Below, piece by piece: positions 1 to 64,000 of a stretch of DNA of 64,000 bases. Location: NCBI GenBank assembly GCA_900111695.1, contig FOHD01000009.1, positions 21,415-85,414 on the forward strand. The letters are read 5' to 3'. A program made the translations under genes and the position numbers. The stretch comes from Olsenella sp. KH3B4 (GTDB lineage Bacteria > Actinomycetota > Coriobacteriia > Coriobacteriales > Atopobiaceae). Below the pieces are notes generated by a model. The model ran no database searches. It was not told the DNA's origin and was given only the letters and a program-made list of their open reading frames with translations. Position 1 is the first letter of the stretch, and every line of letters begins with the position of its first letter.

Positions 1-228
1 TGACGCCGGCAAGGTGTCGCCCACGGTGTTCTCGACAAGCTCCGCCGCCGTGGTGGCGGCCCAGTAGAAGTCGCTTTCGCTGTCGAGCCCCAGGCCCTTG
101 TGGCTGGCAGTGTTGAGCATCACGACGAGACACGCCACGCCAACGAGTGCCGTCACAACAACTGGCACCACGACCATGATCACGTTGGAGACTAGGAGCC
201 TGTGGCGGATGGTCTGCCTCGACGTCAT
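1..228 (-). CDS. Membrane-anchored protein N-terminus, probably a sensor histidine kinase (partial)
   Basis: Only the first 76 residues lie in the window; the gene runs off the left edge. It starts MTSRQTIRHRLLVSN and then has one strong hydrophobic segment (about residues 13-38, rich in Val/Ala/Leu), followed by a polar, presumably extracytoplasmic stretch (HKGLGLDSESDFYWAATTAAELVENT). A short cytoplasmic N-terminus, one membrane helix and a sensor domain is the usual opening of a two-component sensor kinase, and RHRLLVSN immediately before the helix is typical of that group. No kinase motif is visible because the rest is missing. It could equally be another single-pass signalling protein. 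Confidence 0.5.
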   Translation of the reverse strand, partial: MTSRQTIRHRLLVSNVIMVVVPVVVTALVGVACLVVMLNTASHKGLGLDSESDFYWAATTAAELVENTVGDTLPAS

Positions 229-437
229 TGCTGCGCGTTCCTCTCGTCTTTGCCGTCGGGGGCGGGGATGCTGCTCCGGTATTGGTGCATCGAAGGCCGG
301 GCGGCGCTTGCCTCCAAATATGCACTGTAGCCTGCGCTGTTGCAAGGAGCCAAGGCGCGGCGCCGGGGTATAACCGTGGCAGTTCCAATCTGTCCCCAGG
401 CGCCTTGCCGCGGGACCTACCAAAGGGGAGTGATCTG

Positions 438-971
438 ATGGGCGAGAAGATCGATGTGCTAGAGCACGCAGGCGAAATCCTGCCTGCCGTCAACAGGGGC
501 GTGCTGCTCACCAGCGCGGCACACGGGAAGGTCAATACCATGACCATCTCGTGGGGTACGCTGGGCGTGGAGTGGGCGCGTCCGGTGTTTGTCACCTTTG
601 TGCGCGAGGGCCGCTTTACCCGTACGCTGCTGGACGAGACGGGCGAGTTCACCATTGGCGTGCCGGGAGAGGGCTTTGACCGTAGGATTCTTGCCCGCGC
701 TGGAAGCATTACTGGTCGCGACATCGATAAGATTGCCGAGCTGGGGCTGCACACGGTGGAGCCCCAGGTTGTGTCCGTGCCAGCGATTGCGGAGACCGCC
801 CTTACCCTTGAGTGCCGTGTCGTGCATCGCCAGCTCCAGGACCGCAACGCCCTGCCGGCGGACATCCTCGCGCGCTTCTATCCAGAGGACGTGCCGAGTA
901 CCAACTGCGATTCCAACCGCGACATGCACATCGCCTACTACGGCGAGGTTGTGGCTGCGTACACGATGTAG
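438..971 (+). CDS. Flavin reductase-like (FMN-binding split-barrel) protein
   Basis: A 177-residue soluble protein beginning MGEKIDVLEHAG. The order of motifs fits the flavin reductase-like domain family: an early strand with NTMTISWG, then RPVFVTFVREGRFTRTLL, then FTIGVPGEG. Members bind FMN and either reduce it or use it as a cofactor, acting in the cytoplasm; the physiological substrate here cannot be told. The ATG at 438 is chosen because AAGGGGAG (423-430) sits 7 nt upstream, whereas longer readings have no ribosome site and add non-homologous sequence. It stands alone, convergent with the YhbY gene downstream. Confidence 0.8.
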   Translation: MGEKIDVLEHAGEILPAVNRGVLLTSAAHGKVNTMTISWGTLGVEWARPVFVTFVREGRFTRTLLDETGEFTIGVPGEGFDRRILARAGSITGRDIDKIAELGLHTVEPQVVSVPAIAETALTLECRVVHRQLQDRNALPADILARFYPEDVPSTNCDSNRDMHIAYYGEVVAAYTM

Positions 972-1007
972 GCCTGCGAGAGGCCGCGTCGATGGCCGCT
1001 CTTGCTC

Positions 1008-1307
1008 CTACACCAGCTGGATGTGCTCGATGTCCTCGCGCTGAGAGGTGCGATAGAGCACGAACTTGTGGCCGATTACCTGGACCACCTGGGCGTGCGT
1101 GGGGCGGGCGAGCGCGGTTGCCGCCTCGCGGGTATCCATGCCCGAAGTGCCCTGAACCGAGCACTTGACCAGCTCGTTTGCCTCAAGAGCGGAGTCGGTC
1201 TGGCGCACAACGGCGTCCGTGATGCCGGCCTTGCCAACGCCGATGGTCGCCTCGAGTCGGTTGGCCATGCTGCGGAGCTGGCGGATCTGACGGCCGGTGA
1301 GTTCCAT
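1008..1307 (-). CDS. yhbY: YhbY-family RNA-binding protein (CRM domain)
   Basis: A 99-residue protein made of a single CRM domain. It has the hallmark GVGKAGITDAVV (the GKxG loop at about residues 24-27), then ALEANELVKCSV and late strands HAQVVQVIGHKFVLYR. Family members associate with pre-50S ribosomal particles and help large-subunit assembly. Length (about 95-100 residues) is exactly that of stand-alone bacterial YhbY. GGAGGAA lies a few bases before the ATG on the minus strand. The neighbours are unrelated (flavin reductase-like gene convergent; MerR gene upstream on the same strand, 141 bp away). Confidence 0.9.
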   Translation of the reverse strand: MELTGRQIRQLRSMANRLEATIGVGKAGITDAVVRQTDSALEANELVKCSVQGTSGMDTREAATALARPTHAQVVQVIGHKFVLYRTSQREDIEHIQLV

Positions 1308-1448
1308 AGTTCCTCCTGTGTTGAAGCGTAGAGCTTCGGAATGCGGGGTTATCGCTGGTAATAACGATACGGCAGGTTACCACGCAAGGACATCGCCGTG
1401 CCGCTTCAGCGCGTTTCCCCTCGAAGCGTGCACGTTGAATTGCTGCGG

Positions 1449-1901
1449 CTATGCTGTCCCGCTCGTCTCGTCGTGAGCTGCATCCCATAGGCGGCGGCCG
1501 TCTTGGGGGAGGTCCTCGGGCAGGTTGGCTGCAAAATCCTCGTTGCCCTGCTCGCATGCATGGTTGTAGTACCAGCACTTCCAGCTGAGCATTGCGCGCG
1601 TGCGTTCCAGCTCGGCGATCTTTTCGTCGACGCCGTGGAGCTGCTCTCGGAAGAGTTCCAGGCGCTCGGCATACGTGCTGGGACCCTCTTGGCACCAGTC
1701 CATGAACTTTTTGATGTCACGAATCTCTAGTCCAGATTGCTTAAGACACTCGATTACGCGCAGTGCTTCCAGCTGATCATCGTCAAAGCGACGAATTCCC
1801 GACGTGCGTGCGAGCCCGGGAAGAAGCCCCATCTTGTCGTAGTAGCGCAGCGTCGAGATGGGGAGGTTGAACATCTGCGACACCTGGCCGATTGTGTACA
1901 T
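1449..1901 (-). CDS. MerR-family transcriptional regulator
   Basis: 150 residues. The N-terminal winged helix-turn-helix is clear: YTIGQVSQMFNLPISTLRYYDKMGLLPG (residues 2-29) followed by RRFDDDQLEALRVIECLKQSGLEIRDIKKF. A dimerisation coiled coil follows (about 80-112). The C-terminal part holds Cys and Trp residues (SWKCWYYNHACEQGNED) but not the spaced metal-binding Cys motif of CueR/ZntR types, so a metal-sensing role is not supported. This layout resembles the YyaN/AdhR subgroup that responds to electrophiles, but that is inference. GGAGG precedes the ATG. It is divergent from map; the intervening region holds a long inverted repeat. Confidence 0.88.
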   Translation of the reverse strand: MYTIGQVSQMFNLPISTLRYYDKMGLLPGLARTSGIRRFDDDQLEALRVIECLKQSGLEIRDIKKFMDWCQEGPSTYAERLELFREQLHGVDEKIAELERTRAMLSWKCWYYNHACEQGNEDFAANLPEDLPQDGRRLWDAAHDETSGTA

Positions 1902-2031
1902 GCGGCGCCTCCAATTTATGAACCTAAAGCCAGCTTCATATCATAGAGCGGGTTCTGGATCCCTACAAACCCGCTTCAGGTCATTGCTAATCGCCCGTGC
2001 GGTACGAAAAACGGCCGAACGGGGGACGCGC

Positions 2032-2183
2032 TGCCCAAAATTTGCGGTTGACGGCCCATTTTGGGCGAATCGCCGAGTACGAAGCCTCTAACTTTTTGCG
2101 GAGTCGCAGGTAGCGAAATGGCACCTTCAAAGTGATACTAAGCGGAACCCCGGATTTGGGCCGCCAACCGCAAATTTTGGGCA
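2032..2183. repeat. Long interrupted inverted repeat between merR-type gene and map
   Basis: Arms of 27 bp at 2032-2058 (TGCCCAAAATTTGCGGTTGA...) and 2157-2183 are reverse complements with a single mismatch, separated by 98 bp. The spacer has no open reading frame. The interval 1902-2342 contains nothing else recognisable. It may be a small non-autonomous mobile element, an RNA hairpin or a divergent regulatory region; the sequence alone does not decide. Confidence 0.6.
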
Positions 2184-2342
2184 GGGGTGCGTGCAGAAGG
2201 CTCCGTTACGAACCCCCTACAAAGCATCCGTACAAGCCAACTGCTGTGATTAGATTCATCTAACTTGCAATCCTGGTGTCGGCGCACCTCTACCGAGGGT
2301 ATCGTTGAAATGCGAATCAAGTTCGACCCGATGGGAGACGCC

Positions 2343-3227
2343 ATGTTTGACAAGCTGCCCGTTCCTGGGCGCAATGACCCCTGCTGGTGCGGGAGCGGTC
2401 GCAAGTACAAGAAGTGCCACGGTCCGTCCGACGAGCGTATGGAGCGCCTGTACCTCGACGGCGAGGAGGTTTTGCCCCGCTCGCTCCTCAAGACCGCCGC
2501 TGACATCGAGGGCATCAAGGCCTCGGCCGCCGTCAACATGGGCGTCCTCGACTACGTTGGCGAGCACATCGCCGCAGGTGTCTCGACCATGGACATCAAC
2601 CGGTGGGTAGAGGAATACCTTTCGGCGCACGATGCCGTTTCGGCCGACCTCAACTTCGAGGGCTATCCCTACAGCGTGTGCACCTCGATCAACGACGTCA
2701 TCTGCCACGGCTTCCCCAACGAGAAGGACGTCCTTCAGGATGGCGACATCATCAACGTTGACATGTCCACCATCAAGGGCGGGTACTTCTCGGACTCCAG
2801 CCGCATGTACTGCATTGGCGAGGTCTCTGACGAGCGCCGACGCCTGGTCGAGACTTGCAAAAAGTCCGTCGAGGCGGGCCTTGCAGCCGTGCGCCCCTGG
2901 GGGCACCTGGGCGACGTGGGTGCGGCGGTGAACGAGCTGTGCCGCGAGGCCGGCTACACCGTGGTCGAGGAGTACGGTGGCCATGGCATTGGTCGCGAGT
3001 TCCACGAGGATCCGTTCGTGAGCTTTGTCTCCGAGCGCGGTACTGGCCCCATCCTGGTGCCCGGCATGTGCTTTACCATCGAGCCCATGGTCAACGCAGG
3101 TGCGCCCGACATCACGACCGACAAGGCCAACGGCTGGATCGTGCGCACGGCAGACGGCTCGGATTCCGCGCAGTGGGAGGTTCAGCTGGTGGTCACCGAG
3201 GACGGGTACGAGCTGCTGTCTTGGTAG
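2343..3227 (+). CDS. map: Type I methionine aminopeptidase with N-terminal SEC-C zinc motif
   Basis: Removes the initiator methionine from nascent proteins in the cytoplasm. The 294-residue product begins with a SEC-C motif (NDPCWCGSGRKYKKCHG: Cys14, Cys16, Cys25, His26), which in relatives binds zinc and helps docking near the ribosome. The pita-bread catalytic core follows, and its five metal ligands are visible: Asp in INVDMS and in FSDSSR, His in GGHGIGREFHEDP, Glu in FTIEPM and Glu in QWEVQL. Start: ATG at 2343 has GGGAG 5 nt upstream; in-frame ATGs at 2310 and 2331 are possible but would add a short unconserved tail. Downstream lies a 560-bp non-coding stretch. Confidence 0.95.
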   Translation: MFDKLPVPGRNDPCWCGSGRKYKKCHGPSDERMERLYLDGEEVLPRSLLKTAADIEGIKASAAVNMGVLDYVGEHIAAGVSTMDINRWVEEYLSAHDAVSADLNFEGYPYSVCTSINDVICHGFPNEKDVLQDGDIINVDMSTIKGGYFSDSSRMYCIGEVSDERRRLVETCKKSVEAGLAAVRPWGHLGDVGAAVNELCREAGYTVVEEYGGHGIGREFHEDPFVSFVSERGTGPILVPGMCFTIEPMVNAGAPDITTDKANGWIVRTADGSDSAQWEVQLVVTEDGYELLSW

Positions 3228-3647
3228 TATGCGGGCCGTTCCTTGCCTGCGCCTCCAGAAGCGACTGTTTCGCGGGGTCTGCATGCAACTCGGCCCCCCT
3301 CGATGCCGTCCGCGCAACCAACTCGGCCCAAATTACGTACAGAAGTCAACATAAGTGGATTATTTTCCTGTGGCGAGGTGCCGCAGGGAGCTCCGTGCTT
3401 TCGCTTGGGGCCAACATAGCCGCTCTTTTACCGCAGACAACCATTCTTGACTCTAGAGAATGCCCCGAAGTGTCGCATTTTGGCCGCACTTGCGGGAACC
3501 GACTTACACACAATCTCGATTCAGAACGTAAGTGAGCACTCTCTGCGAACGCGCGGGGCCGGAATGCCCGTCCAGGCCACCACGTGTTGATTTTGTCGCG
3601 CGGTGCGACGCTCGTGCTATGGTTTTCCATGCGTGTAGCGCAAAGCC

Positions 3648-3746
3648 GCCGCGAGCAGGATGCCCCACAATGTCATCCTCGCGGCTAAAAGGTGTAGTTA
3701 GCAAAGCGTGCGGTTGCCCCTGGTGGGCGGCCGCACGCATTTTTTG
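3648..3746 (+). promoter_or_regulatory. Structured 5' leader with intrinsic terminator (candidate attenuator or riboswitch)
   Basis: Two strong hairpins lie between a weak promoter-like sequence (TATGGT near 3618) and the DUF2798 gene at 3788. Hairpin 1: GCCGCGAG-CA-GGATG (3648-3662) pairs with CATCCTCGCGGC (3674-3685). Hairpin 2: GCGTGCGG at 3706-3713 pairs with CCGCACGC ending at 3738, with further G-C/G-U pairs inside, followed by TTTTTT (3740-3745). A terminator 40 bp ahead of a start codon suggests conditional read-through. No known riboswitch class could be assigned. The rest of 3228-3647 holds nothing I recognise. Confidence 0.6.
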
Positions 3747-3787
3747 TGTCGCGCGCCTGGCACGAGCGCGGCGGAGAGGAGCAAGGC

Positions 3788-4357
3788 ATGCCAAAGAACA
3801 AGGTACAGGGAGTCATCTTTGGGATTCTCATGTCCGTCACCATGGCCTACGGGATGGAGGTCTACAACGTGGCGTGGAAGATGGGCATCCCCACTATGCC
3901 CGGCGGCTTCTCCAACATGACCAACGACGTGTTCCTGGGCGCCCTGGTCGAGGCCTCGTACATGTGGCTCTTCGTGTTCCTACTCTCGAATCTGTGGGGC
4001 ACGCGCGGCGGCGCGGCGCTGGCGGCTCGCCTCGCCGACCCCAAGCGCGACAGCGCCTTCATCCAGGGCACCATTCGCTCCTGCTGCACCGTCCTCATCA
4101 TGTGCCCCACGATGAGCCTGGTTGCGAGCATCCTCTTCAATGTCATCCTTGCTGGCATGCCCGTGGTGCAGCTCCCCGCCATCTGGGTGGGAACGCTCAT
4201 CAAGAACTTCCCGATGGCGCTCCTGTGGAACCTCTTTGCTGCGGGCCCCGTCTCGCGCCTGGTGTTTGCGAAGTGCTTCTCGCATGTGGGAGAGGCGAAG
4301 GCCGAGAAGGGCTCGGATGCGACGCCGCTTCAGGCCGAGTCCGGCAGCGAGATGTAG
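3788..4357 (+). CDS. DUF2798-type membrane protein
   Basis: 189 residues with four predicted membrane segments arranged as two similar halves: VQGVIFGILMSVTMAYGMEVYNV then ALVEASYMWLFVFLLSNLWG, and SCCTVLIMCPTMSLVASILFNV then IWVGTLIKNFPMALLWNLFAAGPVSRLVF. The pattern (a start MSVTMAYGM-like helix, then NFPMA...GP) matches the DUF2798 family, in which each domain is a two-helix unit of unknown function. Start ATG 3788 has GAGAGGAG about 7 nt upstream. Its leader carries a putative conditional terminator, so expression is probably controlled by transcript elongation. The substrate, if it is a transporter, cannot be inferred. Confidence 0.75.
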   Translation: MPKNKVQGVIFGILMSVTMAYGMEVYNVAWKMGIPTMPGGFSNMTNDVFLGALVEASYMWLFVFLLSNLWGTRGGAALAARLADPKRDSAFIQGTIRSCCTVLIMCPTMSLVASILFNVILAGMPVVQLPAIWVGTLIKNFPMALLWNLFAAGPVSRLVFAKCFSHVGEAKAEKGSDATPLQAESGSEM

Positions 4358-4486
4358 CGAGGCAGCGGCGTCCGCGAAGGACGCGGTTTTAGCTACGGGT
4401 ATGTAACGTGGAATTCCTTACGCCTCCCTTTCACGCGGCTATCCTTCTGTACGTTCGAAGGGGTTTCGCGAGGGGGAGGTGTGCTT

Positions 4487-5593
4487 GTGAAGAGGCTTGG
4501 CATTGTCGCTATCGCCGCCGTGCTTGCGGCCTCGCTCGCGAGCTGCCGACAGTTCCCCACGAACGACGAAACCTCGTCGGATGCGGTGGACGGGGACGTT
4601 CAGGCCGAGTCCAGCCTCGATTGGCGCTATTACCCTGGCACCAGCGACGAAGATACGCGCGAGATTGTCTGCTGGGGCGACAGCATGACTCAGGGCGTGG
4701 GTGCGGACACCGACGAAGGGGCGCTTGTCTCGCTTGCGGACGGGGAGCTGTACGATACCAGCTACCAGTCGTATCCGCAGGTTCTTTCGCAGCTCACGGG
4801 GCTCGACACCTACAACTTTGGCGTTGCCGGGGCCACCTCAGCGGAGATTGCCGCCATGCAGGGCGGCCTTACGTGGGAGGAGCTTGAGGCGGCCGAGAAG
4901 AGCGTGGAAGTCGCGGATGCGGACGACGCCGACGCCAACGCCGCGGATGAGGACGACGCCGACGCCGCCAACGTCGCGGACGACGCGGACGCGGACGCCG
5001 ACGCCGCGGACGCCGACGACGCCGACGATCAGCCCGTAAGCCACATCGACCCCGACGTCATCGAGGAGGGCGAGCAGCACACCGGCGACATCCTCGTGCT
5101 TGAGATTGGCAGCAATGGCGGCTGGAACAACGACTACCAGGTTCTTATCGACCAGTACCGCGCGATGATCGAGCGCTCCGGCTGCGAGGACTACCTCATC
5201 CTGGGCGATACCGACGACCCGGGCACCTCGGTGGGCGACACGAGCCAGGTTCCCTTTACGGAGGACTACGCCCCGCGCGAGACCAACTGGGAGGCCGCGC
5301 TTCGCGAGGCGTTTGGCGACCACTTCATCAACATGCGCGTCTTTCTCATCAAGCACGGGCTCGAGATTTCGGGTCTTACGCCCACCGAGGAGGACGTGGC
5401 GGACGCTCGCCTGGGATGCATCTCAAAGCAGCTGCGGTCCGACTGGACCCACCTCAATGCGCGCGGCTACTTTGCCAAGGCGGTCGCCGTCTACCAGCGC
5501 GGGGTCAAGCTGGGATACTGGTCTCCCGGCGAGGGGAGCATCGACGTCGCCAAGCCGCAGAGGCACCAGGCCAATGGTGCGGGCGAGGACTAA
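4487..5593 (+). CDS. SGNH-hydrolase-like lipoprotein with Asp/Ala-rich insert
   Basis: A secreted, probably membrane-anchored esterase/acyl hydrolase. The 368-residue product opens with a lipoprotein signal (KRLGIVAIAAVLAASLASC; lipobox LASC, Cys20). SGNH blocks follow: VCWGDSMTQG (nucleophile Ser in GDS), YNFGVAGATSAEI (Gly), LEIGSNGGW (Asn) and DWTHLNARG (DxxH). Between blocks II and III lies an extraordinary low-complexity run of Asp/Ala (about residues 143-184, repeated DADDADA units). Start: GTG 4487 is preferred over GTG 4481 because AGGGGGAGG (4471-4479) then has normal 7-nt spacing. The insert is absent from ordinary family members and is likely an acidic linker. Confidence 0.78.
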   Translation: MKRLGIVAIAAVLAASLASCRQFPTNDETSSDAVDGDVQAESSLDWRYYPGTSDEDTREIVCWGDSMTQGVGADTDEGALVSLADGELYDTSYQSYPQVLSQLTGLDTYNFGVAGATSAEIAAMQGGLTWEELEAAEKSVEVADADDADANAADEDDADAANVADDADADADAADADDADDQPVSHIDPDVIEEGEQHTGDILVLEIGSNGGWNNDYQVLIDQYRAMIERSGCEDYLILGDTDDPGTSVGDTSQVPFTEDYAPRETNWEAALREAFGDHFINMRVFLIKHGLEISGLTPTEEDVADARLGCISKQLRSDWTHLNARGYFAKAVAVYQRGVKLGYWSPGEGSIDVAKPQRHQANGAGED

Positions 5594-5688
5594 CGCAGCA
5601 CGACTTTCTCGCCTGTTCCCGCGCTTCTCGACTATACTGCACTACGTCAATGAGCTGCCGCACGGCGTAAGTCCAATTGATGGCTACG

Positions 5689-5742
5689 CCGTCCAGCCGT
5701 GACGCTTCCGCGCATCATGCATGATCGAATCCCGCTGGACGG
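5689..5742. promoter_or_regulatory. Inverted repeat upstream of MFS gene
   Basis: CCGTCCAGC (5689-5697) and its exact complement GCTGGACGG (5734-5742) flank a 36-bp spacer that itself contains the 12-bp perfect palindrome ATCATGCATGAT (5714-5725). It lies 30 bp before the TTG start of the MFS gene. It could be an operator or a leader hairpin; no U-run follows, so it is not a terminator. Confidence 0.45.
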
Positions 5743-5772
5743 TCATTCTCGACCCGTCTAGGAGGGATTTTT

Positions 5773-6978
5773 TTGTCAGAAGCAACAACTGCCGTCGCAA
5801 AGGGCAAGGGCGAGCTCAAGCTGTGGACGCGTGATTTGGTTCTCATCATCTTGGTGAACCTGTGCGTCTTTACCAACCACATCATGAGTCTCTCGACCTT
5901 TCCGTTCTACATCCAGAGCCTTGGCGGTACCGAGGCCGTGGCGGGCATCTGCGCGGCGGCCTTCTCGTTTGTGGCCGTGATTATCAGGCCGTTTGTGGGC
6001 TGGTGGCTCGACAATGGCGTTCGTAGGGCAGCGCTTGTTGCCGGCCTTGTCCTCATGGGCCTGGCGCCGCTGGGCTATGTGTTTGTCCCCGTGCTGTCCG
6101 TGGCTATTGCCATCCGCATGATGCATGGCGTTGGCCTGTCGTTCTCCAACTCGACCACCGCTACCGTGGCGTCCGACGTGATCTGCCGTCCGCGCTTTGC
6201 CGAGGGCATGGGCTACTTTGGCATGGCGACGGCGCTGGCCTCCGCCATTGCGCCGGCGCTGGGACTCTCGCTCATGGAGGGCTTTGGCTTCAACGTGCTC
6301 TACGCCGTGGCTGCCGTTATCGCCGGGCTGGGTCTTGTGCTGTTTGCCTTTGTGCGCGCGCCCAAGGTCGACGTTCCCAAGAAGAAGCTTGACCTGCGCA
6401 CCATCATCAACCGTGACTCGCTGCCTGCCACGGTGACCATGCTCATCTTCATGTTCACCTTTGGCGCGCTCGAGAACTTCGTGGCGATCTTTGCCTCCGA
6501 GGCCTCGCTGCCCTCGGGCTCGATCTACTTTCTCGTGATGTCCGCGATGCTGCTTCTGGTGCGCATTACCCTGGGCAAGCTGGTTGACCAGCGCGGCGAG
6601 GCGTTCTTTGTCTACTCCTGCAACGCAGCGATGCTCGTGGCGTTCCTGCTTCTGGCATTTGTCCCCAACGTCATGACGTATATCCTCTCGGCCGTGCTTG
6701 CGGGCTACGCCTTTGGCGGACTCGAGCCGTCGCTGCAGTCGATGGCCGTGCACACCTCGACGGAGGAGACGCGCGGCTCCGCCAACTCGACGTTCCTCTG
6801 CGGGTACGACATTGGGTATGGCTTGGGCGGCGGCATCGCGGGCTCGCTCATCACAGGTCTGGGCTATTCGGCCATGTGGTCGATCGTGTCTCTCGCCTGC
6901 GTGCTGAGCGTGCTTGTCTACGTGGTGTGGGCTCGCCACTCCGACACGTCGTTCAGCAAGAGGCTCGCCAACCGATAG
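5773..6978 (+). CDS. MFS transporter (12-TM)
   Basis: A 401-residue integral membrane carrier of the major facilitator superfamily. Twelve hydrophobic segments are readable. The cytoplasmic loop 2-3 motif is VGWWLDNGVRRAALVAGL, a variant of the MFS A-motif GxxxDRxGRR. Helix 5 has the Gly/Pro-rich SAIAPALGLSLMEGFG. A charged central loop (KVDVPKKKLDLRTIINRDS) separates the halves. The family profile is that of drug/H+ antiporter-like carriers, but the substrate is not identifiable. Start is TTG at 5773 with GGAGGG (5761-5766) 6 nt upstream; no ATG/GTG competes. Monocistronic, probably controlled through the inverted repeat upstream. Confidence 0.85.
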   Translation: MSEATTAVAKGKGELKLWTRDLVLIILVNLCVFTNHIMSLSTFPFYIQSLGGTEAVAGICAAAFSFVAVIIRPFVGWWLDNGVRRAALVAGLVLMGLAPLGYVFVPVLSVAIAIRMMHGVGLSFSNSTTATVASDVICRPRFAEGMGYFGMATALASAIAPALGLSLMEGFGFNVLYAVAAVIAGLGLVLFAFVRAPKVDVPKKKLDLRTIINRDSLPATVTMLIFMFTFGALENFVAIFASEASLPSGSIYFLVMSAMLLLVRITLGKLVDQRGEAFFVYSCNAAMLVAFLLLAFVPNVMTYILSAVLAGYAFGGLEPSLQSMAVHTSTEETRGSANSTFLCGYDIGYGLGGGIAGSLITGLGYSAMWSIVSLACVLSVLVYVVWARHSDTSFSKRLANR

Positions 6979-7080
6979 CGTACGTGCGCGGCGCCTGCCG
7001 CTGGTATCCTAGACCGAGCGCATGGCAGGTGGGCGGACGCGGGCCGGCGCTCGCGTCCGTGTTTTTCGAAGGAGGCAACC

Positions 7081-7452
7081 ATGAAGGCAAAGTTCGTTCA
7101 TCGCTGCACGCATGTGCTGGACAAGGAGAAGACCATTGCGTTTTACGAGAAGGCGCTTGGCTTTCACGTGGTGAGGGAAATGGGCCCCGAGGACGGCTCC
7201 TGGACCAACACGTTTATGGAGAACGACGCGTCGCCGTTCCAGCTGGAGCTCACGTGGAACCGCGGGCGCACTGAGCCCTACGCCAATGGCGGCGATGACA
7301 CCCACATTGCGTTTGAGGTCGACGACTACGATGCCTTCCACCGTCTGCATGAGGAGATGGACTGCATCGTCTTCGAGAACCACGCGATGGGGCTCTACTT
7401 CATCGCCGACCCCGAGGGCCAGTGGATCGAGATTATCCCCGCGAAGGCGTAG
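7081..7452 (+). CDS. VOC-superfamily (glyoxalase I-like) protein
   Basis: 123 residues forming one vicinal-oxygen-chelate fold with two beta-alpha-beta-beta-beta modules: FVHRCTHVLDKEKTIAFYEKALGFHVV...FQLELTWN and THIAFEVDDYDAFHRLHEEM...GLYFIADPEGQWIEIIP. Metal ligand positions of glyoxalase I are present: the N-terminal His (residue 6 or 9), Glu in LELTWN, His in DTHIAF and Glu in WIEIIP, so lactoylglutathione-lyase-like metal-dependent chemistry is possible. Actinobacteria of this type lack glutathione, so the true substrate may be another adduct. GAAGGAGG precedes the ATG. The gene ends one base before a copy of palindrome repeat B. Confidence 0.85.
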   Translation: MKAKFVHRCTHVLDKEKTIAFYEKALGFHVVREMGPEDGSWTNTFMENDASPFQLELTWNRGRTEPYANGGDDTHIAFEVDDYDAFHRLHEEMDCIVFENHAMGLYFIADPEGQWIEIIPAKA

Positions 7453-7453
7453 T

Positions 7454-7523
7454 GAGACAAAGGGACAGTCCCTTTGTCTCATTTTCGAAGCGAGCCCTCC
7501 GGCGTCCGGCGCCGGAGGGCTCG
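7454..7523. repeat. Repeat B copy 1 plus GC-rich hairpin (composite)
   Basis: 7454-7480 is a perfect 27-nt palindrome (GAGACAAAGGGAC, one central base, then its complement). Ten bases later GAGCCCTCCGGCG (7492-7504) pairs with CGCCGGAGGGCTC (7510-7522). It sits between the convergent VOC and DeoR genes and could end transcripts from both sides. The same palindrome, ATTTTCGAAG linker and hairpin recur at 11720-11790. Confidence 0.85.
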
Positions 7524-7549
7524 CTTCTGCAAGCGGCGCGCTGCACTCG

Positions 7550-8338
7550 TTAGCTCGCGATCACTAGTTGCGGTGCGTGCTTGGAACGGTCAACTGACTT
7601 GACAAGGTAGCCTTCAGGGTCTTCGTCCGTGATGACATAGTCAAAGTCATCCATGGTTGAGAAGCGATAGAAACTTGTTCGCCCAAGCTTGCTCGAGTCA
7701 ATCATCATGACGCTCTGGCGGGAGTTTGCGATATAGGCGCGCTTGATGGTCGTGCTGAAGTCGTGCTCGACCGTAAATCCGTGATCATGGTGGAAACCGT
7801 CGCAGCTCAAAAATGCTTTGTCGGCATAAAGCTTTGACATTGCGTCGAGTGTCATGGCACCGGCAAGATACAGGTGCTCTTTTCGTACCTTGCCTCCAAG
7901 GAGCATTACCTCTGCGCCAGGAAGATTGAAGCTCGCAAAGTGCGCAATCGAGAGATCTCCGGTGATGATGGTGATGCCCTTCTTGTCCTCGAGTTGACGC
8001 ACAAACTGGTATGCAGTGGTTCCGATATCGGCAATGATGACGTCTCCATCTTCGACGAGTTCCGCTGCAGCACGGGCGATTCGATCCTTTGCTGCGACAT
8101 TGAAGTTGATTCGCTCCTCCGGGTAGCTCATGAGCATGGTGCGAGCGAGAGAGACCGCGCCGCCGCGAACGCGTCGAACCTTCCCGGCGGATTCAAGGGC
8201 AATGAGGTCGTGACGTACCGTTACGTCTGATACCCCAAACCTCTTCTGCACGTCAGAGACCGCGATGCTGGGGTTGCTGTCAAGCCACTCGAGAATAAAC
8301 GACTGTCGATCTGCGGGAGATGATTCCTCGGAGGACAC
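7550..8338 (-). CDS. DeoR-family transcriptional repressor
   Basis: A 262-residue sugar-responsive regulator. The N-terminal helix-turn-helix is typical: RQSFILEWLDSNPSIAVSDVQKRFGVSDVTVRHDLIALESAGKVRRVRGGAV. The effector domain has the DeoR/ISOMOT_DeoR signature: DGDVIIADIGTTAYQFVRQL, ITIITGDLSIAHF, LLGGKVRKEHLYLAGAM, AFLSCDGFHHDHGFTV and VMMIDSSKLG. Such proteins bind phosphorylated sugars. It is transcribed divergently from the transaldolase-PTS operon, so it is the likely regulator of that operon and of itself. Start GTG 8338 is preferred because AAGGGATG lies upstream; the longer ATG at 8398 has no ribosome site and would add 20 residues. Confidence 0.88.
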   Translation of the reverse strand: MSSEESSPADRQSFILEWLDSNPSIAVSDVQKRFGVSDVTVRHDLIALESAGKVRRVRGGAVSLARTMLMSYPEERINFNVAAKDRIARAAAELVEDGDVIIADIGTTAYQFVRQLEDKKGITIITGDLSIAHFASFNLPGAEVMLLGGKVRKEHLYLAGAMTLDAMSKLYADKAFLSCDGFHHDHGFTVEHDFSTTIKRAYIANSRQSVMMIDSSKLGRTSFYRFSTMDDFDYVITDEDPEGYLVKSVDRSKHAPQLVIAS

Positions 8339-8547
8339 CTGCTGCCATCCCTTTCGAAAACCGGCGTGCATGCTTGCGAAAAGCACTCTTCCGTTCATCT
8401 TAGAGTTCCGATAACGAAAGAAATACGAATTATTCGTCAGTTGTTGGGGATTGGCCGCTCGCGGTTGATAATCAGCCGCTCACAGAATCTCATAAGGTAA
8501 ATCAACCACATAGTCTCCACGTGTGTACACTACCTCCATGTAAATGA

Positions 8548-8591
8548 AGTTCAGAACATAAGATATTAACTTATGAACATAAATCTGAACT
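8548..8591. promoter_or_regulatory. Candidate DeoR operator upstream of transaldolase-PTS operon
   Basis: Inverted repeat AGTTCAGA (8548-8555) / TCTGAACT (8584-8591) with a second nested palindrome ATAAG...CTTAT (8558-8562, 8570-8574). This AT-rich island in a GC-rich genome lies 30 bp before the transaldolase start and 210 bp from the divergent deoR-type start. The same intergenic region also has GTGTACAC at 8523-8530. Confidence 0.55.
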
Positions 8592-8620
8592 TTATGAATC
8601 CTTTCGTGGAGGGCGGAGGA

Positions 8621-9325
8621 ATGAGCATCAAGGTATTTGCAGACGGCGCCGACATCGAGGGCATGCTCGACATGTACCGTGAGGGGAATGTCCAGGGGTT
8701 CACGACCAACCCCTCACTCATGAAGAAGGGTGGGGTCACGGATTACCGTGCCTTCGCCAAGGAGGTTCTCTCCCAGATCAAGGATTTGCCCGTCTCGTTC
8801 GAGGTCTTTGCCGATGATTTCGAGGGCATGGAGGCCGAGGCACGTGAAATCGCAACGTGGGCTGAGAACGTCTACGTGAAGATTCCCGCGCTCAACACCA
8901 AGGGCGAGTCCACTAAGGATCTGGTGCGCAAGCTCTCGCATGACGGCATCAAGATCAATGTCACGACCCTCTTCACCAACGAGCAGATCGCCGACTTCAT
9001 CGATGCCGTCTCGCCCGACGTGCCGTCAATCATCTCCATCTTTGCCGGGCGTATCGCCGACACTGGCGTCGACCCCCTGCCGGTAGTTGCGGATGCCGTG
9101 AAGCTTGCTGCTCCCAAGCCCCAGTGCGAGATTCTCTGGGCAAGTACGCGCGAGCTGCTTAACATCTTCCAGGCCGAGTCGGTAGGCTGCCAGATTATCA
9201 CCGTGCAGAACTCTATCCTCGCCAAGCGCAAGAACGTGGGCAAGGACCTCTTCGAGTACTCGCTCGACACCGTGCGTGGCTTTAACAAGGATGCCCAGGC
9301 CCTGGGCTTCCACATCCTGCCGTAG
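8621..9325 (+). CDS. Transaldolase / fructose-6-phosphate aldolase family protein
   Basis: 234 residues, the length of the short TalC/FSA subfamily rather than the ~320-residue classical transaldolase. It is a TIM-barrel class I aldolase: VQGFTTNPSLMKK (substrate Asp/Asn/Thr strand), ENVYVKIPAL with the Schiff-base Lys87, INVTTLFTNEQ, SIFAGRIADTG and ILWASTRELLN. It moves three-carbon dihydroxyacetone units between sugar phosphates. Start ATG 8621 has TGGAGGG (8607-8613) 7 nt upstream; an in-frame ATG at 8573 lacks one. First gene of a four-gene operon with a PTS, suggesting that the imported phosphorylated sugar feeds directly into it. Confidence 0.88.
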   Translation: MSIKVFADGADIEGMLDMYREGNVQGFTTNPSLMKKGGVTDYRAFAKEVLSQIKDLPVSFEVFADDFEGMEAEAREIATWAENVYVKIPALNTKGESTKDLVRKLSHDGIKINVTTLFTNEQIADFIDAVSPDVPSIISIFAGRIADTGVDPLPVVADAVKLAAPKPQCEILWASTRELLNIFQAESVGCQIITVQNSILAKRKNVGKDLFEYSLDTVRGFNKDAQALGFHILP

Positions 9326-9334
9326 GTGATGGTG

Positions 9335-9784
9335 ATGCTTAAGGATCTCCTCACCCCTGCAGTGATTCGCTGCCACGTCCACGCCACGGACTGGCGCGAC
9401 GCGGTTACCCAGGCGGGAGCGCTGCTCGAGGCCGCTGGGAAGTGCGACCACAGCTACACCGAGTCGATGATCGCCTCCATCGAGAAGTTCGGCCCGTACG
9501 TGGTGCTCGAGGAGGGCGTGGCAATGCCTCACGCCCAGTCCAACGGCAACGTCTCCGAGGAGGGCATCTGCATCCTCACACTTGACGAGCCCGTGAGGTT
9601 TGGCCACGACGAGTACGACCCGGTGAGCGTGCTTATTGGCATCTGTGCTCCCAACCCCCGCGAGCACCTCGATTGCCTGGCCGAGCTGGCGAAGATATTC
9701 GATGACGAGGACGCCATCCCGAAGCTTGCGGCGTGTGCGACGTCGGAAGACGTCATCACAACGATGGACTCGTTCTTCCAGTAG
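9335..9784 (+). CDS. PTS EIIA component, fructose/mannitol-ascorbate type
   Basis: About 149 residues of the PTS_EIIA type-2 fold. It takes phosphate from HPr onto His66 in GVAMPHAQSNG, the family active-site signature, then passes it to EIIB. Other landmarks are TDWRDAVTQAGALLEAAGKC, YTESMIASIEKFGPYVVLEEG and SVLIGICAPNPREHLDCLAELAKIF. The start is ambiguous: GTG 9326, ATG 9329 and ATG 9335 are in frame. ATG 9335 is chosen because AGGTGATG (9324-9331) then has a sensible spacing. The gene begins within 10 bp of the transaldolase stop, indicating translational coupling. Confidence 0.88.
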   Translation: MLKDLLTPAVIRCHVHATDWRDAVTQAGALLEAAGKCDHSYTESMIASIEKFGPYVVLEEGVAMPHAQSNGNVSEEGICILTLDEPVRFGHDEYDPVSVLIGICAPNPREHLDCLAELAKIFDDEDAIPKLAACATSEDVITTMDSFFQ

Positions 9785-9883
9785 GGCTTGCCTCCGAGAA
9801 GGGCGGCCTCAAGAGGCCGCACCAACGGGAGATGTTTGGAACGACGCCCGCGCGACCGCGGGCTGAGGATGAAAGGAAGGAAC

Positions 9884-10162
9884 ATGCACATCATTACGGT
9901 TTGCGGCAACGGCATCGGCTCGAGCCTGATGCTCGCCGGCAAGGTGCAGGAGATTTGTGACGAGGAGGGTATTGCCGCCGACGTCGAGTCCATGGACCTG
10001 AACGGCGCCTCCTCCTCAAATCCGGACCTCTTCATCACGGTCAAGGAGCTTGCGCCCGAGCTCCACGGCAACATCGTGATTGTTCGCAGCTATGTGAACA
10101 AGAAGAAGATCCGCGAAGACGCCCTCGAGGCGATTAAGGCTGCTGCGGCGAAGGCCCAGTAG
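9884..10162 (+). CDS. PTS EIIB component, ascorbate (SgaB/UlaB) type
   Basis: 92 residues. The small phosphocarrier domain carries the phospho-cysteine loop ITVCGNGIGSSL (Cys7), characteristic of lactose/ascorbate/galactitol IIB proteins; the C-G-N-G-x-G-S-S pattern favours the ascorbate/galactitol group. Start ATG 9884 follows AAGGAAGG (9873-9880). It relays phosphate from the EIIA encoded 100 bp upstream to sugar carried by the EIIC encoded downstream. The 99-bp gap after the EIIA gene contains a GC-rich region without a clear terminator, so co-transcription is likely. Confidence 0.9.
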   Translation: MHIITVCGNGIGSSLMLAGKVQEICDEEGIAADVESMDLNGASSSNPDLFITVKELAPELHGNIVIVRSYVNKKKIREDALEAIKAAAAKAQ

Positions 10163-10224
10163 CAGTGACGTTGCGCCTGGGGACAGCAGCCAGGTGCGAG
10201 CAGTAACTATCGAAGGAGATGGAT

Positions 10225-11616
10225 ATGGACGCAGTTCTCGTCATACTCAAGTTCTTTGAGTCTATTCTCACCAAGCCGGCGTGGATTATGGGTCTGTTCT
10301 CGTTTGTGGGCCTCGTGGCACTCAAGCGTCCCGCCCACAAGATCATGACCGGCACCCTTAAGCCCATCCTCGGCTACCTCATGCTCTCTGCGGGTGCCGG
10401 ACTCATTCAGACCAACCTCGCCCCTCTCGGCACCTTCATCGAGACCGGATTCCACATCCAGGGCGTCGTCCCCAACAACGAGGTCATCGTCTCCATGGCA
10501 CAGACGGTTCTGGGCGTCCAGACCATGGTCATCCTGATCCTTGGCTACGTGGTCAACATCCTGATTGCCCGCTTCACCAAGTTTAAGTACATCTTCCTCA
10601 CTGGTCACCACAGCCTCTTCATGGCCTGCCTGCTCTCCGCCGTGCTTCAGGCCTCTGGTTTCTCGGACGTTCCCCTGGTCATCACCGGTGGCCTGTTCCT
10701 CGGCCTCGTGAGCGCCATGCTTCCTGCCGTTGGCCAGCACTTCACCGAGAAGGTCACCGATGGCGACGAGATCGCTATGGGTCACTTTGGCTCCCTCGCG
10801 TACTACATCTCCGCTGCCGTGGGCAGCATCTTCAAGAAGGATGCTGAGGAGAACAGCACCGAGAAGATTGAGGTTCCCGAGAGCCTTGCCTTCCTGCGTG
10901 ACACCACCATCTCCACCGGTCTGACCATGGCGTTCTTCTACCTGCTCACGGGTATTGTCGCCTGGGTTGCCGATCCTGCTGTGGTTGACGAGCTCGCCGG
11001 TGGCGATAACTTCATCGTCTACGCACTGACCTGCGCGCTCTCCTTCGCTGTTGGCGTCACCATCGTCTACAATGGCGTCCGCATGATTCTTGCCGACCTC
11101 GTGCCTGCCTTCCAGGGCATCTCGAACAAGCTCATCCCCGGCGCCATTCCCGCCGTCGACTGCGCCGTGTTCTTCCCGTATGCCCCCACCGCCGTTATTC
11201 TCGGCTTTGTTGCCTCCTTCATCGGCGGCGTGGTTGGCATGTTCATCGTGGGCGCTACCATGGGCGTCTTCATCATCCCCGGCATGGTTCCCCACTTCTT
11301 CTGCGGCGCAACTGCCGGCATCTTTGGCAACGCGACCGGTGGTCGCAAGGGTGCAGCGCTTGGCGCCTTCGTCAACGGCCTGCTTATCACCTTTGCCCCG
11401 GCCCTGCTGCTTCCCGTTCTGAGCGTCTTCGGTTTCCAGAACACCACCTTCGGTGACTTCGACTTTGGTGTGATTGGCATCACCCTTGGCCGCACCGCTG
11501 CCGCCTTCGGTCCTACCGGCGTCTACGTCATTCTCGCCATTCTGCTCGTTGTGGCTTTTGTCCCCAACTTCATCAAGACCAAGAGCCCGGTCATCAATCA
11601 CACTCCCGAGGAGTAG
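10225..11616 (+). CDS. PTS EIIC component, ascorbate (SgaT/UlaA) family
   Basis: 463-residue integral membrane permease. Many long hydrophobic segments match UlaA/SgaT proteins: MTGTLKPILGYLMLSAGAGL with TNLAPLGTFIETGFHIQGVVPNNE (a substrate-binding region in UlaA), PAVGQHFTEKVTDGDEIAMGHFGSLAYY, and GMVPHFFCGATAGIFGNATGGRKGA. It translocates and phosphorylates the sugar with EIIB. The presence of a transaldolase instead of ulaD/ulaE-type lactonase, decarboxylase or epimerase argues that the substrate is a pentose, pentitol or keto-sugar rather than ascorbate itself. Start ATG 10225 has AAGGAG (10213-10218) 6 nt upstream; ATG 10219 would abut it. Confidence 0.9.
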   Translation: MDAVLVILKFFESILTKPAWIMGLFSFVGLVALKRPAHKIMTGTLKPILGYLMLSAGAGLIQTNLAPLGTFIETGFHIQGVVPNNEVIVSMAQTVLGVQTMVILILGYVVNILIARFTKFKYIFLTGHHSLFMACLLSAVLQASGFSDVPLVITGGLFLGLVSAMLPAVGQHFTEKVTDGDEIAMGHFGSLAYYISAAVGSIFKKDAEENSTEKIEVPESLAFLRDTTISTGLTMAFFYLLTGIVAWVADPAVVDELAGGDNFIVYALTCALSFAVGVTIVYNGVRMILADLVPAFQGISNKLIPGAIPAVDCAVFFPYAPTAVILGFVASFIGGVVGMFIVGATMGVFIIPGMVPHFFCGATAGIFGNATGGRKGAALGAFVNGLLITFAPALLLPVLSVFGFQNTTFGDFDFGVIGITLGRTAAAFGPTGVYVILAILLVVAFVPNFIKTKSPVINHTPEE

Positions 11617-11650
11617 CGAAGCAACTGGTTCGTCTACAGTTGGGCTCTTG

Positions 11651-11682
11651 CGCGGACTCGCTGATGCGGGTCCGCGTTTTTC
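11651..11682 (+). terminator. Intrinsic terminator of the transaldolase-PTS operon
   Basis: CGCGGAC (11651-11657) pairs with GTCCGCG (11670-11676), with an inner CGC/GCG stem, followed by TTTTTC. It lies 35 bp after the EIIC stop. Confidence 0.85.
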
Positions 11683-11719
11683 TGGCGCCACAGGGCATGT
11701 TTTGGCAGCAAGCGCGCAT

Positions 11720-11790
11720 GAGACAAAGGGACAGTCCCTTTGTCTCATTTTCGAAGTGAGCCCTCCGGCGTCAATCCGGCGCCGGAGGGC
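11720..11790. repeat. Repeat B copy 2 plus GC-rich hairpin (composite)
   Basis: Palindrome at 11720-11746, identical to copy 1, followed by the same ATTTTCGAAG linker and a GAGCCCTCCGGCG / CGCCGGAGGGCTC hairpin whose loop differs by a few bases. Located between the convergent PTS operon and SPFH gene. Confidence 0.85.
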
Positions 11791-11821
11791 TCGTTGTTGC
11801 AAGTGGCACGCCGCGCGTCGC

Positions 11822-13099
11822 TTACGGGCGCGGGCTACCGCAGTTGCCGCAGAAGCGCCCGGTGTTCTGGGCGCCGCACGAGCAGGTCCACGGCCCGTCA
11901 GCCGGCTGGGGCCTGGGGCTTCCGCAGTTGCCGCAGAAGCGACCGGTGTTCTGGGCGCCGCACGAGCAAGTCCAGGTCTCCGAGCCGCCCGCCGTGCCCG
12001 CGCCACCCGCCGATGCCGCGCCCGCGGCGCCGCTCGGCGTACCCGACGACGGACCGCCTCCCGCGGCGCGGCCGCCGACACCCATACCATAGAGCCCTTG
12101 CATGTTCATGCCTCCGCCCATGGCGTTGGCCATCCCCATGCCCATGAACCCCATCGCCGCGCCGGCGCTGTTGGACGCCGCCATGCGCATGGCATCCGCC
12201 TGCGATGCCGCCAGGCTTGCCGCTGCCATCGTGGGATCGCGCATTACTGCGGCCTTCTGCAGCTCCTTGATCATTGCCTCGTCCTCGGGAGAGGCAACAA
12301 TGGAGTTCACGCCAAACGCCGCCACCTCGATGCCGCGCATCTGCCCCCAGGACTCGGAGAGCTCCTCGTTGAGGGCCTGAGCCAGCTCCTTCGTGTGCGC
12401 GGGCACCGCCGAGTAGCGTACGCCCATGGCCGAGATGCGTGCAAACGCCGGCTGCAGCGCGGTGAGCAGTTCGCTTTTGAGCTGCGAGTCGATTTTGTCG
12501 CGCGTGTAGGGCTGCTCGACGTTGCCGGACACGTTCTTGTAGAACATGAGCGGGTCGACTATTCGGTAGGAGTACTCGCCGTTGCAGCGCACGGAGATGT
12601 CAACGTCCAGCCCGATGTTGTTGTCCACCACGCGGAAGGGCACCGGAGCGGCTGTCCCGTACTTGTTGCCCACAATCTCCTTGGCGTTGAAGAAGTAGAC
12701 GCGCTGGTCCTTGCCCGTGTCACCGCCAAACGAGAAGCGTGTGCCCACGCGCTCGAACGACGCCCGTATCCTCTCGCCCAGTGAGCCGCCCTCGCCAAAG
12801 AGAAGGCTTGGCTCCATGGAGCTGTCGAACACAAACTCGCCGGGCTCGCCGCACGCCTCGACCACCGCGCCCTGCTCCACGATGATCATGTACTGACCCT
12901 CGTTCACGGCGATGATGGATCCGTTCGAGATGATGTTGTCCTCGCCGTGCGTGTTCGACGAGCGTCCCTGCGCTGAAACCCTCTTGCGTCCCTTGACCAC
13001 GAGGGTATTCGCGTCAAGCGAGTCGCAGTAGAAGTATTCGCGCCAGGAGTCGGCGAGAACCCCGCCCACGGCACCCATTCCAGCTCTCAGAAGTCCCAT
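11822..13099 (-). CDS. SPFH/Band-7-type protein with duplicated C-terminal zinc ribbon
   Basis: 425 residues. The N-terminal 300 residues resemble the virion-core/YdjL-like SPFH group: NIISNGSIIAVNEGQYMIIVEQGAVVEACGEPGEF, FFNAKEIVGNKYGTAAPVPFRVVD, then a long helical region. A Met/Gly/Ala-rich linker (about 305-375) leads to two almost identical zinc ribbons, each WTCSCGAQNTGRFCGNCGSP with four Cys, at about 378-399 and 404-425. The duplication is at DNA level too. SPFH proteins form membrane-microdomain scaffolds; ribbons of this type occur in stress or envelope-associated proteins. No signal peptide. AAGGAG precedes the ATG. Upstream it is divergent from the signalling operon at 13.3 kb. 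Confidence 0.8.
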   Translation of the reverse strand: MGLLRAGMGAVGGVLADSWREYFYCDSLDANTLVVKGRKRVSAQGRSSNTHGEDNIISNGSIIAVNEGQYMIIVEQGAVVEACGEPGEFVFDSSMEPSLLFGEGGSLGERIRASFERVGTRFSFGGDTGKDQRVYFFNAKEIVGNKYGTAAPVPFRVVDNNIGLDVDISVRCNGEYSYRIVDPLMFYKNVSGNVEQPYTRDKIDSQLKSELLTALQPAFARISAMGVRYSAVPAHTKELAQALNEELSESWGQMRGIEVAAFGVNSIVASPEDEAMIKELQKAAVMRDPTMAAASLAASQADAMRMAASNSAGAAMGFMGMGMANAMGGGMNMQGLYGMGVGGRAAGGGPSSGTPSGAAGAASAGGAGTAGGSETWTCSCGAQNTGRFCGNCGSPRPQPADGPWTCSCGAQNTGRFCGNCGSPRP

Positions 13100-13327
13100 G
13101 GTTCACGCTCCTTCGTCGTTATTTCCGTTGGGCACGGTCGCCCTCACCATCAGGGTGATTCGTGCGCCCTCCTGGTGGAATTACCGAACGTCCCTAAACG
13201 CCTGTCGAACGTTGGCCGCGCGACCCAAAGCACCGCGTGCGGCGTGACTAGAATGGGCGTGTGGGCCGCCGTTGGGGGAATGGGCGTATGGGTCGCCATT
13301 GGGGCGCGAGTGAGAGGGGACACCCGC

Positions 13328-15058
13328 GTGAGCAGGTCTGACGACACGTTTGCGCGAAAGGCCATCGCCGGCGCATGCGCCGGAGGGGCCCTCCTGTGCC
13401 TGGTCCTTCTCGCCATGCAGGCGTTTGGTAGCATACCCCCGCCCGAGCCGGGCAGCGCAAGGTTCTTGTACGGGTCTTTCTTCTGGCCGTCTGGCTCCTA
13501 CAGCGTGGTGCCCTCCTCGACCTCAGGGCTCATGATCCTCATGGCCCCGGCAACGGCGGTCTGGGGATTCTCGGTTCATGTGAGGTGCTCGGATTCGCGC
13601 ATTCGCCACTGCCTCAAGGGCGTTGCCCTGCTCGTGGGCCTGTGGATGCTCGACGTGATTATCAAATACCGTCACCCCATCAACAATCCCCAGCTCACAG
13701 CCTTTCTCTGGTATCTCTTTTACGTGCCCATGACGCTCATACCGCTGCTTTGCCTGCTGTGCGCCCTGCGCGCGTCGGCGCTCGACAACAAGCCGTGGGC
13801 TCCTCTCCTGCGACGAGCTGCCTGGGCGACAAGCATCGCGATCATTGCCCTGGTGCTCACCAACTCCTTCCACCTGCAGGTCTTCTCGTTTGACATCTCG
13901 AGGCCAGACTGGCAGGAGGTCTACGTCTACAACTGGGGCTACTGGTTTGCGGTTGCGGTCTATGTGGCGGAGTACCTGGGCTTCTTTGTCCTCCTCTTTG
14001 CCGCGTCGCGTCGGAGGCTGCACGGCGTCATCGCGCTTCTCGTCATGGCGGCTGTTCCCTTTGGCGCCTACGGCCTCATGTACGCCCTGCGCCACGAGTT
14101 TGCAATCAAGACCAACTTCTCCCTCAACTATTCCCTGGTAGTTGTGGTGCTCTTGGAGCTTGCGCTGGACTTTGGCCTTTTGCCCTCGTGCCCGCTTCCG
14201 TCCTCGACCTCGCGCTGCGGGTGGCGCGGTCAAGGACGCGCGACAGGGTCACGAGGTTTAGGACCTCGGCCATCCCGCACGCGCTCTTCAAGGTCTATGG
14301 GGTAAGCGGCGGGGCGGCGCTTCTTGCCGAGGACGTGGCGCTTCTGGACGAGCAGCGCCGCATGCTCACCGAGCGTCAGGACCGCCTGCGGAGAAGCAAC
14401 GAGGTCCTTAGGCACGAGAGCGGCCTCCGCCGCGAGCTCTGGCGCCTCGAGAGCGAGGAGCGCCTGCTCCTGGGCATCGAGGGGTCCATCTCGGACAAGG
14501 TGGGACACATGCGCGAGCTTCTCGCCACGCTTCCAAGGGGGGGCGCCAAGCGACCGGGCGCGAAGGCGAGACATGCTCACCGAGGTCAAGCTCCTTGTGG
14601 CCTACTGCAAGCGAAAGGGCGCACTCGTCCTCTCCGAGAGGAGCAATCCCGAGTTCGACCGCGACCGTCTGCAGCTCGTCTTTAACGAGACGGCCTCTGA
14701 CCTGCGCTCCATTGGCGTCGACTGCGCGGCGATGGTGAGCCTGGAGAGCGAGCTTCCGGCGCCCGTGGTGAGTGCGCTCTACGACTGCCTGTACGACGTG
14801 GCCTCCGTTGCGCTCTTTGCCACCGACCCCATCCTCATGCTCTTCGTGAGCGGGGACGAGAAGGGCGTGGAGATGCGGGCGGCGCTTGACGCGGCGCAGA
14901 TGGACGCGGCGCGCCTGGAGGCCGCGGCGTCGAGCCTGCGAGAAGACCTTGCGGGCTCCCACGGCAGCCTCTCCCTCGAGCTGTCCCCAACCTCGCTCAA
15001 CGCGGCTGTTCGCCTCAGCGTGGGCGGCGACGTGCGGGAGGAGGGTGGGGAGACGTGA
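13328..15058 (+). pseudogene. Membrane sensor protein interrupted by two compensating frameshifts
   Basis: First gene of a three-gene signalling operon. Reading from GTG 13328 (GAGAGGGG 8 nt upstream) gives about 280 residues with 7-8 membrane helices. The frame then shifts by -1 at a T4 run (14178-14181) into a coiled-coil region (LLDEQRRMLTERQDRLRRSNEVLRHESGLRR), and by +1 at a G7 run (14537-14543) back to the first frame, giving a degenerate kinase-like C-terminus (LTEVKLLVAYCKRKG...ALYDCLYDVASVALFATDPILML) to the TGA at 15058. The net shift is zero. Both sites are homopolymers, so assembly error, phase variation or true decay are all possible. No phospho-acceptor His is seen. It overlaps the kinase gene by 4 bp. 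Confidence 0.7.
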
Positions 15059-16566
15059 GCCATCTCTTCTCGATGAGGGTCTCGACGCTCCTCGTGATCT
15101 GCGGGGTCTCCTACCTGCTTACCGCGGGCCAGACCATCCATGCGTGCTTTGCCTCGGTGCGGCAGGATGGCAGGCCGCACTGGCTCTGCGTCTGGTATGA
15201 GGCCATGCTCGCCGTTCACCTGCTGTTCGTCTGTACCGTGTCGAACTCGGTCATGGAGAACCAAGGAATCGTCCTCCTGTGGCTGCATCCTGTGCTCCTT
15301 CGGGTGGAACCCCTGCTCTGGGCAAACGTCCTCATCGCCACCCTGGGCGGCGTCTGCGCCTTTCGCCTGCGCCGTCCCTGGATGGCGGCCGAGTCGGTGC
15401 TTCTCGCCTGCTGCACGCCGCCGGTCATCGACGCCATGGGGGAGGGCTCCTCGCTGCTCCTGATCGTCGACGTCTCGTTCTTCGCGGCGCGCGTCCTTGC
15501 ATCGCTGGCGCTCGACGTTCGCAACAGCAAGACCTCGGTCTCGCGCCTCTCGGTCATCGATGCGCTGGACGCCCTGCACGAGGGCGTGATGTGGGTAAGC
15601 GAGCGTGGCGAGGTTCTCTTCATGAACGACGCCATGCGTGGGAGCCTGACGCGCCTGGGGCTGTCGACGGACTTGGCGGACGCGCGCGGGCTGTGGGGGA
15701 GACTCGAGGGGCAGGCCCGCGAGGTCGCCGTCGACCAGCTGCTCGTTGACGTGGACAATGAGACGACCTGCCTCTTCGTGCGCGACAAGGCGGTGCTGCG
15801 CAGGACGCCCTGCGAGCGCGTGATGGCGTTCGACGTGACCGAGGAGGTGGCGATCAACGCGCGCCTGGAGAGCGTCAACCGGCTCCTGGAGGCGGCGAAC
15901 GAGGAGCTGCGCGCGTCGATGATGCAGGTCCGCAAGGTGGCCGAGGCCGAGGCGATCATGCGCATGAAGGCGCGCGTGCACGACACCATCGGCTCGCGCC
16001 TCTCGATACTCCATCGCTTCCTCGAGGACGACCGCGACGACCCGGAGTCGCTCGAGCGCATAACCGGGCTTCTCAACGGCATCGTGGACGACCTTGCCGA
16101 GACGGACCTGCCTGCCGCGAGCGCTGGCCTGGAGTCCATCCGAAGCGCCTTCTCGCTTGTGGGCGTGGAGGTCCGCATTGTGGGCGAGCTTCCGGCGGAC
16201 GAGGCGGTGGCCCGCGCGTTTGCCGAGATAGTCCTCGAGGCGGTGACCAACGCCGCAAAGCACGCCCAGGCGCGGCGCGTGGACGTGAGAATCTGCCGGG
16301 GTCCTGGCGACGCGGTGGCGCTGAGTGTGACCAACGACGGCTGTGTGCCAGAGGAAATTGTCGAGGGAACAGGCATCCCGGGGATGCGCCGGATTGCCGC
16401 AGGCGTGGGCGCCACGTTTGCCGTGAGGACGGGACCGCCCTTTGCCGTCGAGGTCGTGTTGCCGGCGAGTGAAGATGGCACGGTATCGGAGGCGTGGGCC
16501 GGCGCGCTCGGCTCAGAGGACCAGGCATTCACCTCAGAAACCCAGGATGAGAGGGGGCGCGCATGA
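15055..16566 (+). CDS. Sensor histidine kinase (NarL-partner type)
   Basis: 503 residues. About six membrane segments occupy residues 5-150. A PAS-like region follows (ALDALHEGVMWVSERGEVLFMNDAM, about 165-260), then a coiled coil and a dimerisation domain with RVHDTIGSRLSILHRFL, in which His309 is the likely phospho-acceptor. The HATPase domain is at 370-475 (N-box EAVTNAAKHAQ, G-box GIPGMRR). Start GTG 15055 overlaps the upstream gene stop, and the stop overlaps the regulator start (ATGA), so the three genes are translationally coupled. Ligand unknown; the multi-helix input domain suggests a membrane or cell-wall signal. Confidence 0.88.
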   Translation: MSHLFSMRVSTLLVICGVSYLLTAGQTIHACFASVRQDGRPHWLCVWYEAMLAVHLLFVCTVSNSVMENQGIVLLWLHPVLLRVEPLLWANVLIATLGGVCAFRLRRPWMAAESVLLACCTPPVIDAMGEGSSLLLIVDVSFFAARVLASLALDVRNSKTSVSRLSVIDALDALHEGVMWVSERGEVLFMNDAMRGSLTRLGLSTDLADARGLWGRLEGQAREVAVDQLLVDVDNETTCLFVRDKAVLRRTPCERVMAFDVTEEVAINARLESVNRLLEAANEELRASMMQVRKVAEAEAIMRMKARVHDTIGSRLSILHRFLEDDRDDPESLERITGLLNGIVDDLAETDLPAASAGLESIRSAFSLVGVEVRIVGELPADEAVARAFAEIVLEAVTNAAKHAQARRVDVRICRGPGDAVALSVTNDGCVPEEIVEGTGIPGMRRIAAGVGATFAVRTGPPFAVEVVLPASEDGTVSEAWAGALGSEDQAFTSETQDERGRA

Positions 16567-17177
16567 TTCGCATCGTGCTTGTAGAGGACCAGGCGATGCT
16601 TCGGGACTCACTTGCCTGCACCATCAACGCGCAGCAGGACATGGAGGTTGTGGCGTCTCTCGCCAATGCCGCGGATGCCCTGGAGGCAACGCGACGCACC
16701 GGCGCTACCTGCGCGCTTCTCGACGTGTGCACCGAGAACGATTCGAGTGGCATCGTGTCGGCGCGCCTCATCAAGGAGGAATTGCCTGACGTTCGGGTGG
16801 TTGTGATGACGGGGCTTCCCGAGATTACGTTTGTCGAGCGGGCCCGCGAGGCGGGCGTGGACAGCTTCGTCTACAAGAACGTTGGGACGGGCGAACTTCT
16901 CGGCATCATCCGCTCGACCATGGAGGGCTACTCCACGTTCCCGCTCTCCAAGCAGCGAATCATCCCCGACGGCGTGGAGCTTACCCCGGTGGAGATAGAC
17001 ATCCTGCGTCTGGTGTGCGAGTCCAAGACGAGAAAGGAGATAGCCGCGGAACTCTACCTCAGCGAGGGAACGGTCAAGCGGCATATCTCGGAGATTCTCG
17101 CAAAGACCGGCTACGACAACATCCTGCGCCTAGTGGTGCACGCCGTCTCCAACGGCCTCATCGTCCCCGGGATGTGA
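16563..17177 (+). CDS. LuxR/NarL-family response regulator
   Basis: 204 residues. The receiver domain starts MIRIVLVEDQAMLRDSL (acidic pair at residues 9-10) with the phospho-acceptor Asp54 in ALLDVCTEND and Lys in FVYKNVGTGEL. The C-terminal LuxR helix-turn-helix is VELTPVEIDILRLVCESKTRKEIAAELYLSEGTVKRHISEILAKTGYDN. It is phosphorylated by the kinase encoded immediately upstream (4-bp overlap). The stop codon TGA (17175-17177) is formed by the first bases of palindrome repeat B copy 3, an indication that the repeat inserted at, or was recruited as, the gene end. Confidence 0.93.
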   Translation: MIRIVLVEDQAMLRDSLACTINAQQDMEVVASLANAADALEATRRTGATCALLDVCTENDSSGIVSARLIKEELPDVRVVVMTGLPEITFVERAREAGVDSFVYKNVGTGELLGIIRSTMEGYSTFPLSKQRIIPDGVELTPVEIDILRLVCESKTRKEIAAELYLSEGTVKRHISEILAKTGYDNILRLVVHAVSNGLIVPGM

Positions 17178-17202
17178 GACAAAGGGACAGTCCCTTTGTC
17201 TC
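17176..17202. repeat. Repeat B copy 3
   Basis: Perfect 27-nt palindrome identical to copies 1 and 2, here overlapping the stop codon of the response regulator gene. Probably serves as the transcription terminator of the operon. Confidence 0.85.
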
Positions 17203-17340
17203 ATTTTGGACGTCGCATCATGCCCCGTGGCCTTGGATGGGCCGCGGGGCACTTCTGTGCGCGAAGGGCTCGCGAAACAATCTGTGGTGACGAGTGTTGG
17301 GGACGCAGGCAATCGTGAGAGATGGAAAGGAGAGGCGACC

Positions 17341-18075
17341 ATGGGACTGTTCGGAAAGATGTTCGAGAAGAAGACCTGCAGCATCTGCGGCGGTGAGATT
17401 GGGCTTCTCGGCAACCGCAAGCTCGAGGACGGCAACCTCTGCAAGGAGTGTGCCAAGAAGCTCTCGCCGTTCTTCAGTGACAGGCGAAGTTCAACGGTCG
17501 ACCAGATTCGCGAGCAGCTCGACTGGCGCGAGGCCAACAAGGCACGCGTGGACGCCTTCAACGTCACGCGCACGCTGGGCTGCGACACCAAGGTGCTCCT
17601 GGATGAGGACGCCGGGAGATTCCTGGTGACCTCGGTCTCGCGCTGGCGTGACGCCAACCCGGACGTGTTGGACTTTTCGCAGGTCACGGGCTGCGACACC
17701 GAGACACGCGAGAGTCGCACCGAGCTTTACTGGAAGGACAAGGACGGCGAGCGGCACAGCTACGAACCGCCTCGCTACGACATCGACTACGACGTCTACG
17801 TGACCATTCACGTGAACGTTCCCTACTACGACTCGATCACGTTCAAGGTGAACGACTACCGGATTGAGGAGCGCAACTCGGTGGAGTTCCGCGAGGCCGA
17901 GCGGCAGGCGGGCGAGATTCGCGATGCCCTCACGCAGCTGCGCGAGAGCGAGCGCGAGAAGGTCGCCGCCGCCTCAACGCCAAAGACGGCGCGTACGTGC
18001 CCGTTCTGCGGTGCAACGACCATTCCGGATGCCAACGGGCGCTGTGAGTACTGCGGCGGAGCCATGGGCGCATAG
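17341..18075 (+). CDS. DUF4428 domain protein with N- and C-terminal zinc ribbons
   Basis: 244 residues, cytoplasmic. The N-terminus is a treble-clef/zinc ribbon, KKTCSICGGEIGLLGNRKLEDGNLCKECAKKLSPFF (two CxxC pairs), the DUF4428 hallmark. A middle beta-rich domain (FNVTRTLGCDTKVLLDEDAGRFLV...DIDYDVYVTIHVNVPYYDSITFKVN) resembles the short C-terminal domains that follow DUF4428 in actinobacterial and clostridial proteins. A Glu/Arg-rich helix then leads to a final ribbon, RTCPFCGATTIPDANGRCEYCGG. Function unknown. GAAAGGAG precedes ATG 17341. The following lipoprotein gene starts 61 bp downstream and may be co-transcribed. Confidence 0.8.
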   Translation: MGLFGKMFEKKTCSICGGEIGLLGNRKLEDGNLCKECAKKLSPFFSDRRSSTVDQIREQLDWREANKARVDAFNVTRTLGCDTKVLLDEDAGRFLVTSVSRWRDANPDVLDFSQVTGCDTETRESRTELYWKDKDGERHSYEPPRYDIDYDVYVTIHVNVPYYDSITFKVNDYRIEERNSVEFREAERQAGEIRDALTQLRESEREKVAAASTPKTARTCPFCGATTIPDANGRCEYCGGAMGA

Positions 18076-18136
18076 CGGTTGCTTGGGTGGCGGTATGAGT
18101 GCGGTGCCATTGGAGAGCAGAAGGGAAGTGGTGAGA

Positions 18137-19015
18137 GTGAGTATCGGAAAGAAATGGGTGGCAATGCTGGCGTCGGTGTTTGCGCTGTGTCTTGTGCTGG
18201 CGGGGTGTGGCGGAGACGCGGCAAAGAACTATGTTGGCGACTGGAAGCTTACGGGCATGGAGGAAAACGGCGAGGCAACTAGCGCCGAGGACCTCAAGCT
18301 CATGGAAGACATGGGCCTGGCCATCACACTGAGCGTCAAGGAGGATAAGTCCTTCTCGCTCAACGTCATGGGCGAGGAGATGTCTGGTACGTGGGAGGCG
18401 AAGAGCGCTTCCGAGGCCACGTTCACCGTCGAGGGGCAGAGCGTTCCTGCCACGCTTGCCAATGGCGTCCTGACCCTGGAACAGGACGGTACTAAGATGA
18501 TGTTCGAGAAGGGAACGGTGTCCACAAGCGGCTCGAGCGGAGCGGCGTCTAGCGGTACCGATACGGCTACGGGAACGGCGGGGACCGGGACCGATGCCGG
18601 TACCGCTACCGGGACCGCAACGGGAACGGACGCTGGGACAACGTCGACTGACACTGGCGAAGAGACCGTAACTCCCATCGGTCAGACCATCGCCGATGAT
18701 GACATCTGCTCCATCGAGGTCGTTGACAAGAAGGCCGACTGGGCCGGTGACCCCGGTTACACGCTCAAGATCACGAACAAGTCCGACAAGTCCGTCACCG
18801 CCATCGCCCAGTACGGAACGTTCTCGGTTGACGGCAAGATGGTGGATCCCGCGCTGGTAGAAACAATTCAGCCCGGGAAGTACGCCGAGTGCTTCATGTG
18901 GTTTAGCGACAATGACGTTGCGAGCCTTGACCAGCTGGTGAACGTCGAGGGCGTCATCGAGGTCTACGATGACGATACGTACGACACGCTGGGCGAGTAT
19001 CCGTTTGCCTTCTAG
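18137..19015 (+). CDS. Lipoprotein with Gly/Thr-rich linker and C-terminal beta domain
   Basis: 292 residues. A lipoprotein signal is clear: SIGKKWVAMLASVFALCLVLAGC, lipobox LAGC with Cys24. The N-terminal globular part (NYVGDWKLTGMEENGEATSAEDLKLM...GTWEAKSASEATFTVEG) resembles the small lipocalin-like/DUF4923-type lipoprotein domains common in Coriobacteria. A Thr-Gly-Asp linker follows (about 137-180, repeated TGTAT units), then a second domain (CSIEVVDKKADWAGDPGYTLKITNKSDKSVTAIAQYGTFSVDG) like the DUF4352/FxLYD group. GTG 18137 is chosen over GTG 18131 for ribosome-site spacing (GAAGGGAAG at 18119-18127). Function unknown, located on the outer face of the membrane. Confidence 0.8.
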   Translation: MSIGKKWVAMLASVFALCLVLAGCGGDAAKNYVGDWKLTGMEENGEATSAEDLKLMEDMGLAITLSVKEDKSFSLNVMGEEMSGTWEAKSASEATFTVEGQSVPATLANGVLTLEQDGTKMMFEKGTVSTSGSSGAASSGTDTATGTAGTGTDAGTATGTATGTDAGTTSTDTGEETVTPIGQTIADDDICSIEVVDKKADWAGDPGYTLKITNKSDKSVTAIAQYGTFSVDGKMVDPALVETIQPGKYAECFMWFSDNDVASLDQLVNVEGVIEVYDDDTYDTLGEYPFAF

Positions 19016-19048
19016 TGTGCGTTCGCCGCGTGCTTGCGTTGGGGGCTG

Positions 19049-19073
19049 GCCCCGGGTCCGTGCGGCCCGGGGC
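19049..19073 (+). terminator. Intrinsic terminator-like hairpin after the lipoprotein gene
   Basis: GCCCCGGG (19049-19056) pairs with CCCGGGGC (19066-19073), followed by TGTTT. It lies 33 bp after the stop codon. The rest of 19074-19364 holds only repeat C copy 1. Confidence 0.7.
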
Positions 19074-19255
19074 TGTTTGCTGGCGCCAGAGGTGCGGTGT
19101 TCGCGGCTAGTGCGTAGAAAAGTGACCCTACGGCGTCGCTCCTTCGCAAATTTTGAACACGAGGCCCCGCCGGAAGCCCGGGAAAGCCTACGGGGAGCCG
19201 GGTTCATCCACTGGAAAATGGCAGGGAGGGCCAGACCCATCTCTGGCAAGAGTCG

Positions 19256-19335
19256 GAGAATATCGCTATCTCTGAAACGGCTGCAGCGTTTTCCCAGTTG
19301 AGGTGTGCCAGTATTAAGAGAGAGCGATATTCTCT
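19256..19335. repeat. Repeat C copy 1
   Basis: An ~80-bp element whose ends are inverted: GAGAATATCGCTATCTCT (from 19256) and AGAGCGATATTCTC (to 19335). The middle contains TTTTCCCAGTTG, the complement of the CAACTGGG core of copies 2 and 3, so the core sits in the opposite orientation here. Confidence 0.8.
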
Positions 19336-19364
19336 GCGGTTCGCAGGCGGCGCAGATACCGCAC

Positions 19365-20069
19365 CTACCTCCGCAGGCGGCGCAGCGCATCCTTGGTCTC
19401 TGCGGGCACGCGCAGGCTCTCGATTCCCTTGCGGATGGCCATGCGCCGAAGCTGCGGGTCAAGCTCGGACGACGCAATGGCCTCCAGGGCGTCCTCCTCA
19501 TGGGGAACGAGCGCCTCCGCCAGGTACCAGGCGATCATCATGCGCACGTAGTACTCGCCGTTGTCCGCGGCCACGGCCAGGCGCAGCTGCGAGGGGTGAA
19601 AACCCTCGCCGAGAAGGTCGCGCATGAGGATCGATACGCCAAAGCGCCTGGTGAAGGTGTGTCCCGAGCCCATCCAACGCTGGGCGAGAGGCAACAGCAC
19701 CTCTTGCTGTTGCCCGCCCAGGGCCTTTTCGTTGTGGAACGCGCGCGGGTTAAGCGCGTCGCACACGCACCAGTTGTCCACAAAGGGGAGTAGTGCGTCC
19801 AACAGGCGCACCGCGTCGGCGACCTCGCTCGTCTCGTTAAGCACGAAGGCGTGCACCAGGTACTCCTCGTACCAGCGGTGGGGCAGCTCGGCGAGAAACG
19901 CGTCACGGTCGCCCGAGCGAGAGACCTCCCGCGCAAGACGGCGTAGCTTGGGCACCCGGACGCCCAGCATGGTGGCAGGGTCCGCCGTTGCAACTACTCG
20001 GGCGTTGAACTCCCGGTACTGTCCGTCCTTGTCGGCTAGCTCGCGCAGCCTGTCCTCGACCCACTGCAT
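19365..20069 (-). CDS. DNA alkylation repair protein (AlkD/HEAT-like)
   Basis: 234 residues, the standard size of AlkD-type proteins, which are all-helical HEAT-like glycosylases that excise bulky or charged alkylated bases such as N7-alkylguanine. Landmarks: MLGVRVPKLRRLAREV, WYEEYLVHAFVLNE, FVDNWCVCDALNPRAF (the family's conserved VDNWxxxD segment; Asp in DNWCVCD), TRRFGVSILMRDLL, YYVRMMIAWYLAEAL. Start ATG 20069. It is followed upstream on the same strand by a small Cys-containing protein gene 18 bp away, suggesting a two-gene operon. Confidence 0.87.
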   Translation of the reverse strand: MQWVEDRLRELADKDGQYREFNARVVATADPATMLGVRVPKLRRLAREVSRSGDRDAFLAELPHRWYEEYLVHAFVLNETSEVADAVRLLDALLPFVDNWCVCDALNPRAFHNEKALGGQQQEVLLPLAQRWMGSGHTFTRRFGVSILMRDLLGEGFHPSQLRLAVAADNGEYYVRMMIAWYLAEALVPHEEDALEAIASSELDPQLRRMAIRKGIESLRVPAETKDALRRLRR

Positions 20070-20087
20070 GGGAACCGCCTCTCTGCC

Positions 20088-20333
20088 CTACATGACGCAG
20101 CTGGTGCCACGCTCTCCGCGGTCCGCGTCGCCAAGCACGTAAGTTGTGCTCGCACGGGTCATGTTGAGCTCCGCCAGCTCAAGCTCGCCGTCAATGTAGG
20201 GCTGGTAGAACTTGTCGATGCCACAGGTGTCCAGCGAGCAATCGCCGCAGTCATCGCCCCAGGCAAGTGCCTCTGCTACGATCTGGATGCGCTCCTCGCG
20301 CGTTGTGTCCGCAATTCTCGTACTTCTTGTCAT
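20088..20333 (-). CDS. Small conserved-type protein with Cys cluster, function unknown
   Basis: 81 residues, acidic, with a compact cysteine group DDCGDCSLDTCGID (Cys at about 30, 33 and 38) that could bind metal or form a disulfide. No known domain recognised. The ATG at 20333 is supported by AGGAGG in front of it on the minus strand; longer readings to 20498 lack a ribosome site. It ends 18 bp before the start of the AlkD-like gene, so the two are probably co-transcribed with this gene first. Confidence 0.65.
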   Translation of the reverse strand: MTRSTRIADTTREERIQIVAEALAWGDDCGDCSLDTCGIDKFYQPYIDGELELAELNMTRASTTYVLGDADRGERGTSCVM

Positions 20334-20568
20334 GCGTGCCTCCTTGGCTTTTGCCCCAGTATGGCACGGCGGGTGCGCAGGAGGCTCGGTGAGAGAGTTG
20401 CGGTTGGCTCCCCTTTGCTTCTCTCGTATTCGAAATAACGGAGATGGACGTCGATTCGCTTGCGTGAACGAGCTCGTCCGTCTCGGCATTTTGTGCAATG
20501 CGGCGCACGTGGCCCGGCGTTAGCTACAATACGCGAGGTCAGTTGCATAGAAACAAGATGGGAAGCAC

Positions 20569-22182
20569 ATGCCAAGCATTGCGGAACAGGTGGCCTCGCG
20601 GCGCACCTTTGCCATAATCTCGCACCCGGACGCCGGCAAGACGACGCTCACCGAGAAGCTCCTGCTCTACACCGGCAGCATCCAGACCGCCGGCTCGGTC
20701 AAGGGTAAGGCCAGCGCGCGCCACGCGGTTTCGGACTGGATGGACATCGAGAAGGAGCGCGGCATCTCCGTTACCTCCTCGGTCCTGCAGTTCACCTACA
20801 ACGGCTCTTGCGTGAACATCCTCGACACCCCCGGCCACCAGGACTTCTCCGAGGACACCTACCGCACGCTCATGGCTGCCGACGCGGCGGTCATGGTCAT
20901 CGACGGCGCGAAGGGCGTCGAGGCCCAGACCATCAAGCTCTTCAAGGTCTGCACCCTGCGCCACATCCCCATCTTCACCTTCGTGAACAAGCTCGACCAC
21001 GACACGCGTGACCCCTTCGACCTCATGGAGGAGATCGAGGACGTGCTGGGGATCGGCACCTATCCCATGACCTGGCCCATTGGCTCGGGGCGCAACTTCA
21101 AGGGCGTCTTCGACCGCAACTCTCGCCGTGTGATTGCCTTCGAGGGAGACGGCCACGCAAACGCCACCAAGAAGGTGGGCGAGATCGAGGCCGAGCTGGG
21201 CGACCCCGCGCTGGACGAGCTTATCGGCGAGGAGAACCACAAGAACCTGATGGACGACATCGAGCTGCTCGATGGCGCGGACAACGAGTTTGACCTCAAT
21301 GCCGTTCGCCACGGCCGCCTGACGCCGGTGTTCTTTGGCTCGGCCCTCACCAACTTTGGCGTGGAGCCCTTCCTCAAGGACTTCCTGCGCCTGGCTCCGC
21401 CGCCGCTCTCCTACACCGATACGTTGAGCGGCGAGGCCGTGGACCCCTCGCGCGACGAGTTCTCGGGCTTTGTCTTCAAGATCCAGGCCAACATGGACCG
21501 CCGCCACCGCGACCGCATCGCCTTCGTGCGCATCTGCTCGGGGAAGTTCGAGCGCGGCATGGACGCCTACCACATGCAAGGTGACCGCACCATCAAGCTT
21601 GCAACCGGTACGGCGATGATGGCAGACGACCGCGCCACTGTGGACGAGGCGTACGCCGGCGACATCGTGGGCCTCTTCGACCCGGGCCTCTTCTCGATTG
21701 GCGACACCATCTGCGCGCCGGGCATGCGCGTGCAGTACCCGCCCATCCCCACCTTTGCGCCGGAGCACTTCGCCCGCATCACGCAGGTGGACACCCTCAA
21801 GCGCAAGCAGTTCGTGAAGGGCATGGAGGAGCTGGCGCAGGAGGGCGCGATCCAGATCTTCCGCGAGCTTGGGACGGGCCTCGAGAGCGTTATTGTGGGC
21901 GCCGTTGGCGTGCTGCAGTTCGAGGTGCTGGAGCAGCGCCTCAAGAGCGAGTACCACGTCGAGGTGAGCAGGACGTCGCTGCCGTACTCGATTATCCGCT
22001 GGATCCAGAACTCGCCCGAGGAGCTGGACGTGCGTAAGCTCAAGCTCACGCGCGAGACCTGCCGCGTGGAGGACATGCGCGGCGGCCGGCTGCTGCTGTT
22101 CACGAGCGACTGGAACCTGGACTGGGCCATCGAGCACAACCCCGACCTGCGCCTCTCGGAGTTTGGCAACGTCACCTTCTAG
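20569..22182 (+). CDS. prfC: Peptide chain release factor 3
   Basis: 537-residue translational GTPase that recycles RF1/RF2 from the ribosome. All G motifs are present: G1 SHPDAGKTTLTE (about 19-26), effector G2 ERGISVTSS, G3 DTPGHQDF, G4 FVNKLDHD, plus domain II (FSGFVFKIQANMDRRHRDRIAFVRICSGKFERGM) and the C-terminal VGAVGVLQFEVLEQRLKSEYHVEV block that separates RF3 from EF-G. Length matches the family (about 525-540). A second methionine start is unlikely because the P-loop is close to the N-terminus. It converges with an ABC permease gene; repeat D copy 1 fills the gap. Confidence 0.96.
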   Translation: MPSIAEQVASRRTFAIISHPDAGKTTLTEKLLLYTGSIQTAGSVKGKASARHAVSDWMDIEKERGISVTSSVLQFTYNGSCVNILDTPGHQDFSEDTYRTLMAADAAVMVIDGAKGVEAQTIKLFKVCTLRHIPIFTFVNKLDHDTRDPFDLMEEIEDVLGIGTYPMTWPIGSGRNFKGVFDRNSRRVIAFEGDGHANATKKVGEIEAELGDPALDELIGEENHKNLMDDIELLDGADNEFDLNAVRHGRLTPVFFGSALTNFGVEPFLKDFLRLAPPPLSYTDTLSGEAVDPSRDEFSGFVFKIQANMDRRHRDRIAFVRICSGKFERGMDAYHMQGDRTIKLATGTAMMADDRATVDEAYAGDIVGLFDPGLFSIGDTICAPGMRVQYPPIPTFAPEHFARITQVDTLKRKQFVKGMEELAQEGAIQIFRELGTGLESVIVGAVGVLQFEVLEQRLKSEYHVEVSRTSLPYSIIRWIQNSPEELDVRKLKLTRETCRVEDMRGGRLLLFTSDWNLDWAIEHNPDLRLSEFGNVTF

Positions 22183-22184
22183 CT

Positions 22185-22261
22185 CGCGGGATTTTCTTCC
22201 CCGGCAATGGGATCCCGTTGCCGGGGAATGGAATCCCATTGCCGGGGAACTTAATCCCGCG
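22185..22261. repeat. Repeat D copy 1 (tandem palindromes, likely bidirectional terminator)
   Basis: An outer stem CGCGGGATT / AATCCCGCG encloses two overlapping palindromic units built from CCCCGGCAATGG, GATCCC or AATCCC, and the complement ATTGCCGGGG. The element starts 3 bp after the prfC stop and ends 4 bp before the convergent ABC permease stop. A second copy occupies the equivalent position at 27468-27550. Confidence 0.85.
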
Positions 22262-22264
22262 GGG

Positions 22265-23452
22265 CTAGGCCACCTGGGCGCGGGCGCGGCTGCGACCCAG
22301 CACCAACCCCACGAGCACCGCCGCCACGCCAAAGAGCGCACACACGCCTAGGTTGCCCACGAGCGGCATCACGGTCGCGCCGCTCACCTCGCCCATGCCT
22401 GCCGCGCCGTCAATCACCAGCGTCGCCCAGTACGCCGGCGTGAAGTGCGCCACGGCGAGAAGCTCGTCGGGCAGCAGCGAGAGCCCCGTCCACGCCCCGC
22501 CGAGAAACGACATCACCATGCCAAGGATGTTCGCAAGCGCGTTGGCGGCGTTCTCGCTCACGCCAAGCTGCCCGGCGAGAAAGCCCACGCTTGCGGACAC
22601 CAGCGCATAGACGAGAAGCGCTGCCCCCACAAGCGCCACCTGCACGGGCGAGCTCCCCAGAGCAGAACCGCCAAACACCACAACCTCAAGGCCAAAGTTC
22701 CACACCCAGGCGATAAGCGCAATCGTGACGCAGGCGCCGAGAAGCGCCAGGTTGCGCGCATGGGCGGGCTCGGGCGAGGCCAGCCTGCGGTCACGCACGG
22801 GCTGGCGCCCCACAGAGGACATGAGCACCGCGATGCAGACCATCGCGCTCGAGAAGATGGGGTACGAGGCGAACTCTGCGGCCGTGACGATGCTCGCCGG
22901 CAGCGGTGCCGCGGCCTGCTCGATCATGCTCACCCGCGTGGAGCCCTCCCACGACGCGTCCGTGGCGGCAACCACGTCCGCCTCGCTGCCGCCCAGCGTT
23001 GCCGCCATGCCATAGAGCCCGTCGGCGTAGCCGGTGGCCTCCACGTCCACAAGCCTGCCGGCGCCCGAGTAGTACGAGACGTACGTCTCGAGATTGGGCG
23101 CCTGCGTGCCCCGTCGTGCCGCGTCGAGCAGTCCCTCTCCCCAGCCCTCGGGAATAACGAGCAGGTAGCTCACCTGGTCGCGGGCAACGGCATCCTGGAT
23201 GGCGCGCTTCTCGTCCGCAACGTCCACCTGGTTGTTGCCCGCAAGCACGTGGCTCGCCAGCGCAGCCGAGAGCTCGGACCCGTCGCGGTCAATGACGGCC
23301 ACGTTCACGGAGGTCGGCTGGAACTCGCCTGTGGCTGCCTGGCTCGTGGAGAGCCCAATTATCACGCCCACGAGCGAAAGCATGACCAGGTAGATGGCTA
23401 TGTAGACCCGGTGGGAGAGGAAGATCTTGAGGTAGGTCCTAAAGGTGGTCAT
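22265..23452 (-). CDS. ABC-2 type exporter permease (second)
   Basis: 395 residues. One N-terminal helix (HRVYIAIYLVMLSLVGVIIGLS), a large extracytoplasmic domain of about 170 residues (NVAVIDRDGSELSAAL...DQVSYLLVIPEGWGEGLLDAA), then five to six C-terminal helices, is the YhgE/ABC2_membrane_3 layout. It overlaps the upstream permease gene by 14 bp, and the pair probably forms a heterodimer with the ATPase encoded at 24618-25571. The divergent DesK-type kinase/regulator suggests an antimicrobial or lipid-targeting compound as substrate; that is inference. It terminates at repeat D. Confidence 0.85.
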   Translation of the reverse strand: MTTFRTYLKIFLSHRVYIAIYLVMLSLVGVIIGLSTSQAATGEFQPTSVNVAVIDRDGSELSAALASHVLAGNNQVDVADEKRAIQDAVARDQVSYLLVIPEGWGEGLLDAARRGTQAPNLETYVSYYSGAGRLVDVEATGYADGLYGMAATLGGSEADVVAATDASWEGSTRVSMIEQAAAPLPASIVTAAEFASYPIFSSAMVCIAVLMSSVGRQPVRDRRLASPEPAHARNLALLGACVTIALIAWVWNFGLEVVVFGGSALGSSPVQVALVGAALLVYALVSASVGFLAGQLGVSENAANALANILGMVMSFLGGAWTGLSLLPDELLAVAHFTPAYWATLVIDGAAGMGEVSGATVMPLVGNLGVCALFGVAAVLVGLVLGRSRARAQVA

Positions 23453-24608
23453 ACGAGGTCCTCCTCATGCGCAAGGACGCGAGGGCGAGAAACACGAGCG
23501 CCATCATCAGCAGGGCGGCGAAGCTCTCGAGAAAGGCGCCGGGCGTGTCGTAGTAGAGCAGCGCGTAGAAGCAGTTGGTTGTCTGCCAGAGGGGGTTTAC
23601 GTGCGCAAGTGCCGGCGCTGTGGCCTCGATGGAGTCTGCAAGCTGCTGCGAGGCAGTGCCGTAGAGGCCCGTGAAGAGCGAGAGCAGGCAGGTAATGCCG
23701 GATATCATCCCCGTCTCCATGCGAGGGGCGGTCCCGCAGAGAGCGCCGGCCGCGCACGCCATGAGCGACGACGCCGCAAGCGCGCCAACCACACCCGGAA
23801 CGTTTTCGCCAAAGGGAACGTCCGCGACGCCCCACATGAAGAGGGTCGCTGCAATCAGGCACGCAAGCTGGCAAAGCCACGCGCCGAGAAGCGCTCCCAC
23901 GAGCATGCGCCAGCGATGCACGGCGGCGAGTGTCTGCCGGGCGCCCAGCGGTCCCGCGGTGGGCAGAAGCCGACGCACCGACTCCATTGCGGCGGTGGCT
24001 CCCATGCCGGTAGCCATGGCGAGAAGCGCGTAGTAGTAGCGCGCGTCGGCGCTGGGCGGGTTCTTGGTTGCGGAGAGTCGCACCGTCTGGACGGCGTTGC
24101 CGGTAAAGGCGCTTAGGGCGTCGCCGGTGGCGAGAAGCTCAGGCCGCGTGACCGCGACCTTCTCGATGGCGTTTCGCGCGTGCAAGTAGAAGTCGAGAAC
24201 CTCGACAAGAAACGAGGTGGGGAGGCTGCCGTTCTCGGCGATGCCCGCGTGGGTAACGTTGAGCTGCGGCGTGCCCTCGCCGTCCACCGTGAGATAGGCG
24301 TCAACCTCGCCCGCGTCTGCCGCGGCCTTCGCCTCTGCGGAGCTCTCGTAGTAGGTGACGTCGCATATGCGCTGGTCGGATGAGGCGTCCGAGATTGCCT
24401 GGATTGTCTCGTCCAGCCCAAGGGCGGCCGTGTAGTTCTCGTCACGCACCACGCCCAGCGTGGAGCCCACGGCTGTGTAAGCGTCTTCGATCCCCGAGAA
24501 CATACCCATGAAGATGCAGGTCATGATGATGGGGAAGGCCAGCACCCACACAAGGAGGGCCTTGTCGCGCACGAGCGAGAGCACACTGTTCCTTAGGCTT
24601 GCGAGCAT
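23439..24608 (-). CDS. ABC-2 type exporter permease (first)
   Basis: 389 residues with the same architecture as its downstream paralogue: one N-terminal helix (DKALLVWVLAFPIIMTCIFMGMFSGI), a soluble extracytoplasmic segment (about 40-195), and five to six C-terminal helices including VVGALAASSLMACAAGALCGTAPRMETGMISGITCLLSLFTGLYGTAS. The family is ABC2_membrane_3. It begins 9 bp after the ATPase stop and overlaps the next permease gene by 14 bp. Two distinct permeases with one ATPase are typical of heterodimeric ABC-2 efflux systems. Confidence 0.85.
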   Translation of the reverse strand: MLASLRNSVLSLVRDKALLVWVLAFPIIMTCIFMGMFSGIEDAYTAVGSTLGVVRDENYTAALGLDETIQAISDASSDQRICDVTYYESSAEAKAAADAGEVDAYLTVDGEGTPQLNVTHAGIAENGSLPTSFLVEVLDFYLHARNAIEKVAVTRPELLATGDALSAFTGNAVQTVRLSATKNPPSADARYYYALLAMATGMGATAAMESVRRLLPTAGPLGARQTLAAVHRWRMLVGALLGAWLCQLACLIAATLFMWGVADVPFGENVPGVVGALAASSLMACAAGALCGTAPRMETGMISGITCLLSLFTGLYGTASQQLADSIEATAPALAHVNPLWQTTNCFYALLYYDTPGAFLESFAALLMMALVFLALASLRMRRTSYDHL

Positions 24609-24617
24609 GGTTGCCCC

Positions 24618-25571
24618 CTAGGCCTCGTCGCGCAGGGCGCGGCCAGTGATCTCGAGGAAGACGTCGTTCAGCGTGGGCGGCTCGGAGAGCACGCGCCCGT
24701 ACGAGACGCCCGCCCCCGAGAGCACGCCCAGAACGTCCGCCAGGTTGTGCGCGCCCGAGGTGCACTGCACGTGCAGCACGCTGGCGTCCATCTCGGCCGC
24801 GCGCACGTGGGGAAGCGACCGCACGTGCTCGAGCGTGGCATCGTCCATCTCGTCCACCTCCACCGAGATTTTCTCGCCCGTGCCTACCATGCCCTTGAGC
24901 TCGTCGGCGGTGCCACTTGCCACGCTGCGCCCGTGATCCATGATCATGATGCGCGAGCAGAGCCGCTCGACCTCCTCCATGTAGTGCGAGGTGTAGATGA
25001 CGGTGGCGCCCCCGGCGTTGAGGCGCTCGATGCCCGAGAGGATCGACTCGCGGCTCTGCGGGTCCACGGCTACGGTGGGCTCGTCCATGATGATGAGCTC
25101 GGGCCGGTGCGCGATGCCGCAGGCGATGTTGAGGCGCCGAAGCAGGCCGCCGGAGAGCTTCTTGGGGCGAAAGCCCTCGAACTTCTGGAGCCCCACGAAC
25201 TCGATGGCCTCGTCCACCAGCTCGCGGCGGCGCGCGCGGTCGCTCACGTAGAGTGCGCAGAAGCTGTCCACGTTCTCGCGCACGGTGAGCTCGTCAAAGA
25301 CGGCGACCTCCTGCGGCACCACGCCGATGCGGCGCTTGAGCTGGTAGCTGTTGGGACGCATGGGCTGGCCAAAGAGCTCTATCTCGCCATGGTCGTACGA
25401 GAGGAGCTGCAGGATGCAGTTGATGGTAGTGGTCTTGCCCGAGCCATTGGGGCCGAGAAGCCCAAAGACCTCGCCCGGGGCGATGTCCAACGACAGGTGG
25501 TCCACGGCCACTAGCTCCCCGTAGCGCTTGACCAGGTTGCGGATACGAACGACGGCCTCGCTCGACGCCAT
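24618..25571 (-). CDS. ABC exporter ATP-binding protein
   Basis: 317 residues. Walker [10 protein letters not shown] (about 39-47), Q-loop VVPQEVAVF, signature [13 protein letters not shown] (Leu replaces the usual Gln/Met after LSGG), Walker [15 protein letters not shown]-loop [11 protein letters not shown]-terminal extension of about 90 residues ([28 protein letters not shown]...[18 protein letters not shown]) is the DUF4162 type seen in drug-export ATPases such as DrrA. Start ATG 25571 has GAGAGGAG in front; the longer reading to 25667 is unsupported. First gene of the export operon, divergent from the two-component system. Confidence 0.93.
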
Positions 25572-25628
25572 GGTGGCTCCTCTCGTCTGCCCTGGGAATA
25601 GTGTTGCGCTGTTGTTGCTGCGCGGGAA

Positions 25629-25729
25629 GTGAGGGGTGTCACCGCTTGCGCAGGTGAGGGGTGACAAATGTCATGGGTTTAGCCGATGAGCGACGCGCAG
25701 CGCGGGGACGCTTACGGCGTTCGTATAAT
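25629..25729. promoter_or_regulatory. Divergent control region: direct repeats and -10 for a leaderless kinase mRNA
   Basis: Direct repeats GTGAGGGGTG at 25629-25638 and 25654-25663 (25 bp apart), continuing TCACC and ACA, lie between the divergent ABC operon and the kinase gene; they are good candidates for binding by the cognate LuxR-type regulator. A consensus -10, TATAAT, is at 25724-25729, only 7 nt before ATG 25737, so the kinase transcript would have no 5' leader. No good -35 is visible, as expected if an activator is needed. Confidence 0.55.
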
Positions 25730-25736
25730 TGCGGCC

Positions 25737-26834
25737 ATGGAAAGAATTGCCGACAAGTGTGTGGCGCTTCTCGCCTGTCTGGCCCTTGTGGCGCTGACGG
25801 GCGAGGTGGACGTCGTGTGCGTGGTGGCGCTGCTCGTTGCCGTGGGCGCGAGCGCTGGCTTCGAGCTTGCCCGCGGGCGGCGGCCGGTTGCCGCCGAGGC
25901 CGTGTGCTGTGCGGCGTGCGTGGCTGCCGCGCTGGTGCCGGGGGCTTGGGCGGCGCTGCCGCTCACGTGCTACGACCTGCCCCGCATTCGCGCGCGGTGG
26001 GTGTTGGCGTTGGCGCCGTGCTGCGTCGTGTGGACGTGGCTGGCGGGGCTGGCCGGGGGGACGGCGGCGGTTCTTCTCGCCCTGGTGGCCTGCTCGCTGG
26101 CGCTTTCTCTGCGCTGCGGACGTGCCGTTGGGCTTGAGCGCCAGCTCCACGGCCTGCAGGACGACCTCCAGGATAAGGTCATTGACCTGCGCGAGAAGAA
26201 CCGCGAGCTCGAGGACGCGCGCGAGTACGAGTCACACGCCGCCGCGCTGGCAGAGCGCACGCGCATTGCTCGCGAGATTCACGACTCCGTGGGCCACCAG
26301 CTCACGCGGCTGGTGCTCGAGGTTGAGGCGCTCAAGGTGGTGCACCGCGCGGATCCCGATGTCGTGGCGGAGCTGGGCGAGCTTTCTGACGGGCTGGGCG
26401 AGGCGCTCACCTCCATGCGCGCAAGCGTCCACGCGCTGGAGGACTCGGCCGTCGATGTGGGCGTTGAGCTCAACCGGCTGGCCGGCCAGAGCGGCATCGC
26501 TCGCGTAGACGTGGCCTGCAACTTTGAGGCTGCGCCACCCGCCGAGGTGAGCCGCTGCCTGGTTTCCGTTACGCGCGAGGCGCTTACGAACGCGGCCCGC
26601 CACGCGCGTGCCGCGCACGCGACGGTACGGGCGGCGGAGCTTCCCGGCATCTGGCAGCTGCGCGTCGAGAACGACGGCGACGTGCCGGCGGACGCGGCTG
26701 GCCTCGAGGGGCGCGGCATGGGGCTGCGCGGCATGCGCGAGCGGGTTGAGGGGCTTGGCGGCACGCTGCTGGTGAGCTCGGACGGGCGGCGCTTCTCGGT
26801 GTTCGCGTCGATTCCCAGGAAGGGGCAGGCATGA
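25737..26834 (+). CDS. DesK-type sensor histidine kinase
   Basis: 365 residues. Four to five membrane helices (about 8-125) without a large extracellular domain make this an intramembrane-sensing kinase. A coiled coil (LQDDLQDKVIDLREKNRELEDAREYES) is followed by the HisKA_3 motif RIAREIHDSVGHQLTRLV with His182, and a HATPase domain (EALTNAARHARAAHATV; GRGMGLRGMRERVEGLGG). There is no ribosome site before the ATG at 25737 and a TATAAT lies 7 nt upstream, so leaderless translation is likely. The stop overlaps the regulator start (ATGA). It presumably senses the compound exported by the divergent ABC system. Confidence 0.88.
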   Translation: MERIADKCVALLACLALVALTGEVDVVCVVALLVAVGASAGFELARGRRPVAAEAVCCAACVAAALVPGAWAALPLTCYDLPRIRARWVLALAPCCVVWTWLAGLAGGTAAVLLALVACSLALSLRCGRAVGLERQLHGLQDDLQDKVIDLREKNRELEDAREYESHAAALAERTRIAREIHDSVGHQLTRLVLEVEALKVVHRADPDVVAELGELSDGLGEALTSMRASVHALEDSAVDVGVELNRLAGQSGIARVDVACNFEAAPPAEVSRCLVSVTREALTNAARHARAAHATVRAAELPGIWQLRVENDGDVPADAAGLEGRGMGLRGMRERVEGLGGTLLVSSDGRRFSVFASIPRKGQA

Positions 26835-27457
26835 GGGTCATCGTGGTGGACGACGACGCTATTGTGGTGCGCTCGCTGGCGACTATTCTCGGTGCGGAGC
26901 CAGATGTCGAGGTGGTTGGAACGGGAACGAGCGGCGAGGATGCCGTCTCGCTTTTCTCGTCCTGCTCGCCCGACGTGGTGCTTATGGACATCCAGATGCC
27001 GGGGGGAGACGGGCTGAGCGCTGCCGAGAAGATCCTGGCCGCCGATCCCGCCGCGCGCGTGGTCTTTCTCACCACGTTCTCTGACGACGACTACATTGTG
27101 CGGGCACTGCGTCTTGGGGCACGCGGTTACCTCATCAAGCAGGACGTGGCCACCATCGCGCCGGCGCTGAGGTCGGTGATGGCGGGGCAGAGCGTGCTTG
27201 AGGGCGAGGTGCTGGCAAGGGCCGCGGAGCTCTCTGCCAGCGCGCAGCGGCCGCGGGAGGGGGAGCCCCAGATGCGTGGGCTCACCGAGCGCGAGCGAGA
27301 GGTGGTGCGCGCCATTGCGGACGGGATGAGCAACGCGGAGGTTGCGGAGGCGCTCTACATGAGCGAGGGGACGGTGCGCAACCACATCTCGTCGATCCTC
27401 GCGAAGCTGGGGCTGCGCAACCGCACGCAGATTGCGGTGTACTACTACCGGGGCTAG
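26831..27457 (+). CDS. LuxR/NarL-family response regulator
   Basis: 208 residues. Receiver: MRVIVVDDDAIVVRSLATIL with acidic residues 8-10, phospho-acceptor Asp53 in VVLMDIQMPGGDG, Thr/Lys switch positions FLTTFSDDDY and YLIKQD. The C-terminal HTH is MRGLTEREREVVRAIADGMSNAEVAEALYMSEGTVRNHISSILAKLGLRNRTQ. Coupled by a 4-bp overlap to the kinase gene. The likely targets are its own promoter and the divergent ABC operon, where direct repeats are present. It ends at repeat D copy 2. Confidence 0.94.
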   Translation: MRVIVVDDDAIVVRSLATILGAEPDVEVVGTGTSGEDAVSLFSSCSPDVVLMDIQMPGGDGLSAAEKILAADPAARVVFLTTFSDDDYIVRALRLGARGYLIKQDVATIAPALRSVMAGQSVLEGEVLARAAELSASAQRPREGEPQMRGLTEREREVVRAIADGMSNAEVAEALYMSEGTVRNHISSILAKLGLRNRTQIAVYYYRG

Positions 27458-27467
27458 GGCGCCCCGC

Positions 27468-27550
27468 CGCGGGATTGAACTCCCCGGCAATGGAATCCCA
27501 TTGCCGGGGAATGGGATCCCATTGCCGGGGAACTTAATCCCAATCCCGCG
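27468..27550. repeat. Repeat D copy 2 (tandem palindromes, likely bidirectional terminator)
   Basis: Same build as copy 1: outer CGCGGGATT / AATCCCGCG around two CCCCGGCAATGG-type palindromes, ending AACTTAATCCC. Placed exactly between the convergent response-regulator and nitrilase genes. Confidence 0.85.
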
Positions 27551-27562
27551 TGGCGCCGGGGG

Positions 27563-28495
27563 CTAGATGTCGTTCACCTCTAGTCGCACGGCGTCGGGGC
27601 GCGCGTAGTGCCCCACGGGGTCGAACTCCCACTTCGACGCAGGTACCTCCTGCATGTCGAGCGTGGCGTAGAGAATGCCGTCGTTGTCCCAGAGCGGCTC
27701 CCCTCCAGGTACGGGGTGGCCAAATGGGTCGACTACGCTCGAGCCGCCGCGATACACCACCTCGGGCAGGCGCGCCACCTCGGGCGAGGCGAGAAGATCT
27801 GCCGGATAATCGTCGCGCAGCAGGTAGGGGGCGCAGTTCACCACAAAGCAGCGACCCTCAATGGCGATGTGCTCGACCGTTGCCTGCCATTCGGGGTTGC
27901 CGTTGGTGTTGGGGGCAAGGTAGATGGCCACGCCCTTCTGGTAGAGCGCCGCACGCGCCAGCGGCATGTAGTTCTCCCAGCAGATGAGGGTGCCCATGGG
28001 GCCCCACGGCGTTTGGCTCACAGGGAAGTAGTGGTCTTGCGCGTCTCCCCACACCAGGCGCTCGGCGCCGGTGGGCTTGAGCTTGCGGTGCCAGGCGTCA
28101 AGGTGGCCGTCGGGCGCAAAGACCAGGTTGGTGTTGTAGAGCGTGCCCGAGGTGGCGTCGCGCTCGGAAACGCCCACGCTCACCCAGGCACCCGTTTCTC
28201 TCGCCGCGGCTGCTATGGCCTCGGTCTCCGGGCCGCCTACCACAACCGAACCGTCGTAGTAGCGCTTCCACAGCTCCTTGCTGCCGCTTTCGCGAGCGCC
28301 TACCACAAAGCCAAAGGTCATACCGTGAGGATAGCCGGGAATGAGGAGCTCCGGCAGCACAACGAGGTCGCTTGGGCGCTCCTCCGCCACGCGGTGGATG
28401 GCGTCAAGTGCCCCGGCCAGGCAGGCATCGCGGTCGAACGGCCGGGGCCGCGACTGTACCACGGCAACCTTGCACGAGTCCTGGATGTCTCTCAT
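27563..28495 (-). CDS. Nitrilase (carbon-nitrogen hydrolase)
   Basis: 310 residues with the Glu-Lys-Cys catalytic triad: Glu49 in VVLPELLIPGYP, Lys138 in WHRKLKPTGAERLVW, and Cys172 in GTLICWENYMPLAR. The CWEN context and the terminal GHYARPDAVRL block are features of true nitrilases, which convert nitriles to carboxylic acids and ammonia, rather than of amidases or NAD-synthase domains. Length fits the family. GGAGG lies before ATG 28495. It is an isolated gene with no operon partners, so its substrate and regulation are unknown. It ends at repeat D copy 2. Confidence 0.9.
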   Translation of the reverse strand: MRDIQDSCKVAVVQSRPRPFDRDACLAGALDAIHRVAEERPSDLVVLPELLIPGYPHGMTFGFVVGARESGSKELWKRYYDGSVVVGGPETEAIAAAARETGAWVSVGVSERDATSGTLYNTNLVFAPDGHLDAWHRKLKPTGAERLVWGDAQDHYFPVSQTPWGPMGTLICWENYMPLARAALYQKGVAIYLAPNTNGNPEWQATVEHIAIEGRCFVVNCAPYLLRDDYPADLLASPEVARLPEVVYRGGSSVVDPFGHPVPGGEPLWDNDGILYATLDMQEVPASKWEFDPVGHYARPDAVRLEVNDI

Positions 28496-28642
28496 TGGTG
28501 CCTCCGTACGGGGATGGGGTATATGGCGGGGACAATTGTAGTGCCGAGAAGAGCGACTGGCTAGCGCGGCTAGCGGGGTTGATTACGGCCGACGACGGTG
28601 CCGAGGTTCTCGCCGCCACTGCGACCCTCCCGACTCGATCTG

Positions 28643-28723
28643 CAGAGAATGTCGCTATTTCTCAAAACGGCCATGCGCCAACTGGGGAAACCTCGGTGAG
28701 GATTAAGAAATAGCGATATTCTC
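28643..28723. repeat. Repeat C copy 2
   Basis: Ends CAGAGAATGTCGCTATTTCT and AGAAATAGCGATATTCTC are inverted repeats. The core reads CCAACTGGGGAAACC then GGATTAAG, shared with copy 3. Located between the divergent nitrilase and DOPA-dioxygenase genes. Confidence 0.82.
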
Positions 28724-28923
28724 CGGGAAGGGGGTGCGGCGCCGGGGCAGCCGGGGCCATCGGAGCCGCCGGGGCAGGAGTGGCGCGCCAAGCTGTCGTT
28801 CTCGGTACCTTAAAAGATACCTATTGCATGGCATTTCTCGCCGCGTAGAATAGAGCCCAGAAGGTAGATACAAAACAAGTACCAAGTAGCATTAATGGAC
28901 AAGTCTCGACAATGAAGGACAAG

Positions 28924-29697
28924 ATGGCAAACAAAAGGCAGATGACGGTGTTTGTGGGCCACGGCGATCCCATGATGGCGCTCCGCGATGACGAGGTGGC
29001 GCACGGTCTGCGCGCAATGGGCGAGAAAATCCTGGCAGACGAGCCGCGCGCGATTCTCGCCGTCTCGGCCCACTGGTTCACGCGAGGAACGCTCGTGCAG
29101 AGCGACCCCACGCCGCGTCAGGTGAACGACATGTACGGTTTCCCGCCGGAGCTCTACGCGATCAAGTATCGCCCTGCCGGCAGCGCCGAGCTCACCGCTC
29201 GCGTGAGGCAGCTCTTGGGCAGCGACGTGGAAGTGGACGACACCTGGGGCATCGACCACGGCGTCTGGACTCCGCTCCACCACATGCTCCCCAAGGCCAA
29301 CGTGCCTGTGGTGGAGCTCTCGGTGAACGGCCTGGCCGACGCCCGCTACGCCTATGACCTGGGACGTCGCCTTGTACCTCTGCGCGACGAGGGGTTTGTG
29401 GTGCTGGGAAGCGGCAACGTGGTGCACAACCTGCGCGAGGCCGACTGGAACAACCCCGCGGGCACGCCTGCCTGCATCGAGTTTGATTCCGCGGTGCGCG
29501 CCGCGGTAGAGGCGCGCGATGACGAGAAGGTCATTGCCTACGAGCGGCTGCCGCATGCGTCCTACGCCGTGCCCACGCCCGACCACTACCTGCCGCTGCT
29601 TACGGTCCTTGGCGCCTCCGAGGGCGAGAAGCCCGAGGTCTTCAATGACGTTCGCAACCTCGGCGCTATATCGATGACCAGCTACGCGTTTGCGTGA
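28924..29697 (+). CDS. ygiD: Class III extradiol (4,5-DOPA-type) dioxygenase, YgiD family
   Basis: 257 residues. The LigB-like fold binds a divalent metal through conserved residues: His13 in FVGHGDPMMAL, His in AVSAHWFTRG, the acid/base region DDTWGIDHGVWTPLHHM, and His in LPHASYAVPTPDHYLPLL. This matches the YgiD/DODA family; bacterial members cleave aromatic catechols in vitro, but the physiological substrate is uncertain. ATG 28924 is preferred to ATG 28912 because AAGGA (28915-28919) then acts as ribosome site. The region upstream is unusually AT-rich for this genome. Monocistronic. Confidence 0.88.
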   Translation: MANKRQMTVFVGHGDPMMALRDDEVAHGLRAMGEKILADEPRAILAVSAHWFTRGTLVQSDPTPRQVNDMYGFPPELYAIKYRPAGSAELTARVRQLLGSDVEVDDTWGIDHGVWTPLHHMLPKANVPVVELSVNGLADARYAYDLGRRLVPLRDEGFVVLGSGNVVHNLREADWNNPAGTPACIEFDSAVRAAVEARDDEKVIAYERLPHASYAVPTPDHYLPLLTVLGASEGEKPEVFNDVRNLGAISMTSYAFA

Positions 29698-29797
29698 CGG
29701 CGAGAAGCCCGGCGCCCCCGCGTCCAGCGCCGCCGCGCCCGCCCCAGCACCCGGCGCCGCCACCGCCGCCCTCGTGGCCGCCCTCGCCCCCGTGCTC

Positions 29798-32227
29798 CTA
29801 CACCAGCCGCAACCGCTGTGCCTCACTCGCTGCCTGTGCGCGGCGGCTTACGCCCAGCTTGGCAAGGATGTGACACACGTGGGTCTTCACCGTGGACAGC
29901 TTCACGCCGAGAAGCTCGCCAATCTCGGCGTTGGTCTTGTTCTGGCAGATGAGGCGTAGGACCTGTCGCTCGGTCTCGGTGAGTTGAATGGAGGGCAGCT
30001 CGGAGGGGTCGACTGTGCCAGCAAGGAGCTGCGGATAGAACGACGCCTGCGCACGCGCCCCCTTGATCAGCCGCGCAAGCTGCTCCTTCTCGGCGTCGCT
30101 AATATCGTCGCGCTCGGAGAACTCCAGCAGGAGCGGCAGCACCGCGCCACCGTACTGCGTGATCGTGCGCACGTATCCGTAGCAGCGCGCCGCTGCCAGC
30201 GCATGCGAAAGCCACCGACCCCAGTCCTTCTCGCCAAGGCGCCACGCCGCAATCGACGCCAGAATGTCAAAGTGAATGGTGTCGATGACCCTGCCGCACA
30301 GCGTGATGTATTCGGTGAGCGCCGCCATGAGCATGCGGGCCTCCGAAAAGCGTCCCTCCGCTGTGTACGCCTGGCAAACGGTGATATAGACGTATCGATC
30401 CATGTAGAAGAGTCGCTCCGAGAGGTCCGGCGCATTCTCCTCCAGCCAAGTGTGGACGCGTTCCCACTCGCCCAGCCGCATCCACGCACGGCAGCGCAGT
30501 GCTTCGAGGTTCATGAGGATACGTCTGGTCTCGGGGCTATCGTCCTGCGAGAGCCGGCGGCGAAGCGCACCGAGAAGAGAGAGCGCCTGGCGCGCGTCTC
30601 CCTGATCGATTAGGCAGCGGCACTGGATTCCCACGGCGGCGAACTCGAGCGAAGGGGTCCCGGCACGCTGTATCCTGGGGAGCATGGCGTTAACCCGTGC
30701 GAGGTAGATCGTTACGTCCTCGCCCTTCTCGAACTTGCTCTCGCACAGCCCGATCTCTGCAATGCCCACGCCCATGCGCCCCAGCGCCTTGCTTGCAACC
30801 CTGCTTATCGCACGGGCGGTCGTATCGTCGGACGGGACCCAAGGACTCAGGTCGCGTCCGCCGTTGAGAACGCTTGGCAGGCCGCTTGTAACAGAGAGCA
30901 TAAGCTCGGGGTTGTCGCCCCCGCGCATCTTGGCCAGCGCAGAAACGGAAGCGACGATGCTTGCCGGCTGCCTATGGGGAAGCGAAATGTCAAGATAGGC
31001 CAGGTAGGACTGGGCAAGGCGACGCTCCTCGGCCGTGCGCTCAGGCGCCTTTGCGTAGTTTTCGAGTGCGTCGTACCAGCCCTCCGACCTTGCGATGCTC
31101 ATGGCCATGGACTCCAGCATGGACATGATGCGCATGAGGCGCGGAGAAGAGAGAACAACATCCTCTGGCAGCTCGTGGCAGTAGTGCTCAAGCTCGTAGT
31201 AGCTGCCGCTTGCAGGGTTGAGGCGTGCGTGCTCGTCGAGGATGGCGAGCATGCGGCTGTGATCCTTGAGCCGTGAGCAAAGCTCAAGTGCGCTCTTGAA
31301 GTTTCCCCGGGATTCGTAATAGCCAATGACTCGGTTGACAATATCGATGGAAGCAACGTTATCGCGCCTACGAGCACGCTCCCACTTGCAGAAGTCGAGC
31401 ATTCCCTCGCTGACCTTCCACGTGTTTGCTTCACGAGTGATGAAGCTCGTCGCGTGATGGAGGGCGTTCAGCAGGCGCGACCCCTCCTCCTCTCCAAGCG
31501 CATTGACGATAAGGTCGTCGTCAATGGTGTCGAAGAGGGGAACCAGAAGTAGGACGTCCTGGGTCTTCTCGTCAAAGCGGCGCTCAAACTCGCTCTCGAA
31601 GTATGTCATGACCTCGTTGCGGAGGCTTGCTTCCCAAGTTGAGTCACCGTCGCGCAGGATGTGAACAACAGCCGTGGCAACCGCCATGGGATAGCGCTCG
31701 GACGCGGTCGCGATGCGCTCCACAAGCTCGGGCGTGGAGGGAATCCCATTTGCGATAAGTAGGTGGGCGATGTCCGCGTCGGTGAAGAAGAGGTCCTCTG
31801 CGGTAACGATGAGCAGCTCTCCGTTGGCGAAGAAGGGGGTGAGCCAGCCGGGCATGGGTGCGCGGGAAAGGAAGACAAAGCGCGTGCTGGTGCAGCGAGA
31901 GACAACGGCTGCCAGTGCGGATCCCTGCTTGTTGGTGACAGAGTCGTGGATGTTGTCGACAAGGACGGCATCGTGCTTCTCGGCATCTTGGACGGTCACT
32001 GCCCGAGCAACGTCGACAGCGGCGGCATCGATCTTGAGCACGTCAAGACCCTGGAGCATGCGGCGTGCAAACTCGGACTTGCCAAAGCCGAGCGGGGCGC
32101 AGACAAATGCCAGCCGCGTACGATCCCATTGTGGCTGCAGGCACTCGTCAAGTTCGAGGGGAACCTTGACTAGCATGGCCAACCACCTGCGCATAGTTGG
32201 TTTCGGGTGCGTTGTGATGACAGCCAT
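29798..32227 (-). CDS. MalT-like large ATP-dependent LuxR-family regulator
   Basis: 809 residues. N-terminal NTPase: Walker A-like VCAPLGFGKSEFARRM (about 43-56), Walker B-like DAVLVDNIHD (about 85-94), FVFLSRAP sensor region. A long helical, TPR-like middle (about 330-730) is followed by a C-terminal LuxR helix-turn-helix, IQLTETERQVLRLICQNKTNAEIGELLGVKLSTVKTHVCHILAKLGVSRRAQAASEA. This is the MalT/LAL layout, in which an inducer and ATP drive oligomerisation and activation. The ribosome site AAGGTGAAGG precedes ATG 32227. Targets are unknown; the adjacent ABC-exporter remnant may once have been one. Confidence 0.87.
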   Translation of the reverse strand: MAVITTHPKPTMRRWLAMLVKVPLELDECLQPQWDRTRLAFVCAPLGFGKSEFARRMLQGLDVLKIDAAAVDVARAVTVQDAEKHDAVLVDNIHDSVTNKQGSALAAVVSRCTSTRFVFLSRAPMPGWLTPFFANGELLIVTAEDLFFTDADIAHLLIANGIPSTPELVERIATASERYPMAVATAVVHILRDGDSTWEASLRNEVMTYFESEFERRFDEKTQDVLLLVPLFDTIDDDLIVNALGEEEGSRLLNALHHATSFITREANTWKVSEGMLDFCKWERARRRDNVASIDIVNRVIGYYESRGNFKSALELCSRLKDHSRMLAILDEHARLNPASGSYYELEHYCHELPEDVVLSSPRLMRIMSMLESMAMSIARSEGWYDALENYAKAPERTAEERRLAQSYLAYLDISLPHRQPASIVASVSALAKMRGGDNPELMLSVTSGLPSVLNGGRDLSPWVPSDDTTARAISRVASKALGRMGVGIAEIGLCESKFEKGEDVTIYLARVNAMLPRIQRAGTPSLEFAAVGIQCRCLIDQGDARQALSLLGALRRRLSQDDSPETRRILMNLEALRCRAWMRLGEWERVHTWLEENAPDLSERLFYMDRYVYITVCQAYTAEGRFSEARMLMAALTEYITLCGRVIDTIHFDILASIAAWRLGEKDWGRWLSHALAAARCYGYVRTITQYGGAVLPLLLEFSERDDISDAEKEQLARLIKGARAQASFYPQLLAGTVDPSELPSIQLTETERQVLRLICQNKTNAEIGELLGVKLSTVKTHVCHILAKLGVSRRAQAASEAQRLRLV

Positions 32228-32350
32228 GCCATAAGTGCGCCTTCACCTTTCTCTAGAAAGTGGATGTCCAATCGAGCGGTGCGCAAGCTTGCTCGATGGC
32301 CTAATGGTACGCGAGACGAACAGGGCCGTGCGTCCAAAAAAACAACGGCA

Positions 32351-34077
32351 TCACCAATGCCGGACGGCCAAATCGCGGCTGTTTACAGTTACGCCGGGCC
32401 CTGGCCGCGAGAGCACCTCAAGCTCTCCTCCGCCAGGGTCCGGCGCTCGCCGCCCGCGCTCCTCGTCGAGCGAACGCAGCACCTGGCCCTCGTTGAGTGA
32501 GTCGAGGTTGCTCGTGGGCTCGTCCAGGAGCAGGAACGGTGCGTCGTGGAGAAACGCGCGGGCCAGCCCCAGGCGCTGCCGCTCGCCCGAGGAGAGCGTC
32601 CCACCAAGCTCGCCCACCATGATGTCGTAGCCCTCGGGCAGGCTCTCGATGAAGTCGTGTATCGATGCCTTGCGGCCCTGGTCAACGTCCCAGAAGCGTA
32701 TGAGCAGACGCGCCAGGGTCGACTTGCCAGATCCGCTGCGGCCGGAGATGCCCACGATGCGTCCCGCGGGGATGCGCACGGAGACGTCCGAGAGGACCTT
32801 CTCGGCCCCGTACGAGAAGTCCACGTGCTCGGCGGAGGCGTCCGAGAAGGTCACGACGACGCCGTTCTCGACCTCATCCGCCTGGGGTTTCTCGTCCAGG
32901 ATCTCCAGCACGCGCGCACCGGAGGCAAGCGTGCCCTGAAGCGTTGCACCCAGGTTGGCAAGCGCCGCGAACGGGCCAAAGCTCGAGAGCACAAAGACCG
33001 TTGCCAGCACGGTGGCCTCGGGCGTTGCGTCGCCCCCAGACACAAGCTGCGCTCCAAGCGCGAGCTCGGCAATAGTTGCGAGAAGGATCACGGCGCTCAC
33101 GGCAGAGGATCCGCGGGCACCTGCCTGGCGCACCTCCCGTTCTGTCTCCACCAGCTCGCGTGTGCGCGTCAAGCCCGTCAAGAAGCCCACGACGCCACAG
33201 GCTACCGAGACAACCATGACGCCTGCCAGGGGCTTCACAAAGCCCAGCATCCGCCACATGATGCGCGCCGCGTCAACCACGTTTGCCAGGCGGTGAGAGA
33301 TCACGAGTACCGCGCGCTCGCGCGAGAGCTCGCGGACGGCCGCCATGACCTGCTCCTCGCTCTCGGCGTCGACGTTGCTCGTTGCCTCGTCAAAGACGTA
33401 GGCCGGAGTGTCGTGGAGAAGCGCCCGCGCAAGCGCCAGACGCTGACGCTGGCCGTCAGAGAGGTTTGCCGCGTCCTGCTCGATTGCCATGTCCAGGCCA
33501 CCGCGCTCGTGCACAACGCCGTCAAGGCGAGCCGTCTTGAGCGCCGCCCACAGCTGGTCATCCGTTGCCTCGGGCCGTGCCATAAGAAGGTTCTCGCGCA
33601 CGGTGCCGGAGAACACGTGAGCATCTGCGGCGACCATGGTTACGTGGCGCGAGAGAGCTGCCGGGTCCACTTGGTCCACGCTTGTCTCGCCCACCAGTAC
33701 GTCTCGAGCTGCTCGCAGCCCTCGACGGAAAGCTGCACGACCTCGGCGGTGGAGACGTCCTGCGCGTACCCGGTGCCAAGGCGTAGGAGCTTCTCGTATA
33801 TTCGACGACGTAGCGCGCCCTTCACGTCCTGTGACGCGACGAAGGACTCGCGGGCAGAGAGCCGCGTGGACGCCAGGCGTGCGACGAGGGCCGCGGCCAG
33901 GGCGAACGCGGCCTCTGGGATGCTGGGCGCGGTGCCGAGAAGGAGCGCGCCAACGACGCGGCAGATCTCCCAGCTGAGAAGCACGTTGCCCACGAGGCCG
34001 AGCCACTGCCAGCCCACGGTAGCGAGCACGTGTCGCATTGCCCCTGGTACGAGTGTCAGGAGCCTCTTGTCCATCAT
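32351..34077 (-). pseudogene. Decayed tandem ABC exporter pair (CydDC-like half-transporters) with multiple deletions
   Basis: Remnants of two consecutive permease-ATPase genes are compressed into 1.7 kb, where an intact pair needs about 3.4 kb. From ATG 34077: about 125 residues of the first membrane domain, broken near 33697 with a frame change. Then the second half of ATPase 1 (QVDPAALSRHVTMV, LSDGQRQRLALARALLHD, VFDEATSNVDAESE, VISHRLANVV). Then membrane domain 2 (MWRMLGFVKPLAGVM) with a large internal loss. Then ATPase 2 with Walker A GRSGSGKSTL but no Q-loop (RFWDVDQG joined to RKASIHDFIE), signature LSSGERQRLGLARAF, Walker B LLLDEPTSNLD, and a truncated end. ATPase 1 has no Walker A, so no functional product is expected. 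Confidence 0.85.
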
Positions 34078-34341
34078 AGTGTCCCTCCTCCTGCGGACGG
34101 TTGCCCGCGGTTGGCGTTGGGCACGGCGGTTCGCGGTGCGGCAGCGGTGCGCGGTGCGGCGGCTGCCAAAGCGTAATTAGCAGCGTGTAAGAATAGACTA
34201 ACTTTATGGCGAGGTGGGGGAGACGCAGGTAATTCGCGTGGGAGGCAGTTTTGCGCGCCGGCCAGCGCTTTGGCGCATTACCGCCCGCCCAGTTGCCGCC
34301 GCAATTCGAAGTTTCGGAAAAAACCGAACGTTTAAGACGGG

Positions 34342-34446
34342 CTAACCGTTTGGAATCCGCGGCATGTCCGGGGATGCCGCGCGCCCTCGCAGTTTAAGGC
34401 ACCCTAACCGTTCGGAAAAATCCTAACCGTTCGGAATCCGCGGCAT
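34342..34446. repeat. Direct-repeat cluster CTAACCGTTYGGAATCCGCGGCAT
   Basis: Two 24-bp copies that differ at one base (34342-34365 and 34423-34446) and a shorter 14-bp copy (34404-34417), with a TTCGG/CCGAA inverted pair just upstream (34313-34328). The 510-bp region 34078-34588 has no gene. The repeats lie about 140-250 bp before a small-protein gene and may be regulator sites or a decaying mobile fragment. Confidence 0.6.
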
Positions 34447-34588
34447 TCTCCCAATGACGTCTGCAATACGTGCGCGAGCCTCCCGGTATCCAATCCTGAA
34501 TCCCTAATTATTGTCGCGTCCGTCGGGTATATTCGGTCCAATCCAAAGCAACGGCTTTGGTACGTTGGTCCCAGGTCAGGAGGCCGCT

Positions 34589-34783
34589 ATGGCAAGCTAC
34601 ATGCATGATGAGCTGGATGACGCACTTGAGCAGTACCGTAGCGGAGAGCTTAGCTTCGAGGAATTCAAGCGCATGTGTAACGAGGAGGACCGTGAGCAAG
34701 AAGAGGAGAACCGCCGCAGGGCAGCCAAGAAACGCGGCGGCTGGCAGCCTTTTATCGGCATCACGTTCACCTTCGACCGCTAG
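34589..34783 (+). CDS. Small acidic/basic helical protein, function unknown
   Basis: 64 residues: MASYMHDELDDALEQYRSGELSFEEFKRMCNEEDREQEEENRRRAAKKRGGWQPF. It is predicted to be almost entirely helical, with an acidic first half and an Arg/Lys stretch, ending in a short hydrophobic tail (FIGITFTF). A strong ribosome site (CAGGAGG) precedes ATG 34589, which supports its being real. The EQYRSGELSFEEFKRMC segment resembles short SHOCT-like C-terminal motifs, but alignment would be needed. It is 62 bp upstream of pcp and could be in the same transcript. Confidence 0.6.
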   Translation: MASYMHDELDDALEQYRSGELSFEEFKRMCNEEDREQEEENRRRAAKKRGGWQPFIGITFTFDR

Positions 34784-34845
34784 AGTACTGCCGGGCACCC
34801 GTCTTCTGGGTGAGCGCGACTCTTTGTCCACGGGAGGTGGCACGT

Positions 34846-35460
34846 ATGGAGAAGATCCTGGTCACGGGTTTCGAGCCCTTTGGCGGCGAGCAAACAAACC
34901 CCTCGTGGGAGGTGGCAAATGCGCTGCCCACAGTCATTGCCGGCCGAGCCGTGGTCTGCGAGCGAATCCCCGTGTCGTTTCGTCGCGGGCCGGCTGCCGT
35001 GCTTAACGCAATCCGGCGCGAGAACCCCTCCGTCGTGCTCTGCCTGGGTCAGGCGGGAGGCCGTGCCAAGGTGACGCCTGAGTTCGTGGGCATAAACTAC
35101 GCCGACGCGCGCATTTCCGACAACGACGGCGCGCAACCGCAAGGCATGCGCCTCTCGGCGGGCGCGCCGGATGCGTACTTCTCGACTCTGCCCGTTCGTG
35201 CAATGGCACAGGCAATGATTGATGCTGGCGTCCCAGCTGCAGTCTCGTACTCCGCGGGAACCTACGTTTGCAACGCGGTGCTCTTCTCGGCACTTCATGC
35301 GCTTGCGACGTCCCATTCCGCAGTACGCGCTGGCTTTGTGCACGTGCCCTACTCGCCTGAGCAAGCATGTCAACTGTCCAAGGTGACTCCCAGCCTGCCA
35401 ATTGCGCTTGTGCTGCGAGGAATCGTGAGTGGTCTTGAGTGCGCCTGTGCGTGGGGCTAG
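34846..35460 (+). CDS. pcp: Pyrrolidone-carboxylate peptidase
   Basis: 204 residues. A cysteine peptidase (family C15) that removes N-terminal pyroglutamate from peptides in the cytoplasm. Catalytic residues are all at the expected places: Glu79 in KVTPEFVGIN, Cys142 in SAGTYVCNAVLF and His166 in RAGFVHVPYSPEQ. The N-terminal ILVTGFEPFGGEQTNPSWEV is the family signature. Start ATG 34846 has GGGAGG about 7 nt upstream; the reading from 34810 is unsupported. The next gene (LDH family) starts 72 bp later on the same strand. Confidence 0.95.
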   Translation: MEKILVTGFEPFGGEQTNPSWEVANALPTVIAGRAVVCERIPVSFRRGPAAVLNAIRRENPSVVLCLGQAGGRAKVTPEFVGINYADARISDNDGAQPQGMRLSAGAPDAYFSTLPVRAMAQAMIDAGVPAAVSYSAGTYVCNAVLFSALHALATSHSAVRAGFVHVPYSPEQACQLSKVTPSLPIALVLRGIVSGLECACAWG

Positions 35461-35532
35461 GCTCGTCACGTGGCGCTGGCCCCTGGCATTGCCTGGCAGT
35501 CCAAGCGTCCGCGAGCCAGAAAGGGGAACCAC

Positions 35533-36480
35533 ATGAGCTTCAAGGACACCAAGGTCGTTATCGTGGGCGCCGGCAAGGTCGGCTCGACCACCGCGTTCAG
35601 CATCATTAACCAGGGGCTTTGTGGTGATGTGTGTCTCATCGACGTAAACCACGAGCATGCGGTGGGCGAGGCGCCCGACATGCGCGACTCGGTCTTCTTT
35701 ATGAACCGCAACGTTAACGTGCACGCCGGCGACTACAGCGAATGCTCGGACGCAGACATTGTCATCATCACTGCGGCGGCGCCCATGCCCAAGGACTCCA
35801 ACGACCGACTCGAGATGCTCAAGCCCAGCCTGGGTGTGGTGCGCTCGGTGGTCGAACAGGTCATGGCGTCGGGCTTCGACGGCATCTTCCTGGTTGTCTC
35901 GAACCCCGTCGACGTGATGAGCTACTACACGTGGAAGCTCTCGGGTCTGCCACGCGAGCGCGTCATTGGCTCTGGCACGCTGCTGGACTCGGCACGACTA
36001 TGCCGTGCGCTCTCCGACATGTACGACCTGGCCTCCAACAGCGTCGAGGCCTTTGTTCTCGGCGAGCACGGCGATTCGGAGATTGTCTCGTGGAACAGCG
36101 CAACCATTGGTGGCAAGCGCGTGGACGACGTGCTGCGCGACAATGCCTCGCGCACGCGTGGCGTTACCCCCGACGAGCTGCGCAAGCGCACGGTGAAGGC
36201 CGGATGGGACATCTTCAGCCGCAAGGGAAACACCTGCTACGGTATTGCGTCAAGCACGGCTTCCATTGCCAAGTCGATTCTCTTTGACGAGAACCGCATC
36301 ATGCCGGTCTCGGTCTACCTCGACGGGCAGTACGGCATCCGTGACACGTTCCTCTCGGTGCCTACGATTGTCGACAGTACCGGTGCCAAGGAGATTGTGG
36401 AGATTGACCTTCTCCCGGACGAGCTAGAGGCGCTGAGAAGGTCTGCCGACATGCTTCATGGCCTGGACGAGAAGCTCTAG
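35533..36480 (+). CDS. L-lactate/2-hydroxyacid dehydrogenase (LDH/MDH family)
   Basis: 315 residues, NAD-dependent. Rossmann motif VVIVGAGKVGSTTAF (residues 8-22), NAD acidic residue LIDVNHEHA, SNPVDVMSYY, substrate-binding Arg in GSGTLLDSARL, catalytic His in LGEHGDSEI. The active-site loop reads AAAPMPKDSNDR where typical lactate dehydrogenases have GAPQKPGETR; the specificity Gln is replaced by Met and the loop is a residue longer, suggesting a bulkier 2-keto acid may be preferred (L-2-hydroxyisocaproate-like). GAAAGGGG precedes ATG 35533. Likely role: regenerating NAD in fermentation. Confidence 0.88.
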   Translation: MSFKDTKVVIVGAGKVGSTTAFSIINQGLCGDVCLIDVNHEHAVGEAPDMRDSVFFMNRNVNVHAGDYSECSDADIVIITAAAPMPKDSNDRLEMLKPSLGVVRSVVEQVMASGFDGIFLVVSNPVDVMSYYTWKLSGLPRERVIGSGTLLDSARLCRALSDMYDLASNSVEAFVLGEHGDSEIVSWNSATIGGKRVDDVLRDNASRTRGVTPDELRKRTVKAGWDIFSRKGNTCYGIASSTASIAKSILFDENRIMPVSVYLDGQYGIRDTFLSVPTIVDSTGAKEIVEIDLLPDELEALRRSADMLHGLDEKL

Positions 36481-36503
36481 GCGCTTTGCGGCTTTGATGC
36501 AGA

Positions 36504-36548
36504 GTAGCCCCCGCCGTGGCGCCGGATTGACGCCACGGCGGGGGCTAC
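36504..36548. terminator. Bidirectional terminator hairpin
   Basis: A perfect 18-bp stem: GTAGCCCCCGCCGTGGCG (36504-36521) with its complement at 36531-36548 and a 9-nt loop. Sits between the convergent LDH and ecfT genes. No long U-run, but the stem is very stable. Confidence 0.75.
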
Positions 36549-36632
36549 GTGCGGAGTTGCTGCCAAAAGTGGCCTCGTGGCGCCCCGGCCCGCGACCGGC
36601 CTCGGCGGCTCCGGCCCGCGCCCCGCTCGCCG

Positions 36633-37379
36633 CTACAGCAGCACGCCGGCAACCACCAGCGCGGCGCATGCCACGAGCACCGCTACGTCGCGACCCGCCA
36701 TGGGATAGCGCTTGAAGCTGCTCTCGCGCGTGCGCAGGTAAAAGCCGCGCTGCTCGGCGGCAAGCGCCGTCGCGTCGGTCTTGCCCACCGAGCTCACCAG
36801 CAGCGGCACGCACAGCGGCAGCATGAGCTGCAGCTTACGGATGGGGTTCTTGGTGTCGTACTCAACGCCGCGCGCCGTCTGCGCCTCCATAATCGCGTTC
36901 ATCTCCTGGCTGAACACCGGCACAAAGCGCAGCGCCGTGGTAAACGTGAACGCGTAGCGGTACGGAATGTGCAGTACCTCAACGCAGGCGTTGGCAAGGT
37001 CGTTGAGCTTGGTTACGCTCAGCATGAGAATGAGCGGCAGCGCCACACCCAGAAGGCGCAGGCATGCCTTGCTACCCGTGACCAGGCCGTCCGTGGTCAT
37101 CCACGCAACTACCGGCTCGCCTCCGCGCACAAACGCGGTCTGCAGCAGAAGCATCACCACCGCCAGCGGCACCAGCAGCTTGAGCAGCGAGACCAGCTTG
37201 GACGTGGCGTGCGCATACGCGCCCAGCGCAAAGGTGAGGGCGAGAAGTGCCAGCAGCATGGGGTAGGTGTCGGCCAGAAACATCGCGACGATGATTGCTG
37301 CGGCAATGCCCAGCTTTGTCACCGGGTTCAGCCGATGCAGCAGGGTGTCTCCCGGCACGTAGTCGATCACGTTAACCAC
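36633..37379 (-). CDS. ecfT: ECF transporter transmembrane component EcfT
   Basis: 248 residues. Six to seven hydrophobic segments and the two EcfT coupling motifs that bind the ATPases: MEAQTARGVEYD and LAAEQRGFYLR. N-terminal DYVPGDTLLHRLNPVTKLGIAAAI is the canonical opening of EcfT proteins. It links the substrate-binding S components to the EcfA ATPase in the membrane. GTG 37379 overlaps the stop of the ecfA gene (TAA at 37372-37374) and has GAGGAG upstream inside ecfA, so translation is coupled. Last gene of the Trp-attenuated operon; transcription ends at the 36.5-kb hairpin. Confidence 0.93.
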   Translation of the reverse strand: MVNVIDYVPGDTLLHRLNPVTKLGIAAAIIVAMFLADTYPMLLALLALTFALGAYAHATSKLVSLLKLLVPLAVVMLLLQTAFVRGGEPVVAWMTTDGLVTGSKACLRLLGVALPLILMLSVTKLNDLANACVEVLHIPYRYAFTFTTALRFVPVFSQEMNAIMEAQTARGVEYDTKNPIRKLQLMLPLCVPLLVSSVGKTDATALAAEQRGFYLRTRESSFKRYPMAGRDVAVLVACAALVVAGVLL

Positions 37380-39195
37380 GGCGTACCATCTCCTCGGTGA
37401 GGTCGACGATGCCAGACACCTGGCTGATACCGGCAAACTCGGGTGACAGCTCGCGTGCGAGTGCCTCTGACAGCTCGATGACCTGCGGCGCCTTCACGCT
37501 TGCCTCCCGCATGAGCTCCGCGTTGGAGAACATCTCGAGCGTGCCCCCGCGATCGAGGATGTGCCCGTTTGCCATGACCACGATCCTCTCGGCAAAGTCC
37601 GAGACAACCTCCATGTCGTGGCAGACCATGATTACGGCGCAGCCGCGCTCGGCCATCTCGCTCACCGTGTCCATCACGGTCATGCACTCGCGGTAGTCAA
37701 GGCCGCTTGTGGGCTCGTCGAGAAGGACCACCTCCGGCTCCGTCACCACCACGGAGGCCAGGGCGACCATCTGTCGCTGACCACGCGAGAGCGAGAAGGG
37801 CGCCTCGTCCGCAGGCAGCCCAAAGCGCTCGATCACCGCGCTCGCCCGCGTGCGCGCGTCCTTCTCGTCCACGCCCTGCAACGTGAGGCCAAAGGCGACC
37901 TCTTCAAGCACGGTGTCCTTGCAGAGCTGGTAGTCCGGGTTCTGGAAGAGCGTTGCGCAGTGGGCGGCAATTGCGCTGGTGGGAACCTCGTGCGTGTCGA
38001 GACCCGCCAACCGTACGGTGCCCGAAGCCGGGCGCAGCAGGCCGTTAAGGAGCTTGGTGAGCGTGGTCTTCCCGGCGCCGTTCTGGCCAACGATGCCCAC
38101 GACCTCGCCAGGGAACACCCGCATGTTCAGGTGGTCGACGGAAGCCGTGCCCCCGGGGTAGGCAAAGCTCACGTCCTCGAGGCTCACCACCGGCTGCGCG
38201 CCCTCCGCATGCGGGCGCGGCGCGGCTACGTGCTTGGAGCCGGCGCGGAAGCCCGCCTCGCGCGTGCCCTCCTCGGCGCTCGCCACGTGGCAGCTGGTCT
38301 TGGACGCTGGCTGTATCAATCCGGTAATGAGGGTCTTGGCTTCGGGCACGGTAAGGCACGGCGCACCGCCCGCCACCAGGCCGTCCTTGGCAAGCGAGTT
38401 GTACACGCGCGCCACGCGCGGGCTGTCGACGCCAATGCGCCGCAGCTCGTCGCCGTGCGAGAAGACCTCTCGCGGCGCGCCGTCGAGCACGAGCGACCCC
38501 TTGCTCATCACCAGGATGCGGTCGCAGTACTCCGAAAGCAGCGCCACCTTCTGCTCGATGACCACCACGGTGACGCCCTCCTCGCGCACCTTGCGCAGCG
38601 TGTCAAAGACGAGCTTGGAGGAAGCGGGATCCAGCGCGGCGGTGGGTTCGTCGAGCACCAGGACGCGAGGGCGCATGGCGAGAATGGCGGCGATGGCCAC
38701 CTTCTGCTTCTGGCCGCCCGAGAGCGTGGCTATCTCGCGATCGCGCAGGTTGGAGATGCCCACGGTTTCGAGCGTCTGGGAAATACGCTCCTCAATCTGG
38801 TCGTGGGGCACCCCAAAGTTCTCGAGGCCAAAGAGCATCTCGTCCTCGACCACCGAGGCAACCATCTGGGTGTCGATGTCCTGCAGCACGCTGCCAACTA
38901 TCTGCGAGATGTCGGTGAGCGATACGTCGCAGGTGTCGTGCCCGTCCACCAGCGTGGCGCCGTAAAGGGCGCCGTGGTAGTGGTGGGGGATGGCGCCCGA
39001 CATCACGGAGGCGAGCGTGGACTTGCCGGCGCCCGAGGGGCCAATCACGCCCACGAACTCGCCCTCGCCGATGCTCAGCGACACGTCGCGCAGCGCGGCG
39101 TCTTCGCTGTTCTCGGCGCCGCCCTCGGCGGGCGCGTCGTAAGAGAACGTTACGTGGCTCATCTCGATGATGGACTTATCTTCCCGTGCGGTCAT
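37372..39195 (-). CDS. ecfA: ECF transporter ATPase, fused EcfA-EcfA' (two ABC domains)
   Basis: 607 residues holding both ECF ATPase domains in one chain. Domain 1 (about 12-245): Walker A GPSGAGKSTLA, Q-loop VLQDIDTQM, signature LSGGQKQKVAIAA, Walker B VLVLDEPTAALDP. A linker (about 290-350) follows. Domain 2: Walker A GQNGAGKTTLTK, Q-loop LFQNPDYQL, signature LSRGQRQMVALA (Arg for Gly), Walker B VVLLDEPTSGLDY, H-loop VCHDME. It powers S-component-mediated uptake with EcfT. Start ATG 39195 has AAAGG upstream; longer readings would translate two copies of repeat B. It lies 138 bp downstream of S component 2. Confidence 0.93.
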   Translation of the reverse strand: MTAREDKSIIEMSHVTFSYDAPAEGGAENSEDAALRDVSLSIGEGEFVGVIGPSGAGKSTLASVMSGAIPHHYHGALYGATLVDGHDTCDVSLTDISQIVGSVLQDIDTQMVASVVEDEMLFGLENFGVPHDQIEERISQTLETVGISNLRDREIATLSGGQKQKVAIAAILAMRPRVLVLDEPTAALDPASSKLVFDTLRKVREEGVTVVVIEQKVALLSEYCDRILVMSKGSLVLDGAPREVFSHGDELRRIGVDSPRVARVYNSLAKDGLVAGGAPCLTVPEAKTLITGLIQPASKTSCHVASAEEGTREAGFRAGSKHVAAPRPHAEGAQPVVSLEDVSFAYPGGTASVDHLNMRVFPGEVVGIVGQNGAGKTTLTKLLNGLLRPASGTVRLAGLDTHEVPTSAIAAHCATLFQNPDYQLCKDTVLEEVAFGLTLQGVDEKDARTRASAVIERFGLPADEAPFSLSRGQRQMVALASVVVTEPEVVLLDEPTSGLDYRECMTVMDTVSEMAERGCAVIMVCHDMEVVSDFAERIVVMANGHILDRGGTLEMFSNAELMREASVKAPQVIELSEALARELSPEFAGISQVSGIVDLTEEMVRRG

Positions 39196-39208
39196 AAGAG
39201 CCTTTCGT

Positions 39209-39307
39209 GAGACAAAGGGACAGTCCCTTTGTCTCATGCCAATGTTGGAGTGGAGGCAAGGGTACCCCTGCCCCATACGTGAGACAAAGGGACTGTCCCT
39301 TTGTCTC
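39209..39307. repeat. Repeat B copies 4 and 5 inside the ECF operon
   Basis: Two 27-nt palindromes at 39209-39235 (central A) and 39281-39307 (central T on the + strand) lie between S component 2 and ecfA, separated by 45 bp containing GGTACCCCTGCC. The nearer one ends 14 bp from the ecfA start. In the mRNA they would form two strong hairpins between cistrons. Confidence 0.85.
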
Positions 39308-39333
39308 ACGTGCGGTTCGCTATCCTAGCGGAA

Positions 39334-39891
39334 CTACTTCTTGAGGACCTTCTTGAGGGGGAAGTAGAGCGCCTGCACCACGACGGCGTTGAAGACGGCG
39401 GTGCCCAGAACGAGGGGGATCTTCACAACCACGGTGCCGAGCGCCGCTCCCATGATGAGCGTGCCGGCCACGGCGAAGAGCGCGCCCGAGACGAGCGTGG
39501 TCAGGAACGCGGCGACGAGCGGGGTGACGTTGCGGCCGCCGATCTCGATGGGACGGCGGATGAGGGCGGCCATCACCAGTGCGGCGACGAGCTCGGTTGC
39601 GAAGTTAAGTCCGGGAATCGAGGTGGTGAGCTGGATGACTGCGGCCGAGACCAGGCCAAAGACGGCCGCCTGGCCAAAGCCGGCGTTGGAGAGCAGGATT
39701 GCCAGCGCGTAGGAGGCAATGATGAACTGCGGTTTGATGCCCACGATGGCAAGGGCGTTGCCCACGGTCATGTTGAGGATGAAGCCTGCGGCAAGAAGGA
39801 CGGCGAGAAGGACGAGCGAGGAGACATCGGCCGTGCCGGAGTGCTCGGCGGTGGTAACGGTGCGTGCCTGGCTTGCGTTCTGCTGGGACAT
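39334..39891 (-). CDS. ECF transporter S component 2
   Basis: 185 residues. A polar N-terminal tail (MSQQNASQARTVTTAEHSGTADVSS) precedes five to six membrane helices starting VLLAVLLAAGFILNMTVGNALAIVGIKPQF, with LTTSIPGLNFATELVAALVMAAL and ATLVSGALFAVAGTLIMGAALG-like segments. It aligns along its full length with the S component encoded immediately upstream (shared LVLLAVLLAAGFILN.TVG, AAVIQ.TT, VFNA..VQALY.P). S components bind the solute and topple in the membrane when coupled to EcfT. Two paralogues in one operon may pair or have different ligands. AAAGGAA precedes ATG 39891. Confidence 0.85.
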   Translation of the reverse strand: MSQQNASQARTVTTAEHSGTADVSSLVLLAVLLAAGFILNMTVGNALAIVGIKPQFIIASYALAILLSNAGFGQAAVFGLVSAAVIQLTTSIPGLNFATELVAALVMAALIRRPIEIGGRNVTPLVAAFLTTLVSGALFAVAGTLIMGAALGTVVVKIPLVLGTAVFNAVVVQALYFPLKKVLKK

Positions 39892-39941
39892 GGTGGGTTC
39901 CTTTCGTTTGCGCTGCTTGCGGAGGTGTGGTCGAGGGCGGG

Positions 39942-40514
39942 CTAGTCGTTGACCTTGAGGGCCTTGCACACGGGGATGTAGAGGGCCTGGACGAGAATGG
40001 CGTTGAAGATGCCGGTTGCCAAGACCACGGGGAGCATGGCGGCGGCGAGCTCCTGGGCGGCACCGACCATGGCGATGCGGATGACCATGAAGATGACGCC
40101 GGAGACCACGGTGGTGACGAAGGTGCCGATGGCAGGCACGAACTTCTTGGCGCCGCCGCGCATGCCGGCGCTCACGATGACGGCCATGAGCATGGCGGCC
40201 ACGCCCTCGGCAGCAAAGTCAACAAAGGGGGAGGTGGTGGTGATCTGGATTACGGCCGCGGAGATGAGGCCGATTACCAAGGCCTGCGGGACGTTGGGGC
40301 GAATGACCAGGATGGTGAGGCAGAATGCCGAGATGATGAACTCGGGGCTGATCATGCCGCCGGAGACGCTGGCGATGGCCTTGCCCACGGTGAAGTTGAG
40401 GATGAAGCCTGCTGCGAGCAGGACGGCGAGAAGCACCAGGGCGCGGACGTCGAGCTTGCCGTGATCTTCGGAGGTGACGGTGCGGGCCTGCTGCTTGGTG
40501 GTGTTCTCGGACAT
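39942..40514 (-). CDS. ECF transporter S component 1 (putative tryptophan-related substrate)
   Basis: 190 residues. Hydrophilic start (MSENTTKQQARTVTSEDHGKLDVR) followed by VLLAVLLAAGFILNFTVGKAIASVSGGMISPEFIISAFCLTILV and further helices; paralogous to the next gene. First structural gene after the Trp attenuator (leader peptide 40644-40724, terminator 40581-40616), so expression should rise when charged tRNA-Trp is scarce. This regulation is the only evidence for the substrate: tryptophan or a precursor such as an indole compound. GAAGGGAA lies before ATG 40514. The gap to S component 2 is 50 bp. Confidence 0.85.
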   Translation of the reverse strand: MSENTTKQQARTVTSEDHGKLDVRALVLLAVLLAAGFILNFTVGKAIASVSGGMISPEFIISAFCLTILVIRPNVPQALVIGLISAAVIQITTTSPFVDFAAEGVAAMLMAVIVSAGMRGGAKKFVPAIGTFVTTVVSGVIFMVIRIAMVGAAQELAAAMLPVVLATGIFNAILVQALYIPVCKALKVND

Positions 40515-40580
40515 GGTTTGTTCCCTTCTGCTTGATGACGCTGTGTGTGATTTCGAATAGCTCGTTGGGTGTGCTTGCAC

Positions 40581-40616
40581 AAAAAAGAGGGCCCCGGTCA
40601 AACCGGGAGCCCTCTT
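40581..40616 (-). terminator. Attenuator terminator of the ECF operon
   Basis: On the minus strand AAGAGGGC pairs with GCCCTCTT, and CCCGG with CCGGG around a TTTGA loop, followed by a run of T (40586-40581). It lies 67 bp before the first S-component start and 28 bp after the leader-peptide stop, the position of a class I attenuator terminator. Confidence 0.9.
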
Positions 40617-40643
40617 AGTTCGCGAATATATGGCGCGAGAGAC

Positions 40644-40724
40644 TCACGATCGACCGACCGCTTGCGAATCGCGCCACCACCAGTTCATGGACATACGTGC
40701 GACGTTAGTGGCGATGCGGTTCAT
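40644..40724 (-). CDS. trpL: Tryptophan-rich leader peptide (TrpL-type) of the ECF operon
   Basis: A 26-codon reading frame: MNRIATNVARMSM then NWWWRDSQAVGRS and TGA. GAGAGGAG lies 8 nt before the ATG at 40724. Three successive TGG codons (residues 15-17) match the NWWWR core of actinobacterial trp leader peptides. Attenuation geometry is present. Region 1, TGGCGCGA (40676-40669, at the last Trp codon), pairs with region 2, TCGCGCCA (40638-40631). Region 2 can instead pair through TCGCG and GAGTCTC with CGCGA and GAGGGCTC, which overlap the terminator left arm. Ribosome stalling at Trp codons would thus prevent termination. This is a regulatory peptide, not a functional protein. Confidence 0.9.
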   Translation of the reverse strand: MNRIATNVARMSMNWWWRDSQAVGRS

Positions 40725-40781
40725 CTCTGGCGCTCCTCTCGTGAATCTTGCCGCTTGGGCAGTTTGTGCTTGTTGCGGCAC

Positions 40782-40811
40782 ACTTTACGCCCGTTATGCC
40801 TGCTGTCGCAA
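40782..40811 (-). promoter_or_regulatory. Candidate promoter of the Trp-attenuated ECF operon
   Basis: On the minus strand TTGCGA (40811-40806) and TAAAGT (40787-40782) are separated by 18 bp. Transcription would start near 40775, about 50 nt before the leader-peptide ATG. Confidence 0.5.
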
Positions 40812-40931
40812 CCCCTATTTTTGTTAAGCCTTGGTAACGCGGGGCTGAAGGCCTCGGCGTGACTGGCGTTCCCCACGCCTTGTCCAATTACCGGCCGTTT
40901 TTGGATGCTTTCTTCGAACCCGCCAGTACAG

Positions 40932-41069
40932 ATTGACGGTTGGTGGCAGTTTTCGGAAAAGAATTGATATGTATGGATGCATATAACAATTTTCTGACCT
41001 GCGGTTTAACAAACATTGAACCATTTTGTACTTGGGACACCCCCGAAAAAGCTACCCCCAACCGTCAAT
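40932..41069. repeat. Repeat A copy 1
   Basis: A 138-bp element with terminal inverted repeats: left ATTGACGGTTGGTGGCAGTT (from 40932), right the near-complement CTACCCCCAACCGTCAAT (to 41069). The inner conserved block TCTGACCTGCGGTTTA and TTTTGTACTTGGG recur in copy 2 at 63.2 kb. No coding capacity. It lies between the ECF operon promoter and the crcB riboswitch; the rest of 40862-41169 shows no other feature. Confidence 0.8.
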
Positions 41070-41169
41070 TTGTGCCAGGTGGGTGGTCGGGAAGTCTTGC
41101 GTCTTGAGGAAAAGGGCCTGCTGTGGCCCAGAGAGTCGGATGGGCAGGCATCTGTCGACTGTGCTACGC

Positions 41170-41250
41170 TGCCCGCCAGGGAATGAGGCCTCCCCGGCGG
41201 GCGCGCTCGCCAAACCGCATGGTGCTGATGGCTTCTGCGTTGGGCGGAAT
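41170..41250 (+). ncRNA. Fluoride riboswitch (crcB motif)
   Basis: The conserved core of the fluoride aptamer is readable in order: GGGAATGAGGCC (41179-41190), then CCAAACCGC (about 41210-41218), then GTGCTGATGGCTTCTGC (41223-41239). These correspond to the GAUGAGGCC, AAACUGC and GCUGAUGGCCUCUAC strands of characterised members. Outer GCCCGCC/GGGCGG pairing (41171, 41242) may close the structure. It sits 30 bp before crcB, a fluoride exporter, and lacks a clear terminator, so control may be at translation. Confidence 0.85.
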
Positions 41251-41280
41251 CCCGCTCGTCTCGTTTGGAAGGTCGCGACC

Positions 41281-41661
41281 ATGCCTGCGCTGTTTGATTG
41301 CCTTGCCGTCTGCGCTGGGGGAGCGCTTGGCTCGCTTCTCCGCTACCTCATCTCGCTTGCGCCGTTCAAGAGTGTGGGAGACGCGGGTTTCCCGCTGGCG
41401 ACCCTTCTCACCAACATTGTGGGCGCGTTTGTGATTGGGCTTATCGTTGCCACTGTTGCTGCGGGTCACGAGCTTGACTCGCGGCTCGTCCTCTTTCTCA
41501 AGGTGGGCCTCTGCGGCGGGTTTACGACGTTTTCCACGTTTGCGCTCGAAAGCGTTGGTCTGGTGCAGCGCGGTGAGCCGCTGGTCGCCGTGGCGTACGT
41601 GATGTTGAGCGCCGGCCTGGGCATGGCCGCCGTGCTTCTCGCCCAGCAGGTGGCTGCGTAG
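41281..41661 (+). CDS. crcB: Fluoride channel/exporter CrcB (Fluc)
   Basis: 126 residues with four membrane helices, the standard Fluc size. Signature elements: GGALGSLLRYLIS near the N-terminus, TLLTNIVGAFVIGLI (the conserved Asn of helix 2), and GLCGGFTTFSTFALE, which holds the Phe-box residues that line the fluoride path. Functions as an antiparallel dimer that lets F- leave the cell. Start ATG 41281 follows GGAAGG at about 9 nt. Expression is very likely induced by fluoride through the riboswitch immediately upstream. There is a single crcB gene, so a homodimer is expected. Confidence 0.95.
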   Translation: MPALFDCLAVCAGGALGSLLRYLISLAPFKSVGDAGFPLATLLTNIVGAFVIGLIVATVAAGHELDSRLVLFLKVGLCGGFTTFSTFALESVGLVQRGEPLVAVAYVMLSAGLGMAAVLLAQQVAA

Positions 41662-41716
41662 GCGCAAGCTGAGTGAGCTTGCCCCTCTCTGGGGGGGTCT
41701 CATTGGCCTCGGCTTG

Positions 41717-41801
41717 CGCAGATTATCGCTATTTCCTAAAACCGATAGGCAACAACTGGGCAAACGTAAGCGATGATTAAGAAAGAGCGATATTCTCTGC
41801 A
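41717..41801. repeat. Repeat C copy 3
   Basis: Ends CGCAGATTATCGCTATTTCC and GAAAGAGCGATATTCTCTGC are inverted relative to one another; the core CAACTGGGCAAAC and GATTAAG match copy 2. Located 55 bp after crcB. Confidence 0.8.
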
Positions 41802-41911
41802 GGGAACGCAGCTGGGGGAGCAGCCGAGGGCCGCCGGGGAGCCGCCCAGGGAGACGAGGGAGCGAGGCCATGCATGGGCAGGCCGCGCGTTTCAACCACA
41901 TTGGAGGAGCT

Positions 41912-42436
41912 ATGAACGAGGTCGAGAAATGCATTCGTGAACGTCGCAGCACCCCAAGGTTCAAGCAGGTTCCCGTTGCGCGCGAGCTGGTCGAGCGCGT
42001 CATCGAGGCGGGTTTGTGGGCGCCCTCGGGCATGGGCAAGCAGTCTCCCATCATCGTTGCCGTGACCAACCGCAAGCTTCGCGACGAGCTGGCCGAGGAG
42101 AACCGCCGTATCATGGGTGCCCCAGAGGGCATGGATCCGTTCTATGGCGCGCCCGTTGTCCTTGTGGTTCTCGCCAGCGCAGCAATGCCCACGCGCGTGT
42201 ACGACGGCTCGGCGACCATCGAGAACATGCTGCTTGCCGCGCAGTCGCTTGGCCTGGGTGGCCACTGGATCCACCGTGCCAAGGAGGAGTTCGAGGAGCC
42301 TCGCTACAAGGAGCTGCTGGCAAGTCTGGGCGTGGAGGGCGACTACGAGGGCATCGGCCACGTGGTGATTGGCTACCCTGACGCCGAGAAGGCCCAGCCT
42401 GCGCGCAAGGACGGTCGCGTCTTCTGGGCGGAGTAG
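41912..42436 (+). CDS. Nitroreductase-family protein
   Basis: 174 residues. Opening CIRERRSTPRFKQVPVARELVERVIEAGLWAPSGMGKQSPIIV is the FMN-binding signature (Arg-Arg-Ser and the APSGxxxQ loop). Later IENMLLAAQSLGLGGHWIHRAKEEF and GHVVIGYPDAEKAQPARKDGRVFW complete the short nitroreductase fold. Such flavoenzymes reduce nitroaromatics, quinones or flavins with NAD(P)H as cytoplasmic dimers; the true substrate is unknown. TTGGAGGAG sits just ahead of ATG 41912. The next gene starts 55 bp downstream on the same strand, possibly an operon. Confidence 0.9.
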   Translation: MNEVEKCIRERRSTPRFKQVPVARELVERVIEAGLWAPSGMGKQSPIIVAVTNRKLRDELAEENRRIMGAPEGMDPFYGAPVVLVVLASAAMPTRVYDGSATIENMLLAAQSLGLGGHWIHRAKEEFEEPRYKELLASLGVEGDYEGIGHVVIGYPDAEKAQPARKDGRVFWAE

Positions 42437-42491
42437 TACCCGCGATTGCCTCAGCCATTGCCCCCGGCAGCACGGCCAGAAAGGACAAACC

Positions 42492-43214
42492 ATGCGCGTC
42501 ACGCACATCTACCACAGCGGCTTTGCCGTCGAGCTTACCGCCTGCACGCTGCTCTTTGACTGGTACACGGGCGAGCTTCCCAAGCTTCGGCGAGACCTGC
42601 CGCTTATCGTGTTTGTCTCGCACGAGCACCACGACCACTACGGGCAGTGCATCTGGCCGCTGCGCGAGCAGTTCGCAGACGTGCGCTACGTGCTGGACAA
42701 GGACGTCGCGGCAGACGCGCCGGCGGATGCGCGCGTGATCTCTGTCGAGCCGCACGCAACCTACGAGCTGCAGCTACCTGTCGCTCCTGGGGCAGCCCCC
42801 GGCACGCTCTCCATCCAGACCCTCGAGTCCAACGACGAGGGCGTGGCATTTCTCGTCCACGCATGCGGTACCTCGGTCTACTTCTCGGGTGATCTCAACT
42901 CTTGGCAGTGGGCGCGCCCGGCCGAACAGAACGAGGCATCCGAGAAGTTCTTCCGCACGGAGCTCTCGCGCATTGCCAACAGCGCCGTTGACCTGGCGTT
43001 TGTTCCACTCGACCCACGCCTTCAGGATCCAGCGGCAGGAGTTGCTGCTTTCATGGACGTTGTGGGTACCAACGCGCTCTTCCCCATGCACTACTGGGAC
43101 AGGGCCGAGGAGGCTCGCGCGCTCATGGCGGACCCCCGTCTGGCGCCCTACGCAGGCATTACGCACTTCGAGGACGTCTGCGATCTGCCAGATGCCGCCC
43201 CAGGCCAGGCCTAG
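42492..43214 (+). CDS. Metallo-beta-lactamase-fold hydrolase (UlaG/RNase Z-like)
   Basis: 240 residues. The dinuclear metal motif is HEHHDHYG (about residues 39-46, HxHxDH), with further ligands Asp in VYFSGDLN and His in LFPMHYWDRA. The N-terminal VTHIYHSGFAVELTACTLLFDWYTG is the usual beginning of the lactonase-type/YycJ-like branch (often annotated as metal-dependent hydrolase UPF0173-like). No export signal. AAAGGAC precedes ATG 42492. The last four bases overlap the convergent esterase gene. Confidence 0.87.
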   Translation: MRVTHIYHSGFAVELTACTLLFDWYTGELPKLRRDLPLIVFVSHEHHDHYGQCIWPLREQFADVRYVLDKDVAADAPADARVISVEPHATYELQLPVAPGAAPGTLSIQTLESNDEGVAFLVHACGTSVYFSGDLNSWQWARPAEQNEASEKFFRTELSRIANSAVDLAFVPLDPRLQDPAAGVAAFMDVVGTNALFPMHYWDRAEEARALMADPRLAPYAGITHFEDVCDLPDAAPGQA

Positions 43215-43957
43215 CGCGTCTCGCCTGCGGGTCCCGTCTCTGCATCGCTATCCAGCAGCCAGCGAATGCCGCGGGCGGTGCGCAGGTCCTCATCGGTGAA
43301 GTGGTTGCCGGGATTGAGCTCAAACCGCGTTGCGGTGCCAAACTGCTCGAAGCGCTCCGCAACCCGGCGTGTGTCCTCGAGCACGCTCCGCATCGTGCGG
43401 TTGCGCGTGCGCGGCTCGGCGTCCCCAAGCGAGAAGTACGCGCGCCGCACGGTGGAATTTGGCCTGTTACCTGCGACGTATTTGACAAAGTCCGGATACC
43501 ACAGCGAGCCCGACACACTGGCAACGCATTCGAAAAGGCTGCACCGCGTTGCCGCCCACGCGGTAAAGAGCCCCGCCAGCGAGTAGCCCGCAAGCGCCGA
43601 GAAGGCCGGCGCCATGCCGTGCTGGGCGAGAAGCGCCTCGGCCTCGGGCATTATTGCGCGGCCGAGAAGCTCGAGCTGTGATTCCGCGAAGCCTTCGTAG
43701 GGCCTGGCGCCGCGAAACGTGGGCGGGGCTGGCCACGGAGTGAGGTCGTTATCCCAGCTCCTAGGCTCTATCGCCACGAGTGCCATGGACTGCCTGGTCC
43801 CCTCGCCAAGGCGCCGCCACACGTCTGCCCCGTCACCCTCAAAGACGTGAAGGTAGACCACGGGAACGCTGGCCAGGGGAGCGTTGCCACCTGCAGCCGG
43901 CTCTATCGCACGGAGGGTGGCCTTCTCGCCCTCGACGCTAAAGCTCTGCTCGACCAT
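43211..43957 (-). CDS. Alpha/beta-hydrolase esterase (IroE/Fes-like fold)
   Basis: 248 residues. Esterase D-type alpha/beta hydrolase: the nucleophile elbow is GYSLAG (Ser in AGYSLAGLFTAWAA), with Asp in SLGDAEPRTRNRT and His in LNPGNHFTDEDLRTARGIRWLL forming the triad. Oxyanion-region VVYLHVFEGDGADVWRRL. Cytoplasmic homologues hydrolyse siderophore or small acyl esters; no siderophore genes are nearby, so the role is open. ATG 43957 has GGAGGAG upstream; a reading from 43975 is possible but has no ribosome site. It follows azlD by 27 bp on the same strand. Confidence 0.82.
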   Translation of the reverse strand: MVEQSFSVEGEKATLRAIEPAAGGNAPLASVPVVYLHVFEGDGADVWRRLGEGTRQSMALVAIEPRSWDNDLTPWPAPPTFRGARPYEGFAESQLELLGRAIMPEAEALLAQHGMAPAFSALAGYSLAGLFTAWAATRCSLFECVASVSGSLWYPDFVKYVAGNRPNSTVRRAYFSLGDAEPRTRNRTMRSVLEDTRRVAERFEQFGTATRFELNPGNHFTDEDLRTARGIRWLLDSDAETGPAGETR

Positions 43958-43984
43958 GCTTTCTCCTCCAGCCACCTGGCACCG

Positions 43985-44308
43985 CTAGACAAGGGAGAGC
44001 AGGACGTACGCTGCGACTCCCGACACGCAGCACCATAGCATCGAGCGGGTTCGCCATGCCACGAGCACCACCACACCCGCCGCCACCAGCGGCATGAGCC
44101 CCGCCCACAGACCGGCGTCGAACATGGTGGGGGAGAGCAGGTCGTTTGCAACCAGGGCCGCAAAGGCGGCCGGCGGGATGTAGCCCAGCGCCTCCACCAC
44201 GCGCGGCGAGAGGGGTCGCCCGCGCAGGGCGACTACGGGTGCCACGCGGCACACGAGGATGAACGCGAACGAGAAGAGCCACAGCACGAGGAACTGAGAG
44301 GTGCTCAT
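43985..44308 (-). CDS. azlD: Branched-chain amino acid export subunit AzlD
   Basis: 107 residues with three to four membrane helices (FLVLWLFSFAFILVCRVAPVVAL, AFAALVANDLLS, AGLMPLVAAGVVVLVAWRT, MLWCCVSGVAAYVLLSLV). The RVAPVVALRGRPLSP...VEALGYIPPAAFAALVANDLL pattern defines AzlD. It works with AzlC, encoded with a 4-bp overlap just upstream, to export branched-chain amino acids or analogues such as 4-azaleucine. The ilv biosynthetic operon lies 2 kb away on the same strand. Confidence 0.92.
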   Translation of the reverse strand: MSTSQFLVLWLFSFAFILVCRVAPVVALRGRPLSPRVVEALGYIPPAAFAALVANDLLSPTMFDAGLWAGLMPLVAAGVVVLVAWRTRSMLWCCVSGVAAYVLLSLV

Positions 44309-45051
44309 CGCGCGTCACCTCCTGCGGCGGGCGCGGCCGGGGCGCTGCCGTTACCGTTACGTCGGCGCGGCGCGAGTCCCGACGCCATCCCCGCGCCTAC
44401 GCCCACAAGCGCCGCAAGCGGCACGGCCACACCTGCCAACCCGCTCCACTTGCAGAGCGCAACGGTGAGCGCCGCCCCTAGCGCAGCGCATGCGGTGCCG
44501 CGCGTGTGGGGCTGCGAGTAGAGCAGGTAGATGAAGAGCGAGGTCATCGCAAAGCCTGCGATGGCGGTGGGGATGTCGACCACGGAGCCAAGCGCGGCGC
44601 CGGCCGCGCACGAAAGAGCCCAGGTGAGCTGCACGCACACGTTGAGGCCAAGGGCGTGGCCGGCAGTCCACGTCTCGCCCGAGGCAAGGCGCGAGAGCGT
44701 GATGCCGTACGCCTCTTCCGTGTAGCAGCACGCAATGGCCAGCGACTGCCTGCGCCCAAAGCGTTTGAGGTGCGGCGCGAGGGATGCCGAGTAGAGCGCG
44801 AAGCGCGTGGAGATGGCCGCCACCGAAGCGATGATCGAGCCCAGCGGGGCTCCGGCCAGCCACAGGTTGCTCATCATGAACTGTCCGCCGCCAGAGAGGT
44901 ACGAGAACCCAAGGACAAAGTTCATGAGCGGCGTCATGCCGGCCTTGGCGGCAAGCACGCCACAGGGAAGGCCCACGGCCACGTAGGAGAGCATGACCGG
45001 CCACGCGGCTGTCAAGACCTCACGGGCGGCTGGCTTTGCTCCCTCTTGCAC
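44305..45051 (-). CDS. azlC: Branched-chain amino acid permease AzlC
   Basis: 248 residues, large subunit of the AzlCD exporter. Characteristic YVAVGLPCGVLAAKAGMTPLMNFVLGFSYLSGGGQFMMSNLWLAGAPLGSIIASVAAISTRFALYSASLAPHL near the N-terminus, followed by four to five more helices. Start is GTG at 45051 with AGGAG 5 nt upstream. It overlaps azlD by 4 bp. A Gly/Ala/Pro-rich tail (about 225-248) is not conserved in the family. Likely role: relief of branched-chain amino acid excess. Confidence 0.92.
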   Translation of the reverse strand: MQEGAKPAAREVLTAAWPVMLSYVAVGLPCGVLAAKAGMTPLMNFVLGFSYLSGGGQFMMSNLWLAGAPLGSIIASVAAISTRFALYSASLAPHLKRFGRRQSLAIACCYTEEAYGITLSRLASGETWTAGHALGLNVCVQLTWALSCAAGAALGSVVDIPTAIAGFAMTSLFIYLLYSQPHTRGTACAALGAALTVALCKWSGLAGVAVPLAALVGVGAGMASGLAPRRRNGNGSAPAAPAAGGDAR

Positions 45052-45139
45052 TGGTACTCCTGACTTCTTCCGGACAGTGGGCTGTCATGGTACACCCGTC
45101 TGTTGGCGCGCACCTTTCAGGCTTTCTGAGGTCCCGCGC

Positions 45140-45934
45140 TCATACGCGGCGCAGGCCCTCCCAGATCCACATGATCAGGGGCGCGGGGATGATCTTGTCG
45201 GCAATCCTCATGAGGAGCCCCGTCACGCAGCACGTGGCAACGGGGTAGTTTAGGGCGTTTACCAGCATTGACCAGCGAACCACCCGGCGCGCGCTAAGCA
45301 CGGGGAAGGGGTGGCGCACGGTCTGACCATTGGCCGTCTGCCGCGCGACGTCGATGAACTCGGTCTTCACCCACAGCGGACATACCGCCGTCACAAAGAT
45401 GCCGCGTCCGCGCAGCTCAAAGCGGAGGGCACGCGTGTAGCTACGGACAAACGCTTTGCTTGCCGCGTAGACGTTCAGCCCGGGCAGCGGCTGAAACGAG
45501 GCGCTCGACGCTATCTGGATGATGCGCCCGCCGCGCTCCATGTGCGAGAGAGCTGCCTGCGTCACGTCGACAAGTGCACGGCAGTTGAGGTCGACCATCG
45601 TGTCGACTTCCTCGCAGGTGAGGTCGGCGTACGTGCCAAACTTCCCCAGGCCGGCCGCGTTGACGAGAAGGGCCACCGTGAACTTCTCGCCACGCGCCTC
45701 GCATTGCGACGCCGCTTGGTCGAGAAGCCCCTCGAGCTGCGCGATCGAGGTCTTCTCAGTGAGGTCGAGAGTGACTGGCCGTACGGGCGTTGAGAGCTCT
45801 ACCGCCAGCTCCTGGAGGCGCTGGTGCCTGCGGGCTACTGCCCAGATCTGGTCGTAATTGCCGTGCTCGCTCGCCCAGCGCGCGTACTCGCGCCCCAGGC
45901 CGCTCGACGCACCCGTTATCAACGCTATGCGCAT
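45140..45934 (-). CDS. Short-chain dehydrogenase/reductase (SDR)
   Basis: 264 residues. Classical SDR: cofactor loop ITGASSGLGREYARW (residues 6-20), NAG variant LLVNAAGLGKFG, catalytic Ser in IASSASFQ, and YAASKAFV (Tyr-x3-Lys), with PG at QPLPGLNVYAAS. The C-terminal ~60 residues contain a hydrophobic stretch (YPVATCCVTGLLMRIADKIIPAPLIMWIW), suggesting membrane association, as in the YqjQ/DltE-like branch. GGGAGG precedes ATG 45934; repeat B copy 6 begins 16 bp upstream. Substrate unknown. Confidence 0.88.
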   Translation of the reverse strand: MRIALITGASSGLGREYARWASEHGNYDQIWAVARRHQRLQELAVELSTPVRPVTLDLTEKTSIAQLEGLLDQAASQCEARGEKFTVALLVNAAGLGKFGTYADLTCEEVDTMVDLNCRALVDVTQAALSHMERGGRIIQIASSASFQPLPGLNVYAASKAFVRSYTRALRFELRGRGIFVTAVCPLWVKTEFIDVARQTANGQTVRHPFPVLSARRVVRWSMLVNALNYPVATCCVTGLLMRIADKIIPAPLIMWIWEGLRRV

Positions 45935-45950
45935 GACCCCGCCTCCCCAT

Positions 45951-45977
45951 GAGACAAAGGGACTGTCCCTTTGTCTC
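45951..45977. repeat. Repeat B copy 6
   Basis: 27-nt perfect palindrome with central T on the + strand, immediately upstream of the SDR gene and 6 bp from the nested inverted-repeat element at 45984. Confidence 0.85.
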
Positions 45978-45983
45978 ATGCGC

Positions 45984-46232
45984 TGCACAAAAATGCTCTA
46001 ACGGACAGGGATTTGGGAATCCGTGCATAAAAATGCTCTATCGGACAGTGTGTCCAGGCTACAAACATCAAACCTGCAACTATATATGCAAGATTATGCA
46101 TATTATTTAAATGTCATGCGAACCAGAGTATATATAGTTATATATTTGATTTCAGTAGAGTCGGGGCACTGTCCGATAACCCATTTTTATGCAGCGATTG
46201 CGATTCCGCCGTCCGATAGACCATTTTTGTGC
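45984..46232. repeat. Nested inverted-repeat element with AT-rich centre
   Basis: Two direct units TGCAYAAAAATGCTCTAWCG (45984-46008 and 46024-46050, each continuing GACAG) face two inverted units (46167-46193, and 46211-46232), each continuing toward the outside as CATTTTTATGCA or CATTTTTGTGC. The inner pair matches over 27 bp with three mismatches. The 116-bp centre (46051-46166) is very AT-rich. No coding capacity. From 46233 to 46524 there is no convincing gene. Confidence 0.75.
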
Positions 46233-46524
46233 GAAATCCAGTCCGCATCTCTCCATCTCATCATTGAAAATAGTTCGGAATTGCATTGTGAGCTAAGCCG
46301 AAGGCATAACATGCATTCGCTCGCTGGTGGCTGATTTGGAAGCAATGGGTGCCATGTATGCAATGCTGGAAATTGGCTCCTTGTCTGGAAGACTTTCGAT
46401 GGAATAGCCCTCATGCAGCGCACGGGCACACATGTCGAATTGTTTCGACGACGCTCTTGCATAGTGCTGGAAGGGACTAGCAAACGGATCGAATTCGCGT
46501 GATGGACAAGGCGCTTCGCTCCAT

Positions 46525-46551
46525 GAGACAAAGGGACTGTCCCTTTGTCTC
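46525..46551. repeat. Repeat B copy 7
   Basis: 27-nt perfect palindrome, followed directly by a partial duplicate (CCTTTGTCTCACCCC). Lies downstream of the ilv operon terminator. Confidence 0.85.
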
Positions 46552-46579
46552 ACCTTTGTCTCACCCCCGTTCAAGGCAC

Positions 46580-46613
46580 AAAAAGCCCCGCCGGAAGGTG
46601 GTCCCGGCGGGGC
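46580..46613 (-). terminator. Intrinsic terminator of the ilv operon
   Basis: On the minus strand GCCCCGCCGG (46613-46604) pairs with CCGGCGGGGC (46594-46585), followed by TTTTT. It starts 37 bp after the ilvC stop. Confidence 0.92.
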
Positions 46614-46650
46614 AATCATGCAGCAATGCCAAGCTCACGCGGCTTCGAGG

Positions 46651-47655
46651 TTAGTCCTCGCCGTTTGCAAGCCAGGAGAACATGGAGCGTACGCGCGCGC
46701 CAGTGGTCTCGATGGGGTGCGTGTTGATCTTCTCGCGCTCCTCGAGGAGCTTCTTGTGGCCGTTGTTGCAGTCGTCCACAAACTCCTGGGCGAAGGAACC
46801 GTCCTGGATGCGCTTGAGGATGTACTTCATGGCCTCACGCGACTTGTCGTTGATCACCAGCGGACCGGCGTAGTACTCGCCGTACTCGGCGGTGTTGGAG
46901 ATGGAGTAGTTCATGAAGTGGATGCCCTTCTCGTACATGAGGTCCACGATCATCTTCATCTCGTGATAGCACTCGAAGTAGGCAAGCTCCTCGGGATAGC
47001 CAGCCTCGGTGAGGGTCTCGAAGCCAGCCTTGACCAGCTCGACCAGGCCACCGCAGAGAACGGCCTGCTCACCAAAGAGGTCCTCCTCGGTCTCCTCGGC
47101 GAAGGTCGCCTTGATGAGGCCGGAGCGGGCGCCACCCAGGGCCCACGCGTAGGACATGGCGAGAGGCCACGCATCGCCGGTGGCGTCGGTCTCGACGCAG
47201 ACCAGGTCAGGCACGCCGGAGCCCTCGGTGAACTGACGGCGCACGATGTGGCCCGGGCCCTTGGGGGCAACCATGATCACGTTGACGCCCTCGGGAGCCT
47301 TGATGTAGCCGTAGTGGATGTTGAAGCCGTGAGCGAAGGCGAGGGTGTTGCCCGGCTCGAGGTTGGGCTCGATGAACTCCTTGTAGACCGCCGGCTGGGT
47401 CTCGTCGGGGGTCAGGATCATCACGACGTCGGCCTCCTTGGCCGCAGTCGCCATGTCGGTCACCTTGAGGCCGTGCTCGCGGGCCTTCTCAGCGGACTTG
47501 GAGCCCTCGCGAAGGCCGACGCGCACGTCGACGCCAGAGTCCATGAGGTTCAGCGCATGGGCGTGACCCTGGGAGCCATAACCAATGATGGCGACCTTCT
47601 TGCCCTTGATGATCGAGGGGTCGCAGTCCTTCTCGTAGTAGATGGTGACGGCCAT
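46651..47655 (-). CDS. ilvC: Ketol-acid reductoisomerase
   Basis: 334 residues, class I KARI. Catalyses alkyl migration and NAD(P)H reduction of acetolactate or acetohydroxybutyrate, the second step of valine/isoleucine synthesis. Rossmann motif [17 protein letters not shown]; cofactor-specificity loop VGLREGSKS (Arg and Ser suggest NADPH). Catalytic domain: [21 protein letters not shown], and metal ligands in [17 protein letters not shown] and [17 protein letters not shown]. Start ATG 47655 follows AAAGGAAG. It is 124 bp downstream of ilvN; this gap contains a small CCGCC/GGCGG hairpin. Last gene of the ilv operon. Confidence 0.97.
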
Positions 47656-47779
47656 GTCATGCTTCCTTTCGTTTGTGCCGCTTCCTTCTATGTTCATCCG
47701 CCGGTCGGCGGGTTGAACCGTGTGTGGGACCTGAGCGCAGGCGCCGTAGCTGTGGCGCGTTCGCGCCGTCGCGGGGGTG

Positions 47780-48265
47780 CTACTGGTCGTGCCCGCGCGA
47801 CATCGCAATCTTGCCGGTTCGCGTGAGCTGGCGGATGCCGTAGCTGCGGAAGAGATCCTCGAGCGCGTCGAGCTTGCTCTCGGTGCCCGTTGCCTCCACC
47901 GTGAGCGTGTTCTTGCCCACGTCCACGATGTTGGCGCGGAAGACGCCGGCGATCTCGATGATCTCGTGGCGGCGCTCCGGAGAGCACTGCACCTTGAAGA
48001 GGATGAGCTCGCGCTCGATGGCGTCGTCCTCGGTGAGGTCCGAGATCTTGAAGACCGAGACGAGCTTGTTTAGCTGCTTGGTGATCTGCTCGAATCCCAC
48101 GTCGTCGGCCTCGACGATGATGGTCATGCGCGAGAGGTTCTCGTCCTCGGTGGGGGCGACGGTGAGCGAGCCAATGTTGAACCCACGGCGGCTGATCATG
48201 CCAGTGACGCGCGAGAGCACGCCCGGCTTGTTCTCGACCAGCACGGAGAGGATGTGCTTCATCAT
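47780..48265 (-). CDS. ilvN: Acetolactate synthase regulatory small subunit
   Basis: 161 residues, the standard length for IlvN/IlvH. N-terminal ACT domain [51 protein letters not shown] (valine-binding site), followed by the second ferredoxin-like domain [34 protein letters not shown]. It confers feedback inhibition by valine and stimulates the catalytic subunit. The start overlaps the ilvB stop by 4 bp, giving coupled stoichiometric synthesis. Confidence 0.97.
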
Positions 48266-50172
48266 TCGTCACCGTCCTTCTCGCCGTCCGCGGTAGCGGG
48301 GCGACCGTCCTTGCCAAAGCCCTTGCCGGAGACGCGTACGCCGCCGAGCGTCACGTCCAGGGCGCCGATGATGTCGTCGATGGGTGCGCCGGGGGCAACC
48401 ATGGGGTAGACGGTCTGGTCCGTGGGAATCACCACGTCCAGAAGGTACGGCTCCTTGGAGGCGAGCATCTCGTCAAGTGCGCCCTCGACCTCCTCGGGGC
48501 GAGAGATGCGCTTGCCCCGCCAGCCGTAGGCGTCTGCCAGCTTCACAAAGTCGGGGACATCGGGCAGCTTGGTGAACGAGTAGCGCTCGTGGTAGAAGAG
48601 CTTCTGCCACTGGTAGACCATGCCTAGGGCGCTGTTGTCGATGATCATCACCTTGACGGGCGCATTCTCCTGGATGGCGGTTGCCATTTCCTGCACGTTC
48701 ATTTGGAACGAGCCGTCGCCGGCGATGCAGACCACCTCGTCGTCGGGGCAGCCGATCTTGGCGCCAATGGCAGCTGGGAAGCCAAAGCCCATGGTGCCGG
48801 CACCGCCGGACGAGAGGAACGTGCGTGCGTGCTCGCGGTGGATGTTCTGGTGCGCCCACATCTGGTGCTGGCCCACCTCGGTGGTGACGATGGATGCCTC
48901 GGGATCAAGCTTGTCCGAGAGCATGGAGAGCACGACCTCGGGTGCGATCTTGTCGGGGTAGTCGATGGTGCTGGCAAAGTCGTCGGTGTAGAACGGCCAG
49001 CGCTCGCGCCAGGAGCAGACCTCGGCAAACCAACCGTCATCCACGGGCTTGGCGCCCTCCTTGTGCAGGCGCTCGTTGAGCGAGGCGAGAACCACCTTGG
49101 CGTCGCCCACGATGGGCACCGTTGGGTTCACGATCTTGCCGATCTCGGCAGGGTCGATGTCGATGTGGATGATCTTGGCGTGTGGCGCGAACTCCGAGAC
49201 CTTGCCGGTCACGCGGTCTGAGAAGCGCGCGCCCACGGCGATGAGCAGGTCGCACTCCATGACGGCCATGTTGGCGTACTTCGAACCGTGCATGCCCACG
49301 GGGCCCAGGTTGTGCTTGTTCGAGCAGGGCATGGCGCCCTTGCCCATGAGCGAGGTCACCACGGGGATGTCCATGGTCTCGGAAAGCTCGACCAGCTCCT
49401 GGCAGGCGTGACTCGTCACAATGCCGCCGCCTGCGTAGATGAGCGGTCGCTTGGCCTTCATGATGAGCTTTGCTGCCTGCTTGACCTGCCGCGCGTTTCC
49501 GCGATAGGTGGGCTTGTAGCTGGCGATGCTAATGGAGTCGGGGTAGTGGAAGACCATCTGCGCGCCGGAGAGGTCACTGGGAATGTCGATGAGGACGGGG
49601 CCTGGTCGGCCGGTGGAGGCGATGTAGAAAGCCTCGCGGAAGGTGCGCGTGAGGTCGTCGGTCGACTGCAGCAGGAAGGAGTGCTTCACGATGGGCATGG
49701 TGATGCCCACGATGTCGGACTCCTGGAACGAGTCGGTGCCAATGACGCCGCGCGTGACCTGGCCGGTGATGACTACCAGGGGAACGGAGTCCATGTAGGC
49801 GGTCATGATGCCCGTCACGGTATTGGTGGCGCCGGGACCAGAGGTGACGAGAACAACACCCACCTTGCCCGTGGCACGGGCATAGCCGTCGGCCATGTGC
49901 GTGGCGCCCTGCTCGTGCCTGGCCAGCACGTGGTGGATGCGCTTGGAGTCATAGAGCGCGTCGTAGATCTTGATGGCCTGGCCACCGGGGTAGCCGAAGA
50001 TCGTGTCGACCCCCTCGCACTCCAGGCTTGCGATGATCGCTTGGGCGCCGGTCATGGTCTTGCCCTCGTACTCGGAGTGCGACCCCATGCCAAAGGGCTT
50101 GCCCTCGATGGCAGTCTGCTTGCGCGCGAGCTTCTCGGCGACGGACGCCGCATGGCTGTCGGTGTTCGTCAT
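48262..50172 (-). CDS. ilvB: Acetolactate synthase large (catalytic) subunit
   Basis: 636 residues. ThDP-dependent condensation of pyruvate with pyruvate or 2-oxobutyrate. Catalytic Glu in [20 protein letters not shown]; ThDP/Mg site [46 protein letters not shown]-binding middle domain ([14 protein letters not shown]...[13 protein letters not shown]). It carries an N-terminal extension of about 35 residues ([18 protein letters not shown]...) and a Gly/Lys/Asp-rich tail not present in most IlvB proteins. Overlaps ilvD by 4 bp upstream and ilvN by 4 bp downstream. Confidence 0.97.
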
Positions 50173-51833
50173 GACAGGTATGCCCCCTTGTCTGCACTGG
50201 TTACGAGCTTGGAGTAACGGGAGAGCACGCCGGTGGTGTACCTGGGCGCGGGCGGCTCCCAGGCTGCGCGGCGACGCGCCAGCTCGTCCTCGTTGACAAG
50301 CAGGTCGAGCTTGCCCGCCTCGATGTCGATGGAGATCTGGTCGCCCTCATGCACCAGGGCGATGGGGCCGCCAGCTGCGGCCTCGGGGCTTACGTGGCCA
50401 ACGCAGGGGCCCTTGCTCGCGCCGGAGAAACGGCCGTCGGTGATGAGCGCGACGGACTTTGCCAGCCCCATGCCGCAGATGGCGGAGGTGGGGGTGAGCA
50501 TCTCGCGCATGCCGGGGCCGCCGGCGGGACCCTCGTAGCGAATTACCACGACATCGCCGGGGTTGATCTTGCCGCCAAAGATTGCCTCGCAGGCGGCCTC
50601 CTCGGAGTCGAAGACGCGCGCCGGGCCGGTGTGCTTGTACATGCTGGGATCGACGGCGCTCTTCTTGACCACGCCGCAGTCCGGCGCGAGGGAGCCGCGC
50701 ATAACCTTGAGGCCGCCATCGGGGGAGTAGGGGTTGTCGATGTGGCGAACCACCTTGCCGTCGACGGGCGGGCACTGCTCGACCCACTCGCCCATGGTCC
50801 CGTGGCAGGTGTTGGCCGTGAGGTCAAGGTGACCGGAGCGGCCAAGCTCACCGATGATGGCAGAGACTCCACCCACGTCGTTCAGGTCCTGGATGTGGAG
50901 CGGGCCGGCGGGTGCCAGGCGCACGATGTTGGGCGTGGCCGAGCAGGCCTTGTCCCAGTCGTCCATGGTCACGGGGCAGCCGGCGGCGTGAGCGATGGCC
51001 GTGAGGTGCAGCATGGTGTTGGTCGAGCCGCCAAAGGCCTGGTCGAGCGCCATGCCGTTGCGTACGGCGCGAGCGTCGATGATCTTGCGGGCCGTGATGC
51101 CCTTCTCGAGCAGCTCCATGACCTTCATGCCGGCGTGCTTTGCCAGGCGGATGCGCTCGGAGTAGACGGCAGGGATGGTTCCGTTGCCGGGAAGCGCGAT
51201 GCCCAGGGCCTCGGCCAGGCAGCAGATGGAGTTGGCGGTGAACATCCCCGAGCAGCTGCCGCAGGTGGGGCAGGCGGTGTTCTCGAGCCAGTGCATCTCG
51301 TCCTCGGTCATGGTGCCAGCGGTCACCTGGCCCACGGCGTCAAAGAGGCTGTTGAGGTCGGTCTCCTCGCCATGGCGACCGCGGCCGGCGAGCATGGGGC
51401 CGCCGGAAACCAGCACGGTGGGGATGTCCAGGCGGCAGGCGGCGATGAGCATGCCGGGGACGATCTTGTCGCAGCTGGGGATGAGGACCATGGCGTCAAA
51501 CTGATGGCCCTGGATGGCGCACTCGACGGAGTCGGCGATTACTTCTCGGCTGGTGAGCGAGAAGCGCATGCCCTCGTGATTCATGGCGATGCCGTCGCAG
51601 ACGCCAATGGTGTTTACCTGCAGCGGAGTGCCGCCTGCCATGCGGACGCCGGCCTTAACCGCCTCGGCGATCTTGTCCAGGTGGATGTGGCCGGGGATGA
51701 CCTCGTTCTGAGACGAGACAACCGCCACAAGTGGACGTTCAAGCTCCTCGTCCGTGAGACCGTCGGCCTTGAGCAGGCTTCTGTGTGGAGCGCGGGCCAA
51801 GCCCCGCTTTATGGCATCGCTTCGAAGTTCCAT
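50169..51833 (-). CDS. ilvD: Dihydroxy-acid dehydratase
   Basis: 554 residues; Fe-S enzyme that dehydrates dihydroxyacids to 2-keto acids in branched-chain amino acid synthesis. Cluster and metal-site segments: [67 protein letters not shown], and [35 protein letters not shown]. The start ATG 51833 has GAGAGGTGA upstream and matches the family beginning [20 protein letters not shown]; readings extended to 52025 are not supported. First gene of the ilvDBNC operon, which therefore runs in an order opposite to the pathway. Confidence 0.97.
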
Positions 51834-52140
51834 GGTCACCTCTCGCTTCCTGCACAACCTATTCCATGTGAGAAATGCGATTTCAGGTGAGACGTGGTGC
51901 GTTCTCCCGATGCCCGTTACGGTGGACTCCGGCCCGAGGTAGTTGCAAGCCGTCTGCGTGGGGGGTGACCCAGAGACGGCGCGCGTTCGCCCGAGCAGCT
52001 CGAGGGAATGTTCCTTGCCAGCCACCGCAGGTTCTCAATTTGCCCGCTTGCTGTGGGATGGAATGGCAAGTACTCGCCCTGTCATCGCATTTGCTCTGAA
52101 ACTGTGCGGTAGATTCTACGCTATCTAGTGGTGACGTTAG
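51834..52140 (-). other. Long untranslated leader region of the ilv operon
   Basis: About 300 bp before ilvD without a gene. A -10-like TAGAAT lies near 52110 on the minus strand, giving a leader of roughly 270 nt. GCCGTCT / AGACGGC can form a hairpin (about 51978-51949). I find no branched-chain-codon leader peptide, T-box signature or U-run terminator. Confidence 0.4.
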
Positions 52141-52301
52141 GTAACGAAGTTGAAAATTACGACGTGGCTTTGTTGAGGTAAACGGCAAGGATTTATTGGC
52201 GAACGGTACCGATTTTTGGAGTGAGGGTAGCGCCCTTGGGTGGCGTCCGGACCCACACGGCTCCGGCCTTCTCGCCTGCGCATTCTCTCCTGCGACGGTA
52301 T

Positions 52302-52317
52302 ACTTGTCTGAACAAGT
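52302..52317. promoter_or_regulatory. Perfect inverted repeat at the promoter of the BMP-protein gene
   Basis: ACTTGT-CTGA-ACAAGT (6-4-6) directly overlaps the 3' side of a -10-like TATACT (52299-52304) and lies 29 bp before the ATG. Position and symmetry fit a repressor operator. Confidence 0.6.
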
Positions 52318-52346
52318 CGTGCGCACGAAGGGAGACGTCCGCCACC

Positions 52347-54323
52347 ATGAGCGAGGAGTACAGAAAGGCCCTCCGTCGCGGCGAACGCGACCTGCGCCGT
52401 GACGCTTCGGCAGGCGTCTACCCCTACCTGCCTGCGCTCGACTCTGTCCTTGCTCCCGGGGACACCGTCGGCGAAGTGCACGTGGGCACCATGGAGATCC
52501 CCCTCGAGATGGTGGCCGGCACGCGTACCGAGGGCCGCCAGCGTTCCTTCTCGCGCACCTTTATGCCTGTGCTTGCGCCCACTACGGAGTTCGCCGCCAA
52601 GTGGTCGAACCTCTACACCATCCAGACCACTGAGGGCTTCCGCGATCCCGTCAAGGTCTACGAGTACATGCACCGCTTCTACGTCGAGGAGGGCAACAAG
52701 CGCACCTCTGTGATGCGCTACCTTGGCGCCTATTCCATCGAGGCCGAGGTCACGCGCCTGCTCCCGCGCCCGTGGGACGCACCGGAGCGTCGGCTCTACG
52801 GCGAGTTCCTCGAGTTCTGGCGAGCCGTGCCCACCTACGACATCGAGTTTTCCCGCGAGGGCTCCTATCGGCGCCTTGCCGCGCTTCTCGGCCGCGATCT
52901 TTGCTCCCCCTGGCCCGATGACGCCGTTCGCGAGCTTACCGCAACCTACCAGTACTTCCGCTCCCTCTACCAGCGTGCGGGCGGATCGCACCTGGACGTA
53001 ACCTGCGGCGACGCGCTTCTCGCGTACCTTAGCTACTTCCCGGACGAGCGTCTTCTGGACACACCGCCCTCCATTGTGGTCGAACGCCTTGGCCGCCTGT
53101 GGGCAGAGCTTGCTCTTGCCGGTCCGCGTGAGGATGTGGTGCTGGTAAGCGAGCCGGAGGCAGATCCCACCTCCCGCGCCGGCGTTCTCTCGCGGCTCTC
53201 GTACCGCACGCCCTACTCGCCAGCCAACCCGCTTCGCCTGGCGTTTCTCTACGAGGGGCCCCTTGCAACCTCGAGCTGGGCGCGCGCCCACGATGCCGGT
53301 CGTCTTGAGGTCGAGAAACACTTTGGCGGCTCAGTGCAGACGATCGCGTACGACGACTGCTCCTCCTCAGACGACTTCACGGCCGTGGTTGACGCAGCTG
53401 TCGAGCAGGGCGTGCGGGTGATCTTCACGTGCTCGCCCACGCTCATGGCAAGCACGGCCAAGGCGGCCATCACCCATCCCGAGGTGCGCTTCCTCAACTG
53501 CTCGTGCAACCTGCCGCACAGTCGCGTGCGCTCTTACTACGGGCGCATGTATGAGGCCAAGTTTGTAACGGGTGCGCTTGCCGCGAGCTTTGCCACCAAC
53601 CATCGCGTGGGCTACCAGGCTAACGTCCCTATGTTTGGTTCGGTGGCCGAGATAAACGCCTTTGCCATAGGTGCGGCGCTGGTTGACCCCAAGGTCAAGG
53701 TGCGGCTGGTCTGGTCGACGCGTGGCGGCGACTCCCTCTACCACCGGATGGCCGACGAGGGCGTCACCGTGATGTCGGGCTCGGACGTTACCGCGCCATG
53801 GGACGACCCACTTGCGCTGGGGCTCTACCAGATGGTTAACGGGCGCGTGCACAACCTTGCCCTGCCGGTGTGGAACTGGGGCCGCTACTACGAGCTCATT
53901 GTCCAGGGGCTTCTCAACGGATCCTGGCAGGACGGCGGCGACGCTGGGCGACCGCAGGCGGTAAGTTACTGGTACGGCATGTCGTCGGGCGTCATTGGGC
54001 TGCGGCTCTCGGACGATCTGCCCTACTATTCGCGCAAGCTTGTCGAGCAGCTTACGTGCGGCATCGAGCGTGGCGTGCTCGAGCCTTTTGCGGGAGAGCT
54101 GAGAAGCCAGATGGGTGTGGTGCAGCCGGATGGCTCTCCCAGGCTGAGGGAGCAGGACGTGGTGTCCATGGACTGGCTCAACGACAACGTGGAGGGCGTC
54201 CTTCCCGACAACTGGCATCCCGTCGACGAGACGTCGGTGGCCGGCGGTGCGACCGGGAGGCCGGCCGGCGGCGCGACCGGGGGGCCGCTAGCCGGCGGTG
54301 TGGCCGGGGGGCCGCTGCCATGA
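52347..54323 (+). CDS. Cytoplasmic BMP-family (nucleoside-type) binding protein with N-terminal ParB-like region
   Basis: 658 residues, no signal peptide. The N-terminal half (about 1-280) includes VYEYMHRFYVEEGNKRTSVMRYLGAYSIEAEVTRLLP, resembling a ParB/sulfiredoxin-like fold. The C-terminal half is a BMP/PnrA periplasmic-binding fold (LRLAFLYEGPLATSSWARAHDAGRLEVEKHFGG; VIFTCSPTLMASTAKAAITHPEVRFLNCS; YYGRMYEAKFVTGALAASFATNHRVGYQANVPMFG; WNWGRYYELIVQGLLNGSW), but without export it would sense rather than transport. The tail has Gly/Ala/Pro repeats (GGATGGPL). GAAGGGAG precedes ATG 52347; stop overlaps the next start (ATGA). Ligand unknown, perhaps a nucleoside. Confidence 0.75.
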   Translation: MSEEYRKALRRGERDLRRDASAGVYPYLPALDSVLAPGDTVGEVHVGTMEIPLEMVAGTRTEGRQRSFSRTFMPVLAPTTEFAAKWSNLYTIQTTEGFRDPVKVYEYMHRFYVEEGNKRTSVMRYLGAYSIEAEVTRLLPRPWDAPERRLYGEFLEFWRAVPTYDIEFSREGSYRRLAALLGRDLCSPWPDDAVRELTATYQYFRSLYQRAGGSHLDVTCGDALLAYLSYFPDERLLDTPPSIVVERLGRLWAELALAGPREDVVLVSEPEADPTSRAGVLSRLSYRTPYSPANPLRLAFLYEGPLATSSWARAHDAGRLEVEKHFGGSVQTIAYDDCSSSDDFTAVVDAAVEQGVRVIFTCSPTLMASTAKAAITHPEVRFLNCSCNLPHSRVRSYYGRMYEAKFVTGALAASFATNHRVGYQANVPMFGSVAEINAFAIGAALVDPKVKVRLVWSTRGGDSLYHRMADEGVTVMSGSDVTAPWDDPLALGLYQMVNGRVHNLALPVWNWGRYYELIVQGLLNGSWQDGGDAGRPQAVSYWYGMSSGVIGLRLSDDLPYYSRKLVEQLTCGIERGVLEPFAGELRSQMGVVQPDGSPRLREQDVVSMDWLNDNVEGVLPDNWHPVDETSVAGGATGRPAGGATGGPLAGGVAGGPLP

Positions 54324-55042
54324 GGATCCTTGCAATCGCCGACGTCGAGGAGCGCATGCTGTGGGACAACTTCAGGCGCTCGCGCTTCGAGGGGGTTGAC
54401 CTTGTCCTGGCGGCGGGTGACCTCGATGCCGACTACCTCGAGTTTCTCGTCACCATGCTCACGTGTCCCGTGCTCTACGTGCACGGCAACCACGACGAGG
54501 GCTATCGGCGCAAACCGCCCCTGGGCTGCATCTGCGTGGACGACTCCGTCTACGTGTACCGCGGCCTGCGCATTGTTGGACTGGGCGGCTCCATGCGCTA
54601 CAAGGACGGCACCTACATGTCCACCGAGCAGGAGATGCGTCGCCGCATTCGCAAGGTCGAGCCGAGCATCCGTCTGTTGGGCGGTTTTGATGTGCTTCTC
54701 GCCCACGCTCCCGCACGTGGAGTGGGGGACTTGGACGACCTACCGCACCGCGGCTTCGAGTGCTTCAACGTGCTGCTCGAACGCTGGCGTCCTGCCCTCA
54801 TGGTCCACGGTCACGTGCACGCCAACTACATCACGGATTTCTCGCGCGAACGAGATCTTGCCTGCGGAACGCGGGTGGTGAACGCCTTTGGCCACGTTGA
54901 GCTGGATACGCCCGTGCCGCCCCAGCTCTCATACGGCTGGAAGGAGCACCTGGTCAACAAGCGTGCGCTGCGCAAGAGCGACGGCATTGCCTCGCACGAG
55001 GAAGGGGTTCTCGGCGCCGGGCAGTCCTACGGTCAGCGGTGA
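54320..55042 (+). CDS. Metallophosphoesterase
   Basis: 240 residues of the calcineurin-like fold. Metal-site segments in order: ILAIADVEE (usual DxH replaced by Asp-Val-Glu, a notable deviation), LAAGDLDADYL (GDL), YVHGNHDE (GNHD), LLAHAPARG (H) and MVHGHVHANY (GHxH). The first-block His is missing, so metal affinity may be altered. No signal peptide: a cytoplasmic phosphoesterase, perhaps acting on nucleotides. Its ATG overlaps the stop of the BMP-type gene and its stop overlaps an alternative start of the YbaK-like gene, indicating tight coupling. Confidence 0.85.
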   Translation: MRILAIADVEERMLWDNFRRSRFEGVDLVLAAGDLDADYLEFLVTMLTCPVLYVHGNHDEGYRRKPPLGCICVDDSVYVYRGLRIVGLGGSMRYKDGTYMSTEQEMRRRIRKVEPSIRLLGGFDVLLAHAPARGVGDLDDLPHRGFECFNVLLERWRPALMVHGHVHANYITDFSRERDLACGTRVVNAFGHVELDTPVPPQLSYGWKEHLVNKRALRKSDGIASHEEGVLGAGQSYGQR

Positions 55043-55104
55043 TAGGCTACTCTCTTGTGATGCTGCCCGGCGAGTGGGCAGCCCTTCGAGAGGGGATGCC
55101 GCCC

Positions 55105-55587
55105 ATGTCCGTCGAGAGCGTCCGAGCGTATCTGGAGCCCTTTGGCGTTGCTGAGAAAATCATCGAGTTTGACCAGTCGAGTGCCACGGTGGAGCTGGCT
55201 GCGCGCGACCTGGGCTGCGAGCCGGCGCGCATTGCCAAGACAATGGCGTGCGTGGTGGGGGAGGGCGCCGTTCTTGTGGTGTGCGCGGGTGACGCAAAGC
55301 TCTGGAGCTCTGCCTTTAAGCGCGAGTTTGGGACAAAGCCGCGCTTTGTGTCGCCCGATGATTTGCCACGGGTGGTAGGCCATCCCATGGGCGGCGTCTG
55401 CCCGTTTGCCGTGAGGCCAGGCGTGCGCACGTACCTGGACGTTTCGCTGCGCCGCTTTGACCTCGTGTTTCCTGCGGCGGGAAGCGAGAGCAGCGCGATT
55501 GGCCTCACCCTTCCCGAGCTTGAGCGCTGCTCGGTGTCGCGGGGCTGGGTGGATGTGTGCAAGGACTGGCGAGAGGAGATCGCATGA
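55105..55587 (+). CDS. YbaK/ProX-type aminoacyl-tRNA deacylase
   Basis: 160 residues, the usual size of stand-alone YbaK/Cys-tRNA(Pro) or ProX deacylases that hydrolyse mischarged tRNA in trans. Family landmarks: SVESVRAYLEPFGVAEKIIEFDQSSATVELAARDLGCEPARIAKTMACVV (the conserved Lys in AKTM), VLVVCAGDAKLWSSAFKREFG, and HPMGGVCPFAVRPGVRTYLDVSL (GGVxPF). The ATG at 55105 has GAGAGGGG about 10 nt upstream; a GTG at 55039 overlapping the upstream stop would add 22 residues and is an alternative. The stop overlaps the aminotransferase start. Confidence 0.87.
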   Translation: MSVESVRAYLEPFGVAEKIIEFDQSSATVELAARDLGCEPARIAKTMACVVGEGAVLVVCAGDAKLWSSAFKREFGTKPRFVSPDDLPRVVGHPMGGVCPFAVRPGVRTYLDVSLRRFDLVFPAAGSESSAIGLTLPELERCSVSRGWVDVCKDWREEIA

Positions 55588-56792
55588 CGTACGACTTCAC
55601 ATCAATTATGGAACGACACGGCATGGATGCCATTGCGGTCGACGCGCTGGGCTCGGGCGGCATGGCTCCGGACGCGCCGGCGGAGGGCTTCGATGCCATC
55701 CCCATGTGGGTCGCCGACATGAACTTCCCCACGGCTCCCTCCATCACGCGCGCTATGGCGGAGCGCATCCAGCATCCGGCGTTTGGCTACTTCTCGCCGC
55801 GCGATGAGTACTACCAGGCCATTATTGACTGGCAGTCTCGACGAAACGGCGTGCACGGCCTGACGGCTGATCACATTGGCTACGAGAACGGCGTGTTGGG
55901 CGGCGTTGTATCCACGCTCACCGCCTTTGCCGCGCCGGGTGATGCCGTTCTTCTCCACAGCCCAACCTACATTGGCTTTACGCATTGCATAGAGGAGAAC
56001 GGATACAAGATAGTGCTGTCGCCGCTGGTCAAGGACGAGCAGGGTGTCTGGCGCATGGACTATGAGGACATGGCCGCCAAGCTGGAGGAGAACCACATCC
56101 ACGTGGCGGTATTCTGCTCGCCCCACAATCCCTGTGGGCGCGTGTGGGAGCGCTGGGAGCTCGAGCGAGCGATGGAGATCTATCGCGAGCATCGCTGCGT
56201 GGTGATCTCCGACGAGATATGGTCCGATCTGGTGCTGCCGGGGCACACGCATGTACCGACGCAGTCCGTGAGCGAGGACGCCCGCCGGCGCACGGTGGCG
56301 CTGTATGCGCCGAGCAAGACCTTCAACCTGGCGGGGCTTGTGGGAAGCTACCACATCATCTACGACGACTACCTGCGCGACCGCGTTGTGGCAAAGAGCA
56401 GAAAGTCCTGCTACAACTCGATGAACGTGCTTTCGATGCATGCGCTAATCGGCGCGTATGGCCGCGAGGGTGAGGCGTGGCTTGAGGAGCTGCTGCAGGT
56501 ACTGGACGGCAACGTCTCCTGGGCGTGCCGGTATATCCGCGAGCGCTTCGAGGGCGTGCGCGTGAGCAAGCCCGAGGGGACCTACATGCTGTTCCTCGAC
56601 TGCAGCGAGTGGTGCGAGGCCCACGGGCGCGACATCGAGTGGCTTGAACATGCTGGCTGGCGCGTGGGCGTTGACTGGCAGGACGGCCGCGCGTTCCATG
56701 GGCCCTGCCACGTGCGCATGAACCTCGCGCTGCCGCTTTCTCGGGTGCAGGAGGCGTTTGAGCGCCTGGATCACTACGTGTTCAACGCGTAG
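55584..56792 (+). CDS. MalY/PatB-family PLP-dependent aminotransferase / cystathionine beta-lyase
   Basis: 402 residues. Fold-type I PLP enzyme: FDAIPMWVADMNFPTAPSITRAM and HPAFGYFSPRDEYYQAIIDW at the start are PatB/MalY signatures; Schiff-base Lys in ALYAPSKTFNLAGLVGSY; phosphate-binding region YENGVLGGVVSTLTAF; Asp in VISDEIWSDLV; Arg in HVRMNLALP. Such enzymes mostly act as C-S beta-lyases on cystathionine or cystine. ATG 55584 overlaps the deacylase stop (ATGA), placing it last in a four-gene coupled cluster. Confidence 0.92.
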   Translation: MTYDFTSIMERHGMDAIAVDALGSGGMAPDAPAEGFDAIPMWVADMNFPTAPSITRAMAERIQHPAFGYFSPRDEYYQAIIDWQSRRNGVHGLTADHIGYENGVLGGVVSTLTAFAAPGDAVLLHSPTYIGFTHCIEENGYKIVLSPLVKDEQGVWRMDYEDMAAKLEENHIHVAVFCSPHNPCGRVWERWELERAMEIYREHRCVVISDEIWSDLVLPGHTHVPTQSVSEDARRRTVALYAPSKTFNLAGLVGSYHIIYDDYLRDRVVAKSRKSCYNSMNVLSMHALIGAYGREGEAWLEELLQVLDGNVSWACRYIRERFEGVRVSKPEGTYMLFLDCSEWCEAHGRDIEWLEHAGWRVGVDWQDGRAFHGPCHVRMNLALPLSRVQEAFERLDHYVFNA

Positions 56793-56845
56793 CTGCGGGG
56801 ATGCGCGCTGCGGTGCCAGAACGGCGCCGCAGCGCGCTCGCCACC

Positions 56846-58543
56846 CTACGCCGTAAGCCCTGCGATGACGCTCACCATCGCGATAATAACGCCCACGATC
56901 GACTCGCCACCCAGCACGCCGGAGGCAATGACCACGCCGGCCTCCTGCGCCGCACGGTCGTCCTCGGGCAGGCTGGCCGCGCGCGCGGCACGAACGCGGC
57001 CGATGACCCACTTGAGCGCGGCACCAAGCGCAGCGGTGAACGACATGTAAAACGGCAGGTAGACGCCAAGCCCCAGCATCATGGCCGGAAGTCCCGCCCA
57101 GTAGAGCGCGATTCCGGCCGCAAGGCCAATCACAAATGCGGGAACGCTGGGGATTCCCGAGACCATCGTTGCAACGACGCTCGCCTGTGCCGAGACAAAC
57201 TCCTTGCCCAGGCCAAAGGCGTCAGGCCCGTAGGCCCCTACCAGCGCCATCATGACGGCCGCCGAGACCACGGCTCCCAGAACGCCGCCGATTGCCTGGC
57301 CCAGCCACTGGGCGCGAGGGTCGGTGCCAAGGATGTTGCCGGCCTTGAAGTCGTTCATCACGTCTCCTGCAAGACCGCAGGCAACGGCGACCACGCCGGC
57401 AATGAAGAAGAGCTGCACCTCTCGTACCTGTGCAAAGGCCGAGACAAGCAGCAGCACGATGAGGCCAAAGATCTCCATGGGGTCGATGCCGGTCTGCCCG
57501 CACGACTGCGCGCTCATGGCGGTGGTCACAAAGGCGAGAAGCACCACCACAACGCTCACGACCGGCGGAAGCCCAAGTCCCATGCACATGAGGACCACGA
57601 TGGCGGCGGCAAGCACCGCAAACGTTCCGGCGTCGGTTCGCACGCTGCCGGTGACGAGCGACTCCGCCGCGCCGGTGCCGTTGGCTCCGCGCGCGTCACC
57701 CGCGCCGCGCACCCCGCGCGCGATGCTCGCGAGCTGCGGCACGATGTCCTTGGCTACCACAGCCAGTCCGGCGCCCATCATGAGCCCCATGCCCAGGCTC
57801 TTCACGATGCCCTGCGCGGCGTCGACGGCCCAAAGCCCCGCCGCGCTGCCTGCCACCACAATGCCAAAGTTGGCGAGCAGGGCACCGGCAAACCACCAGG
57901 CAACCGCCACGCCGCCCACGAGGAAGCCCACCGAGAGCATCATGGGGGAGTTGTAGATCCCAAAGCTCACGCCAGGGATGGGGAGCGCAGCCAGCATGGC
58001 GGGCACGGCGCCAAGCGCGTCGCGCAGCACGGCGTAGACGCCGGCAAGTCCCATCGACGCAAAGAGGCGGCGTCCCGTCTTTCCACCGGCCTCGGTTGCG
58101 CGCAGGGTCTGTGCCGCAGAGGCCCCCATGGGAAACTCCAGGCTTGCGTCAACAATGAAGTGCCGGTGGATGATCGCCGTGGCAACAAGGCCCAGTCCCG
58201 TGCCGGCAAGCGCCACGATGAGCATCTGCAAAAAGCCCACCTCGTCGGCGTACCCCAGCATCCACGCACCGGGGATGGTGAAGGCAAGCCCGCCCGCAAC
58301 CATCGCGCCCGCAGACATGATGGTGTGGGTGACGTTCGCCTCGTTCAGGCTGGCGTTGCCCAGAAGCTTGAGGAAGAAGAGCGAGACGATTGCCGCAAAC
58401 ACAATTGGCCACGGCAACGCGCCAAGCTTGAGCGCCGTGTATGCCGAGGAGGCGGTGATAATGACGCAGCCAATGCAGCCAATGACGACGCCACGCGCCG
58501 TCAGCTGCCCACGCCACGAGGCGCGGCCAGAGGTGTTGTCCAT
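56846..58543 (-). CDS. OPT-family oligopeptide transporter
   Basis: 565 residues with about 14 membrane helices. OPT features: RGVVIGCIGCVIITASSAYTALKLGALPWPIVFAAIV at the N-terminus, NASLNEANVTHTIMSAGAMVAGGLAFTIPGAWML (conserved NxNE/T segment), FPMGASAAQTLRATEAGG, and GLAGDVMNDFKAGNILGTDPRAQWLGQAIGG, shared by the prokaryotic OPT branch. Transports peptides or metal chelates; specificity is not evident. ATG 58543 follows AAAGGAG; readings extended to 59119 belong to the opposite-strand gene. Monocistronic, divergent from coaX. Confidence 0.92.
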   Translation of the reverse strand: MDNTSGRASWRGQLTARGVVIGCIGCVIITASSAYTALKLGALPWPIVFAAIVSLFFLKLLGNASLNEANVTHTIMSAGAMVAGGLAFTIPGAWMLGYADEVGFLQMLIVALAGTGLGLVATAIIHRHFIVDASLEFPMGASAAQTLRATEAGGKTGRRLFASMGLAGVYAVLRDALGAVPAMLAALPIPGVSFGIYNSPMMLSVGFLVGGVAVAWWFAGALLANFGIVVAGSAAGLWAVDAAQGIVKSLGMGLMMGAGLAVVAKDIVPQLASIARGVRGAGDARGANGTGAAESLVTGSVRTDAGTFAVLAAAIVVLMCMGLGLPPVVSVVVVLLAFVTTAMSAQSCGQTGIDPMEIFGLIVLLLVSAFAQVREVQLFFIAGVVAVACGLAGDVMNDFKAGNILGTDPRAQWLGQAIGGVLGAVVSAAVMMALVGAYGPDAFGLGKEFVSAQASVVATMVSGIPSVPAFVIGLAAGIALYWAGLPAMMLGLGVYLPFYMSFTAALGAALKWVIGRVRAARAASLPEDDRAAQEAGVVIASGVLGGESIVGVIIAMVSVIAGLTA

Positions 58544-58721
58544 GTTGTTCTCCTTTGCGTATATCCGCTCCCCCCTGGTGGCCGGCGTGCGCTGGCCGAG
58601 GAGTCGGGTTACCGGTGCCCGTGCGCCGGACCTGCGCGCGGACTTGCTAGAGTATAGCGAATGGCTACAGCGGCGATGGGGTGCGTGGACGGCACGCGCG
58701 TTGGCGGAGAAGGGAGCGCAC

Positions 58722-59600
58722 ATGGGAAAGAGCGAGCAGGCCGGCTCTGCCGCGGGCGAGAGGCACTGCGTCCTTGCCGTTGACGTGGGCAACACCTCCA
58801 CGGGCTTCGGGCTCTTCTCGGCAGACGCTGGCGAGACGGACGAGCCGCTGGGCACCTGGGAGCTCACCACGCCCGCGCGCCTCACGGCAGACGAGGCCCG
58901 CATGCAGGTTGCGCAGGTCCTGGGCGTGCTGGCGCGGGACGTGGCCGAGCAGCGCTCGCTCGCGCCCGAGCGCGCGGCAACCTTTGCGGAGCCACCACTC
59001 GATGCGGTTCTCTCGTGTGTGGTGCCATCGCTCACCGAGGCGTGGTCGGTGGCCCTGGCAACGGCCTGCCACACGCGCCCCATTGTGGTGGGGCCGGGCC
59101 TCAAGACGGGCCTGCGCATGCGCTACCGCGATCCGGCAGAGATTGGCCCCGACCGCATTGCCGACGTGGTGGCGGCGCGCGCAACCTATGGGGCGCCGCT
59201 TGTTGTGGTCGACTTTGGAACCACCATGAACATCGAGGTTCTCGACGGCGAGGGGGTCTTTCTCGGCGGCATCATCGCGCCAGGACTCGCGCTTGGGGCG
59301 CAGGCGCTCTCGCGCGCGGCAGCACGTCTGCCCGTCATCGAGCTGCATACGCCAAAGGCGGCCATTGGCCGTTCCACCCGCGAGGCCATGCAGTCCGGCG
59401 TGGTCTTTGGCGAGGTGGCCCGCGTTGATGGCCTGCTCGACCGGGTCTTTTCCGAGCTTGGAGGCGAGGCGCGCGTCGTGCTTACCGGCAGCGGTGCCGA
59501 GCGAGTGGCCCCGCTCATGTCGCACGCGGCCGAGGTCGATGCAACCCTCACGCTGCGAGGCCTTCACCAGCTGCGACTAGGAGCTGCGCGTAGGGGGTAG
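58722..59600 (+). CDS. coaX: Type III pantothenate kinase
   Basis: 292 residues. First step of coenzyme A synthesis: phosphorylation of pantothenate in the cytoplasm. The acetate-kinase-like ATPase fold shows VLAVDVGNTSTGFGLF (phosphate 1), AVLSCVVPSLTEAW, GPDRIADVVAARATYGAPLVVVDFGTTMNIEVLDGEG (the catalytic Asp and DFGTT), GGIIAPGLALGAQAL and ARVVLTGSGAERVAPLM. It has an N-terminal tail of about 15 residues before the fold. Start ATG 58722 has GAAGGGAG upstream. Family members need K+ or NH4+ and resist CoA feedback. Confidence 0.94.
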   Translation: MGKSEQAGSAAGERHCVLAVDVGNTSTGFGLFSADAGETDEPLGTWELTTPARLTADEARMQVAQVLGVLARDVAEQRSLAPERAATFAEPPLDAVLSCVVPSLTEAWSVALATACHTRPIVVGPGLKTGLRMRYRDPAEIGPDRIADVVAARATYGAPLVVVDFGTTMNIEVLDGEGVFLGGIIAPGLALGAQALSRAAARLPVIELHTPKAAIGRSTREAMQSGVVFGEVARVDGLLDRVFSELGGEARVVLTGSGAERVAPLMSHAAEVDATLTLRGLHQLRLGAARRG

Positions 59601-59625
59601 CCAGTAGGTGCGCCTGCACATGAGA

Positions 59626-59656
59626 ACGGCCCGGGCGGGCATTCCGTCCGGGCCGT
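59626..59656. terminator. Hairpin between coaX and a convergent small gene
   Basis: ACGGCCCGGGCGG (59626-59638) pairs with CCGTCCGGGCCGT (59644-59656) over 13 bp with one G-U. No U-run follows on either strand, but its position between convergent genes fits a terminator. Confidence 0.6.
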
Positions 59657-59679
59657 CGCGTGTCTCCTCTGACCGGTGC

Positions 59680-59859
59680 CTAGTAGCGCGGATAGAGCAT
59701 GGTGGGATAGGTGGTCGCGTTCTGCTGCGGACCGCGCTGTCCGCGCAGCCTGTTCACAACTGCCTGTGCCGCTGCCGCCACGAGCACGGCGCCAGCCAGC
59801 AGCGCAATCATGAAGAGAAACACGGCGAGGATAAAGAGCGGACCAGAACTCATGGGCAT
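59680..59859 (-). CDS. 59-residue single-pass membrane protein, function unknown
   Basis: A short gene: MPMSSGPLFILAVFLFMIALLAGAV, then LVAAAAQAVVNRLRGQRGPQQNATTYPTMLYPRY. One membrane helix (about 8-34) is followed by a basic, Gln/Pro-rich cytoplasmic tail. AGGTGA is 6 nt before ATG 59859 (ATG 59853 is an alternative) and the reading frame ends cleanly at 59680. No family recognised. It faces another tiny membrane protein gene (60061) across an AT-rich intergenic region (59860-60060) that probably holds both promoters. Confidence 0.6.
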   Translation of the reverse strand: MPMSSGPLFILAVFLFMIALLAGAVLVAAAAQAVVNRLRGQRGPQQNATTYPTMLYPRY

Positions 59860-60060
59860 ATGCCGTCACCTGCGACTTTCTTAAACGGCCTTCAGTTTTT
59901 ACAAGACCTTTGTAACACGTTGGCAACATTGTTTCAAGTGTGTTTCACAAATCGCAGAGAAGACCGCGCGAAGACGTCCTGGCTGCCGCTTGTCCGCTGT
60001 TAAAACGGGTAGGATTCCCCCACGGACGCGTCTTGCGTACGCCCCGAAAGGAAGGTCCAC

Positions 60061-60321
60061 ATGATTACGTTTCTTCTCGCGTCGCTTCTCGCCGTGATAG
60101 TTGCCCCTGTCATGCTTGCCGTCTTGGGCGCGTGGCTGGTGTTCGCGCTGGTCGTTGGTGTCTTCCGCATCCTGGGGTGGACGCTTCGCGCGGGGTTGCG
60201 TGTGTTCTGGTGGCTCTTTGTGGCGTCGCTTGTGCTGGGGGCCATCGGCTTTGCGCCGGCTGTGCTTCTCGCCATCATTGCCGCCATCGCGGCTTGCGCG
60301 CATCCCGCCAGGCTGGGGTAG
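60061..60321 (+). CDS. 86-residue membrane protein, function unknown
   Basis: Almost entirely hydrophobic: ITFLLASLLAVIVAPVMLAVLGAWLVFALVVGVFRILGW, then TLRAGLRVFWWLFVASLVLGAIGFAPAVLLAIIAAIAAC. Two long or three short membrane helices separated by a Arg/Trp-containing turn. AAAGGAAGG about 6 nt before ATG 60061 supports translation. The amylase gene begins 6 bp after its stop, so they are co-transcribed, but no functional link is known. Not assigned to a family. Confidence 0.65.
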   Translation: MITFLLASLLAVIVAPVMLAVLGAWLVFALVVGVFRILGWTLRAGLRVFWWLFVASLVLGAIGFAPAVLLAIIAAIAACAHPARLG

Positions 60322-60327
60322 GCACGC

Positions 60328-61923
60328 ATGAACGGCACGATGCTCCAGGGCTTCTCGTGGTACCTCGACGCGGACGGCAGACACTGGCGCCGGTTGGCCG
60401 AGGATGCCCAGCTCTTTGCGGACAACGGCATCACGGCCGTGTGGCTGCCGCCGGCCTACAAGGGCATGGCCGGCGCAAACGACGTTGGCTACGGTGTGTA
60501 TGACACCTATGACCTGGGCGAGTTTGACCAGAAAGGCTCTGTGCGCACCAAGTACGGCACACGCGAGGAGTATCTGTCCGCCATCGACGCCATTCATGAG
60601 GCAGGCATGCAGGCCCTGGCCGACGTGGTTCTCGATCACCGCATGGGAGCCGATGGCACCGAGCGTGTTCGCGCGACCGAGGTGGCCTCGTACAACCGAG
60701 AGCAGCCCGTCTCGGCGCCGCATGGCATCACCGCCTGGACGCGCTTTGATTTTCCTGGACGCGGCGACAAGTACTCTGCCTTCAAGTGGAACTGGACCTG
60801 CTTCCACGGCGTGGACTACGACGAGGCAACGCACGCGAATGCCATCTACCTCTTTGACGGTAAGCACTGGAGTGAGCAGGTAGACCGTCGCGACAATGGC
60901 AACTACGACTATCTCATGGGCTGTGACGTGGACGAGATGTACCAGCCCGTCTACGACGAGCTGCTGCGCTGGGGCGAGTGGTACCTCTCGACGTGCAACC
61001 TCGACGGCTTTAGGCTTGATGCGCTCAAGCACATGGACCGTCGGTTCTTCCTTCGCTGGCTGTCGGCCCTGCGCCAGGAGTTTGGCAAGGAGCTCTTCAC
61101 GGTGGGGGAGTACTGGTCGCCAGACGTGGGCGAGCTTCAGGCCTACCTTGGGGCCGAGCGGACCATGAGCCTCTTTGACGTGCCGCTCCACTATCGTCTC
61201 TACCAGGCATCCTGCTCGTTTGGAAACGTTGATTTGCGGCACCTCTTCGACAACACCCTTGTGGCGGCCGATCCAACGCGCGCCGTCACCTTTGTGGAGA
61301 ACCACGACACCCAGCCCGGCCAGGCGCTCCAGTCATTTGTGGAGGAGTGGTTCAAGCCCTCGGCCTATGCGCTCATCCTGCTGCGCGAGGCGGGCTATCC
61401 CTGCGTCTTCTACGGTGACCTCTTTGGTATGCCCAACGACGGCAACATTCCCGCCGTGCGCGAGCTGCCGCTGCTCATGGAGCTGCGTCGTCGCTTTGCC
61501 TACGGACCTCAGCACGACTATCTCGACGACCCCGACGTTGTGGGCTGGACGCGCGAGGGCGACGGGCGCCATGGCGGATCGGGCGTCGCCTGCGTGCTCA
61601 CCGACCGCAACGGCGGAGCAAAGCGCATGTACGTGGGGTCGCGCCATGCCGGCGAGCGATGGGTCTCGGTGCTGGGCGGACAGTCCGACGCCTGCGTGGG
61701 CGACGACGGCTGCGCCGAGTTTGTCTGCAGGGGTGGGAGCCTCTCGGTATACCTGCCCGAGGACACGGCGGGCGTCCTCGAGAACGACATCGTACGCTAC
61801 GGGCACGACGTCCCCGCGGACCTGAGCTCTCACCTGCCAGTACCCACCGAGGAGGAGCGGCAGCAGGCAGACCGCATCCGCCGCACCGCGGAGCGCTACG
61901 CGTCAAGCCAAGCGAGCAGGTAG
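60328..61923 (+). CDS. amyS: Cytoplasmic alpha-amylase (GH13_5-like)
   Basis: 531 residues without a signal peptide. Hydrolyses alpha-1,4-glucans inside the cell. GH13 conserved regions: I ALADVVLDHRMG; II LDGFRLDALKHM (nucleophile Asp); III FTVGEYWSPDVG (acid/base Glu); IV VTFVENHDTQPGQAL (third Asp). The N-terminal NGTMLQGFSWYLDADGRHWRRLAEDA and the B-domain match bacterial intracellular/liquefying amylases of subfamily 5 (AmyS/AmyA). The C-terminal beta domain is present. The last 28 bp overlap the convergent DUF3810 gene. Likely role: storage glycogen or maltodextrin turnover. Confidence 0.93.
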   Translation: MNGTMLQGFSWYLDADGRHWRRLAEDAQLFADNGITAVWLPPAYKGMAGANDVGYGVYDTYDLGEFDQKGSVRTKYGTREEYLSAIDAIHEAGMQALADVVLDHRMGADGTERVRATEVASYNREQPVSAPHGITAWTRFDFPGRGDKYSAFKWNWTCFHGVDYDEATHANAIYLFDGKHWSEQVDRRDNGNYDYLMGCDVDEMYQPVYDELLRWGEWYLSTCNLDGFRLDALKHMDRRFFLRWLSALRQEFGKELFTVGEYWSPDVGELQAYLGAERTMSLFDVPLHYRLYQASCSFGNVDLRHLFDNTLVAADPTRAVTFVENHDTQPGQALQSFVEEWFKPSAYALILLREAGYPCVFYGDLFGMPNDGNIPAVRELPLLMELRRRFAYGPQHDYLDDPDVVGWTREGDGRHGGSGVACVLTDRNGGAKRMYVGSRHAGERWVSVLGGQSDACVGDDGCAEFVCRGGSLSVYLPEDTAGVLENDIVRYGHDVPADLSSHLPVPTEEERQQADRIRRTAERYASSQASR

Positions 61924-63014
61924 TCTACAACCAGGCCGTACGAGCGCACGCCGGCCTTCTCGCCAAAGCTCCTGAGGTAGGTATCGTTGACGGTGGTGCC
62001 CACGTCCTCGAAGGGGCCCTCAAACGCCTGGTAGTGCTCCTGGGTTGTGGCGCGGTCCTGGAGGACCAGTGCCACGCCGGCGCCGTTCTCGCCTGCGAGC
62101 GCGTCCGAGACCAGCTGCTGGGCGCGTTCGGGGTCCTCTGCCACAAGGGCGTTCACGCAGTAGTTGAAGGCGGAGTAGTAGCCGGAGTACGAGAAGCGCA
62201 CGTCGTCGCTTGCCGTGCAGGCGAGAAACGCCGAGAAGTTGGCCTCCTCCTCGCTCGCGATGCCCAGGCGGTGCGCCGCCTCGTGGCACATAGTGAACGG
62301 GAGCTCGGCGGTCGCGGTGTCGAGCGGCACGCTAGACTCTCCCGTCGCCGCCCAGAAGATCCCCGTGTGGCCGCTGTAGAGGAGGGGCTCGCCAAAGAGC
62401 AGCAGCGACTTCACGGGCGCGGTGCTTCCCGAGAAGACCTCGTAGCGCTGGGCGAGCGGGGCATACGATGCCCCAGCGATGCGCGCCAACTCGTAGAAGT
62501 CCTGGCGGGAGAGTGTGCCGTCATCCTCGCGCGGAACAAGAGACGCGCGGGCGGCTGCCTGGTCAAGGTAGTACGAGGTTGCGCTTGCGAGCTGGTCCTC
62601 GCTGTACTGGCCCACCTCGAGGCCAAGGTCCTGGGAGAGCTCCGGCGCATAGTGGTTGAGCGCCCAGCCAGCAGTGCCCAGGAACGCCGTTGCGGCCGCG
62701 ATCAGCGCTACCATCGAAAGCCACGGGAGGATGCGCTGGTGGCGGCACATGCGGCGCACCAACGTTGCGATGGCGGTCGCCACAAGTCCCACCGTGAGCC
62801 AATCCCAGATGGCGAAGGGGGCCACGGAGGCGACCGTTGCCAGGGCGGCCATGAGGGACTTCGAGAGCCGCCGGTAGCCGGGAAAGAGGCTTGCCTGCAG
62901 GTTTGGCTGCGAGAAGAGTAGGGCTAGCAATGGGCAAGCGGCTGCCAGGACGGCGGCGGCCACAAGCCGTGCCCTTGTCGTGCCGTCGCGCCCCGAGCCG
63001 TCGCTTCGTGCCAT
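61896..63014 (-). CDS. DUF3810 membrane protein with HExxH metalloprotease motif
   Basis: 372 residues. N-terminal hydrophobic segments (LVAAAVLAAACPLLALLF; TVASVAPFAIWDWLTVGLVATAIATLV; WLSMVALIAAATAFLGTAGWAL) are followed by a soluble domain with TMCHEAAHRLGIASEEEANFSAFLAC, a zinc-protease-like HExxH with downstream Glu. This combination defines DUF3810, a family of membrane-bound putative zinc peptidases of unknown target. GAGAGGAG is just ahead of ATG 63014. Its 3' end overlaps the convergent amylase by 28 bp, leaving no space for a terminator. Confidence 0.85.
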   Translation of the reverse strand: MARSDGSGRDGTTRARLVAAAVLAAACPLLALLFSQPNLQASLFPGYRRLSKSLMAALATVASVAPFAIWDWLTVGLVATAIATLVRRMCRHQRILPWLSMVALIAAATAFLGTAGWALNHYAPELSQDLGLEVGQYSEDQLASATSYYLDQAAARASLVPREDDGTLSRQDFYELARIAGASYAPLAQRYEVFSGSTAPVKSLLLFGEPLLYSGHTGIFWAATGESSVPLDTATAELPFTMCHEAAHRLGIASEEEANFSAFLACTASDDVRFSYSGYYSAFNYCVNALVAEDPERAQQLVSDALAGENGAGVALVLQDRATTQEHYQAFEGPFEDVGTTVNDTYLRSFGEKAGVRSYGLVVDYLLAWLDA

Positions 63015-63227
63015 GCGTCTCTCCTCTCGTGTCTATGTGCACGCTAGCTCATATCCTGCCACTCCCGGTGGCGCCCGTGGTGCTGGGCAGCTCTCACGCC
63101 TTCGTGCCCGTCGTTGCTTTTGAGAAGAAAATCGACGGAATTGCGGTTGGGAAGGGTCGCAAACGTCGAATTCCTTCTCAACAGTGCCATGGGAATCACC
63201 CCCCCCGTTCCAGACAGCGCGACAATA

Positions 63228-63364
63228 GTTCCGGTTGGTGGCAGTTTTTGTAAGAACTCTTATGTGCCTGCGTCGCAGTTGCAATTCTCTGACCTGCGGT
63301 TTATCAGACTTCGAATTGCTTTGTACTTGGGGTACCTCAGAAAAACTGCCACCAACCGTCGATT
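63228..63364. repeat. Repeat A copy 2
   Basis: Left end GTTCCGGTTGGTGGCAGTTT, right end AAAACTGCCACCAACCGTCG, inverted to each other. Inner blocks TCTGACCTGCGGTTTA and GCTTTGTACTTGGGG are shared with copy 1 at 40932-41069 in the same order and spacing. Located between the DUF3810 gene and hsp20; the rest of 63015-63480 holds nothing recognised. Confidence 0.8.
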
Positions 63365-63484
63365 CGCGCCATCTGTAGACCCGCTGGCGACTGCCGTGTT
63401 GGCAGGGGTACCGTCTCTCTTGGGGCAGTTTTCGAACGAAACTTTTGTCCGGGACGACTTCTGTACCTCGGCGTTTGAAAAAAA

Positions 63485-63528
63485 TCTAAGTGAAATGAAC
63501 TCAGAAAATCTTAGATTAGTTGTATAAG
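63485..63528 (+). promoter_or_regulatory. HAIR-like operator and promoter of hsp20
   Basis: TCTAAGT (63485-63491), 7 bp, ACTCAGA (63499-63505): inverted halves with one mismatch and the 7-bp spacing of the HspR HAIR element (CTTGAGT-N7-ACTCAAG). A second overlapping inverted pair AATCTAAG / CTTAGATT spans 63483-63517. TATAAG (63523-63528) is a plausible -10 just downstream. Confidence 0.55.
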
Positions 63529-63610
63529 AAAACCACAGCGGGGAACATATACAAGTGAACCCGAGGAAGCCCAGAGAAAGGGCTTCCACCACATAGAAGG
63601 AGTGGTAACG

Positions 63611-64000
63611 ATGGCTGGCATGGTTCCTTATAGTGACTACGAGAAGGCACTTCGCAGGGCTTGGCCGTTCAACGCGTTCGACGACTTCTTCGCTCCGCTG
63701 GCAACCACCGATGGTGACGTGGCCTTCAAGATGAACGTCGAGGACGCGGGCGACAAGTACGTGGTCACCGCCGAGCTCCCTGGCGTCAAGAAGGACGAGG
63801 TCGACGTCGAGCTCAACGAGGGCAGGCTCTCCGTCAGCGTTGACAAGAAGGAGTCCGACGAGGAGAAGGGCAAGAACTACCTCCACAAGGAGACCGGCGA
63901 GTGGAGCGCCACGCGTGGCGTGTACCTTAAGGACGCCGCGACCGAGGGCCTAACCGCCAAGATGGACGGCGGCGTGCTCACGGTGAACGTCCCCAAGCAG
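63611..64000 (+). CDS. Hsp20/alpha-crystallin small heat-shock protein (partial)
   Basis: 130 codons are present before the window ends. MAGMVPYSDYEKALRRAWPFNAFDDFF is a typical N-terminal arm; the alpha-crystallin domain follows (FKMNVEDAGDKYVVTAELPGVKKDEVDVELNEGRLSVSVDKKES...GVYLKDAATEGLTAKMDGGVLTVNVPKQ) with the signature GVLTVNVPK near the edge. ATP-independent holdase chaperone in the cytoplasm. AAGGAG lies about 9 nt before ATG 63611. Expression is probably heat-regulated through the HAIR-like operator about 100 bp upstream. Confidence 0.93.
   Translation, partial: MAGMVPYSDYEKALRRAWPFNAFDDFFAPLATTDGDVAFKMNVEDAGDKYVVTAELPGVKKDEVDVELNEGRLSVSVDKKESDEEKGKNYLHKETGEWSATRGVYLKDAATEGLTAKMDGGVLTVNVPKQ

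What the first reader, a model, noticed from the sequence alone, without database searches (positions are those of the whole stretch)
36633..40811. Tryptophan attenuator controlling an ECF transporter with two S components
Sequence: on the minus strand a 26-codon leader with NWWWR and GAGAGGAG ribosome site (40644-40724), a region 1:2 hairpin TGGCGCGA/TCGCGCCA that includes the last Trp codon, an alternative region 2:3 pairing that occupies the terminator left arm, and an intrinsic terminator (40581-40616). Two paralogous ECF S proteins, a fused EcfA pair and EcfT follow. Knowledge: NWWWR leaders with this geometry regulate trp biosynthesis genes in actinobacteria. Inference: here the mechanism is wired to import, so the system is likely a tryptophan (or indole-precursor) ECF transporter; the two S subunits may form a pair or share the module.
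Basis: partly seen in the sequence, partly recalled or inferred. Interest (0 to 1): 0.9.

Follow-up and report, generated by a model that had tools for sequence, protein, structure and literature searches.

The report
Tryptophan attenuator driving tryptophan import
In a gut-type bacterium that seems unable to make tryptophan, an RNA switch that would sense tryptophan shortage through a stalled ribosome sits in front of a likely tryptophan importer instead of the usual synthesis genes, and relatives carry the same switch on other tryptophan uptake and salvage genes.

Summary
A 26-codon leader with three Trp codons, a 1:2 hairpin and a strong terminator precede S1-S2-EcfAA'-EcfT. The WWW tract and terminator are widely conserved in relatives. 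Both S proteins model as ECF S components and match Pfam TrpP, S2 above and S1 below the cut-off. The genome lacks TrpC, TrpB and TrpB2, so Trp itself is the likely substrate. In Eggerthellaceae the homologous transporter mostly carries a T-box with UGG in the specifier context. Attenuators of this type also precede NSS transporters and TrpB2; none was found in 18 TrpC regions. Beyond the finding: the leader end (CGGTCGA) is complementary to the terminator loop and 3' arm, and several divergent copies keep this complementarity with other letters, which suggests an antiterminator strand coded at the leader end. Covariation within trpP leaders is weak and an energy test was negative. Nothing was tested at the bench. 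Verdict: new variant of a known kind.

The parts
40733..40740 (-). ribosome binding site GAGAGGAG of the leader
   Evidence: read in sequence
40644..40724 (-). leader ORF MNRIATNVARMSMNWWWRDSQAVGRS*; Trp codons at 40682-40674
   Evidence: translation; WWW conserved
40669..40676 (-). region 1 (TGGCGCGA, includes third Trp codon)
   Evidence: 1:2 stem 76.7% of cells paired over 60 sequences, 5 of 8 pairs with both-side changes
40650..40657 (-). segment S (TCGGTCGA, last codons of leader), proposed antiterminator strand
   Evidence: complementary to terminator loop/3' arm; 91.3% of cells paired vs at most 52.2% when slid; GGT codon in 100 of 103 leaders vs 9 of 95 Gly codons in operon
40631..40638 (-). 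region 2 (TCGCGCCA)
40607..40625 (-). region 3, overlaps terminator 5' arm; pairs with 40645-40634 in the fold that mimics a stalled ribosome
40594..40601 (-). segment T (TTGACCGG), terminator loop and start of 3' arm, partner of S
40581..40616 (-). intrinsic terminator with U run
   Evidence: (103 of 103 distinct leaders)
39942..40514 (-). S1, TrpP-like ECF S component (190 aa), ATG at 40514
39334..39891 (-). S2, paralogous TrpP-like S component (185 aa)
37372..39195 (-). fused EcfA-EcfA' ATPase
   Evidence: TIGR04520 and TIGR04521 over cut-off
36633..37376 (-). EcfT
   Evidence: PF02361 93.6 bits

Best explanation
This is a ribosome-mediated transcription attenuator that couples tRNA-Trp charging to expression of a dedicated tryptophan ECF importer with two TrpP-type S components, in a likely tryptophan auxotroph. 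Proposed working: with enough Trp the ribosome runs to the leader stop codon, covers segment S and region 2, and the terminator stops transcription before the importer genes. When Trp is short the ribosome stalls on the WWW codons; region 1 is covered but S and region 2 stay free. S then pairs with the terminator loop and the first bases of its 3' arm as they emerge, and region 2 with region 3 where that complementarity exists, so the terminator cannot form and the importer is made. Shown here: the parts, their conservation, the predicted fold of the S proteins, the lack of three Trp synthesis genes. Inferred: stalling, read-through and Trp transport.
For: WWW leaders, 39 nt from first Trp codon through stop in 71 of 71 with WWW and in most further ones; terminators in 103 of 103 distinct leaders; 1:2 stem covaries. 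S:T core complementarity in 56 of 58 distinct S/T pairs (windows there were anchored on these motifs, so this count is partly built in) and 91.3% of cells on an alignment not anchored so; kept with different letters in divergent leaders, e.g. CGGATTAT/GTAATCCG in L282, GGATTA/TAATCC in L302 and L303; GGT and CGA codons of S far from operon usage; folds that mimic a stalled ribosome show S:T with 2:3 in L003, L147 and L071. TrpP family and S fold; operon S(-S)-AA'-T kept. No TrpC, TrpB, TrpB2 in a 99.99% complete genome; 118 of 127 genomes with a strong attenuator hit lack TrpC. Eggerthellaceae homologues: T-box motif in 27 of 30, Rfam T-box matches in 12 of 12 sources tested and 2 of 2, UGG in the specifier context in 26 of 30 (the search motif contained TGG). 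Attenuators of this type on NSS transporters and TrpB2.
Against: No experiment. Equilibrium folds of the full transcript favour the terminator also in the stalled state in all six loci shown, and S:T does not form at the shorter length in L066 and L143, so the model needs co-transcriptional kinetics. Synonymous shuffles of the leader end do not fold worse (median z -0.29; 4 of 60 with at most 10 of 200 shuffles as low). Covariation of S:T within trpP leaders alone is weak: mean helix 7.60 against 7.40 for swapped partners, 65 of 2000 swaps as high; 2 of 8 pairs with both-side changes, 166 of 500 shuffles as high. RNAalifold on 60 sequences finds only the terminator. 6 of 17 divergent rows have S:T p above 0.05, one of them an ECF leader at 0.375. 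G178 and G169 keep the importer without a Trp leader. S1 is below the Pfam TrpP cut-off.
Confidence: 0.85

Rival explanations
1. The leader is a Trp attenuator of the classical E. coli layout only: region 2 pairs with region 3 as antiterminator, and the S:T complementarity has no antiterminator role or acts as a loop-loop contact.
For: 1:2 covaries; a 2:3 pairing appears in the window when the transcript ends at the loop (fold of -16.3 kcal/mol). S also lies in the 1:2 loop, so a loop-loop contact with the terminator loop is possible.
Against: 2:3 was seen only in some of the six folds shown and was not counted over the alignment; the spacer it uses is poorly conserved. S and T are among the best conserved stretches after the Trp codons and stay complementary with other letters in several divergent leaders.
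Confidence: 0.25
2. S2 carries a different but Trp-related substrate (such as another indole compound), so the operon imports two compounds through one module.
For: S1 and S2 are only 49% identical, and S2 lies in its own clade (98/84), in which 17 of 18 rows are the second S gene of an operon.
Against: In G244 an S2-type gene stands apart from S1 with its own WWW leader (L160). Q77, Q90, T135, S138, T167 and N171 are invariant over 42 S1-like, S2-like and T-box-controlled proteins.
Confidence: 0.25
3. The leader senses free Trp through nascent-peptide stalling at the stop codon, like TnaC, not through scarce Trp-tRNA.
For: Near-constant 12-residue distance from the first W to the stop and a conserved G-[RQ] before it in trpP leaders. 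TnaC biology is from a search listing and recall.
Against: Residues between W and stop vary widely and the stop comes earlier in NSS leaders; conservation is at base level (GGT in 100 of 103); tandem Trp codons and a T-box on the homologous operon in Eggerthellaceae point to tRNA charging.
Confidence: 0.04

Closest known systems
trp operon attenuators of Corynebacterium and Streptomyces (PMC1262725, abstract and passages seen)
   Same: Leader with two or three Trp codons, GC-rich terminator with poly-U, actinobacterial hosts
   Different: They precede trp operons (and trpS in some Streptomyces); here an importer, and in relatives NSS transporters and TrpB2. Here the end of the leader is complementary to the terminator loop and 3' arm; I could not see their figure to compare.
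Bacillus subtilis TrpP, ECF S protein (PMC11487621, two passages seen)
   Same: trpP is among six S-protein genes tested; tryptophan is named as an ECF substrate
   Different: Here two TrpP-like paralogues sit with a dedicated EcfAA'T behind a leader peptide; TRAP control of B. subtilis trpP is recalled, not looked up
T-box leader (RF00230)
   Same: Would sense the same signal (tRNA-Trp charging) on the homologous TrpP operon in Eggerthellaceae
   Different: Direct tRNA binding, no leader peptide (recalled)
Corynebacterium glutamicum TrpP (Cg3357; PMC11995493, abstract and passages seen)
   Same: Name only; lies next to the trp operon
   Different: Three-helix SdpI/YhfL family protein; its authors exclude a Trp transporter role

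Membership tests
ribosome-mediated Trp transcription attenuator | short ORF with tandem Trp codons and ribosome site | tested here: met
   conserved
ribosome-mediated Trp transcription attenuator | intrinsic terminator between leader and first gene | tested here: met
ribosome-mediated Trp transcription attenuator | 1:2 hairpin including a Trp codon | tested here: met
   (RNAalifold, did not draw it)
ribosome-mediated Trp transcription attenuator | classical 2:3 antiterminator | tested here: inconclusive
   present in window fold, not counted over the alignment
ribosome-mediated Trp transcription attenuator | Trp-dependent read-through | not testable with these tools
   needs bench work
ECF transporter, dedicated (group I) type | S-component fold | tested here: met
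ECF transporter, dedicated (group I) type | helix 1 AxxxA docking motif | tested here: met
   A30 and A34 of S1 invariant in 42 proteins; in the 25-protein set of S2 the first alanine is at 90% or more, the second invariant; role from one passage of PMC11109136
ECF transporter, dedicated (group I) type | EcfA, EcfA' and EcfT in the same operon | tested here: met
Pfam TrpP (PF17099) | score over curated cut-off 27.2 | tested here: inconclusive
   S2 31.5 over, S1 24.9 under; 31 of 42 S proteins match at E 0.01 or better
Pfam TrpP (PF17099) | tryptophan transport | not testable with these tools
   uptake or binding assay needed
Rfam T-box RF00230 (Eggerthellaceae homologues) | score over gathering 93 bits | tested here: not met
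   56.1-76.9 bits, E 8.2e-10 or better in 14 of 14 loci; T-box-like by the GGTGGCACCG box and UGG specifier context

The most novel reading that the evidence does not exclude
A distinct attenuator architecture of the window's bacterial order: a segment S at the end of the leader (in NSS-type leaders just past the early stop), made of CGG plus the complement of the terminator loop, is the antiterminator strand. S invades the terminator through its loop when the ribosome is held on Trp codons and is hidden under the ribosome at the stop codon, so the contest is for the terminator 3' arm rather than its 5' arm. The element forms a small Trp-starvation regulon (TrpP-ECF, NSS, TrpB2) in mostly auxotrophic bacteria and replaced, or was replaced by, the Trp T-box of Eggerthellaceae.
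Probability: 0.55. Interest if true: 0.65.

Novelty: new variant of a known kind. Interest (0 to 1): 0.58.

Why it matters
It proposes a substrate and a regulator for an importer whose S protein has homologues in 202 of 396 sampled class genomes; 118 of 127 strong attenuator carriers lack TrpC, so it bears on who competes for tryptophan in the gut. It shows what looks like ribosome-mediated attenuation wired to import and salvage, gives a case of exchange between two tRNA-Trp sensors on homologous operons, and offers a testable antiterminator layout.

Tried and rejected
Rfam on 33000-45000: no family at the leader, E up to 1. Synonymous-shuffle energy test for selection on the stalled fold: negative. 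RNAalifold recovers only the terminator. Covariation of S:T within trpP leaders: weak. Divergent leaders, S:T against letter-shuffled S: 26 loci scanned, 17 leader-terminator rows in 16 loci (L313 repeats the place of L250), no row in the other 10 loci; 11 of 17 at p 0.014 or lower, 6 at 0.06-0.375. TrpC regions of 18 genomes: no WWW leader (the start of each trp operon was not annotated, two regions are cut by contig ends, and leaders without TGGTGG would be missed); Rfam at gathering cut-offs on 6 of the 18 found only a TPP switch, but that call also missed T-boxes that score under the cut-off. Attenuator model R1 in 296 genomes drawn over the phylum, some of the window's own order: no hit better than 1.5e-5 outside that order; 7 weak hits were read and had no WWW leader. 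Sigma-70-like promoter in 36500-41200: none. PDB by sequence: no clear relative (best S component E 0.25). Literature searches for this link; no listing or passage that I saw describes it. A 2015 proceedings paper by Korolev et al. on Trp attenuators in Actinobacteria, seen only as a reference in PMC4833913, is not held as far as I looked and may overlap. L073 (partial gene) had no WWW upstream. L281 and L291 did not read in frame as cut and count as misses in the T-box tally. L135 was dropped from the S/T tally because its terminator was mis-delimited. The names Atopobiaceae, Coriobacteriaceae and Eggerthellaceae for the unnamed families f1, f3 and f2 are inferred from contigs shared with named loci.
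Full report
WHAT IS THERE. On the minus strand the leader ORF 40724-40644 encodes MNRIATNVARMSMNWWWRDSQAVGRS* with GAGAGGAG 8 nt upstream. A terminator follows; 40735-40575 folds at -70 kcal/mol against a shuffled mean of -54 (z -4.13), and the 1:2 hairpin is drawn in the shorter unconstrained folds. Then come S1 (ATG 40514), S2, a fused EcfA-EcfA' and EcfT.

CONSERVATION OF THE LEADER. In the 72 loci of the first two searches (some genomes twice), 71 have WWW, each with 39 nt from first Trp codon through stop. Of 66 further loci (some again of the same genomes), 60 have WW/WWW, or WAW in G171; G178 and G169 have none, and four Eggerthellaceae loci have T-box matches instead. A few of these have a shorter tail. 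A terminator was found in 103 of 103 distinct leaders. On a 60-sequence alignment the 1:2 stem has 76.7% of cells paired (slid controls at most 49.9%; 0 of 500 shuffles as high) and 5 of 8 pairs with changes on both sides (50 of 500 shuffles as high).

The end of the leader (S, here TCGGTCGA, 40657-40650) is complementary to the terminator loop and start of its 3' arm (T, TTGACCGG, 40601-40594). The core pairs in 56 of 58 distinct S/T combinations from 102 loci, a count partly built in because the windows were anchored on these motifs. On the MAFFT alignment 91.3% of cells pair, at most 52.2% when slid. Inside trpP leaders it hardly varies, so covariation is weak: mean helix 7.60 against 7.40 for swapped partners, 65 of 2000 swaps as high. 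The codons are not explained by the peptide: Gly is GGT in 100 of 103 leaders (two of the other three are a register effect of an early stop) against 9 of 95 Gly codons in the operon, and CGA fills the next position in 72 of 103 against 2 of 55 Arg codons. Divergent leaders gave a better test: S:T is kept as CGGATTAT/GTAATCCG (L282), GGATTA/TAATCC (L302, L303; L301 similar), GGGTTATC/GGTAATCC (L247, L250) and GGAC/GTCC (L251, p 0.11). In all 17 rows the best helix starts 21-30 nt after the start of the first Trp codon (21-54 was searched); 11 of 17 have p 0.014 or lower, 6 do not, including the ECF leader of L239 at 0.375. A ribosome on the Trp codons should leave S free and one at the stop codon should hide it (footprint of about 14 nt past the A site, recalled). 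In folds that mimic the stalled state with the 3' arm half out, S:T forms with 2:3 in the window, L147 and L071, without 2:3 in L048, and not in L066 and L143; one base further S:T core pairs form in 37 of 60, with no null computed for that number. The complete transcript favours the terminator in all six shown, so any antitermination is kinetic, and total folding energy is not better than synonymous shuffles (median z -0.29).

WHAT IT SENSES AND MOVES. The genome (99.99% complete) has no match to TrpC, TrpB or TrpB2 models, while each model rings in 14 of 14 control genomes (over its cut-off in 14, 13 and 4): a likely Trp auxotroph that cannot use indole by these enzymes. Of 396 class genomes, 127 have a strong attenuator hit (E below 1e-9) and 118 of these lack TrpC; 121 of 130 TrpC carriers lack the hit (Fisher p 1e-15, not corrected for descent). 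Two genus mates, G157 and G301, do have TrpC. In Eggerthellaceae the homologous TrpP operon carries a T-box motif in 27 of 30 loci and Rfam T-box matches in 14 of 14 tested (all under the gathering score, E 8.2e-10 or better), with UGG in a conserved specifier context in 26 of 30 (the search motif itself contained TGG; the two alignments show UGG there independently). One locus, G185 (L282), has a WWW leader instead. Two different tRNA-Trp sensors on homologous operons make tryptophan the likely substrate.

REGULON. The covariance model R1 and follow-up place attenuators of this type before NSS transporters (7 loci, L239-L245; Pfam run on one) and TrpB2 (L247, L250, L251, L301, L302, L303; NCBIfam run on two, the rest by tblastn), besides TrpP-ECF. 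The R1 hits at TrpB2 are weak (5.7e-7 to 1.6e-4); those cases rest on WWW, terminator and S:T. No WWW leader was found in TrpC regions of 18 genomes, nine of which carry the attenuator elsewhere; two of these regions are cut by contig ends. Outside the window's order the best of 296 phylum-wide genomes reached only 1.5e-5.

TWO S COMPONENTS. The S tree (100 of 140 rows after dereplication) gives a clade with S2 (98/84) of 17 second genes and one that stands without S1 (L160 in G244, with its own WWW leader); further first/second pairs lie in another part of the tree. In G118, G291 and G114 an S lies in one open frame with EcfAA'. I read S2 as an alternative Trp S component sharing the module; a second substrate is not excluded.

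KNOWN AND NEW. TrpP as an ECF S protein is in print for B. subtilis (PMC11487621, two passages). Trp attenuators before trp operons are in print for Corynebacterium and Streptomyces (PMC1262725, abstract and passages). I saw no paper that links the two or describes S:T pairing (searches); one cited proceedings paper could not be seen. Hence: new variant of a known kind, with a possible new antiterminator layout.

Noticed in passing
window 41170-41244 (+): Fluoride riboswitch match, 32.8 bits (gathering 34), E 5.6e-06, at the start of an ORF stretch that reads like CrcB (recalled), divergent from the attenuator.
   Followed up: no
window 39205-39311 (-): Two copies of a palindromic repeat (GTGAGACAAAGGGACAGTCCCTTTGTCTCAC type) can form a stem of about 30 pairs between S2 and ecfAA' (z -10); 14 matches on both strands (7 places) in the window, 0.03 expected. 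The miRNA hits lie on this repeat.
   Followed up: partly
L151, L146, L154: S component in one open frame with EcfA-EcfA' (819, 881 and 792 aa), a likely fusion.
   Followed up: partly
L247:141-1634 (-): TrpP-like S fused to a single EcfA, directly after an attenuator-led TrpB2.
   Followed up: partly
L144, L145 (G178, G169): Importer without Trp leader in genomes that have TrpC; a terminator with GTTGACC remains in L144, the one read.
   Followed up: partly
L043: ecfAA' appears split into two frames in this assembly.
   Followed up: no
L134 (G171): Leader with W-A-W instead of W-W-W but the same kind of tail and terminator.
   Followed up: no
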